Below the pieces are notes generated by a model. That model was not told where the DNA came from. It saw nothing but the letters and a program-made list of their open reading frames with translations, and searched no databases. A program made the position numbers and the translations under genes. This document shows positions 1 through 32,684 of a stretch of DNA of 32,684 nt, one piece after another. Origin of the DNA: a virus; the IMG/VR virus record IMGVR_UViG_3300032093_000518, positions 1 to 32,684 of that record, one strand, 5' to 3'. Position 1 is the stretch's first letter. The number at the start of each line of letters is the position of its first letter.

Positions 1-1531
1 GATTCCAGTATAAACGATTAGAAACCCACCACTCATAACCAGTTGTTTCACCAGCATTATTAAAGACACCTTCTACATTTCTATTGTACTTATAATTACT
101 GTTTGCAATCGCAGCATTAGTATTCAGGGTTAAAGTATTACCTCTCAATTCACTGAATACACCGAAGTGGTCTTTATTCTGTTGTGTGCTTGAGTCAACA
201 CCATTGAGGTTTACGTTGACTCTATTATACTGACCACCAAGAGTCCAACCTTTGGTTACATCAAACTCAAAACCACCACCGAAAATCTTGGAATCAGCAG
301 TGTATCCATCAGCATTATAGGACTGAACGAATCTGTTGTTCTCAAATACTCTTAATCTTTGCTTACCTGAAGTTGGTTCGTGATTCAGAAGTCCATTGAT
401 ACCATCATTGATTCCATCAAGAGTTTCTAGTTGATCTACTCTACCAAAGTAATCTCTGTAAGTGTTAGCAACTTCAACAGTTGCAGCACCAAATGTAACT
501 TGAGTAGCAGCACCGTTGGTGAATACTCTTGTGTACACAGGTGTAGTTGTAGTTGTGGTAGTTGTATGTGCATTGATTTTCTGTCTTCCACCACTTTCAG
601 ATGCAGTGTGATTTACTGCAGAAACAGGAACAACACTAAAAGTTCTAGTTCTTACCCAATCAGATACAGTTGCTTGAGTTATAACAGAAGTTCCAGCATT
701 GTCGTCAGTTGTTACTGTAGTTACAACTGGAGTTCCATTTGTTGTGGTAGTAGAATTATCGGACCAAGTTGTAACTGTTACTGGAGTTGTTGTGGTAGTA
801 ACTGTGGTTGTAGGAATCGTAATAACTTCTGTATCGGTGTAATGGGTTTCAGTTTGATTTCCATTCGCATCAGTTCCCATTATATGACGATGAGGATTAT
901 TTGTTACATTTCTGGTTCCAGCAGTTGTGCTAGTCGTAACAATATTCGCACCAGCAGCAGTTGATACTACTGTTGGTGCTGGTGGAGGTGTTCCACCAGT
1001 TTCGTAAATATCAAGAATACCATTCAGGTTAGCGTCACCAGAAAGAAGACCAGCAGAAAGAGTTACTGTACCTGTGCGAATAACTTGCGATGATGGATCC
1101 CAGTCCATCGTTGGTTGTGCGATTGGGTTATAAGTAAACTGATAATCTCCAGCAGACAAGCTGGTAAATGTAACACCCTGCCAAGTGTAACTATCCATTC
1201 CATATAATCTGGCAGGATCCCCATAAGGAATAAGATTATTTCCATCAGACTGGAAATAGTTTGTACCAGGAATTAATCCGTCTGGTGTTGTATTTTGAAG
1301 AAGTGTCCAGTTGACGGTTGTTGGTGTAAATGTGGTTCCGTTGACGCCCTGTAAAGTCATAGAACCTTCTGTGAAGGTAGTTCCCGAGTGCCAAGAACCA
1401 TACCAAAATGTAACTGTTCCGCCGCTGGCACCAACATATCCGATAGAGTTGGTGTGAGACAATGCTGCTGTTGGCACTCCAAGAAGAAGCGCAGACGCTG
1501 CAGCCAGCGCCTTTTGCGTATTGGTGGACAT
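1..1531 (-). CDS. Secreted outer-membrane beta-barrel-like protein, C-terminus cut by window edge
   Basis: Reading from ATG at 1531, the frame stays open to the left edge (510 codons), so the C-terminus is missing. Residues 1-25 look like a signal peptide: MSTNTQK, then a hydrophobic stretch rich in Ala and Leu ending TAALS. A Ca-binding-like loop follows (GDANLNGILDIYETG), then a Pro-rich hinge (PPPAP) and a long Thr/Val-rich passenger-like segment. From about residue 370 alternating polar/hydrophobic strands appear (GGGFEFDVTKGWTLGGQYN and similar), as in autotransporter or porin barrels. A late element lies about 95 bp upstream, overlapping the lysozyme stop codon, and a 10-bp inverted repeat occupies the leader; no Shine-Dalgarno is visible. 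The role is unknown: envelope disruption, superinfection exclusion, or a virion fibre would all fit. The frame is certain; the barrel assignment is inference. Confidence 0.8.
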   Translation of the reverse strand, partial: MSTNTQKALAAASALLLGVPTAALSHTNSIGYVGASGGTVTFWYGSWHSGTTFTEGSMTLQGVNGTTFTPTTVNWTLLQNTTPDGLIPGTNYFQSDGNNLIPYGDPARLYGMDSYTWQGVTFTSLSAGDYQFTYNPIAQPTMDWDPSSQVIRTGTVTLSAGLLSGDANLNGILDIYETGGTPPPAPTVVSTAAGANIVTTSTTAGTRNVTNNPHRHIMGTDANGNQTETHYTDTEVITIPTTTVTTTTTPVTVTTWSDNSTTTTNGTPVVTTVTTDDNAGTSVITQATVSDWVRTRTFSVVPVSAVNHTASESGGRQKINAHTTTTTTTTPVYTRVFTNGAATQVTFGAATVEVANTYRDYFGRVDQLETLDGINDGINGLLNHEPTSGKQRLRVFENNRFVQSYNADGYTADSKIFGGGFEFDVTKGWTLGGQYNRVNVNLNGVDSSTQQNKDHFGVFSELRGNTLTLNTNAAIANSNYKYNRNVEGVFNNAGETTGYEWWVSNRLYWN

Positions 1532-1538
1532 AAAAATA

Positions 1539-1590
1539 CAGTGAGTTGGTGGTTTGAGATTCTCTAGAACCTACAAATCACAACTCACTG
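1539..1590 (-). other. Long-loop hairpin in leader of the barrel protein
   Basis: A perfect 10-bp inverted repeat, CAGTGAGTTG / CAACTCACTG, with a 32-nt loop. It ends 7 nt upstream of the ATG at 1531, where no Shine-Dalgarno is visible. It lies between the late element at 1627-1633 and the start codon, so it would be at the 5' part of the late mRNA and could affect stability or initiation. Confidence 0.6.
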
Positions 1591-1626
1591 TGGTGGTGGA
1601 GTTGTTTTCAACTCAATGGTTGAAAC

Positions 1627-1633
1627 TATTTAT
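1627..1633 (-). promoter_or_regulatory. T4-type late promoter element (ATAAATA)
   Basis: The minus strand reads GGATAAATAG, overlapping the TAA stop of the lysozyme gene. T4-like late promoters consist essentially of TATAAATA read by the gp55/gp33/gp45 system. It faces the barrel protein at 1531. Confidence 0.6.
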
Positions 1634-2298
1634 CCTTTTTTCCAAGCTTCACCTTCTGCTTTTCTTCTGCGAGCAAGTCCTGCTTCTACATTTGAACCAG
1701 GATTACGATAAAGATAGAGAGCATCAGGAACTAAATCCCACTCCTTATTCTTCAGGCGTTTAGTAATAGTATTAAAGTTAGCACCGTTGTAAAAACCGGC
1801 ACCAAGATTATAAGCAAAGCTGAGCAGAGCTCCTCTTTTTCCATCTGACATTTCACTCCAAAAGGGAATTTTTCTTAAAGCAGGTAAAAACTCATTCTTG
1901 CACTGTTCAATGAGAAGTGCATCTGCTTCTGCCTGTGTGAGAGTATCACCAAGTTTAAATGCTGATCCATCCTTCTTGCGGGTAGAGCCCCAACCAATTG
2001 TGATTGGAAGTCCACCAGTCAAAGGGTCAGGATATGCCTTTAGATGGCATCCTTCAAACTCTTTTATCAACTTGATGCCCATTTGTGGGACATCATCACC
2101 ACCTGTTACAGGAGCTGCAGCAGCGGCAGGGGCTGATGCAGCACTAGTCTTTTTTCCTCTAAAAATCTCCGCCCAATCAACATTATCTTCTAGATACTTG
2201 ACTGGTAGGTTATCTTCTAACCATTGAACTGCTTTAACGTGATTTGGATTTCTTTCATCATAGAACTGAAAGAAATTGTGTAGATCAACTCTTGCCAT
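1630..2298 (-). CDS. Endolysin, GH24 T4-type lysozyme with N-terminal extension
   Basis: A 222-aa peptidoglycan-cleaving lysozyme. Residues 1-48 form a helical module (DLHNFF...AVQWLEDNLP) nearly repeated in the C39-like protein encoded just upstream. An Ala/Pro linker (52-66) precedes the GH24 domain. The T4 lysozyme triad can be placed: Glu82 in FEG, Asp91 in YPDP (nine residues later, as in T4) and Thr100 in ITIGWG. The arginine-rich C-terminus (GLARRRKAEGEAW) is typical of the family. The ATG at 2298 has a GGAGG Shine-Dalgarno 5-6 nt upstream and overlaps the preceding small gene by 14 bp. No signal peptide is visible, so a holin would be needed for release. GH24 is secure; the role of the N-terminal module is unknown. 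Confidence 0.93.
   Translation of the reverse strand: MARVDLHNFFQFYDERNPNHVKAVQWLEDNLPVKYLEDNVDWAEIFRGKKTSAASAPAAAAAPVTGGDDVPQMGIKLIKEFEGCHLKAYPDPLTGGLPITIGWGSTRKKDGSAFKLGDTLTQAEADALLIEQCKNEFLPALRKIPFWSEMSDGKRGALLSFAYNLGAGFYNGANFNTITKRLKNKEWDLVPDALYLYRNPGSNVEAGLARRRKAEGEAWKKG
2204..2233. repeat. Direct repeat copy 1 (30 bp) in lysozyme N-terminal module
   Basis: These 30 bp are identical to 2977-3006 and encode the AVQWLEDNLP core of the shared module. The identity points to recent duplication or gene conversion between the two lysis-type genes. Confidence 0.9.
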
Positions 2299-2422
2299 GT
2301 GGTCCTCCGAAATACTTTTGATACAATTGATTTGCTTCCACGTGCTTACCGTGATTTGTAAGATCCTTAATGACCTTAAGCATCTTTCTCTTAAAATTAG
2401 TCGAAGATTCTTCCCCAGCCAT
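2285..2422 (-). CDS. Small helical protein between C39-like and lysozyme genes
   Basis: A 45-aa protein (MAGEESSTNFKRKMLKVIKD..., ending GGPHGKS). Two adjacent ATGs exist at 2425 and 2422; the second sits 5 nt after a strong AGGAGG, so I prefer it. The gene starts inside the 3' end of the C39-like gene in another frame and overlaps the lysozyme start by 14 bp, suggesting translational coupling. The sequence is charged and predicted helical, with no membrane segment. Its spacing pattern (I..L....E A..L....F) is loosely like that of the 66-aa protein at 3049-3249. Function is unknown; its position suggests a lysis accessory. Confidence 0.7.
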   Translation of the reverse strand: MAGEESSTNFKRKMLKVIKDLTNHGKHVEANQLYQKYFGGPHGKS

Positions 2423-3068
2423 CATTGCCTCCTGGACACCAGCGGTGCTTAAGCATTGCCTTGGTATAAATGGTCTTCTTACCATTTGTTACTGGACCAG
2501 TGTAATTATCATTACATGAACCATATGGATCATTGCAATAGTAACCTTTACCATCTGGAGTCTTACCGATGACTACAACCATGTGCCCACCAGTAGGAGA
2601 AGATAAAGAACCACGATGCAAGATACCAATAACAACAGGTTTCCCAGCATCAAGACTCTTATCAATGTCAGCAAAAGAAAGATTGTAACTAAAGTGTGAC
2701 TTAACTCCATAACCTGCCAGAACTTTTGTCTGTACCGAATGGTCAGTCGTGTCGCCAATCGCAAATACTTTCTTAACATATTCGTCGTCACCCTTAATCG
2801 ATCCTGGCTTAAGGAAAGCAAGGCACATTGCACACGATGAACTGTTACAAGTTCTATGTGCATCTCTGTAGTTGTCTACTTGATTGAAATAAGGAACTGC
2901 TAAAACCTCTGGAGTTGGTGGTTTTGTTCTGAAAATACCAATCCAGTCAGTTTCTGCATCATCTAAAAACTGAGCAGGTAGGTTATCTTCTAACCATTGA
3001 ACTGCTGCTACGTGATTTGAATTTTTTTCGTCGTAAAACTTAAAAAAGTTATGAAGATCTAATGTCAT
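2397..3068 (-). CDS. C39-like cysteine peptidase with the shared N-terminal module
   Basis: A 223-aa protein. Residues 1-48 match the lysozyme N-terminus at about 70% (DLHNFF-FYDE...AVQWLEDNLP...DW-IFR). The rest follows the papain-like peptidase C39_2 plan: VPYFNQ (oxyanion Gln63), TCNSSSCAM (catalytic Cys74 by alignment with CGPxSxAM), GGHMVVVIG (His162) and CNDPYG (Asp180). Such domains cleave peptides, including cell-wall cross-links, so together with the lysozyme this could give peptide and glycan cleavage. The ATG at 3068 follows AGGAG and overlaps the upstream small gene by 20 bp. The substrate is not shown by sequence. The fold assignment is fairly strong; a role in lysis is inferred from context. 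Confidence 0.82.
   Translation of the reverse strand: MTLDLHNFFKFYDEKNSNHVAAVQWLEDNLPAQFLDDAETDWIGIFRTKPPTPEVLAVPYFNQVDNYRDAHRTCNSSSCAMCLAFLKPGSIKGDDEYVKKVFAIGDTTDHSVQTKVLAGYGVKSHFSYNLSFADIDKSLDAGKPVVIGILHRGSLSSPTGGHMVVVIGKTPDGKGYYCNDPYGSCNDNYTGPVTNGKKTIYTKAMLKHRWCPGGNDGWGRIFD
2977..3006. repeat. Direct repeat copy 2 (30 bp) in C39-like N-terminal module
   Basis: Identical to 2204-2233; see that copy. The flanking sequence diverges mostly at third codon positions, so the protein module is under selection beyond this perfect core. Confidence 0.9.
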
Positions 3069-3249
3069 CTTCCTCTCCTATGAATTCTAATGAGAAAATA
3101 TCATGCTCTGGAATATCTGGATTCAACCATTCACTAAACTCAGATTGAATCGCATGGGCATCTTCAATATTTTTTTCTTCACATAGGAAATGTATACGAT
3201 CAATTGCCCAATCATGTGATTGTTTCAGAGTCTTTTCCAAAGTTTCCAT
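3049..3249 (-). CDS. Small acidic helical protein upstream of the C39-like gene
   Basis: A 66-aa protein (METLEKTLKQSHDW..., ending GEEDDIRSS), acidic in its C-terminal half with no recognised domain. The ATG at 3249 lies about 28 nt downstream of the predicted start of the promoter at 3284-3312. The 3' end overlaps the C39-like start by 20 bp and the 5' end overlaps the GIY-YIG gene by 38 bp. It is probably co-expressed with the lysis-type genes. Function unknown. Confidence 0.65.
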   Translation of the reverse strand: METLEKTLKQSHDWAIDRIHFLCEEKNIEDAHAIQSEFSEWLNPDIPEHDIFSLEFIGEEDDIRSS

Positions 3250-3661
3250 AATCTTTTCGCATGTAGCGTCCTAGGATATTACTATTGTAATACGCTGGAC
3301 TCCCATCGTCAAGAGACTCGATCAACACATTATTTAGGAAGAGCTGTTTTGTTTCTTCGTAGTTGCACTGTCCTTTGGTTTTATGGAGGCTAAGTATTGT
3401 TCTGTCGCAGGATGCTTTTCCCCAAATGTTAATATCGGATTTGAGTTCAGGACAGGAGCCGTAATATGCTTTCCAATCGGACTCTGACTTAACTTTTCTA
3501 GATTTTCCTCTTGGTGTGCGGAAAGACCAGAAATACTTTCTACCAATATAACTACGACCAGTTTTATTGCAGTGAATATGATAAACAAAACCAAAATTAT
3601 CTTGAATATCAGAAGACTCAAATATTTCCCCATTGAATCTCCAAGGGTTTTCATAACTCAT
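3212..3661 (-). CDS. GIY-YIG-type endonuclease-like protein (Seg-like)
   Basis: A 149-aa protein with the GIY-YIG signature in degenerate form: GFVY at 24-27 and YIGR at 38-41, a basic segment (RGKSRKVK), and a possible metal-binding Glu in YEETK (102-103). GIY-YIG nucleases cut DNA with one divalent metal; in T4-like phages the freestanding Seg and homing endonucleases use this fold. There is no intron or intein next to it, so it would be a freestanding enzyme. The ATG at 3661 has no clear Shine-Dalgarno. A late element (3684-3690) and a sigma70-type promoter (3710-3739) precede it. The fold is moderately supported; the homing role is not shown. Confidence 0.68.
   Translation of the reverse strand: MSYENPWRFNGEIFESSDIQDNFGFVYHIHCNKTGRSYIGRKYFWSFRTPRGKSRKVKSESDWKAYYGSCPELKSDINIWGKASCDRTILSLHKTKGQCNYEETKQLFLNNVLIESLDDGSPAYYNSNILGRYMRKDYGNFGKDSETIT
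3284..3312 (-). promoter_or_regulatory. Sigma70-type promoter inside the GIY-YIG gene
   Basis: -35 TTGACG (3312-3307), a spacer of exactly 17 bp, and -10 TACAAT (3289-3284): five of six matches in each hexamer. The predicted start is about 28 nt before the 66-aa gene, giving the C39/lysozyme group a route to early or host-polymerase expression. Confidence 0.55.
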
Positions 3662-3683
3662 ATTAAAGGTCTTTATGAGATAT

Positions 3684-3690
3684 TATTTAT
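3684..3690 (-). promoter_or_regulatory. Late promoter element (ATAAATA)
   Basis: GATAAATAATATC on the minus strand, 23 nt upstream of the ATG at 3661. It would drive the GIY-YIG, C39 and lysozyme group late in infection. Confidence 0.6.
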
Positions 3691-3709
3691 CTTCAACCCT
3701 AGCAAAGCG

Positions 3710-3739
3710 ATTCTAGCAATAAAAAAGGGGGTTTGTCAA
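3710..3739 (-). promoter_or_regulatory. Sigma70-type promoter fused to a terminator
   Basis: -35 TTGACA (3739-3734, six of six), an 18-bp spacer, and -10 TAGAAT (3715-3710, five of six). The -35 spans the loop and adjoining stem bases of the terminator hairpin at 3727-3744, and the U-tract of the terminator is the spacer. Confidence 0.6.
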
Positions 3740-3744
3740 CCCCC
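3721..3744 (-). terminator. Intrinsic terminator after the 337-aa gene
   Basis: The minus strand reads GGGGGTT-GACA-AACCCCC followed by TTTTTT: a 7-bp stem with a 4-nt loop and six Us. It ends the unit coming from 4847. Confidence 0.88.
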
Positions 3745-3833
3745 AAGTGTTATGTTAAACTTTTATCAACCAGAATAATCACCTTTATTCATTCTACCTT
3801 GTCTTTCAACTTGCCCAACACTCATACCAGTTT

Positions 3834-4847
3834 TTAGTTTTGCCTTTCCGCAATATCACGAATGACTTCTGCATCCATTTCCATCATTACATAGAGTGCT
3901 TCATCTACGGTCTCTACGTGCCCGTTGTCGATGAGATACTCAAGGACTAAATCAAAAGCATCATACTCATAGGACTGGTTTAGCATCTTCTCTCTAGCGG
4001 TCTGTCTGGGCGCTACAGGGGTTGGTTTAGGGGTTGCAGCAAGGGCAGCGGTCTGCTTAACTTCAGGTGCTTTAAATGCTGATGCACCTGGAGTTGGTGA
4101 TGAAAATGCTTTAGCACCAGCAGATTGACCTGCTGATTGAATTTTAGCAGTGGTGCCCGCAGCCTTTGCTGCCTGAAGTGCTTTTTCTGGAGAAGCACCA
4201 GATGCTCTTGCTGCTTGTGCTGCCTTTAATTCGGCAGAGGTTGGAGTTCTTCTTTCGAATGAAGTTTTGCCCAACATTCCGGTTGCAGGTTTTGCAGGTG
4301 CTGCAGGTCTAGTGGGGGCAACTTTAGCTACATTAGTAGGAGCAGCACTACCACCACGAGCAGTATAACGTGCCTTCTCAGCACCTGTAAAGGCACCTGC
4401 AGTGAATTTACCAGTAGACTTATCTAACTTACCCTCTACCCCACCTTTCTTTGCCAAGACTACTGAAGAAGGAGCTGGTTTAGCAGTTGCAGGAGTAGCG
4501 GATCTAGCAGGAGTAGCAGGTGTTGCTGCTCTAGCGGGGGTAGCAGGAGTAGCGGGTTTACCACCAGCGGGTTGCATTCCCTTTGTGAAAAATTTAGTTG
4601 CTGCTGCTTGTGTAGTCTTAGTATCAGATACTATTTTATCAAAAGCACCCTCCATTCCCTTTCTTGGTTGTTGTGCTGGTTTTTGTCCGGTAAAAACTGG
4701 AGATGGGGTACTTTTAATAGCAGAAAATACATCCATTTTTTCATCAATTTGCTCAACTTCTTCTGAAAGATTTTCTTGTTGAGGAGCACACATCGATGTA
4801 TATACTTCCATCAATTTACGTGCTTCACTGGTTGAAAGTTCCGACAT
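3834..4847 (-). CDS. Ala/Pro/Thr-rich virion-structural-like protein
   Basis: A 337-aa protein. The acidic N-terminus (SEARKLMEVY...EEVEQIDE) is followed by about 220 residues of low-complexity Ala/Pro/Thr/Lys sequence, including tandem ATPATPAR-type units around 100-125. The conserved C-terminal segment (YEYDAFDLVLEYLIDNGHVETVDEALYVMMEMD, quoted here in outline: YDAFDLVLEYLIDNGH, then DEALYVMMEMD) is a form I recall from several T4-like cyanophage and pelagiphage structural proteins. It is a single-gene unit between a late element (4875-4882) and a terminator (3721-3744). No Shine-Dalgarno is present; the leader is A-rich. A head-internal or scaffold-like role is inference from composition and late control. 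Confidence 0.75.
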   Translation of the reverse strand: MSELSTSEARKLMEVYTSMCAPQQENLSEEVEQIDEKMDVFSAIKSTPSPVFTGQKPAQQPRKGMEGAFDKIVSDTKTTQAAATKFFTKGMQPAGGKPATPATPARAATPATPARSATPATAKPAPSSVVLAKKGGVEGKLDKSTGKFTAGAFTGAEKARYTARGGSAAPTNVAKVAPTRPAAPAKPATGMLGKTSFERRTPTSAELKAAQAARASGASPEKALQAAKAAGTTAKIQSAGQSAGAKAFSSPTPGASAFKAPEVKQTAALAATPKPTPVAPRQTAREKMLNQSYEYDAFDLVLEYLIDNGHVETVDEALYVMMEMDAEVIRDIAERQN

Positions 4848-4874
4848 TTTTTTCTTTTATTTCTTTTATAATTT

Positions 4875-4882
4875 TATTTATA
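4875..4882 (-). promoter_or_regulatory. Late promoter, full TATAAATA
   Basis: The minus strand reads TTTTTTTATAAATAAAA. The element directly continues the U-tract of the terminator at 4883-4907 and lies 27 nt upstream of the ATG at 4847. Confidence 0.75.
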
Positions 4883-4907
4883 AAAAAAGAGGGTCCCGAA
4901 GACCCTC
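4883..4907 (-). terminator. Intrinsic terminator of the primase-nrd unit
   Basis: GAGGGTC-TTCGG-GACCCTC followed by a run of Ts on the minus strand. The hairpin begins in the stop codon of the 53-aa gene. Confidence 0.88.
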
Positions 4908-5067
4908 ATTTCACATCATCACTACATTTACCCAACCATTCTTTTGAGTAATCATAATCACCAAACAAGTATTCATCACATTCTGCTGCTTCTTGATATG
5001 CGTTCAGGATTGCTTGCTCGCACCATTCATCATAGTTGGAATCCTGAGAAAGTATCTTTGGTAACAT
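4906..5067 (-). CDS. Small acidic protein downstream of nrdB
   Basis: A 53-aa protein (MLPKILSQDSNYDEWCEQ..., ending KCSDDVK). The ATG at 5067 follows GGAGGA at 11 nt and overlaps the nrdB 3' end by 38 bp. The frame extends further upstream but that part only shadows nrdB, so I use the internal ATG. It is rich in Asp, Glu and Tyr with three Cys (two in EWCEQ and AAECDE). It is not a recognisable glutaredoxin despite the nrd context. Function unknown. Confidence 0.6.
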   Translation of the reverse strand: MLPKILSQDSNYDEWCEQAILNAYQEAAECDEYLFGDYDYSKEWLGKCSDDVK

Positions 5068-6211
5068 CCTGTTTGATTCCTCCAACAATGTAAGACTCGA
5101 CCTCTGTTTCCTGTGGTGCCACTTGAAGACCCTTAGAGGAAATCCAATGCTCAGTCCAAGGAAGTGGATTATTCTTCGCAGAAATATCATAAAGTGGTTT
5201 GAGACCAATTGCTTTCATTCTACGGTTTGCGATCCATTCAACATACTGCTGAAGAAGTTTATCATTTAAACCAATCATAGAACCATCCTTGAACAGATAC
5301 TCTGCCCAAAGTTTTTCTTGATTGACAGCATTCTCAAAGGTCTTGTAGAACCATTGCTCTTCTTCTTTGGAGATACGTGCCATCTCAGGGTCATCACCCT
5401 CTTTCCATTTGTTCAGAATATTCTGAGTGATAACCAAATGTTGGTTCTCATCACGGGCAATCAGTGAGATGATTTTTGCACTTCCTTCCATAAGTTTGAG
5501 TTCGCCAAATGCAAAACTACAAGCGAAACTGACATAAAAGCGAATACCTTCAAGAATATTAACGTTTGCAACTGCTCTAAACAGTTTTCTTTTGAGTTCA
5601 TACCTTGCTTCTCGTGCGTATGGGACTTGTTCTAACGCATGAATCCACTCACTAGAATTATCATATTGATGAGCACTGTTGATGAAATCGTTGTATGCCT
5701 GAGTCACACTCACGGCACGTTCCATAATACGATCCTCTTTCAGAATCGTATCAAAAACTTCAGATGGGTCTGAATAAACATTCTTGATGATATAAGTGTA
5801 TGAACGGGAATGAATCATTTCCATAAACTCCCATACCTTCATACACGCTTCTAATTCAGGTAGTGAACAGTATGGAGCAAATGCCATACCAGGACCACGA
5901 CCCTGAACTGAGTCCAGCATCACCTGATATTTCAGGTTACTGGTAAAAATATGCTTCTGCTCTGGACGAAGCGTTTGATAGTCTGCCCTATCTTTTTGCA
6001 GAGAAACCTCTTCAGGTCTCCAAAAGTATCCTAATTGTTGAGTTGTTAGTTTGTCGAAGATTGGGTATTTGTAAGAATCATATCTTTGTATTCCTAGTGG
6101 TTGACCAAAAAACATTGGCTGTTTTCTAGTGTCTACTTCTTGAGAATTAAAAACGGTCATTGATTCGACCATTGATTTTTCCTCTGAATTTTTCTTAAAA
6201 CTAAAAACCAT
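5030..6211 (-). CDS. nrdB: Ribonucleotide reductase class Ia, beta subunit
   Basis: A 393-aa protein that houses the di-iron tyrosyl radical used by NrdA to make dNTPs. It follows E. coli NrdB closely. Asp100 in LDSVQG, Glu131 and His134 in EFMEMIHSRSYTYI, and Glu/His in ARDENQHL are the iron ligands; Tyr138 in HSRSY is the radical tyrosine. The C-terminal peptide FSGFQL corresponds to the NrdB tail (FQL) that docks on NrdA. The ATG at 6211 has GAGG 5 nt upstream. The N-terminus has about 18 residues more than E. coli. A 49-bp gap separates it from nrdA; a weak TTGCAA-17-TATTAG lies there. It replenishes dNTPs for phage DNA synthesis from degraded host nucleotides. Confidence 0.97.
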   Translation of the reverse strand: MVFSFKKNSEEKSMVESMTVFNSQEVDTRKQPMFFGQPLGIQRYDSYKYPIFDKLTTQQLGYFWRPEEVSLQKDRADYQTLRPEQKHIFTSNLKYQVMLDSVQGRGPGMAFAPYCSLPELEACMKVWEFMEMIHSRSYTYIIKNVYSDPSEVFDTILKEDRIMERAVSVTQAYNDFINSAHQYDNSSEWIHALEQVPYAREARYELKRKLFRAVANVNILEGIRFYVSFACSFAFGELKLMEGSAKIISLIARDENQHLVITQNILNKWKEGDDPEMARISKEEEQWFYKTFENAVNQEKLWAEYLFKDGSMIGLNDKLLQQYVEWIANRRMKAIGLKPLYDISAKNNPLPWTEHWISSKGLQVAPQETEVESYIVGGIKQDVTKDTFSGFQL

Positions 6212-6260
6212 ACTTCCCTCAACAAATTAACTTTAACTCACACTCTAATATTTAACTGAA

Positions 6261-8561
6261 TCAGATTTTGCAACTTTCGCAGTCTTCTTCACCATTATTC
6301 ATAATGTCGTCCAAAATTGATTCAAGTTTTTGTTTCTTTTCTTCGACCACTTCATCAGACTTATTATCATAAGTATTTTGATAATAACTTGTCTTCCAAC
6401 CCAATTTATAGGTCATTAGAAGATCCTGTGCCATTACTGAAGTAGGAACCTCATTATCTGGGTAATTTTCTGGATTATAGGACCAATTTCCAGAAATCGC
6501 TTGATCAAAGAACTTTTGCATAACAGCAACAATATGAATATAACCGCGATTGCTAGGCATATCCCACAGAAGCGTATAATTATTCTTAAGTGTTTGATAC
6601 TGGGGAACAATTTGCTTAAGTGGACCCTTCTTTGACTTTTTAACGGACAAGTATCCGCGAGGTGGTTCGATTCCATTTGTTGCGTTTGACACAACGGAAC
6701 TGCTCTCCGATGGCATCTGTGCGGACAATGTTGAGTTCCGTACACCATACTGGATTACCTGCTGCCTAAGACTTTCCCAATCATACTTCAATTCATTAGG
6801 TACAATTTCATCAACATCCTTCTTGTAAGTATCTATGGGAAGAATACCTTGCCCATACTTAGTTCGGTGTGAATATTCACAAGCACCTTTTTCTTTTGCA
6901 AGATCAACAGTTGCCTGAATCAGATAATACTGGAATGCCTCAGTCAAATCGTGGACCAGTTTCCAGGCACCAGGATCATCATAATGCTCACCGTGCTTGG
7001 CGAGATAGTGAGCAAGACCAATGAAACCTACCCCAAGTGAACGACGTGCTCTGGTGGCGATTTCTGCTGCTTTAACGGGGTATCCTTGAAAATCAATAAG
7101 TTCATCGAGACTCCTAACAGCAAGATCACAAAGAACTTCAAGATCCTCAAGATCCCTGATTTTGCCAATATTAATAGCAGAAAGGATGCAAAGAGCAATT
7201 TCACCATCAGGATCATCAATATGCTGAATAGGTTTGGTAGGCAGAGTAATTTCTTGACACAGATTGCTCATCTCAACTTTATCCATAAAGGAAGAGTGAG
7301 AGTTACAATGGTCAATGTTCATAATATACAAACGACCAGTTTCAGCACGTTCTTTCAGGAGGTCCAAAAAGAGTTCTTGACCGCCGATAGTTTTTCTTGG
7401 AACAGACTGATCTCGTTCATAACGAACATACAACTCGTCAAATCCATCAGTGCCAAAAGCATCATACAGACCAGGAACGGAGTGGGGAGAGAAGAGAGAA
7501 ATCTCTTCGTTGCGGATGAATCGTTCATAGAAGAGTTTGGAGATTTGGATACTATAGTCTAACTTACGAACACGATTATCTTCGGTTCCTTTATTATTTT
7601 TTAGTACTAGAATATCTTCTATTTCTTGGTGCCAGATGGGGAAGTGGACAGTTGCTGATCCACCTCTGATGCCATTTTGAGTGCAGCATCGGACAGTTGC
7701 TTCAAACTTTTTGAGGAAAGGGACAACACCTGTGTGCTGAACTTCTCCACCTCTGATTTTAGCGTTGATGCCCCTGATGCGACCTGCGTTGATACCGATT
7801 CCCGCCCTTTGTGCAACATATTTGCCGATAGCCATATCAGAACTAAAGATGCTATCGAGGGTGTCATCAACATCAACAAGAACACAGCTAGCATATTGTC
7901 GAAGTGGAGTTCTAACCCCTGCCATGATAGGTGTGGGAATGTTGATTTTGTGTTTGGAGATTGCATCGTAGTACTTCCTAACGTAGTCTAAACGTGTTTC
8001 TTTAGGATACTTGGAAAAAATAGTTGCCGCAATCAAAAGGTACATAAACTGTGGTGTTTCATAAAGTTCGTTAGAACTTCTGTCCTGCACGAGGTACTTA
8101 TCAACGACTTGACGTAGACCTGCATAAGTAAACAGATAGTCACGACTATGATCAATGAATGACTGAAGTTTATCAAACTCTTCATCGGTATACAGGTCAA
8201 GGATTTCTGAGTCATAGACACCTCTACCAACGGCACGAAGGACGTGCTGCTTAACCGTAGGGCATTCGTGCATACGCCCAAACAACTGCTTGCGGAGAGC
8301 AAACAGAAGCAGACGAGCGGCGACGAATTGATAGTTGGGGTGATCCAAATCGATCAGGTCAGAAGCAGAACGAATCAGAATTTCCTGAATCTCTGCGGTA
8401 GTGATACCATCATAAAATTGGATGCCTGACTGCATCTCTACCTGAGATGCTGATACACCTGCTAGGTCTTTGCAGGCTTCTTCCACCATAACGTGGAGTT
8501 TATTTAGATCAAGGGGTTCAGTTTTACCATTTCTCTTAACGACTTTCGTTCCGTTGCTCAT
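6261..8561 (-). CDS. nrdA: Ribonucleotide reductase class Ia, alpha subunit
   Basis: A 766-aa protein. The N-terminal ATP-cone (VVKRNGKTEPLDLNKLHVMV) is followed by the catalytic barrel. Active-site residues line up with E. coli NrdA: Cys226 in YASCVLV, Asn433/Cys435/Glu437 in SNLCQEITLPT, and Cys458 in EIALCILS. The C-terminal redox pair is CESC (Cys761, Cys764), a CxxC rather than the longer E. coli spacing. I choose the ATG at 8561 because it overlaps the primase stop as ATGA; an in-frame TTG four codons upstream is less likely. No intein or intron interrupts it, although this gene is a common target of such elements. Confidence 0.97.
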   Translation of the reverse strand: MSNGTKVVKRNGKTEPLDLNKLHVMVEEACKDLAGVSASQVEMQSGIQFYDGITTAEIQEILIRSASDLIDLDHPNYQFVAARLLLFALRKQLFGRMHECPTVKQHVLRAVGRGVYDSEILDLYTDEEFDKLQSFIDHSRDYLFTYAGLRQVVDKYLVQDRSSNELYETPQFMYLLIAATIFSKYPKETRLDYVRKYYDAISKHKINIPTPIMAGVRTPLRQYASCVLVDVDDTLDSIFSSDMAIGKYVAQRAGIGINAGRIRGINAKIRGGEVQHTGVVPFLKKFEATVRCCTQNGIRGGSATVHFPIWHQEIEDILVLKNNKGTEDNRVRKLDYSIQISKLFYERFIRNEEISLFSPHSVPGLYDAFGTDGFDELYVRYERDQSVPRKTIGGQELFLDLLKERAETGRLYIMNIDHCNSHSSFMDKVEMSNLCQEITLPTKPIQHIDDPDGEIALCILSAINIGKIRDLEDLEVLCDLAVRSLDELIDFQGYPVKAAEIATRARRSLGVGFIGLAHYLAKHGEHYDDPGAWKLVHDLTEAFQYYLIQATVDLAKEKGACEYSHRTKYGQGILPIDTYKKDVDEIVPNELKYDWESLRQQVIQYGVRNSTLSAQMPSESSSVVSNATNGIEPPRGYLSVKKSKKGPLKQIVPQYQTLKNNYTLLWDMPSNRGYIHIVAVMQKFFDQAISGNWSYNPENYPDNEVPTSVMAQDLLMTYKLGWKTSYYQNTYDNKSDEVVEEKKQKLESILDDIMNNGEEDCESCKI

Positions 8562-9529
8562 ACCTTCTTCCAATTGTTAAACTTAATTTTTGCTTCTAAA
8601 CCTGTGTATGTATTTGATTTTAACACATCCATAACATTAAGTCCAGCTAAAACCATATCATTAATATCTTTTTGCTGGATACTTGTTGGCCAAATAATTA
8701 CCTTGTCTCCTCTGTTGATGGTTTTTGATATTCGGTTGACGATTTCTCGATTACGTGGTTCGTTATCAAAAACGTAAATATAATCGCTCCAATTAAACGA
8801 CCCAATATCAACGTCGGACCCACACATAGCAACAGCATTTTTGATAAACGTGGAGTCAAAGGGTCCTTCAACAATGTAAATGGGTTCCGAAGAATCCACT
8901 TGGTCCAGTCCATAAAGTTTGGGCGCTTCATCAGAGAGCATCACAGTAATGTATTTAACAGGGTTAGGTCCCAGTGCTCTTCCCTGAAAACCTATTAAGT
9001 TGGAGTCTGTATCATACATTGGTATAATAATGCGACTCTCATCCCTACCGATAGTGTCAAAAGTAACCTTTTGAGTGTTTGTCCACTGCTTAAATTTGTC
9101 AGCAAAATAAAACTTTTCTGGATTCAATTTCCTCCTTTCCAGATACTCTCTGGCAATGGGAATCTCTGATGCTTTGGGTAAATCCAGTTTCTTTTTAAAG
9201 ACTGGTTTCGCAAACTCAAACTTGGGTTCCTCAACCACAAAGTTTCTACCAGTGTGCCCTTCCTTAAACTTTTCCAGAGTATATTGCTTATGAAGAGTAG
9301 GATCTAACTCTTTGAGAAAGTTATTGAAAGATAAACTTGCTCCGCAGTTATGACACTTAAAGTTTGTATTGTTCTTAACTGGATATAAGTATCCTCTTGA
9401 TTTATTCTTGTTTCTTTGAGAGTCCCCACATATAGGGCAGCGGAAGTTGTAGAGATCTGCCTTGACTCTCTTAAACTTTTGTAGTCGTGACGAAACGAGT
9501 CCAATGTACTTGGAGTCAATCAAATCCAT
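8558..9529 (-). CDS. 61: DNA primase, T4 gp61 type
   Basis: A 323-aa protein that lays RNA primers for lagging-strand synthesis with the gp41 helicase. A zinc ribbon is visible at Cys31-x2-Cys34 and Cys59-x2-Cys62 (CPIC...CHNC), followed by a Toprim-like catalytic region (PIYIVEGPFDSTFIKNAVA, then DNEPRNREIV) carrying the acidic metal ligands. The length is close to T4 gp61 (342 aa). The ATG at 9529 has no strong Shine-Dalgarno. A sigma70-type promoter (9558-9586) sits in the 3' end of the upstream gene. It lies in a unit with nrdA/nrdB rather than beside gp41. Confidence 0.92.
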   Translation of the reverse strand: MDLIDSKYIGLVSSRLQKFKRVKADLYNFRCPICGDSQRNKNKSRGYLYPVKNNTNFKCHNCGASLSFNNFLKELDPTLHKQYTLEKFKEGHTGRNFVVEEPKFEFAKPVFKKKLDLPKASEIPIAREYLERRKLNPEKFYFADKFKQWTNTQKVTFDTIGRDESRIIIPMYDTDSNLIGFQGRALGPNPVKYITVMLSDEAPKLYGLDQVDSSEPIYIVEGPFDSTFIKNAVAMCGSDVDIGSFNWSDYIYVFDNEPRNREIVNRISKTINRGDKVIIWPTSIQQKDINDMVLAGLNVMDVLKSNTYTGLEAKIKFNNWKKV

Positions 9530-9541
9530 TATAAAGGTGCT

Positions 9542-9964
9542 TTACTTCGCTCTTTCTATTGTAGCAGGGGTAGAAGCAGGAGTCAATAAAGAAGTTGCGG
9601 TGGGAATGACTCCGATTAGAAAAGCAACAATTGCGATTGCTCCTACTGCTTTCCATTTAAACTGTGATATTTCTTCTACCTTTTCTTCAACCTTTTCTAT
9701 TCTTTCACCAAGTTCTTTACTAATTGCTTCGTGTTGCTCTTTTGATGATACTTTAATATCCTCAATCATCTTTACGATAATATTGTCTGTTCGGTTACAC
9801 TGTTCAATCTTTTCATTATGAATAGCAAGCATTTGACTGATATTTTGACTTGTCTCTCCTATCTTTTGAATTGCAGTATCAATACGCTCCATCATCTGCT
9901 CATAAACGTTGATACGCTCTTCAAGCAGTGCTATTTTTGTTTCTGTCGATGATGGGTTAAACAT
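9542..9964 (-). CDS. Coiled-coil protein with C-terminal membrane segment
   Basis: A 140-aa protein. Residues 8-100 are a long amphipathic coiled coil (ALLEERINVYEQMMERI..., KVEEKVEEI). Residues 103-125 form one hydrophobic segment (WKAVGAIAIVAFLIGVIP), and a short Thr/Pro tail follows. The layout resembles XhlA-type hemolysin/holin-associated proteins, but that is architectural only. The ATG at 9964 is 8 nt after the stop of the previous gene; a TTG 13 codons upstream is less likely. Possible roles are holin accessory or membrane anchor. Confidence 0.72.
   Translation of the reverse strand: MFNPSSTETKIALLEERINVYEQMMERIDTAIQKIGETSQNISQMLAIHNEKIEQCNRTDNIIVKMIEDIKVSSKEQHEAISKELGERIEKVEEKVEEISQFKWKAVGAIAIVAFLIGVIPTATSLLTPASTPATIERAK
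9558..9586 (-). promoter_or_regulatory. Sigma70-type promoter for primase and nrdAB
   Basis: -35 TTGACT (9586-9581), exactly 17 bp, -10 TACAAT (9563-9558). It is inside the 3' end of the coiled-coil gene, with a predicted leader of about 20 nt before the primase ATG. It gives this replication block an early promoter independent of the late promoter at 11152. Confidence 0.6.
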
Positions 9965-9972
9965 TGTTCTAA

Positions 9973-10182
9973 TTATTGTGGTGGTTTCCTTCTTTGTAAC
10001 CAACGAGAACGAGACCCTTTTCCACCATAGATATATCTTTTCTTTGGTGCGGGCATTACGGGATCATAACCCGCAACAGGACCTTTGGGGTCGGCAGAGC
10101 CAGTGAATCCCCCAGCACCTACAACCATACCTTCCTCTTTAAGATTACGAATAATTTGAATTACTCTATCTAATTTATTCAT
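9973..10182 (-). CDS. Small conserved cyanophage protein with GSADPKGPVAGYDPVM motif
   Basis: A 69-aa protein: a helical N-terminus (MNKLDRVIQIIRNLKEEG), then a Gly/Pro-rich stretch GSADPKGPVAGYDPVM and a basic tail (RRYIYGGKGSRSRWLQRR type). I recall the GPVAGYDPVM motif from many T4-like cyanophages as an uncharacterised family. The start ATG at 10182 shares its A with the upstream stop codon (TAATG); a GTG at 10209 is the alternative. Function unknown. Confidence 0.75.
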   Translation of the reverse strand: MNKLDRVIQIIRNLKEEGMVVGAGGFTGSADPKGPVAGYDPVMPAPKKRYIYGGKGSRSRWLQRRKPPQ

Positions 10183-10553
10183 TAGATTTTTTGCAATTGA
10201 GAAAGACACTCATTATCTTCTACGATATCATGAATTTGAGTTTTTGGATATTCTGGAAAGCGGTTTAAAAATAAAAGGAAACTCTTAATTGATGGCCACA
10301 AATCACTATCTAAGTTATAAAATAACAAAGGCACAGCAGCATCATTAAAGACATTAAACAATATTGTTAAATGATTTAAAATAAGATGAGTTCTTAACTC
10401 TCCTGTATTTTTATATCTTTTTAATAATCTTTTAACATAACGAATTCTTTTCAAATCAGTTTCAAAATCCTCCATTGTTACTGACTGAGGATTATCGTAG
10501 AATTTTATAGCAAATAACAAATAGTTATTTTCATTCAACTCATCAAATCTCAT
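10182..10553 (-). CDS. Conserved phage protein, DUF7207-like
   Basis: A 123-aa, mostly helical cytosolic protein (MRFDELNENNYLLFAIKFY..., LILNHLTILFNVFNDAAVPLLFYNL). I recall this family from T4-like cyanophages as DUF7207; that name is from memory and needs confirmation. It starts 10 nt after the 184-aa structural gene and is coupled to the next gene by TAATG. No catalytic motif is visible. Function unknown. Confidence 0.75.
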   Translation of the reverse strand: MRFDELNENNYLLFAIKFYDNPQSVTMEDFETDLKRIRYVKRLLKRYKNTGELRTHLILNHLTILFNVFNDAAVPLLFYNLDSDLWPSIKSFLLFLNRFPEYPKTQIHDIVEDNECLSQLQKI

Positions 10554-10563
10554 ACATCAATTA

Positions 10564-11118
10564 TCAGCTATCTGGGAATCTTGTATCGTCATTAGCATCA
10601 CCAGTAATGCTGCTTCCAGCTACCAGAGTTTCCGATTTAACTCTGAAGTTGCCGTGGTTATCAACATAAGTTGTAACACCAACCCAACCAGCGTGTGCTA
10701 CTGCGTAAGCGGCATTCTTTCCACCAACAGTAGTTCCAGCAGCAACAGTTGCTTCAGTAGTGCCAACACCAAATACAGCAGAAAATCTGTTTGCTTTTAC
10801 ATCAGGAGCATTGTATTGCCCATCTTCAAGAGTATACTTTGGTTTTTGAGTTACCGTATAAGCAACACCTGCAATTGCACCATTAAGAGGAATCAGGAAT
10901 TGCGTTGATGCGATTGAAATTTGAGTAGCAGAGGTTACACCTGAAATTACTGCTTGACCATAAGTAGCGCCGACGCCAACCACTAAAATATCACCAGTTG
11001 AAATTCCAGCAGTTACGAAAGTGGTACCACTTCCTGTTACTACTTTAGTGCTCAAATTAATTGTAATATTTCCGGTGAGTCCTGTGTTAAAAGAATCTCT
11101 ATTGCCCCAAAGAGACAT
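10564..11118 (-). CDS. Beta-rich virion structural protein
   Basis: A 184-aa protein (MSLWGNRDSFNTG...), made mainly of Gly/Thr/Val beta strands with the segments VTGSGTTFVTAGISTGDIL, KPKYTLEDGQYNAP and AHAGWVGVTTYVDNHGNFR, and the end DANDDTRFPDS. I recall close relatives in T4-like cyanophages annotated as virion structural proteins. It is the first gene after a full TATAAATA late element (11152-11159), 34 nt upstream of its ATG, which supports late expression. The exact virion location is unknown. Confidence 0.82.
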   Translation of the reverse strand: MSLWGNRDSFNTGLTGNITINLSTKVVTGSGTTFVTAGISTGDILVVGVGATYGQAVISGVTSATQISIASTQFLIPLNGAIAGVAYTVTQKPKYTLEDGQYNAPDVKANRFSAVFGVGTTEATVAAGTTVGGKNAAYAVAHAGWVGVTTYVDNHGNFRVKSETLVAGSSITGDANDDTRFPDS

Positions 11119-11151
11119 GTTTCTTACCCTGTAAATTTCTTTTTATACTGA

Positions 11152-11159
11152 TATTTATA
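11152..11159 (-). promoter_or_regulatory. Late promoter, full TATAAATA
   Basis: The minus strand reads TTTTTTATAAATATCAG. It directly continues the U-tract of the preceding terminator and lies 33 nt before the ATG at 11118. Confidence 0.78.
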
Positions 11160-11188
11160 AAAAAAGGAGACCTTTAGTTTTGGTCTCC
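11160..11188 (-). terminator. Intrinsic terminator of the virion-protein unit
   Basis: GGAGACC-AAAACTAAA-GGTCTCC followed by TTTTTT on the minus strand. It lies 14 nt after the stop of the 59-aa gene and ends transcription from the 14397-11202 block. Confidence 0.88.
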
Positions 11189-11201
11189 CTTCTTATTTCA
11201 A

Positions 11202-11381
11202 TTACGGAGTTAAATCTTTAGCACCTTTATTCTTCAGTTGTCCTTGAAGTTGTAAAAGGATGAGTGAAAGAATACCGTTTGATTTGACTTTTGGGTTTGC
11301 TCCAAGTGCTTCCGAAACTGCAAAAAGAACAGTTGCGATAAGAGCCTGATTTGCTAAACACCAAGCGACGACTGCCGACAT
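11202..11381 (-). CDS. Small membrane protein, holin-like candidate
   Basis: A 59-aa protein (MSAVVAWCLANQALIATVLF..., ending NKGAKDLTP). Residues 4-27 are hydrophobic and a second weaker hydrophobic stretch follows (ILSLILLQLQ), with a short basic tail. The ATG at 11381 has a strong GGAGGT Shine-Dalgarno 4 nt upstream. A CTAAATA element lies 31 nt upstream. Small size, membrane character and late placement fit a holin or virion membrane-interacting peptide, but no family is recognised with certainty. Confidence 0.78.
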   Translation of the reverse strand: MSAVVAWCLANQALIATVLFAVSEALGANPKVKSNGILSLILLQLQGQLKNKGAKDLTP

Positions 11382-11411
11382 GATGACCTCCGTGTGAAGA
11401 GTATCCTGTGC

Positions 11412-11418
11412 TATTTAG
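11412..11418 (-). promoter_or_regulatory. Possible late element (CTAAATA)
   Basis: CTAAATAG on the minus strand, 4 nt after the stop of the 549-aa gene and 31 nt before the ATG at 11381. It differs from TATAAATA at the second position of the core, so it is a weaker candidate. Confidence 0.4.
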
Positions 11419-11421
11419 CAA

Positions 11422-13071
11422 TCAGTCGGATTCACCAGCTCTTGGTTTGTACATATCTTGAGATCTTTTTTCTGCAGATGCTTGTTGTGCCTTTCTTCTG
11501 GAAAGTCTATCTGCAGTAGTCTCCCCTTGAGATGTAGGAGCTCCCGGAGTCTTTTTAACTCCCCGCTCACCTTCATGCTGAGCAACAGTTTTGCCACTTC
11601 TGGTCATAAGACCTTGACGAGTGCTTGGCATTTTTCTTAGCATTTCTATAGCACGATCACGTGGTTTTCTTGCAATTCCTTTTTCTTCACGTCTTCTTTC
11701 GTCAAGAATTTCAGTTTCTTCTGTTGAAACCATCACAATAGGATTTTTAGCACCCATCGCTCTTGCATAATTTTTAGCAAGATTAACTGCGGTTGGAATG
11801 GATCTAGGATCCTTTTCTTCCATTTCTTTTTTTGCTTTTTTATCCGCTTGGGTAACGTTTTCTTCCTTCATCGATGCTGATGGTTTCATTTTCGCACCAG
11901 CTTGTGTTTGAGGAGCTCTGGGATTTACAGTTTGTCCTCTTAAATTATATTTTGCCTCATCTTTTCTTTGTGCTTCGGGTGTAGGAAAGTATCCAGATTC
12001 TTTTACAGTTTCTGGAAGACCTTTATGAGAAGTTGTAGCAAACTTTTTAGCTTCCTTTTTACTCATTCCAGCAGCTGCTTTTGCCACCTCCGGAGACGCT
12101 GGCATTTCACCTTTCTTTGCAGCATAAACCATTCCCATAAACTTTTGTTGCGATTTGCTTACCGCTTTCTCTACAACAAAAGATCCTTCCATATCATAAT
12201 GTGCTAATTGCATACCATAATTAGATTTTCCACTATTTGATCCTGGCGCTTCAGGATTAACCTTTACTGTATTTTTTCCTTTCATTACATCAATCTTTGC
12301 TGCATTTGCATCGGGATTGGATGATTCATCATTAACTTCACCAATATATTCTTCCTTTACACTTGAGGTATCTTGACCGTCTGATTTTCCACCTTTTTTA
12401 CGCTGAATAGCATTGTGAACTGCACCACGATATTCTTTAGCACCACTTTCTACTTTACCATCCCCATCATAATCTTTTCCTGCTTTTGCTCTTGCAGTTT
12501 GCTCCCCCTTCTTCTTTTCGCCCTCATAAGGTTCGCCATAACCAGTCATCTCAACCGATTCAATATTTGAGTTTGCACGAAGTTCACTAATCTTTTGACG
12601 ATCTGCGTATCTTACATAAGAACGCCCATCTTTTCCAGTGACTCTAACCTTATATTTCTTGTGCTCGGAAGTTTCTAACTTCTCCATATAAGTTAGACGA
12701 ATTGGTTCCTGCTCTTCCTGAACCCCCTCAACAAATACTTTAAAGAGTGCGTTTGCTAAGCTAGAAGAAGCCAAATCTTCAATATTGAAATCTTCTGCTT
12801 GAACTCCAGCCTTTCCAAAAAGTTTCTGTTTTACCATTGTTTTTTCCTGCTGACTCATGCTACTGTTTTGCATGTATTGTGAATATGCTTGGCGAATAGG
12901 AAGTTCTTCTCTCCTAGCTCTGTAACGAATATCGTAAATTGCTTGCTTTACTCTTTTCTCTGGTGTTTTACCGCCTTCTTTTTTTCCTTCTTCGCCACCT
13001 TTCTCAGATGAAGGTGCCTCAGCAGGGGAGTGTTTTCTTGCTGGAAGCTCTTCAGCAATATGTTTTTTCAT
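11422..13071 (-). CDS. Lys/Glu-rich virion-like protein with DUF3008-type segment
   Basis: A 549-aa, highly charged, low-complexity protein. Recognisable pieces are a calcium-loop-like DYDGDGKVESGAKEY with the adjoining AVHNAIQRKKG (about 210-235), common in cyanophage structural proteins as I recall. A DUF3008-like block lies at roughly 310-360 (AVSKSQQKFMGMVYAAKKGE, then ASPEVAKAAAGMSKKEAKKF). The remainder has many EKK/ARR segments and no enzyme motif. It starts 9 nt after the nucleotidyltransferase gene; a CATAAATA element is 33 nt upstream of the ATG. Highly charged late proteins of this kind fit the head core, but that is inference. Confidence 0.78.
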   Translation of the reverse strand: MKKHIAEELPARKHSPAEAPSSEKGGEEGKKEGGKTPEKRVKQAIYDIRYRARREELPIRQAYSQYMQNSSMSQQEKTMVKQKLFGKAGVQAEDFNIEDLASSSLANALFKVFVEGVQEEQEPIRLTYMEKLETSEHKKYKVRVTGKDGRSYVRYADRQKISELRANSNIESVEMTGYGEPYEGEKKKGEQTARAKAGKDYDGDGKVESGAKEYRGAVHNAIQRKKGGKSDGQDTSSVKEEYIGEVNDESSNPDANAAKIDVMKGKNTVKVNPEAPGSNSGKSNYGMQLAHYDMEGSFVVEKAVSKSQQKFMGMVYAAKKGEMPASPEVAKAAAGMSKKEAKKFATTSHKGLPETVKESGYFPTPEAQRKDEAKYNLRGQTVNPRAPQTQAGAKMKPSASMKEENVTQADKKAKKEMEEKDPRSIPTAVNLAKNYARAMGAKNPIVMVSTEETEILDERRREEKGIARKPRDRAIEMLRKMPSTRQGLMTRSGKTVAQHEGERGVKKTPGAPTSQGETTADRLSRRKAQQASAEKRSQDMYKPRAGESD

Positions 13072-13080
13072 GAGAAAACT

Positions 13081-14397
13081 TTACTTCTTATTTTTTCTAT
13101 ACTTATTTATGAAATTAAGACCGTATGCTCGTCCACCTTTCTGAAGATTCTCCTTCCCTGTGCCAATTGCTCCAGGTGTTTGTTTTGCAGCATACTTAAA
13201 ATATCCTAAAGTTCCAACTAACGTATTTGGTTTTCCTGGTTGACGATATGCTTTATCCATCTTCACTTCACTATATTCACGCAAGTCTTTAATCCAAGAT
13301 TTAAACATTTGACCAGATTCAGTAACACAAATAAGGTAATTAGTTCCTCTACGAATAATGCGCCCGACCAATCCAGTATTTAAATTCTCAACAATCTCAT
13401 TAATTCTAAAAATAGATTCTGTAATATAATTCTCACGAAGAGATTGAAAATCAAGTTTTGGCGCAATCTCCCAAATATCCCAACCTTCTTTTACATTCAT
13501 CGCACCGCGAAGAATATTGAAAAGTTCTTTTGCTTCTGCTGGTTTAACTTCTGGGGGAAGACCTGAACGGAAAGTTTTAAAATCTCCTTCTGCAGCAGCA
13601 AGTCTCATTCTTGATGCAGACATTCCTTCAACACCTTTTGCATCAGGATCTCTATCCCCAGAAGAAACTACTTCGATATTATCAAAATTATACAGTTGCC
13701 CATTATATTGATTGGAAAGTTTTTCAAACTCTTTAACTCTATCTCCACCTCCAATAATTCTTACGCCTGCATATCCATTATTATGTGCCATTTTTAAGAC
13801 ATCAAAGACTGTCTTTGTATTGGCATCATTTACAATATTACCAGCATGATTTGGATAAAACTTTTGCATATAGGCAATCTTTGTATCAGGATCAAGAGGA
13901 TTCTTTTTCTTATCCTGACTTCTCGATGGGAATATCAAATACTGACCATCTTTATCTTGAGACGCTGCCTGCGCTGCAACATCCATTAATTGTTGGTGTC
14001 CAATTGTAGGAGGATTAAAACGACCAAAAGCGACTGTTAAAGTCCCCTTTGTCTTAGGAACTGGAAGATATTGTGCGGGAGGTTGTTCTTGTGCTGCTGC
14101 TTGTGCTTCTGGTGCTGGCGGTTGTTCTACTGGTTCTTGCTGCTGTGTTGGTTGCTGAGCAGTTTCTGGATCTTGATATCCGGGAGAAGCAACAGTTTTT
14201 TCCTTTTCTGTTTGCTTAGGATCTTTTGCTCCAACTCTTTGTCGCTTGTTATAAAACTTAAGTTGCCCACCCTCTGTTTTAGCAACAAATTCACCTTGAC
14301 GATCATACCATCCACCATGCCCATCTCCGACAAGACCAAGACGCTGTGCTTGTTGTGAGGCAGATGCTTCTGATATGAATTGGAAAAAACTTTTCAT
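13081..14397 (-). CDS. Nucleotidyltransferase (NMN-adenylyltransferase type) with capsid-targeting-like N-terminus
   Basis: A 438-aa protein. Residues 1-11 are MKSFFQFISEA, close to the T4 internal-protein capsid-targeting sequence, with a candidate prohead-protease site I8-S9-E10|A11. Residues 21-53 form a small Gly/Lys domain (DGHGGWYDRQGEFVAK). A Gln/Pro linker (75-112) leads to an adenylyl/cytidylyltransferase domain: GRFNPPTIGH (125-134, the T/HxGH motif), GGGDRVKEF, and the second nucleotide-binding motif MSASRMR (259-265). This family joins a nucleotide to NMN, phosphopantetheine or glycerol phosphate; the GRFxPPTxGH form recalls NadM/NadR-like NMN adenylyltransferases. About 150 C-terminal residues are phage-specific. 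A late element (14438-14444) lies 41 nt upstream. The fold is secure; the substrate and packaging are inferred. Confidence 0.87.
   Translation of the reverse strand: MKSFFQFISEASASQQAQRLGLVGDGHGGWYDRQGEFVAKTEGGQLKFYNKRQRVGAKDPKQTEKEKTVASPGYQDPETAQQPTQQQEPVEQPPAPEAQAAAQEQPPAQYLPVPKTKGTLTVAFGRFNPPTIGHQQLMDVAAQAASQDKDGQYLIFPSRSQDKKKNPLDPDTKIAYMQKFYPNHAGNIVNDANTKTVFDVLKMAHNNGYAGVRIIGGGDRVKEFEKLSNQYNGQLYNFDNIEVVSSGDRDPDAKGVEGMSASRMRLAAAEGDFKTFRSGLPPEVKPAEAKELFNILRGAMNVKEGWDIWEIAPKLDFQSLRENYITESIFRINEIVENLNTGLVGRIIRRGTNYLICVTESGQMFKSWIKDLREYSEVKMDKAYRQPGKPNTLVGTLGYFKYAAKQTPGAIGTGKENLQKGGRAYGLNFINKYRKNKK
13104..13110 (-). promoter_or_regulatory. Late promoter element (CATAAATA)
   Basis: Inside the 3' end of the nucleotidyltransferase gene, 33 nt upstream of the 549-aa ATG; this spacing matches the elements at 11152 and 4875. 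Confidence 0.5.
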
Positions 14398-14437
14398 TAT
14401 TTACTTTAAATTATGTATCAGATACTCTTATAATATG

Positions 14438-14444
14438 TATTTAT
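14438..14444 (-). promoter_or_regulatory. Late promoter element (AATAAATA)
   Basis: The minus strand reads TAGAATAAATACATA, starting right after the stop of the 307-aa gene and 41 nt upstream of the nucleotidyltransferase ATG at 14397. Confidence 0.62.
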
Positions 14445-14445
14445 T

Positions 14446-15369
14446 CTAGACATATCTTTGTATATTTCTTCCACCAACCGGTTGAATAATAACTCTTGCA
14501 CCTTTTATGCCATGATCACTCCTATCTCCCTTATAAACAGCCAGAAAAACTGGTTCATAACTTCCGGAAATTCTATCACCATTATTGAGTTTATGCCCAG
14601 AACAAGTTAACTCATAATACCTACCCCTATTCTGCACACTCAACACTCCTTGCATGGTAACATCCACATTATTTTCACCCTTTACGCCCCCATATCCACT
14701 TCCATAAACTGCCATTTTCTTCAAATTTTCGTCTTGTATCCTTCTGCCTACTGTAGTTGCCGAAGGTATACCATTAGGAAACATATCTTGCAATGTAGAT
14801 ATAAATGCTTGTGTTTCTGGATGTGCAAATATCAATGGTTCAGATCTCTGAGATGTGCCCGCCCACTGTTGAAACGCTCTTGCACCGTCACCAGCCTTAT
14901 GAGATACATGCCCAACATATCCACCAACTCCCCTAAAATGGAAATCACACTTAGGAGTGCCAGGAGTACTTTCACACAGACCAACTTGATATGTTGTATT
15001 TCCAACCTTTAACGGTATAATTTCGGAACCAATTTTATCAAATATTGCAGTTAATTGTTGGTTTACTCTTATAATTTGAGCATCTTCCTGAGCGGTAGTT
15101 GCCTGTGTTCTTCCTGAAAATTCAGAATCTTTATAAATCTGAGTGATGTTTATATATTGTCCAGTAGTTGTCGGAAGCATTATAGATCTTCCACTTTTAA
15201 ATCTATCAAATTGGTTAACAGAACTCAAATTAGTTAATATAGATTTATCTAATTTAACCTTTTGACCATTTGCTTCAGATAAAGTAAAATCCTGCCCTGT
15301 TCTTATTCTAGTCAAAAAAATGTTGAAATTATTTCTCTTTGCAAGTTCACTAGGATTTAACGTCGCCAT
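14446..15369 (-). CDS. Late cyanophage protein, possible PD-(D/E)XK-like nuclease
   Basis: A 307-aa protein (MATLNPSELAKRNNFNIFL...). The N-terminal region resembles a DNA-processing accessory domain; the centre contains CDFHFRGVGGYVGHVSHKAG (about 138-157) followed by QQWAGTS. An Asp, then a beta-strand spacer, then xxK is the core of the restriction-endonuclease-like fold, though the usual acidic residue before Lys is Ser/His here. Relatives with the ISHKxG...QQWGG pattern are, as I recall, widespread uncharacterised cyanophage proteins. The start shares a 20-nt upstream context with the 56-aa gene at 22557. Family membership is plausible; nuclease function is speculative. Confidence 0.72.
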   Translation of the reverse strand: MATLNPSELAKRNNFNIFLTRIRTGQDFTLSEANGQKVKLDKSILTNLSSVNQFDRFKSGRSIMLPTTTGQYINITQIYKDSEFSGRTQATTAQEDAQIIRVNQQLTAIFDKIGSEIIPLKVGNTTYQVGLCESTPGTPKCDFHFRGVGGYVGHVSHKAGDGARAFQQWAGTSQRSEPLIFAHPETQAFISTLQDMFPNGIPSATTVGRRIQDENLKKMAVYGSGYGGVKGENNVDVTMQGVLSVQNRGRYYELTCSGHKLNNGDRISGSYEPVFLAVYKGDRSDHGIKGARVIIQPVGGRNIQRYV

Positions 15370-15378
15370 TTTTATTTT

Positions 15379-15385
15379 TATTTAG
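15379..15385 (-). promoter_or_regulatory. CTAAATA element close to the start codon
   Basis: Part of TCTAAATAAAAATAAAAATG, identical to the sequence before the 56-aa gene at 22557. Only 9 nt separate it from the ATG, and it begins 3 nt after tRNA-Leu. If it is a late promoter the mRNA would be almost leaderless; otherwise it is an A-rich translation-start context. Confidence 0.45.
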
Positions 15386-15388
15386 AAA

Positions 15389-15468
15389 TGCCCAAGAGAG
15401 GACTCGAACCTCCACGCCGAAGCACTTGATCCTAAGTCAAGCGTGTATACCAATTTCACCACTTGGGC
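15389..15468 (-). tRNA. tRNA-Leu (anticodon UAG)
   Basis: An 80-nt class II tRNA. The acceptor stem is GCCCAAG/CTTGGGC with discriminator A. The anticodon stem CTTGA/TCAAG closes the loop CTTAGGA (anticodon TAG). The variable arm has a TTCG loop, and the T arm is GGAGG-TTCGAGT-CCTCT. CCA is not encoded. It lies 2 nt after tRNA-Ala and is transcribed with it. Confidence 0.95.
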
Positions 15469-15470
15469 AA

Positions 15471-15543
15471 TGGAGAATAGGAGATTCGAACTCCTGACCT
15501 CCTGAATGCAAATCAGGCGCACTACCAACTGTGCTAATTCCCC
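15471..15543 (-). tRNA. tRNA-Ala (anticodon UGC)
   Basis: A 73-nt tRNA. The acceptor stem GGGGAAT/ATTCTCC contains the G3-U70 wobble pair, the main identity element for alanyl-tRNA synthetase, so charging by the host enzyme is expected. The anticodon stem CCTGA/TCAGG holds the loop TTTGCAT (anticodon TGC). The T loop is TTCGAAT. CCA is not encoded. Confidence 0.96.
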
Positions 15544-15552
15544 AGTAAAACC

Positions 15553-15581
15553 ATTATATCATCGAAGGGGCATAAGGTCAA
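15553..15581 (-). promoter_or_regulatory. Strong sigma70-type promoter for the tRNA pair
   Basis: -35 TTGACC (15581-15576, five of six), exactly 17 bp, -10 TATAAT (15558-15553, six of six). It lies at the very end of the HExxH gene, whose stop codon abuts the -10. The predicted start is about 3 nt before the mature 5' end of tRNA-Ala. Confidence 0.75.
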
Positions 15582-15957
15582 ATAGTTCTGGATGAAGTCT
15601 TCCATACTTCCTCATAATTTCACCTGCTTTAGCATTTGCTTGATTTTCAGCAGGACTTCCTGGATGTGATGTAATTTTTTTACCATCCATCAATTGCTTA
15701 TAATGTATAAACTCGTGAGATACCGTTCTCAAAATGTCAATGGGATGACGATTGACAATGCTAATATAGAGCACGTTTTTTTTCATCATCCCAAATGTCA
15801 TATGGTCTTTAGCAAAATCAGAATCATCTATTAAAACATATGGAATGTCATATGTTAAACGAAGTTCCCCTTTAAGAAAAACTAAAAATCTCTTAAGAAG
15901 AGCATCAAACTGCATTCTTGTAGTTGGTCTCCCCTTTCTTTTGCCAATCAAAGACAT
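15559..15957 (-). CDS. Small zinc-metallopeptidase-like protein (HEFIH)
   Basis: A 132-aa protein. The gluzincin-like motif HEFIH (His81, Glu82, His85) sits in VSHEFIHYKQLMDG, and Glu104 in PAENQANAKAG is a good third zinc ligand. The basic N-terminus (GKRKGRPTTR) may bind nucleic acid or partner protein. The size suits a minimal SprT- or M-type domain; no pro-region or signal is visible, so it acts in the cytosol or virion. An AATAAATA element precedes it, overlapping the stop of the 61-aa gene. The metal site is well supported; the substrate is unknown. Confidence 0.8.
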   Translation of the reverse strand: MSLIGKRKGRPTTRMQFDALLKRFLVFLKGELRLTYDIPYVLIDDSDFAKDHMTFGMMKKNVLYISIVNRHPIDILRTVSHEFIHYKQLMDGKKITSHPGSPAENQANAKAGEIMRKYGRLHPELFDLMPLR

Positions 15958-15966
15958 TTTTTTAAA

Positions 15967-15973
15967 TATTTAT
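15967..15973 (-). promoter_or_regulatory. ATAAATA element close to the start codon
   Basis: TAATAAATATTT on the minus strand, overlapping the stop of the 61-aa gene. It is 9 nt before the ATG at 15957, the same close spacing as at 15379 and 22567. Confidence 0.5.
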
Positions 15974-16158
15974 TAGACACCAATAACAGCACCAATATTG
16001 TCATCAATATCTTGAATGACTGCACGAATATCAGAAATACGGGGAGGAACACTCAGTTCATCATAAGTATATCCTTGTTGTGCCTCAAAAAGGACTTGAC
16101 GAATTGCAGCGGCAGCACGAACATCCATTTTAATTGTTACTTTCTTTTCTTTAGTCAT
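15973..16158 (-). CDS. Small conserved protein downstream of mazG
   Basis: A 61-aa protein (MTKEKKVTIKMDVRAAAAIRQ..., ending DNIGAVIGV) with a short beta strand then two helices (AAAAIRQVLFEAQ; RAVIQDIDDNIG). It overlaps the mazG stop as ATGA, so it is probably translated with it. I recall similar short proteins in cyanophages but no function. Confidence 0.72.
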   Translation of the reverse strand: MTKEKKVTIKMDVRAAAAIRQVLFEAQQGYTYDELSVPPRISDIRAVIQDIDDNIGAVIGV

Positions 16159-16568
16159 CGGTCGTCAGCAGCACGGTTTTCGGAGAAATAAACATCAAAA
16201 GCACCTTCAGGATAACGCTTCAGAAGTTTTTGAACATTACGAGCAACAACTTCGTCAAGAGTGACATCAAGTGCAATACACGCTTGAGCAACGTACCACA
16301 TAATATCACCCAACTCAATAATCAGATGCTCACGGTTATCTTCACTATAAGGTTTGCCCTGAAATATCATCTTCTTGACAATTTCCATAAATTCTCCACC
16401 TTCTGCATTGATACCAACAGCACCAGTTAGAAGTCGCTCAATATTTGCACCCTTTTCGTCCAGAGCAACTAGACGGTCAGAAAGTGCAAGAAAATCTTTA
16501 GATGCATCAGATGTGACTACATCAACAAACTCAGCATACTTATCAAAATTAACGTGTTTGGTTTCCAT
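16155..16568 (-). CDS. mazG: MazG-like nucleotide pyrophosphohydrolase
   Basis: A 137-aa all-alpha NTP-PPase. The metal-binding EExxE-type helix appears as EGGEFME (56-62), and the ExxD helix as ELGD (85-88) in IIELGDIMWYVAQA. MazG proteins hydrolyse nucleoside triphosphates, and in cyanophages the enzyme has been linked to host nucleotide pools and stringent response. The ATG at 16568 shares a base with the gp41 stop (TAATG). Two promoter-like elements (16619-16647 and 16676-16704) lie inside the gp41 3' end. Confidence 0.9.
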   Translation of the reverse strand: METKHVNFDKYAEFVDVVTSDASKDFLALSDRLVALDEKGANIERLLTGAVGINAEGGEFMEIVKKMIFQGKPYSEDNREHLIIELGDIMWYVAQACIALDVTLDEVVARNVQKLLKRYPEGAFDVYFSENRAADDR

Positions 16569-17947
16569 TAAAATTTAAATCCTTCAAACGACTTTTTAGG
16601 TTTCTTGTCTTCGTTGTCATTATACTCGTCTTCGTTTCCAGAGTCAAGTATATCTTTTTGTGCTGACTGCTCACAATCATACAGTCTCATTTTAGCACGG
16701 TCAATACCCACAATGAAACGCTTGTAAATGGTGGGGTCATTATATCGATTCTTCAATTGCTTCACCATAATCTGTCCCAACTGCTCAAGCTCTTCAGTGC
16801 TAATAAGGGCAAACATAAGATCAGCAGTAGCAGGCAAACCAAAGGACTCACTAGTATCAGTAAGTTCAACATCAGAAGAACCAAAACCTGAACGAGTGGT
16901 CTGAGTAGCGGAGACAATTGGGACATTAAACTCCACTGCGAGCCCCCTAAGTTCTTCAGCAATTGCTTTAATATACGAATATGAATTGACAGAAAGGTTT
17001 GACTTATACCTGCTGGAAGCACAAATATTAAGGTAATCGATGAAAATAATATCAGGTCTAAATGACTTTTTGAGAGCAAGTTCATTGAGAAGTGCCTTAA
17101 AGTGTCCTGAATGAGCAGAAGCAGTTGGGTATTCTTTGATTACCAAAGAACCTTGTGTCTTCTTCGCAATACTATTTACTTTGTTCTCAAACATTTGACG
17201 TGGGAGATCAACCAGTTGCTGAATCGGGACATTGAGAAGGTTTGCGTCAATTCTTTCTGCAATTCGCTCTTCCGCCATTTCAAGAGTGATATAGAGTACG
17301 GACCTGCCCTGTAGCAAGACGGAGCTAGCCAAATGACACATGAACAATGATTTCCCAACACCCGTTCCAGCGAGAGCAATATTGAGAGTCTTGTTAGGAA
17401 GACCACCTTTCGTGATTTTGTTGAAATATTCCAAGTCAAACTCGATTTTATCTTCTTTACGGTGATAAAACTCATATCGCTCCTCATAGTTTTGAAGATA
17501 ATCGTGTCCGATATTGTTATCAAACGATACTGCTAGAGCATCAGAAAGAATGCTTGGAATCGCATCACGATTTTTCTTATCGTTATTTCCATCGGCAATA
17601 TGAATCGACTCCATAAGTGCCAAGTAGATTGCACGATCACGACACCACTTTTCAGTGGTATCAAGCAACCATTGCTTTTCTACAGCAGCGTCATTCAGAG
17701 AGGCATTGATTTCTCGGATCTCTTTGACTTCAGTTTCATTAAGATCCGTGCGATTTTCTACCTCAATGTTGAGTGCTTCAATCGTGATTGCTGAACCATA
17801 CTTAACAATGAATTGAACAATCTCCTCAAAAATGACCTTCTCCGCCTTTTGCTCAAAATAATCTGGTTGTATAAAAGGTATAACTTTTCGTGAGTAATCT
17901 TCATTAAATACTAAATTTCTGAGAATAGTTGTCTCAATTCGTTCCAT
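16568..17947 (-). CDS. 41: Replicative DNA helicase, T4 gp41 (DnaB family)
   Basis: A 459-aa hexameric helicase that unwinds the fork and recruits primase. Walker A is GTGVGKS (about 194-200) in LNIALAGTGVGKSLFM; Walker B-like is DIIFIDYLNIC. The segments LYITLEMAEERIAERIDANLL and SESFGLPATADLMFALI match T4 gp41 through its length. I choose the ATG at 17947 (MERIETTILRN), which aligns with the T4 start; two codons further upstream (TTG/ATG at 17977/17974) shadow uvsX. It overlaps uvsX by 14 bp. The C-terminal tail (SFEGFKF) is like the T4 tail ending ELKF. Confidence 0.95.
   Translation of the reverse strand: MERIETTILRNLVFNEDYSRKVIPFIQPDYFEQKAEKVIFEEIVQFIVKYGSAITIEALNIEVENRTDLNETEVKEIREINASLNDAAVEKQWLLDTTEKWCRDRAIYLALMESIHIADGNNDKKNRDAIPSILSDALAVSFDNNIGHDYLQNYEERYEFYHRKEDKIEFDLEYFNKITKGGLPNKTLNIALAGTGVGKSLFMCHLASSVLLQGRSVLYITLEMAEERIAERIDANLLNVPIQQLVDLPRQMFENKVNSIAKKTQGSLVIKEYPTASAHSGHFKALLNELALKKSFRPDIIFIDYLNICASSRYKSNLSVNSYSYIKAIAEELRGLAVEFNVPIVSATQTTRSGFGSSDVELTDTSESFGLPATADLMFALISTEELEQLGQIMVKQLKNRYNDPTIYKRFIVGIDRAKMRLYDCEQSAQKDILDSGNEDEYNDNEDKKPKKSFEGFKF
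16619..16647 (-). promoter_or_regulatory. Strong sigma70-type promoter for mazG
   Basis: -35 TTGACT (16647-16642), exactly 17 bp, -10 TATAAT (16624-16619): 11 of 12 consensus positions. It is inside the gp41 coding region, with a predicted leader of about 44 nt. Confidence 0.68.
16676..16704 (-). promoter_or_regulatory. Second sigma70-type element upstream of mazG
   Basis: -35 TTGACC (16704-16699), 17 bp, -10 TATGAT (16681-16676): five of six in each hexamer, 57 bp upstream of the stronger promoter. It lies in coding sequence, so chance is possible. Confidence 0.4.
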
Positions 17948-18947
17948 AAGAGAATTGTTGTTTCGCGGCAGCATCAAGTTGCTGCATTACTTCTTCGGTA
18001 AAATACTGATCAGGATTCTTTAAGATTTCCTTTGCGTAAATTTTCTTACCATCCATTTCATAACGTCCCGCGACATTCTTCCAGAGTCCAGCGAGTTCCC
18101 CGAGTTCCAGAAGACCATAATAGCGATCAAGACCGCGCTCATCATAAAATAGACGGATTTCAACTTGCTGGTTCTCCTTACTCAAACGAGACTTAGCAGT
18201 CTTTGCTTTGATAATGTTTCCAATAACTTCTTTTCCATCTTTCTCTTTTGACTTGCTGAGATAGATGATAGTAGAAGCGGCATACTTAAGACCACTACCA
18301 CCACCCATTTCTTTTGTAGGAACGTAAGCGCCAATAACATCGTAGGTGTGGTTAGTTACAATCATAGGAATGTTTGCCTGCCCCAACTTAAGAGTGAGCA
18401 TACGGAAAGCACCTTTGACAAGTTGTGATTTAGTCATGTCACGAACTTGTTTATCATTCAGTGCATCAGTAATCTCTTTCTCGGTTGAGAGCATACCCAA
18501 AGAGTCTAGCACAAACATACAAGGTTTGCGCTCTCCTTCAGGTTTTTTTAAGTAAATATCTACTGCTTTGAGTGCTTTTCCACGAAACTCTTCAATAGTA
18601 ACAACATTGACAACCACAAGACGAGAAGTATCAATTCCACGGGATTCTAAAAGAGATTTAGTGATAGCAGCCTCAGTGTCAAAGTAGAGACAGTAACCAT
18701 CGGGATTAGTATCAAGAAAGTTCTTAACCACGGCGAGAGAGAAAAAAGTCTTTCCAGTACTAGACTCTCCAGCAATAGCAGTAATCTTATTCCCAGATAC
18801 ACCGCCAAATATGCTACCTGAAACCAGTGCATTAAAAATGTACGAACCCGTGTCAACATAAGTCTCAGTCTCATCAATATCGGAAGCAAGTTTTGTATAC
18901 TCACCACCAACTTCTTTTACAATTTCTTTAAGAAAGTCCATAGTCAT
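17934..18947 (-). CDS. uvsX: RecA-like recombinase UvsX
   Basis: A 337-aa strand-exchange protein that drives recombination-dependent replication and repair. Walker A is GESSTGKT (60-67); the family's DTEAA segment (YFDTEAAITKSLL) and Walker B (MFVLDSLGML) are visible, and MGGGSGLKYAAS is the L2-like region. It is shorter than T4 UvsX (about 390 aa) but usual for cyanophages as I recall. The ATG at 18947 overlaps the preceding 40-aa gene as ATGA; the third residue is also Met. Confidence 0.96.
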   Translation of the reverse strand: MTMDFLKEIVKEVGGEYTKLASDIDETETYVDTGSYIFNALVSGSIFGGVSGNKITAIAGESSTGKTFFSLAVVKNFLDTNPDGYCLYFDTEAAITKSLLESRGIDTSRLVVVNVVTIEEFRGKALKAVDIYLKKPEGERKPCMFVLDSLGMLSTEKEITDALNDKQVRDMTKSQLVKGAFRMLTLKLGQANIPMIVTNHTYDVIGAYVPTKEMGGGSGLKYAASTIIYLSKSKEKDGKEVIGNIIKAKTAKSRLSKENQQVEIRLFYDERGLDRYYGLLELGELAGLWKNVAGRYEMDGKKIYAKEILKNPDQYFTEEVMQQLDAAAKQQFSYGTN

Positions 18948-19066
18948 TTACCATTTTGATATTTTAATTTAAACCAATAAGCCCACAATTTATTATAAAG
19001 TTGGGTATTTGATTTAATAGATTGGAGTATATATTTAAACTCGTTCTCTGTGATTGGTAATTTCAT
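18944..19066 (-). CDS. Tiny protein between gp43 and uvsX (40 aa)
   Basis: MKLPITENEFKYILQSIKSN at the start, ending WFKLKYQNGK. The ATG overlaps the 54-aa gene's stop (ATGA), and its stop overlaps the uvsX start (ATGA), so three genes are translationally chained. It is basic and rich in aromatics, with no domain recognised. Confidence 0.72.
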   Translation of the reverse strand: MKLPITENEFKYILQSIKSNTQLYNKLWAYWFKLKYQNGK

Positions 19067-19227
19067 ACCACCAAACCATATTGCTCTCGTAAGATTTTTT
19101 TATAAGGTAAACCTTGCTCTCTAAGTTCTTTTACCAATTTTAGTTTGTGATAAAGTGCTGCATCTCCACCAAATCCAAGAGCACTTACAATTTTTTTTAG
19201 TTCTTCATCGTTAATAGGAAGATCCAT
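19063..19227 (-). CDS. Small protein directly downstream of gp43 (54 aa)
   Basis: MDLPINDEELKKIVSALGFG at the start, then a helical middle (ALYHKLKLVKELREQG) and the end YGLVV. The ATG at 19227 shares a base with the gp43 stop (TAATG). I recall similar short proteins at this place in other cyanophages. The coupling suggests a replication or recombination accessory; there is no direct evidence. Confidence 0.75.
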   Translation of the reverse strand: MDLPINDEELKKIVSALGFGGDAALYHKLKLVKELREQGLPYKKILREQYGLVV

Positions 19228-21734
19228 TAGGCAAAAAATAGTTCAAGGTTTACAGTTTTTTCGACATTCCATCCAATTGAATCGAGAATGGACTTAAGCG
19301 GGTCTACAAAACTCTTTTCAAATTGTAAGTCATAGTCTATGTATTTGTCAAGTCCAAGTTCCTTTGGAAAATCTTGAATGAATGAAATTACATTCTCCTG
19401 AATAATGTTTGGTTTTTTCAGAAAAATAAACTTGACTTTTTCACCATTTGAAATAAGAGAATACTTATTTGTCAGTTTCTTTTCTTTTATATAATGATTA
19501 AAAAGAAGTGCTCCACGAATATGAATGGGAGTTTTCTGAGCATAAATGGTTGCTGATGAATGATACTTACGAACATCAGACGCAGTTCGTGGAAATGCAA
19601 TCTGTTCTGGAGGTAAAGACTTAAACTCTTCACGACACTTATCAATGAAGTTAATTACATCTTCTTCGGTCCCACTCATCATCAGTTTGAGACCATCTTT
19701 AATCATCTTGCGACAAGGTGCAGGAGTTGATGACTTAACTGCCTCAATACCCATCATCTTGAGTTTAGGTTCTTCATAACGAACACCTTCACTATCCCAA
19801 ACATTTAGGATATATCTCTTTTTAGCGGTCCAGATTCCACGTTCGGCAATGTTTTCACGCTTCATCTGCATCTTCTGGTCATAAGCATTTACATACTCAG
19901 CCAGTTCTTGGTAGCAACCTTCAATATACTTTTCAAGTTCCACCTGACAGACCTTATCAAGGAACGAAACAATGCCTTCAGTAGTTTTCTCTCTTCCCTT
20001 GAATATACGTTCAACCAGAGGACCCATATTAAGGTAAATAGAATCAGTATCTGAAGCAATAACATAATCAACTCCATCAGTTTTCAAAAGTTTGTTGATA
20101 TAGGCATTCATCTTGTCTTCAATCCAACGGATAGAAACCTGACCAGACAAAGTGATTGCCTCAGCATTTGCTAGTTTGTAATAACGGAAATACTGATTGC
20201 CGATAGCACCATAAGCAGAGTTAAGTTGAATCTTCCTCGCCATTTGGATGTTGTTGCACCTAGCAATCTCTTTTTCCAACTCTTTTGTCTTTTTCTTTTC
20301 ATACTCTTGTTTGGCAGCAAGCATTTTCTTTTTATAGATGGTGCGGTCTCGATAGATTTTTTCCATCAATTCTGGTAGAAATCCCCGCACATCCTTACGG
20401 AACATTGCCCCGTTAGCACATACTGCCTTGTCCTTATACATTTCAAATGTGATTTCCTGATTCAGTATTTTATCTACAGTTACTGATGGATGCCTCTCAT
20501 CCAGAAGTGTTTCTGGTGAGATATTATACTGCATAATAAGGTGAGGATATAGAGAGTTGAGGTCAAAAGATACAACCCAGTCATATTTTCCAGGAATAGG
20601 TTCCTTAACGTATGCACCAGCATACTTAGAGTCTTTATCAGAACGCTCTTTGGGAGGAATCACAATGTTCCTCTTTTTCAGATAGTTGTAGATAATAGTA
20701 TCCCACATTCTAACCTGTGAAAACACATCAGCATAGTTTGCTTTTGCGTCATAGGCCATGGTGATTGCAAGTTCAATCAGTTTCATCTTATCTTCCAGAC
20801 GGTCAACAAGTTCCACGTCAATGATGTTGTATTCTACAAACTTTTGCCAACCTTTGGTATAGAAGTCCTTAAAGGTATCAAACTCAGAGTGGTCCAGTTT
20901 TTTCTGACCAAGTTCTACATTTGCAATATGATCCAGACGATAAGACTCTTGTGCTTTATAAGTAAACTTTTTATAAAGATTCAGATAATCGAGTTGAGTA
21001 ATACCACCAACATCGTAAGAAATGTGCTTACGACCAGCAATATAAATCTCAGTCTCAGTTACAAGTCCCCAAGGAGAAATGCGTTTCATCAATTTCTCAC
21101 CTAGAACACGATCTAGACGACGAACAAGATATGGAATATCATAAAGCTCGCTGTTCCACCCAGTCACAACTTCTGGAGTATTTGTTTCAACCATCCACCA
21201 GTTGATAAAGTCGTTGAGAAGATCATATTCGCTGGAGAAAGAACGGTAATCAACATTCTTCTGCTGATTCTTGAAAGGACCTTGCCCCCAAGTGCGAATT
21301 TTCTTGGATGAGTAATCTTGAATAGTAATGAGTAGAACTTCCTCAGCGGCAGACTCTACATCAGGGAATCCGTTTTCAGAGGCAACCTCAATATCAAGAG
21401 TGGTAACTTTGATATTAGTAATATCAAACTTGAGTTCCTCTTCAGGATACATTTCAGAGATATACTGATAGATGTATCCAGTATTTCCATAAATTTTAAA
21501 GTTTTCTACTCCATCATATCTTTTTACAAACTCACGACAGTCGCGAACAGAACCAGGTTGAACCGATTCAACATATTCTCCATTCAGAGTCTGATATTTA
21601 GTTTTCTTTTGAGAAGGGACAAAAAGAGTCGGGTTAAACTTCTCCCGAGTCATGAAATGTTTTCCATTTTCATAACCACGGACCAAGAAGTGATCCCCGA
21701 CCATCTGCACGTTTGTATAAAATCGAAGCGACAT
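19227..21734 (-). CDS. 43: Replicative DNA polymerase, T4 gp43 (family B)
   Basis: An 835-aa polymerase with proofreading exonuclease. Exo I is DIE at 114-116 (TTLDIEVAS); Exo II is in VVTGWNSELYDIPY. Polymerase motif A is DLNSLYPHL (391-399), motif B KIQLNSAYGAIGN (501-513) and motif C DTD (562-564). The final residues LELFFA fit the xLxLFF clamp-binding tail of T4-type polymerases, so docking on gp45 is expected. The ATG at 21734 overlaps the upstream stop as TGATG. It is slightly shorter than T4 (898 aa) and uninterrupted by an intron or intein. Confidence 0.97.
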   Translation of the reverse strand: MSLRFYTNVQMVGDHFLVRGYENGKHFMTREKFNPTLFVPSQKKTKYQTLNGEYVESVQPGSVRDCREFVKRYDGVENFKIYGNTGYIYQYISEMYPEEELKFDITNIKVTTLDIEVASENGFPDVESAAEEVLLITIQDYSSKKIRTWGQGPFKNQQKNVDYRSFSSEYDLLNDFINWWMVETNTPEVVTGWNSELYDIPYLVRRLDRVLGEKLMKRISPWGLVTETEIYIAGRKHISYDVGGITQLDYLNLYKKFTYKAQESYRLDHIANVELGQKKLDHSEFDTFKDFYTKGWQKFVEYNIIDVELVDRLEDKMKLIELAITMAYDAKANYADVFSQVRMWDTIIYNYLKKRNIVIPPKERSDKDSKYAGAYVKEPIPGKYDWVVSFDLNSLYPHLIMQYNISPETLLDERHPSVTVDKILNQEITFEMYKDKAVCANGAMFRKDVRGFLPELMEKIYRDRTIYKKKMLAAKQEYEKKKTKELEKEIARCNNIQMARKIQLNSAYGAIGNQYFRYYKLANAEAITLSGQVSIRWIEDKMNAYINKLLKTDGVDYVIASDTDSIYLNMGPLVERIFKGREKTTEGIVSFLDKVCQVELEKYIEGCYQELAEYVNAYDQKMQMKRENIAERGIWTAKKRYILNVWDSEGVRYEEPKLKMMGIEAVKSSTPAPCRKMIKDGLKLMMSGTEEDVINFIDKCREEFKSLPPEQIAFPRTASDVRKYHSSATIYAQKTPIHIRGALLFNHYIKEKKLTNKYSLISNGEKVKFIFLKKPNIIQENVISFIQDFPKELGLDKYIDYDLQFEKSFVDPLKSILDSIGWNVEKTVNLELFFA
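19322..19351 (-). promoter_or_regulatory. Sigma70-type promoter upstream of uvsX group
   Basis: -35 TTGACA (19351-19346, six of six), 18 bp, -10 TACAAT (19327-19322). It is inside the 3' end of gp43 and about 90 nt before the 54-aa gene. Confidence 0.5.
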
Positions 21735-21988
21735 CAGGCGGTTAATTCAAGATACTTTTCAACAATTTCTTCTTTTGGATCCACAATGGTAAGGATACTG
21801 TCCGAATGAATCATCATTTCTCTCTGATCAGTTACATCAGGCCAAGGAGTAAGATTTCCTTCGGCGTCAATGCGGAAAGGATTAATGAGTTTACAATCAG
21901 GCTCTCCTAATTCAGAACCAACTTCGATAATCTCAGTAACAATTACATTATCAACTTTCAACAAAAGACACTTAACTGTTTTGTCCAT
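21734..21988 (-). CDS. Small Sm-like beta protein, copy 2
   Basis: An 84-aa protein (MDKTVKCLLLKVDNVIVTEI...). It is similar in layout to the 102-aa product just upstream: a strand-rich N-terminus, then CKLINPFRI against CGYIFNKPHKV, and SDSILTIVDPKEEIVEKYLE against LDWVVTIVEPLNSVKDLYEE. The pattern resembles small Sm-fold barrels; I recall comparable cyanophage proteins directly upstream of gp43. It overlaps copy 1 by 17 bp and gp43 by one base. RNA binding is possible but untested by sequence. Confidence 0.75.
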   Translation of the reverse strand: MDKTVKCLLLKVDNVIVTEIIEVGSELGEPDCKLINPFRIDAEGNLTPWPDVTDQREMMIHSDSILTIVDPKEEIVEKYLELTA

Positions 21989-22280
21989 TTACTCTTTCCT
22001 CATAAAGATCTTTAACTGAATTGAGTGGCTCAACGATAGTAACAACCCAATCTAACGGAACTAAAATTTGGTCATCTTGTGTTAAAAGAATCCATGATGA
22101 TAAAGATACTTCGATTTTAGCATCATAGTCTACCTCTTCAGTTAAAAGGATAGACCTTTCTGTAAGAACCTTGTGAGGTTTATTGAAAATATATCCACAA
22201 GGTTTTTCATCAGAAACAATTTCTTTAATATCAGAAATAATTGTTTCGCCGGACTTCAATAGCGCAAGTTTGATTGACAT
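21972..22280 (-). CDS. Small Sm-like beta protein, copy 1
   Basis: A 102-aa protein (MSIKLALLKSGETIISDIKE...). Predicted beta strands alternate with short loops: LLKSGETIISDI, CGYIFNKPHKVL, VSLSSWILLTQDD, QILVPLDWVVTIVEP. It is the first gene after the consensus promoter at 22303-22331 and has a purine-rich AAGGAAGAAG leader. It is related to copy 2 (84 aa), which probably arose by tandem duplication. Function unknown; its place heading the gp43 unit suggests a link to replication or RNA handling. Confidence 0.77.
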   Translation of the reverse strand: MSIKLALLKSGETIISDIKEIVSDEKPCGYIFNKPHKVLTERSILLTEEVDYDAKIEVSLSSWILLTQDDQILVPLDWVVTIVEPLNSVKDLYEERVNGQNS

Positions 22281-22302
22281 TTTTATCTTCTTCCTTCAAG
22301 GT

Positions 22303-22331
22303 ATTATACTCAAAAAAATGGGAGGTGTCAA
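22303..22331 (-). promoter_or_regulatory. Perfect-consensus sigma70 promoter for the gp43 unit
   Basis: -35 TTGACA (22331-22326), exactly 17 bp, -10 TATAAT (22308-22303): 12 of 12. The -35 is inside the 3' arm of a terminator hairpin and the terminator U-tract forms the spacer. The predicted start is about 16 nt upstream of the 102-aa gene. Confidence 0.88.
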
Positions 22332-22354
22332 CTGGATTTTGCCAGTTACCTCCC
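22312..22354 (-). terminator. Intrinsic terminator overlapping the next promoter
   Basis: Stem GGGAGGT/ACCTCCC plus AACTGG/CCAGTT with a 3-nt bulge and a 6-nt loop, followed by TTTTTTT on the minus strand. It ends the hsp20 and 56-aa unit while carrying the -35 of the gp43 unit promoter. Confidence 0.85.
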
Positions 22355-22386
22355 TATGGCATAGCGCCGACGATATTCAATTGTAT

Positions 22387-22557
22387 TTAGTCGCCATTAC
22401 CATTTCCACCATCACCAGCACCACTTCCAGGATTTATTGGGACTGCCCTACCAGAAGAAACTTTTTGAGTTTTTCCTTTCATATAAACTTTATGTGGTTT
22501 TGCTGCTGGATATGAAATAGTTTTTATTTCATTAAGAAATTGGTGGAAGGATTTCAT
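22387..22557 (-). CDS. Small late-type protein with capsid-targeting-like N-terminus (56 aa)
   Basis: It begins MKSFHQFLNEI, matching the M-K-[ST]-F-x-[QE]-F-[ILV]-x-E pattern seen in the nucleotidyltransferase and the 170-aa protein. A basic middle (AAKPHKVYMKGKTQKVSSGR) and a Gly/Asn/Asp tail follow. The upstream context is identical over 20 nt to that of the 307-aa gene. It ends just before the terminator at 22312-22354. It is a candidate head-packaged peptide; the remainder has no known domain. Confidence 0.76.
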   Translation of the reverse strand: MKSFHQFLNEIKTISYPAAKPHKVYMKGKTQKVSSGRAVPINPGSGAGDGGNGNGD

Positions 22558-22566
22558 TTTTATTTT

Positions 22567-22573
22567 TATTTAG
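22567..22573 (-). promoter_or_regulatory. CTAAATA element close to the start codon
   Basis: TCTAAATAAAAATAAAAATG, overlapping the hsp20 stop, with 9 nt before the ATG at 22557. It is the same 20-mer as before the 307-aa gene. Confidence 0.45.
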
Positions 22574-23004
22574 AGATAGTCCTTACGGGCATGATGCTCC
22601 GGTACTATTTTCCCAAGTACGATCCGTAGAAGTCCGTCTTCAAATGTGACTTCACGGACTTCTGTGTCGTCGGATAAAGTCCACGCTCGTTTAAAACTTC
22701 TGCTAGCCACTCCCTTGTGGATAAACGTCCTATCCGATTCGGCATCTGCTTTTTGCCCTTCGACAAAAAGTTTTCCATACTCTGTGAAAACATTGACCTC
22801 TCCTCTCTTGAATCCTGCTAATGCGAGTTCCAAATGGGATTCAACATTATTTATTTGAACCAGATTATATGGGGGGTAATTCGTTGTGGTTTCATGAAGA
22901 TTAAATAGACGGTCAAAATATTCATCCATTCCAATACTATTGCGGGTGATTCTTTCCATCAGAGCAGGAAGATCCGCAGCAGTATACCTTGTGAGGTTGG
23001 TCAT
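22570..23004 (-). CDS. Small heat-shock protein, Hsp20 family
   Basis: A 144-aa alpha-crystallin-domain chaperone that holds unfolding proteins. It is IbpA-like: an N-terminal arm with the FDRLFNL segment (DEYFDRLFNL), then the beta-sandwich with YPPYNLVQ, FKRGEVNVFTEYGKLFVEG, RSFKRAWTLSDD and the conserved strand DGLLRIVLGKIVPEH. Hsp20 is a hallmark of T4-like cyanophages, where it is thought to help capsid folding or protect host proteins. The ATG at 23004 has AGGAG 9 nt upstream. It is the only gene directly after the regA terminator with its own -10 (23065-23070). Confidence 0.96.
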   Translation of the reverse strand: MTNLTRYTAADLPALMERITRNSIGMDEYFDRLFNLHETTTNYPPYNLVQINNVESHLELALAGFKRGEVNVFTEYGKLFVEGQKADAESDRTFIHKGVASRSFKRAWTLSDDTEVREVTFEDGLLRIVLGKIVPEHHARKDYL

Positions 23005-23064
23005 TATGGTAGCTCCTTTAAAAGCGAGTTTGTGTTTTGTGGACCCTTACGGCATCCGTATATA

Positions 23065-23070
23065 ATTATA
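23065..23070 (-). promoter_or_regulatory. -10 element of the hsp20 promoter (TATAAT)
   Basis: TATAAT in CTTATAATTATATAC, 61 nt upstream of the hsp20 ATG and just after the regA terminator. No good -35 lies 17 bp upstream (ACCCGC, part of the hairpin), so it would be weak or activator-dependent. Confidence 0.4.
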
Positions 23071-23081
23071 AGACTTCTTAC

Positions 23082-23107
23082 AAAAAAGCGGGTCGTGAGA
23101 CCCGCTC
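23082..23107 (-). terminator. Intrinsic terminator after regA
   Basis: GCGGGTC-TCAC-GACCCGC followed by TTTTTT on the minus strand, a few bases after the regA stop. A T-run on the opposite side means it could also work on the plus strand. Confidence 0.9.
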
Positions 23108-23111
23108 TTTT

Positions 23112-23552
23112 TCATTCGGCATCCTCTACCTTTTTCTTTTTAGCACCAATATTATACTTGGTTTCCAGAATCCAGTCCCCCTTATCCTTATAAGCAAGAA
23201 CTTTGATTTGATTCAAAGGGGCGATGTCTTGAATCTTTTTGACATCTACAATCTCAATCAGACCCCAATCAGCAAGAAGTTGGGCGATACGATTGCGGCG
23301 CTGAACATCATTCACAGTTAGGTTAGCGTGTTTGCCATCCAGAGCAAACAATTCCTTAAAGTGAACGAGATAATATCTACCTTGCTTGTGTAGAATATGA
23401 CAAGACTGATAGATTTTTTTTTCCTTTCTTGAAGCAACTCCGATTCGGGTCAAAGTCTCACGAACTTTCAAAAAGTCATCTGGTTCATTCAGAATGACTT
23501 CCACCATTTGATCGGGCGTCCACTTCACTTCAGGTTCTTGAACGACACTCAT
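23112..23552 (-). CDS. regA: RegA translational repressor
   Basis: A 146-aa RNA-binding protein that shuts down translation of early phage mRNAs. It aligns with T4 RegA along its length: EPDDFLKVRETLTRIG, YQSCHILHKQGRYYLVHFKE, RRNRIAQLLADWGLIEI and the C-terminal WILETKYNIG. About 16 extra residues precede the T4 start and a Lys-rich tail (AKKKKVEDAE) extends the end. It overlaps gp62 as ATGA, as in the T4 44-62-regA order, and closes its unit with a terminator. Confidence 0.96.
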   Translation of the reverse strand: MSVVQEPEVKWTPDQMVEVILNEPDDFLKVRETLTRIGVASRKEKKIYQSCHILHKQGRYYLVHFKELFALDGKHANLTVNDVQRRNRIAQLLADWGLIEIVDVKKIQDIAPLNQIKVLAYKDKGDWILETKYNIGAKKKKVEDAE

Positions 23553-23929
23553 TTTGTTCCTCCAGTTTCAAATTTCGATTTTATAAAATTAAGTTGTTCT
23601 TTAGTAAGAATCCTCAAAGATTGTTTTGCCTTTTCATTACTAAAACCATAGTAACGTTTAACATAATCAAGGTCTTTGATTTTATCTTGTCGGAGCCAGG
23701 GAGAAAATCTCTTCTTTTTCCTCAGACTATTTATAAAAAAGTCATACTGCAACTTCTTTGGGAGGAAATGATATCGATTCATCTCATTTGCAAACATAAT
23801 ACAATCAATGTGCCCTGAGAGGCAGCGATTGATAATATAAGGTGCATATTCCTTCTCAAGTGAAGGGTCTTCGTCAATCAGATGCTGCTTCGTCTGATTG
23901 ATCGAGTTTAACCAGTCCTTCAATTCCAT
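23549..23929 (-). CDS. 62: Clamp loader small subunit, T4 gp62
   Basis: A 126-aa protein that partners gp44 in opening and loading the gp45 clamp. It is helical, with ...PYIINRCLSGHIDCIMFANEMNRYHFLPKKLQYDF (in short: NRCLSGHID and ANEMNRYHFLPKKLQYDF), RKKKRFSPW and YYGFSNEKAKQSL, recognisable as the cyanophage gp62 form, shorter than T4 (187 aa). It overlaps the methylase by 10 bp and regA by 4 bp. Sequence is divergent, so the call also uses position next to regA. Confidence 0.87.
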   Translation of the reverse strand: MELKDWLNSINQTKQHLIDEDPSLEKEYAPYIINRCLSGHIDCIMFANEMNRYHFLPKKLQYDFFINSLRKKKRFSPWLRQDKIKDLDYVKRYYGFSNEKAKQSLRILTKEQLNFIKSKFETGGTK

Positions 23930-24771
23930 AACAAATTTTTATTATAATTAAACAGTAAAAGTTCTTTTCTTTCTTTTTGCTCTCTCATATATTCACCAAC
24001 CGAACGCATCGTATAAGTCAGATCAAACTCACCCGTCTTCCAGTTCTTAAAGCGATCTTTAACCAGTTGATCAGAATTATAACTTATTAGTTGATGCATA
24101 TAACAAGCATCACAATCAGCAGCAAACTTATCGTGATCAAATCCTTTGTGCATTGATCCCTTACGCCCATAGAGATTATCCTTAATATCATAAGGAGGAT
24201 CGAGATACACAAAAGCACCCATATTTCCATCCAACAAATAGTCGTAGGAATAGTTAGTTATACGCCAATGCTCAATCAGTTTAGAATACGCAGGCAGTTT
24301 TTCGATCCCTCGCAGACTGAAGTTGTTTTGGGAAGCTTGTTGTGAAAATGATGAACTCTCCGTGAGACCACTGAAACTACACTTATTGACAATATAGAAA
24401 GCCACAGCACGATCAATGCTAGGCAAACTTTGGTCATTGATTTGCTCCTTTGCTTTAAGAAAGAGATCTTTTGCTAGTTCTGGAGTATTATTTGTAGTCT
24501 TAAGATCTACCAGTTTATCCTTAATATCAATTCCAAAAATCTGGAGTTGCTGCCAGAAGTTTACAAGAGGTTCATATAAATCATTTACCCAAATATCTAG
24601 GTTGGGATATTTTTTAGTGACATAAATCGCAACGCTTCCACCACCAAGAAATGGTTCGCGGAACTCATCGTAGTTACGAAGGTCTGGAAAGTAGGGGTCC
24701 ATCTTGACGCAAGCACGGGACTTACCACCAGGATACCTTAAGGCAGTTTTAAGACTCTTTAGACTGGTCAT
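23920..24771 (-). CDS. dam: DNA adenine N6-methyltransferase, Dam (D12) type
   Basis: A 283-aa enzyme that methylates adenine at N6 with S-adenosylmethionine. The N-terminal RYPGGKSR (12-19), the AdoMet loop FLGGGS (41-46), and catalytic DPPY (191-194) appear in the order of the D12 class. The ATG at 24771 is preferred over a TTG two codons upstream; it overlaps the preceding gene by 23 bp. It would protect phage DNA from restriction or mark replication; the target site (probably GATC by family) is not visible from sequence. The insertion between the clamp-loader subunits is unlike T4, where 44 and 62 are adjacent. Confidence 0.92.
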   Translation of the reverse strand: MTSLKSLKTALRYPGGKSRACVKMDPYFPDLRNYDEFREPFLGGGSVAIYVTKKYPNLDIWVNDLYEPLVNFWQQLQIFGIDIKDKLVDLKTTNNTPELAKDLFLKAKEQINDQSLPSIDRAVAFYIVNKCSFSGLTESSSFSQQASQNNFSLRGIEKLPAYSKLIEHWRITNYSYDYLLDGNMGAFVYLDPPYDIKDNLYGRKGSMHKGFDHDKFAADCDACYMHQLISYNSDQLVKDRFKNWKTGEFDLTYTMRSVGEYMREQKERKELLLFNYNKNLLWN

Positions 24772-24967
24772 AATCAATAGGATGATACTTCAAATACTCT
24801 CTAAAAGTGAGTTTCATTTCTTTCTGCGTCATACCACAATGCTTTGCGGCAGCAGGAACAGTCATTTTAGCACGAAAGAGACCTTCATTTGCTTCTTTCA
24901 CATTTTCAGGAGTTGTTTTTACTGGGACATCATATAAAGATGCCTTATTAATTTTGAGCAGACCCAT
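24749..24967 (-). CDS. Small helix-turn-helix-like protein
   Basis: A 72-aa protein (MGLLKINKASLYDVPVKTTP...). Residues about 30-62 (LFRAKMTVPAAAKHCGMTQKEMKLTFREYL) resemble a helix-turn-helix of the resolvase or sigma-region-4 kind: AAAKHCGMTQKEM. It may bind DNA, but it is too short to name. It overlaps the 84-aa gene by 20 bp and the methylase by 23 bp, in the gp44-gp62 interval. Confidence 0.75.
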   Translation of the reverse strand: MGLLKINKASLYDVPVKTTPENVKEANEGLFRAKMTVPAAAKHCGMTQKEMKLTFREYLKYHPIDYDQSKES

Positions 24968-25202
24968 TTACACACCTCACAACAATTTGAGTATCTCTAG
25001 TTGCTTCTGCCATCTCACGATATCCAGTCCCAACATAAATTTGTCCACCGACAACGGCAACAGCACAAGCACCCCAAAAGATATAATACCACTTGGACTT
25101 GACTTGATGTTGCTTTTTCAGTTCATCAAGTTCTTCGTGAATATCTTGATGATGAAACCTCAATGGTTTTTGTATCAGTGCTTTAAGTTTCTTGTTTTTC
25201 AT
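24948..25202 (-). CDS. Small membrane protein with N-terminal charged helix
   Basis: An 84-aa protein: a basic N-terminus (MKNKKLKALIQKPLRF), a charged helix (DIHEELDELKKQHQ) and one membrane segment (YIFWGACAVAVVGGQIYVG, about 41-59), then a polar C-terminus. It overlaps the gp44 stop as ATGA. It is probably cytoplasmic-side N-terminus by the positive-inside rule. Function unknown; it might tether replication to membrane. Confidence 0.72.
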   Translation of the reverse strand: MKNKKLKALIQKPLRFHHQDIHEELDELKKQHQVKSKWYYIFWGACAVAVVGGQIYVGTGYREMAEATRDTQIVVRCVNGSAQN

Positions 25203-26143
25203 TTGAATTCACATTCAACCATTACTTCAGTTAGGCAGGCAAGCATATTTATTTCTTGGTCTGCTACGAAAGCACTCTGATACTGATACTTAGCAAGCAC
25301 AAGCACAGCAGCAGGAATACTATTGTTTTCAAGGGCGCTGTAAAGAGCATCATAAATACGGCGCAACAATACAGTAGTATCATTGTCCATATTAGCCACC
25401 ACCCACTTCCGAACTTCAGGGAAGTTCTTTTCTTTAAGGTTTTGAAGGAGATCATTTACAGCGATGTCCGAGAAAGCAGCAAGAATTCCTGAGTCAATTT
25501 TGCCCCCCACACTGTACCGTTGACACTCGTTGAGGACTCGTCGCCAATCGGGGAAGTGCTTATTGATAAGTTCTGCAAGTACTCTTTGATCGAATTCGAC
25601 GCCTTCCGCATCCAAGATGTTTTGTAGACGCTTGAAGAAGGATCCTGCCAATGCGGTTTTTTCTTTCCCTTTGATGGAGAAGTCAATAACGGCACATCGG
25701 GAGTGGAGGGGTTCGATGATTTTGTTTTTGTAGTTGCAGGTGAAGATGAATCGGCAGTTGCCAGCAAACTCCTCAATAAACGCCCGTAGGAGGAGTTGTA
25801 CGTCGTTTCCTGTGTTATCTGCCTCATCAATGATGACGACTTTGTGTTTAGCATCTGACGAAAGCGATACGGTCGAAGCGAAGTTTTTCGCATTGTTTCT
25901 GACAGTATCGAGGAATCTACCCTCGTCGGATCCATTGATGACATAAACATCTACTCCCAATTCATTACAGAGTGCTTTTGCGACTGTAGTTTTGCCGATA
26001 CCAGGAGGACCAGCAAGTAGCATATTTGGAATTTCACCTTTATTTAGAAAGTCCTGAAAAGTCTTCTTGGTGCTTTCAGGAAGAATACAATCTTCAATTG
26101 TCTTTGGGGCATACTTTGCTACCCACAAAAAATCACTGTTCAT
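25199..26143 (-). CDS. 44: Clamp loader ATPase subunit, T4 gp44
   Basis: A 314-aa AAA+ protein that loads the gp45 clamp at primer ends. Walker A GPPGIGKT (45-52), Walker B VVIIDEADN, sensor-1 region FTCNYKNKI and the SRC motif LHSRCAVIDF (arginine finger) are all visible. Length equals T4 gp44 (319 aa). The ATG at 26143 lies 3 nt after the 40-aa gene. A promoter (26213-26241) lies in that small gene. Confidence 0.96.
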   Translation of the reverse strand: MNSDFLWVAKYAPKTIEDCILPESTKKTFQDFLNKGEIPNMLLAGPPGIGKTTVAKALCNELGVDVYVINGSDEGRFLDTVRNNAKNFASTVSLSSDAKHKVVIIDEADNTGNDVQLLLRAFIEEFAGNCRFIFTCNYKNKIIEPLHSRCAVIDFSIKGKEKTALAGSFFKRLQNILDAEGVEFDQRVLAELINKHFPDWRRVLNECQRYSVGGKIDSGILAAFSDIAVNDLLQNLKEKNFPEVRKWVVANMDNDTTVLLRRIYDALYSALENNSIPAAVLVLAKYQYQSAFVADQEINMLACLTEVMVECEFK

Positions 26144-26146
26144 AAT

Positions 26147-26269
26147 TTATACCCAATCAGGTTTTTTCAATTCACAGGTAGGAACAATTTCCCACCATTC
26201 AGTCCCATCAAAAATATACAACTTATGCGTATCTTTGTCAAGGAAAATGTCGCCTTTATTGTATTTCAT
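26147..26269 (-). CDS. Tiny protein upstream of gp44 (40 aa)
   Basis: MKYNKGDIFLDKDTHKLYIF at the start, ending CELKKPDWV. The strand-turn-strand style (GDIFLDKDTHKLYIFDGTEW) looks like a small beta hairpin. It overlaps the preceding stop as ATGA. Its last residues KPDWV echo KPEWV at the end of the preceding protein, and the DNA around both stops is similar. It also contains the gp44 promoter. Confidence 0.65.
   Translation of the reverse strand: MKYNKGDIFLDKDTHKLYIFDGTEWWEIVPTCELKKPDWV
26213..26241 (-). promoter_or_regulatory. Sigma70-type promoter for gp44
   Basis: -35 TTGACA (26241-26236, six of six), exactly 17 bp, -10 TATATT (26218-26213, five of six), about 63 nt before the gp44 ATG. 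Confidence 0.6.
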
Positions 26270-26778
26270 ACCCATTCGGGTTTACGTTCAGGCATACGAA
26301 GATAGTTACTCGCAACCCAAGGCTTAGAAGCAATGTACATTTTATAAGCAGTAAATGTATCAATACTATCATCAAACTTCCACTCTTCAGGCATTGCCCG
26401 AGCAAATGGAGTTACATCAGTAATCTTCCCCTTTGGAAAAATGTAATAAGCATCTACAAGAGTCTTATAACACGAATGGACTTTACCATAACGCATTGTA
26501 TATTCATCACACAAATTCATTCCCCACTTAATCAGCCAATAGGCATTGTGGATACTATCCATTGCCCATTTGGTACAGGGATGATTACGAAACGCACCCT
26601 TTTCAGTTCTGTAGGGAGTGTTATCAGTCTTGTACAAAGGACCATAGTTATGACCCCATTTTTCAGATGCCACGATGGAAAGCATTTGACAGCATTCCAA
26701 TGGCATCTTGACGATGTGCTTATCGGGAAGACAAATTGCACTTTCTGCAGGAAATGGCGATGTGACAAATATATTCAT
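26266..26778 (-). CDS. Conserved phage protein, pyrimidine-dimer-glycosylase-like layout
   Basis: A 170-aa protein starting MNIFVTSPFPAESAICLPDK. The segments DKHIVKMPLECCQMLSIVAS, NHPCTKWAMDSIHNAYWL, YTMRYGKVHSCYK and LTPFARAMPEE-like (VTPFARAMPEEW) belong to a phage family I recall as annotated either hypothetical or pyrimidine-dimer DNA glycosylase-like; the assignment is uncertain. The ATG at 26778 shares its A with the upstream stop (TGATG). No Cys-rich or membrane feature. DNA-repair function is only a suggestion. Confidence 0.75.
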   Translation of the reverse strand: MNIFVTSPFPAESAICLPDKHIVKMPLECCQMLSIVASEKWGHNYGPLYKTDNTPYRTEKGAFRNHPCTKWAMDSIHNAYWLIKWGMNLCDEYTMRYGKVHSCYKTLVDAYYIFPKGKITDVTPFARAMPEEWKFDDSIDTFTAYKMYIASKPWVASNYLRMPERKPEWV

Positions 26779-27146
26779 CAGAAACAATACTTGTTTACGT
26801 AGTATAGCACCCTTTCTGGTTTATCTTCCAGATAGTATGCTTCAGTTTCATAAACATAATATCCGTTTTTACTTGCCTTTACAGACCTAACAACATCATT
26901 AAGTTTATATTGGTCTAATGTTGCATTATCAATTTTGAGAGGTTTTTTCCTACACGCTTGGGCAACGTGAACTGCTTCGTGATAAACAGTTTCATTAATA
27001 TAGTGTTGTACAGGGCTTATACTATTTTTAATATTATTTGTGCAGATTATGAATTTTGGACCATCTATTCCACCAAAAACTTCTTTATTTCTACAATATG
27101 CAGAATTTTCTAGGACCCTATAATTTTTTAGCATAATCTTGCTCAT
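26778..27146 (-). CDS. Small zinc-metallopeptidase-like protein (HEAVH)
   Basis: A 122-aa protein with HEAVH (His56, Glu57, His60) in NETVYHEAVHVAQACRKKPL and a likely third ligand in YETEAYYLED (Glu100 or Glu102). The start at 27146 has a clear AGGAG just upstream; an alternative ATG at 27188 overlaps the clamp stop (TGATG) and would add 14 residues. It is the second of three HExxH proteins in the window. It lies between clamp and clamp loader; function unknown. Confidence 0.74.
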   Translation of the reverse strand: MSKIMLKNYRVLENSAYCRNKEVFGGIDGPKFIICTNNIKNSISPVQHYINETVYHEAVHVAQACRKKPLKIDNATLDQYKLNDVVRSVKASKNGYYVYETEAYYLEDKPERVLYYVNKYCF

Positions 27147-27187
27147 TATCTCCTGCCCAATAGGAGTCAAATAAAGTAGAAATTCCA

Positions 27188-27853
27188 TCACTCAAATGAG
27201 GAGTCGGGTTCCAAAGCAATATAATAACAAAGGTTGTATTTGGGATTCGTAAACTGCGACAGAAGTTTAGAAGACACTACCACGTCATAAGCACCAGGAA
27301 TAATCTTGATGTTTTCTACCTTGAAGTTGAAAGTGAATTCTTTATCGGTCTCACCAACCACAATGGCATATTCGTTCGAAGTATCATTCTTCTTATCACG
27401 AACCACCAGTTTAATCACACCATTCTCACCGACTGCAGAAAGGTCGGGGAGTTGATACACTGCTGCTGCCTTGACCAGTTTTTCCAAAGAAGTGCTGTCC
27501 AGTTGGAAGCAAACATCCGATGAAGGAAGTTGGATGTCCTTATCAGGTGGAGAGATAATCACATTGGGGTCGGCAAAGAAGTATTTCACACGACGCTTAC
27601 CTTCTTTGATGCTCAGGTGCGATTCTTCAGTAAAGTCAAGATCGGGGTCTTGATGAAGACTCAGACCATTCAGAAACTGGTTGAGGTCATAAATCGCAAA
27701 GTCACGGGGAAAATCTTCAGTAATTTCTGCTTCGGCAAGAATGTTTTTGGCAACAGAAATAGTGCGGAGACGATTACCTTGCTTCACAAGAATAGAGTTG
27801 TTGATACCAGCAAAGTTCTTGAGAAGAGCGAGGGTATTGTCAGAGAGTTTCAT
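27188..27853 (-). CDS. 45: Sliding clamp, T4 gp45
   Basis: A 221-aa trimeric processivity clamp, also the mobile activator of late transcription in T4. It starts MKLSDNTLALLKNFAGINNS, matching T4 MKLS...ALLKNFATIN; the segments LRTISVAKNILAEA and the C-terminal YNLCYYIALEPD fit the family. I choose the ATG at 27853 by this match; an ATG at 27874 would add seven residues (MKLQNKT). A consensus-like promoter sits 45-73 nt upstream. The ATAAATA elements in this window suggest the same clamp-dependent late switch. Confidence 0.94.
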   Translation of the reverse strand: MKLSDNTLALLKNFAGINNSILVKQGNRLRTISVAKNILAEAEITEDFPRDFAIYDLNQFLNGLSLHQDPDLDFTEESHLSIKEGKRRVKYFFADPNVIISPPDKDIQLPSSDVCFQLDSTSLEKLVKAAAVYQLPDLSAVGENGVIKLVVRDKKNDTSNEYAIVVGETDKEFTFNFKVENIKIIPGAYDVVVSSKLLSQFTNPKYNLCYYIALEPDSSFE

Positions 27854-27876
27854 AGTTTTGTTTTGGAGTTTCATAA

Positions 27877-28230
27877 TCAACGGAATTCAGAGAGACCATT
27901 ATCTTTACGGGAATAATGTTTGTCAAAGTGAAGCAGTAGCATAGCATAGTGAATGACTTTCATCAAATCACGCTTATTACGTCCATCCTTGTCCCCATAA
28001 CGAGAACCATACTTTAGGATGTTTGCTTGACAAAAACCTGCTGCCAGTTTCTTTGCTGCCATCAGATCAATTGTTTGAATATCATCATAACCAGATTCAT
28101 CGCCACAATAATGACCATGATAAGTGCTAGTTACATAATCCTCAACATCATTGAGGATTTTATCTTCGTTGTATTTCCAGAGATGATTTTTAGGTTCAGA
28201 CATAGTAATAGTAAAAGTTGAATCACTCAT
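27877..28230 (-). CDS. DUF3310-like (SaV-like) small protein
   Basis: A 117-aa protein. The C-terminal half (AAKKLAAGFCQANILKYGSR, then GRNKRDLMKVIHYAMLLLHFDKHY) resembles the DUF3310/SaV-like family found in many phages and sometimes called a nucleotide kinase, though no P-loop is present here. The N-terminus (MSDSTFTITMSEPKNHLWKY) offers two ATGs, 28230 and 28203, neither with a Shine-Dalgarno. It follows the inverted repeat at 28234-28259 and a promoter at 28261-28289. Confidence 0.75.
   Translation of the reverse strand: MSDSTFTITMSEPKNHLWKYNEDKILNDVEDYVTSTYHGHYCGDESGYDDIQTIDLMAAKKLAAGFCQANILKYGSRYGDKDGRNKRDLMKVIHYAMLLLHFDKHYSRKDNGLSEFR
27898..27926 (-). promoter_or_regulatory. Sigma70-type promoter for gp45
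   Basis: -35 TTGACA (27926-27921, six of six), exactly 17 bp, -10 GATAAT (27903-27898, five of six). It is inside the 3' end of the upstream gene, with a predicted leader of about 38 nt to the ATG at 27853. Confidence 0.66.
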
Positions 28231-28233
28231 AAA

Positions 28234-28259
28234 GGGGAAGGCACATTTTTACCTTCCCC
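28234..28259 (-). other. 8-bp inverted repeat at a predicted transcription start
   Basis: GGGGAAGG...CCTTCCCC with a 10-nt loop, without a U-tract. It begins 2 bp downstream of the -10 at 28261-28266, so it spans the expected start site. It could act as an operator or as a weak transcript hairpin in read-through RNA. Confidence 0.55.
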
Positions 28260-28260
28260 A

Positions 28261-28289
28261 ATTATATCAGAAAACTTCTGGAGACGCAA
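28261..28289 (-). promoter_or_regulatory. Probable promoter between cobS-like and DUF3310-like genes
   Basis: -10 TATAAT (28266-28261, six of six), 17 bp, -35 TTGCGT (28289-28284, three of six). The -10 directly follows the TGA of the CobS-like gene, the same TGATATAAT arrangement as the tRNA promoter. Confidence 0.48.
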
Positions 28290-29403
28290 ATGCGGCACGG
28301 ACTTCTGCTTCAGAAGGACCAGTGGGCATCTGGAAATCAGCATCAATCTTATCATAAAGTTCCAAAAACGATTGCTTGGTCTCATCATCGAATCGTGCGG
28401 TACAAACGTCAATCGCTTTTGCTTTGTTACCAAAGATGCTGTAGGCACGGATGATATGAACCAAGCGGCGAGTGCTGATGATTTCCTCAATACCACCATC
28501 GTAGAATGTCTTACGAATCACGTCCGCCCAATCAACCAGACGCTTACAGAAGTCGCGGTCTTCAACACCAAGATCCAGAGCGATACCCTCAAGAATCTTC
28601 TGCTCAGTCGCAGGAGCAGGATATGCTTGCTCAAAGGTCACGGGGAAACGCTCAAGGAATGCTTCGTTAAGAACGTTAGTGCCGATAAAGCGACCGTCAT
28701 CGCTACCCTTACCTTTGGTGTTAGCGGTAGCAATCACGTTGAAACCAGCAGCAGGTTTCACGAAACGACCAATCTTCTTGAGGAAAACACCTTTACCCTC
28801 CAGAACAGATTGCAGACACAGAATCTTATTAGAAGCAAGGTCAATTTCGTCCAGAAGAAGAATCGCACCACGCTCCAATGCCTCAATCACAGGACCATTA
28901 TGCCAAGCAGTTTCGCCATTCACAAGACGGAAACCACCAATCAGGTCATCTTCATCGGTCTCAATGGTAATGTTGACACGAATCATTTCACGTTTGAGTT
29001 GAGCACACGCTTGCTCAACCGAGAACGTTTTACCGTTACCCGAAAGACCCGTAATGAACGTAGGGTAAAAGATACGGGACTGAATAATTTTCTTAATATC
29101 GTTAAAGTTACCAAACTTGACGAAGGTATCATCTTTATCAGGAATAAGATTTTGTTCCACAGAGGGGAGAGCGGCAGGTGCTTGATATGCCTGCTCCATT
29201 TTACCAACAACACTAGGAGTCACTTCCAAGTTCCAACGACCACGACCAGTCTTGTAGTCTTCCAGGCGGCGGGTCACGGTCTGATAATTCAGACCACGAG
29301 AAGCACAGAAACCTTTTAGGTCACCAGTGGTAACTTCGGAACCATACAGTTCTTTAATAGACTCAATCAGTTGGGCGTCGTTCACAGCAGACTTGCGAGG
29401 CAT
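28267..29403 (-). CDS. cobS: CobS-like MoxR-family AAA+ ATPase
   Basis: A 378-aa protein. Residues 1-60 are a helical, possibly DNA- or protein-binding domain (GLNYQTVTRRLEDYKTGRGR). The AAA+ core has Walker A GLSGNGKT (119-126), Walker B ILLLDEID (181-188) and sensor-1 Asn228 in VIATANT, and later an arginine-rich RRLVHIIRAY. In cobalamin synthesis CobS works with CobT and CobN to insert cobalt; cyanophage copies are widely called CobS. No CobN or other cobalamin gene is in the window, so a general MoxR-type chaperone paired with the VWA protein is equally likely. It heads the gp45/gp44 unit, right after a terminator and a TATAAT box. Confidence 0.9.
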   Translation of the reverse strand: MPRKSAVNDAQLIESIKELYGSEVTTGDLKGFCASRGLNYQTVTRRLEDYKTGRGRWNLEVTPSVVGKMEQAYQAPAALPSVEQNLIPDKDDTFVKFGNFNDIKKIIQSRIFYPTFITGLSGNGKTFSVEQACAQLKREMIRVNITIETDEDDLIGGFRLVNGETAWHNGPVIEALERGAILLLDEIDLASNKILCLQSVLEGKGVFLKKIGRFVKPAAGFNVIATANTKGKGSDDGRFIGTNVLNEAFLERFPVTFEQAYPAPATEQKILEGIALDLGVEDRDFCKRLVDWADVIRKTFYDGGIEEIISTRRLVHIIRAYSIFGNKAKAIDVCTARFDDETKQSFLELYDKIDADFQMPTGPSEAEVRAAFASPEVF

Positions 29404-29436
29404 AATGTAGTTAGGTGGTTTTGTTTAACTGAAGTT

Positions 29437-29442
29437 ATTATA
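29437..29442 (-). promoter_or_regulatory. -10 element of the CobS-unit promoter (TATAAT)
   Basis: TATAAT 34 nt upstream of the CobS-like ATG and 4 nt after a terminator U-tract. The position 17 bp upstream falls exactly on the terminator loop (CTCAAC), a poor -35. Confidence 0.5.
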
Positions 29443-29446
29443 CAAG

Positions 29447-29472
29447 AAAAAAGGGGGCAGTTGAGTGCCCCC
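29447..29472 (-). terminator. Intrinsic terminator before the CobS unit
   Basis: GGGGGCA-CTCAAC-TGCCCCC followed by TTTTTT on the minus strand, about 10 nt after the stop of the 62-aa gene. Confidence 0.9.
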
Positions 29473-29482
29473 TGTGACAGTT

Positions 29483-29671
29483 TCAGGACTGGACCTGCTG
29501 GTTTCGCAATTCATTCAAATAATCCTCACTAGCAATATGAGGAGTGTATCCGGGATAAAACTGGTTTACAACGGCAGTAATTCCCATTGCAGTAATAGCA
29601 CTATCGCACTTTACCCAGACTTGTTTTGTATCAGATTTGACAACGTGGTCAAATGGAAATTTAGATTTCAT
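29483..29671 (-). CDS. Small conserved protein (62 aa)
   Basis: MKSKFPFDHVVKSDTKQVWV at the start, then KCDSAITAMGITAVVNQFYPGY and the end RNQQVQS. It looks like a small alpha/beta cytosolic protein without known motif. It overlaps the 170-aa gene as ATGA and ends the unit just before a terminator. I recall similar proteins in cyanophages without function. Confidence 0.75.
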   Translation of the reverse strand: MKSKFPFDHVVKSDTKQVWVKCDSAITAMGITAVVNQFYPGYTPHIASEDYLNELRNQQVQS

Positions 29672-30180
29672 TTTTCAACTGTAAATGTTTTGTTCTTAAC
29701 TTTAGTATCAAACTCACCAGTTCTACCTGGTTTCATACCACCTATTTTAACATTCTTTCCTTTACCTGGCCAAGAGGTCTTTGAAGTACCTTTAAGAGTT
29801 GATTCTCCACCCCCCTTACGCTGAATCAATACAGAATCTTGGTCATACTTCTTGCCAAGTTTTTCAATTGCCTTTTTAAACTTTCTCTTACCTTTTTTAC
29901 CAGGAGTAATGATATGAGATTTTTCTCCTACTTTTTTCTCCTGAGGAGTTCCTGGATTTTCAGTGTATCTTCCAGCAACCTTAGTAGGACCAGGAAGACC
30001 TGCACCTCTTACATCTTTTTCAAGTTGTTTTGAACGTGCATTGTTTTCTGCTTTTGATTTGTCTCCTCTCTGAGCAGACATAATTGCCATACCACCCTTC
30101 TTTGACTTGCTCATTACACGAGTAAGAGAAGTCTCTTGGATAGAATAACATTCTATCACAAATTCTTGAAATGTTTTCAT
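29668..30180 (-). CDS. Basic late-type protein with capsid-targeting-like N-terminus (170 aa)
   Basis: It begins MKTFQEFVIEC, the closest match in the window to the T4 internal-protein targeting sequence, with V8-I9-E10 as candidate cleavage site (or SIQE a few residues later). The rest is strongly basic: SKSKKGGMAIMSAQRGDKS, then NNARSKQLEKDVRGAGLPGP, EKSHIITPGKKGKRKFKKAI, KKYDQDSVLIQRKGGG and TSKTSWPGKGKNVKIGG. The order N...L...I/V...G, then EKSxxxT, then KYxQDSVL loosely recalls DUF3293-type proteins, which is a weak suggestion. It is co-transcribed with the 55-aa gene behind a late element. A packaged DNA-binding or injected protein is inference. Confidence 0.8.
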   Translation of the reverse strand: MKTFQEFVIECYSIQETSLTRVMSKSKKGGMAIMSAQRGDKSKAENNARSKQLEKDVRGAGLPGPTKVAGRYTENPGTPQEKKVGEKSHIITPGKKGKRKFKKAIEKLGKKYDQDSVLIQRKGGGESTLKGTSKTSWPGKGKNVKIGGMKPGRTGEFDTKVKNKTFTVEK

Positions 30181-30181
30181 C

Positions 30182-30349
30182 TTATCCTAATGTGGGTTTC
30201 TTTTTAGAAGACTTAGGGGTTGGAGCAGGTCTTTCAAATTTAGTTCCGTCCTGAACTAATCCGTCTCCATCACGATCAGTCGCATTTTCATTAAAACCCT
30301 CTTCTGGAGCAGGTGCTGGTTCTTGAAATAAGTCTGTAAATCTACTCAT
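30182..30349 (-). CDS. Small late-type protein with EF-hand-like loop (55 aa)
   Basis: MSRFTDLFQEPAPAPEEGFN at the start, then the calcium-loop-like DRDGDGLVQDGTKFE and a basic tail (KSSKKKPTLG). The stop is 1 nt before the ATG of the 170-aa gene. A late element lies 25 nt upstream, overlapping the CobT-like stop. I recall MSRFTDLF-starting proteins in many cyanophages; they are uncharacterised. Asp residues at loop positions 1, 3 and 5 make calcium binding plausible. Confidence 0.75.
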   Translation of the reverse strand: MSRFTDLFQEPAPAPEEGFNENATDRDGDGLVQDGTKFERPAPTPKSSKKKPTLG

Positions 30350-30373
30350 TGCCTTTATTGAGTTCTATAAAAA

Positions 30374-30380
30374 TATTTAT
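30374..30380 (-). promoter_or_regulatory. Late promoter element (ATAAATA)
   Basis: TGATAAATATTTTTATAG on the minus strand, beginning in the TGA stop of the CobT-like gene, 25 nt upstream of the ATG at 30349. Confidence 0.62.
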
Positions 30381-32530
30381 CAAGCAACAAGTTCCACAAA
30401 CTCTCCAAGAATCTTTTTATTCATTTTTTTGGACTTGAGACTCTTAGCAAAAGCAGACTTGATTTGAGTCTTGGTCGCATCTTCAGCAACTTCAAACTCT
30501 GTATCTTGAGAAAGTGCAGTTGCAGAAAGACCAAAATAAGAATGGTAACCAGATTTTTTAATCGTGAATGCCTTTTCTTTTTTCCAAGCACTCATCGCTT
30601 TTTCAAGGTCTGGACCATAATAACCACAATATCGACGAATAAAGTTACCAGCGTCACGACCTTCCAGAACACGAATACCGATGAAGTTGATATCAGCAAA
30701 CTTGTCCCGCAGGTTACGAAGGAAAATATCAGTAATTTGATGCCATTCACAATCCAAAGAATAGGTGTTTCCAGTCTTACGGTCACGCAAGAATGAACCA
30801 AACCCAATGCCAGCAGTTCCCAGAAAAGGATTGTCTTCCCAATGACGCTTGACTTCACGGTGATACTTAATACCACACGCTTCACCATCAGTCAAAATCA
30901 CACACTGAACTTTTTGGAGTTTATTTTCTTTTTGAAACTTAGGAAGAATCTGATGAAGAGAAATCAATGCCTCATTCAGGGGAGTGCCTGAAAGAGAAAG
31001 ACCCAGAGGAATAGAGTAACGAGCATAATAGTTGCGACCAAAGGCAATAGCAAGACGAAAGATATTTTTCATCTGCTCTTCCAGAGTCTTACTATTCACT
31101 TGACTGGTAAGCAAATTCATCATCGAGAACCATTCACCAACCTGAATCAGACCATCTTTCTTTTCATAAGCAAGTTCGCGAAGGTTTGCCTTACCATTCT
31201 CACCATAAGAAACCAAAGGATAATCAGTCGTGAAAGCATAGACCTCAAACGGAATTGCAACTTTTTTACAAAACCAGACAAGGTTGAAGAGTTGCTTAAC
31301 GGTATCCAGCATCACATCGCACATCGAACCAGACCAGTCTAAAACGAATACCAGACCGTGATTCTTACCGGTAGCAAGAGTCGTAACCTTCCTGAAGAGG
31401 TCTTCGTTATATTTGTAGGTATGAAGTTTAGAGCAGTCCAGAACACCAGTACGGGCAGTCGTAGCACGGGCATAGGAGTCTGCTGCTTTACGACACTCAA
31501 ACTCTTTTACCAGATAATTGACTTCCTTTTGTGCCGAACGCTTGAACTCTACAAACTGTTTATCAACTTCACCAAAAATATCTTCATACTTATATTCACT
31601 GTCCTCAATGAAAGAATCCCAAGTTTCTTTACAGCGAGAATGAATCTCAGCGTTCGGGACAATAATCTTTTTCAGATTAAGTTTGGGCAGTTCCAAATAG
31701 ACATTTTCAGGACCACTATTGTTAACAAGATCTTTCAGTGCTTCTTCCAAAGAATCCATTGTCTTCACTTCGGGTTCCTCATTCTTCTCACCACCCCGTT
31801 CTTGAGTGGTATCACCCATTTCTGGGGTGGTTTCACTAGAAGCAGAACCTTCCGAAGAATCAGACTCAGGTTGGTCATTCTCACCTTCTTGCTGGTCACT
31901 GAAGTCAGAAGCGGGTTGATTATCAGCATCACTTTGCTGGGACTCAAGATTATCCAAAGAAATCTTGGTTTCTTCCTGTTGCTTTTGCTTACAATACTTG
32001 TAAAGTGCTTCTGCAGCAATCAGAACATCAGCAAAGGTTTCGGTATCGGCAATCAGGTTGATGATTTCAGTTTCCTCACCACGCTCAATGGGAATATCAA
32101 TATAGTTTCCAATCTTGAACCACAGGTTAGCACGGTCGGCAAGGTTGTAAGTTTCCAGTTTATCATCACCAATCTGGAAGAAATCATCATCGGCAAGTTC
32201 CTTATAACCAGCATAGAAAGTCTTGGCGAGACCAGCGTAACGACGCTTCATCAGTTTCTCAATGCGAGCATCCTCAACCACATTCACAAACTGTGGGGGA
32301 ATCTTGTGCTCCTTCAACCAGTCTTCATCAGGTGTATAGAGAGCGTGTCCGACCTCGTGCCCCACCAGAAGGTCATAGACGGTGTTGCTGGCACGTTCCC
32401 ACATTGGCAGGGTCAGCACACGGGTATGAACATTAAAGCAGGCAGTCTCCACCTTCTTGTGCTCAACCACAAGGTCTTCGGTGGCAAGAAGTTTAGCAAG
32501 TTGGGACTTGATTTCGTGGCGGACGGTCAT
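30380..32530 (-). CDS. cobT: CobT-like VWA-domain protein with HEVGH metallopeptidase motif
   Basis: A 716-aa protein. The N-terminal domain has HEVGH (His58, Glu59, His62) in LLVGHEVGHALYTP with VEDARIE (Glu86 or Glu91) as likely third zinc ligand. An acidic, Ser/Glu/Gln-rich linker covers about 190-265. The C-terminal von Willebrand A domain has the MIDAS motif DWSGS (398-402) in GLVFVLDWSGSMC, and later LSGTPLNEAL and ILTDGEACG. CobT-type proteins partner MoxR/CobS AAA+ ATPases in metal insertion or protein remodelling; the phage CobS-like gene is 1 kb downstream. The HExxH pair is a peptidase feature that a simple cobaltochelatase name does not capture. The gene has no strong Shine-Dalgarno. 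Confidence 0.88.
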   Translation of the reverse strand: MTVRHEIKSQLAKLLATEDLVVEHKKVETACFNVHTRVLTLPMWERASNTVYDLLVGHEVGHALYTPDEDWLKEHKIPPQFVNVVEDARIEKLMKRRYAGLAKTFYAGYKELADDDFFQIGDDKLETYNLADRANLWFKIGNYIDIPIERGEETEIINLIADTETFADVLIAAEALYKYCKQKQQEETKISLDNLESQQSDADNQPASDFSDQQEGENDQPESDSSEGSASSETTPEMGDTTQERGGEKNEEPEVKTMDSLEEALKDLVNNSGPENVYLELPKLNLKKIIVPNAEIHSRCKETWDSFIEDSEYKYEDIFGEVDKQFVEFKRSAQKEVNYLVKEFECRKAADSYARATTARTGVLDCSKLHTYKYNEDLFRKVTTLATGKNHGLVFVLDWSGSMCDVMLDTVKQLFNLVWFCKKVAIPFEVYAFTTDYPLVSYGENGKANLRELAYEKKDGLIQVGEWFSMMNLLTSQVNSKTLEEQMKNIFRLAIAFGRNYYARYSIPLGLSLSGTPLNEALISLHQILPKFQKENKLQKVQCVILTDGEACGIKYHREVKRHWEDNPFLGTAGIGFGSFLRDRKTGNTYSLDCEWHQITDIFLRNLRDKFADINFIGIRVLEGRDAGNFIRRYCGYYGPDLEKAMSAWKKEKAFTIKKSGYHSYFGLSATALSQDTEFEVAEDATKTQIKSAFAKSLKSKKMNKKILGEFVELVA

Positions 32531-32552
32531 TTAAGTTGAATCGTATGAATGT

Positions 32553-32558
32553 ATAATA
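32553..32558 (-). promoter_or_regulatory. Possible -10 element for the CobT-like gene (TATTAT)
   Basis: GTATTATAC on the minus strand, 23 nt upstream of the ATG and just after the hairpin at 32566-32586. No credible -35 is present. Confidence 0.35.
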
Positions 32559-32565
32559 CAGAAGA

Positions 32566-32586
32566 ACCTCCCTTTTTGGGGGAGGT
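32566..32586 (-). terminator. Hairpin, probable weak terminator before CobT-like gene
   Basis: ACCTCCC-CCAAAAA-GGGAGGT on the minus strand, followed by TTCTTCTG rather than a pure U-run. It lies 14 nt after the stop of the partial gene at the right edge. The stem sequence is the same 7-mer as in the terminator at 22312-22354. Confidence 0.55.
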
Positions 32587-32599
32587 CATGTGCCGCTTT

Positions 32600-32684
32600 T
32601 TAAAGTGGCTCAGTCGTGCTTTTGCTTGTCGGAGTGCTTGCGGTTTTAGTTTCCGCTTCTGCTCCTTCTTGGAATGGTGCTGCC
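32600..32684 (-). CDS. C-terminal fragment of an upstream gene
   Basis: In one minus-strand frame the last 27 codons read AAPFQEGAEAETKTASTPTS then KSTTEPL and stop at TAA, immediately before a hairpin. The Ala/Thr/Ser/Glu composition fits the tail of a low-complexity phage protein. Another frame is also open here, so the assignment is tentative; the gene body is outside the window. Confidence 0.4.
   Translation of the reverse strand, partial: AAPFQEGAEAETKTASTPTSKSTTEPL

Follow-up and report, generated by a model that had tools for sequence, protein, structure and literature searches.

The window, meaning the whole 32,684-nucleotide stretch of viral DNA under analysis (IMG/VR record IMGVR_UViG_3300032093_000518), carries on its minus strand a 56-aa ORF (22387 to 22557) with no match in Pfam or PHROG and, further downstream, a 102-aa DUF6561 gene (21972 to 22280). 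Two overlapping adjacent genes at 21734 to 22280 both match DUF6561, forming a tandem pair upstream of gp43. Between the ORF and the DUF6561 gene, an earlier note had placed a terminator and a perfect-consensus promoter that share bases, and this overlap is indeed found, correctly positioned. Reading along the minus strand, the 3' arm of a bulged terminator hairpin (22354-22320) contains TTGACA, and after another 17 bp comes TATAAT, so that all 12 hexamer positions match the sigma70 consensus. The 5' arm GGGAGGT-AACTGG (22354-22342) is joined by the loop CAAAAT (22341-22336) to a 3' arm (22335-22320) made of CCAGTT, the bulge GAC, and ACCTCCC. Within 105 nt of surrounding sequence, this structure of 13 pairs and a 3-nt bulge has the lowest folding energy, and the distal stem CTGG-CAAAAT-CCAG is conserved. 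After the hairpin come one A and then seven T (22318-22312), giving the G+C-rich hairpin directly before a U tract that is typical of intrinsic (Rho-independent) terminators. The same T7 tract is part of the spacer between the -35 hexamer (22331-22326, spanning the bulge) and the -10 hexamer (22308-22303), whose 17 bp lie within the 16-18 bp of sigma70 promoters. It is the only 12/12 match within the 19.7 kb scanned, against a chance expectation of 0.013 per window (4 of 300 Markov sequences). The start codon of the DUF6561 gene, the first downstream of this promoter, is 23 nt past TATAAT. From these motifs, an RNA start near 22296 and an RNA end near 22312 are predicted.

While the overlap itself stands, the 52 bp given for it (22303 to 22354) are too short, since the conserved unit reaches 22391. 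In alignments the best conserved bases lie upstream of the hairpin: [A/C]TAAATA, five bases, and then GAATATCGTCGNCGC. At the window locus the first of these reads CTAAATA, and the box GAATATCGTCGGCGC (22364 to 22378, minus strand), the best conserved part of all, starts exactly at the predicted +1 and runs to +15. The [A/C]TAAATA motif is present in about 98% of the elements at a fixed spacing from the box, and it also appears in matches from a scan whose pattern left TAAATA out. In a second spacing type, with two bases fewer, the box starts at ATATCG, again at +1. T4-type late promoters have a TATAAATA-like box about 10 bp before +1, and here this box is ACTAAATA, a NCTAAATA variant, at 22384 to 22391 (predicted -13 to -6). 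The cyanophage late-promoter consensus is NATAAATA (PMC2984593), and in Aeh1 the late promoter box covers -13 to -6 with a/gC at -13/-12, that is, with a C variant at -12 (PMC2988020). Judging by the motif, the promoter would be used late, by the gp55-polymerase. The TAA stop of the 56-aa ORF lies inside this TATA box, and the TAA of TAAATA is likewise the stop of the upstream ORF in 90 of the 153 elements for which such an ORF can be assigned.

Downstream of the box there is a linker, TATGCCATA (22355 to 22363), which differs among relatives in both length and sequence, and then the terminator; almost all elements with the GAATATCG box have one. The hairpin covaries, with both-side changes in six of eight consensus pairs. 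Promoter, 5' box, linker and terminator together thus have the plan of a small RNA of about 60-70 nt. In the window this RNA would run for about 67 nt, from the late-promoter +1 to the end of the T tract (22378-22312), and it matches our covariance model R1 with 82.6 bits (E 1.5e-18), the training alignment of the model including a row from the window. As in trans-acting small RNAs, it is short, has a promoter and a terminator of its own and contains no ORF, the box region being without a conserved start codon. The terminator-promoter overlap is thus the downstream tail of a longer putative small-RNA gene (22391-22303). In three elements (L191, L220 and L240), the CTGG-CAAAAT-CCAG hairpin is not part of the terminator, which forms a hairpin of its own further on. 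The conservation of the small hairpin is therefore not due to termination, and it has a role beyond it. The small hairpin is likewise separate from a second, true terminator hairpin in L028 and in S-8S56 (L461).

When the element is searched together with its surrounding 1.1 kb, many cyanophage records match over the element only (about 92 bp at 84% identity) and not over the flanks. Used as a query, the element hits 298 phage records at one place each, nearly all of them named Synechococcus, Prochlorococcus or cyanophage; a second query hits 312, with 199 covered over at least 80% of its length. By comparison, about 470 records contain a T4-like cyanophage DNA polymerase, so the element is present in roughly two thirds of T4-like cyanophage records, from both the ocean and freshwater. 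A first scan with CATATCGTCGNCGCA gave mostly chance matches, which were filtered by the hairpin. The element core has no match among 84,980 bacterial genomes, and no Rfam family (PhotoRC-II, manA, wcaG and others) scores above its gathering score at the element. Among 25 complete cyanophage genomes examined, nine are without a detectable element (S-BM3, S-SZBM1, P-TIM40, S-CRM01, S-T4 and the Prochlorococcus phages P-SSM5, P-SSM4, P-HM1 and MED4-213), and phage T4 has no counterpart directed against E. coli 5S rRNA. Each of 15 complete genomes that carry the element has a single exact copy. Its neighbours are DUF6561-gp43 and hsp20 in the window, S-SRM01 and S-CAM1, hli and psbA in S-RIM8, Syn19, Syn33 and P-SSM7, and hli2 with a convergent structural gene in S-PM2. 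In metagenomic contigs they also include ndhD-like, gnd-like, plastocyanin-like and psbD genes (names read from translations). The proposed tie to the gp43 unit does not survive this variety of neighbours. A constant sequence amid changing neighbours argues instead for a trans-acting product. In two records, L361 (ACG-2014f) and L366 (S-N03), the gp43 DNA polymerase gene is annotated in two pieces with small ORFs between them.

The sigma70 promoter is less constant. TTGAC occupies the same place in the hairpin arm in 146 of 209 related elements, and 133 of these 146 have a -10 with at least five of six matches near the T tract; the 17-bp spacer is found in 136 of them. A strong sigma70 promoter is thereby present in about 64% of the elements. 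A similar -10 falls in the same interval in 35 of the other 63, against 18% reached by shuffled controls. The joint conservation of hairpin and hexamers expected by the earlier note therefore holds for most elements of the family, including the closest relative S-SRM01, which keeps the hairpin, TTGACA and TATAAT, but one component is lost in some relatives, which by the note's own standard counts in part against it. In S-PM2 the hairpin is kept between convergent genes without any sigma70 promoter, and Syn9 (element at DQ149023, about 164123-164185) and others also have none at the element; the upstream late promoter and anti-5S box, on which the earlier note is silent, are kept throughout elements of this type, S-PM2 and Syn9 included. 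The idea that terminator and promoter are fused into one functional unit thus finds no support. In six elements (L026, L071, L232, L332, L357 and L205), metagenomic ones among them, a second late-promoter-like box, TATAAATA, replaces TATAAT right after the T tract, as if the terminator could accommodate promoters of different kinds. The sigma70 promoter is best read as a frequent, optional addition to the terminator that probably serves the gene after it, in the window the DUF6561-gp43-uvsX unit.

The target of the box is suggested by its complement, which was sought in eight cyanobacterial genomes. Two of the three matches in Synechococcus WH7803 form an identical inverted pair, and these are the two 5S rRNA genes (RF00001). 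The box is antisense to nucleotides 65-79 of the host 5S (WH7803 numbering), GCGGCGACGAUAUUU, with a U.G pair at the last position, and the match holds for the 5S of WH7803 and of other Cyanobiaceae. These nucleotides make up the end of helix II, loop A, and the 5' strand of helix V/loop E. Like a small-RNA seed, the box is mostly unpaired in the predicted fold, and its target is encoded elsewhere, in the host. Most elements were found through box patterns, so the fact that 275 of 276 have no mismatch to 5S is partly circular. Two independent tests are provided by a blind scan and by the counts at the free position N of the box (G in the window). In the blind scan, elements were gathered through the terminator hairpin only, ignoring the box. 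Even so, in 95 of 96 distinct upstream segments an uninterrupted run of 13 nt or more is complementary to a cyanobacterial 5S, the exception being L625, where the match is broken. The mean complementarity is 16.8, compared to 9.6 for shuffled segments, and there is no excess against a 23S fragment. Duplex energies are -31.7 versus -22.2 kcal/mol after shuffling, with 60 of 75 below all 30 of their shuffles.

In 151 Cyanobiaceae genomes the host N is only G or C. In 276 distinct phage elements it is G in 113, C in 83, T in 80 and never A. This is just what G.U pairing to a host G or C predicts; by duplex energy, the unseen N=A would pair weakest with the main host forms. T-type boxes fit a host G only through a U.G wobble, which argues for RNA pairing rather than DNA identity. 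The 5S variants GAAG, GAAA and GATAGTT are present in Cyanobiaceae. They predict the complementary boxes ATATCTT, ATATTTT and CTATCG, and a search then recovered such boxes in elements that are typical in all other respects (11 and about 36 matches, compared with 2 of 23 for a control pattern that fits no host). For each box variant, the matching host form is the strongest partner or lies within 0.1 kcal/mol of the strongest. In some leaders the match continues into helix IV and reaches -43 kcal/mol. An element of ACG-2014f, recovered by the covariance model but not used in building it, has its own, longer 5S antisense. In this diverged element (L744, KJ019085 117772-117826), TAAATA is missing, a GGGAG/CTCCC stem precedes CCCAAATATCGTCGC, which is the long 5S match (-45.6 kcal/mol), and TATAAT comes after the terminator. 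The fit to an isolation host can be imperfect: WH7803 is an isolation host of phages such as S-PM2, S-RIM8 and S-RSM4, and their N=G against the G of WH7803 leaves one G.G mismatch, with a duplex of -21.7 instead of -26.1 kcal/mol. Taken together, these data suggest that the box changes in step with the host 5S, and that these viruses may attack or commandeer ribosome building with RNA.

Other readings of the box were tried, and the first two of them rejected. As a peptide (TAT CGT CGN CGC, or Y-R-R-R with a silent N), it has no start codon, the two spacing types do not share one frame, and A never occurs at N. Host mRNAs were also considered, but in the eight cyanobacterial genomes the complement of the 15-mer gives scattered single matches except for the two 5S copies of WH7803. 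Finally, 16S rRNA came into question because ten leaders contain GGCTACCTTGTTA, which coincides with the 1492R primer site over 13 nt. The GGCTACCTTGTTA stretch also pairs with 5S helix IV, however (-43 versus -26 kcal/mol for the whole leader), and the other extended leaders fit 5S only. In L647, L675, L676, L698, L732, L734 and L735, whose leaders begin with GGCTACCTTGTTAAATATCG, the predicted RNA opens with 13 nt equal to the 1492R site, antisense to the 3' region of 16S. For such GGCTACCTTGTTAAATATCG leaders, a double target of 16S and 5S is possible.

A working model can be proposed from these features. Early in infection, the host RNA polymerase would use the TTGACA/TATAAT promoter within the terminator to transcribe the DUF6561-gp43-uvsX unit. 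Later, the phage gp55-type RNA polymerase would start at 22378 and stop at the bulged hairpin, yielding the RNA of about 67 nt, and the terminator would keep the small-RNA unit apart from the DUF6561-gp43-uvsX unit. The unpaired 5' end would then pair with nucleotides 65-79 of the host 5S, and in other phages with helix IV as well, competing with the 5S fold and with the 5S ribosomal proteins. 5S binds uL5, uL18 and bL25 (PMC7283268), and while the 50S subunit is being put together, the targeted part has to fold and take up ribosomal proteins. Pairing would depend on nascent 5S or on a helper, because free 5S is already partly folded at the target and the ribosome buries it. Newly made 5S would in this way be kept out of 50S subunits or marked for decay. 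That a late-expressed phage RNA pairs with the host 5S and would keep it from the 50S, with a sigma70 promoter grafted onto its end, is in our judgement quite probable. What can be read directly from the DNA is the conservation, the single copy, the antisense match, the co-variation with host 5S, the terminator and the promoter motifs.

The simplest alternative is an ordinary gene-boundary cassette, in which the terminator ends the upstream unit, the sigma70 promoter starts the downstream one, and sharing bases saves space or couples the two, without any small RNA. It would account for the 12/12 promoter, the good terminator and their joint conservation in most relatives, with the hexamers kept at 17 bp. 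Yet neither terminator nor promoter needs the best conserved bases, found upstream of the hairpin, and S-PM2 and Syn9 keep these bases without a sigma70 promoter. Both the 5S complementarity and its co-variation are also left unexplained, making this account improbable. A site acting at the DNA level is much harder still to uphold. Attachment sites typically share their sequence with a stable-RNA gene of the host, and the box tracks host variants as a site of attachment or recombination with the sequence of the host 5S gene might. However, T-type boxes match a host G only as U.G RNA pairs and are identical to no observed host 5S, extended boxes pair with wobbles and a bulge, and the box starts at a promoter +1. 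The identity is limited to about 15 bp, no integrase is annotated in the neighbourhoods read, and a box-containing phage element is found in none of the 84,980 bacterial genomes. In addition, T4-like cyanophages are lytic.

The closest competitor shares the whole of the pairing evidence. In it, the RNA would bind 5S without blocking assembly, and would favour phage mRNAs on ribosomes, stabilise 5S, or use 5S as a carrier or sponge. We consider this unlikely, though far from negligible. The CTGGCAAAATCCAG hairpin kept despite a separate terminator in L191, L220 and L240 suggests that a partner binds there, as such a role might involve. In the mature 50S, the 5S nucleotides covered by the box are paired or protein-bound, which favours nascent 5S as the target. 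The known anti-5S factors pull in opposite directions: phiKZ014 binds 5S associated with ribosomes and its expression does not block host translation (PMC10914614), while plastid AS5 lowers 5S stability and polysome presence (PMC3017836). From motifs and pairing we infer that the phage makes this RNA, that the RNA binds 5S inside the cell, and that ribosome assembly is affected in the direction of our model. In its most specific form, with a class of phage RNA that binds host rRNA, traps nascent 5S late and stops 50S assembly, and with a seed in an evolutionary chase with the 5S of each host species through which the host group might be read, the model is tentative, its chances somewhat short of even.

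Several known systems resemble the element in part. AS5 of tobacco plastids is a natural RNA antisense to 5S rRNA, acting on ribosomes of cyanobacterial descent, and its overexpression reduces both the stability of 5S and its share on polysomes (PMC3017836). This provides a precedent for the effect proposed here. Unlike the cyanophage RNA, AS5 is cellular rather than viral, longer, and encoded in cis opposite its own target, and it has neither a swapped or co-varying seed nor a late promoter. The phiKZ014 protein (PMC10914614) is a phage factor aimed at the host 5S rRNA, and by analogy it indicates that a phage can profit from handling 5S. It is however an early protein that clamps the 5S terminus, while the cyanophage element is an RNA predicted to be late and to pair with helix II/V. 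Non-coding RNA of T4-like cyanophages is exemplified by CfrI of S-PM2 (PMC2984593), but this is a cis-antisense RNA of about 225 nt between psbA and F-CphI, with a different size, place and target. The PhotoRC-II, manA and wcaG RNAs (Rfam) are conserved in the same phages, sometimes nearby. They are cis-regulatory leaders, and match elsewhere in the same loci rather than at the element. Finally, the AgvB-type anti-sRNAs of E. coli prophages (PMC12197685; PMC4104026) are small phage RNAs that pair with a host non-coding RNA, but their target is a regulatory sRNA and not a ribosomal RNA.

Pairing of phage small RNAs with regulatory RNAs of the host is thus already known, while a search of the open-access literature returned no phage RNA directed against ribosomal RNA, the only anti-5S cases there being plastid AS5 and phiKZ014. 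The putative RNA has no Rfam model, though it occurs in about two thirds of the records of T4-like cyanophages, viruses that are among the most abundant in the sea. What 5S rRNA contributes to translation has long been an open question (PMC10914614), for which a natural, host-tuned antisense to one side of the molecule would be a ready tool. Because 5S differs between picocyanobacterial groups, the box may also be a sequence clue to the hosts of uncultured cyanophages.

Elsewhere in the window, a tRNA-Leu (tag) and a tRNA-Ala (tgc) adjoin at 15388-15544, with a CTAAATA box just downstream (15379-15385). Near this pair, at 15314-15385, there is a weak covariance-model match of 14.6 bits. At 4282-4575, within a 337-aa ORF (3834-4847, minus strand), a 36-nt repeat occurs in nine imperfect copies spaced by 9 nt, and this repeat tract is possibly collagen-like.
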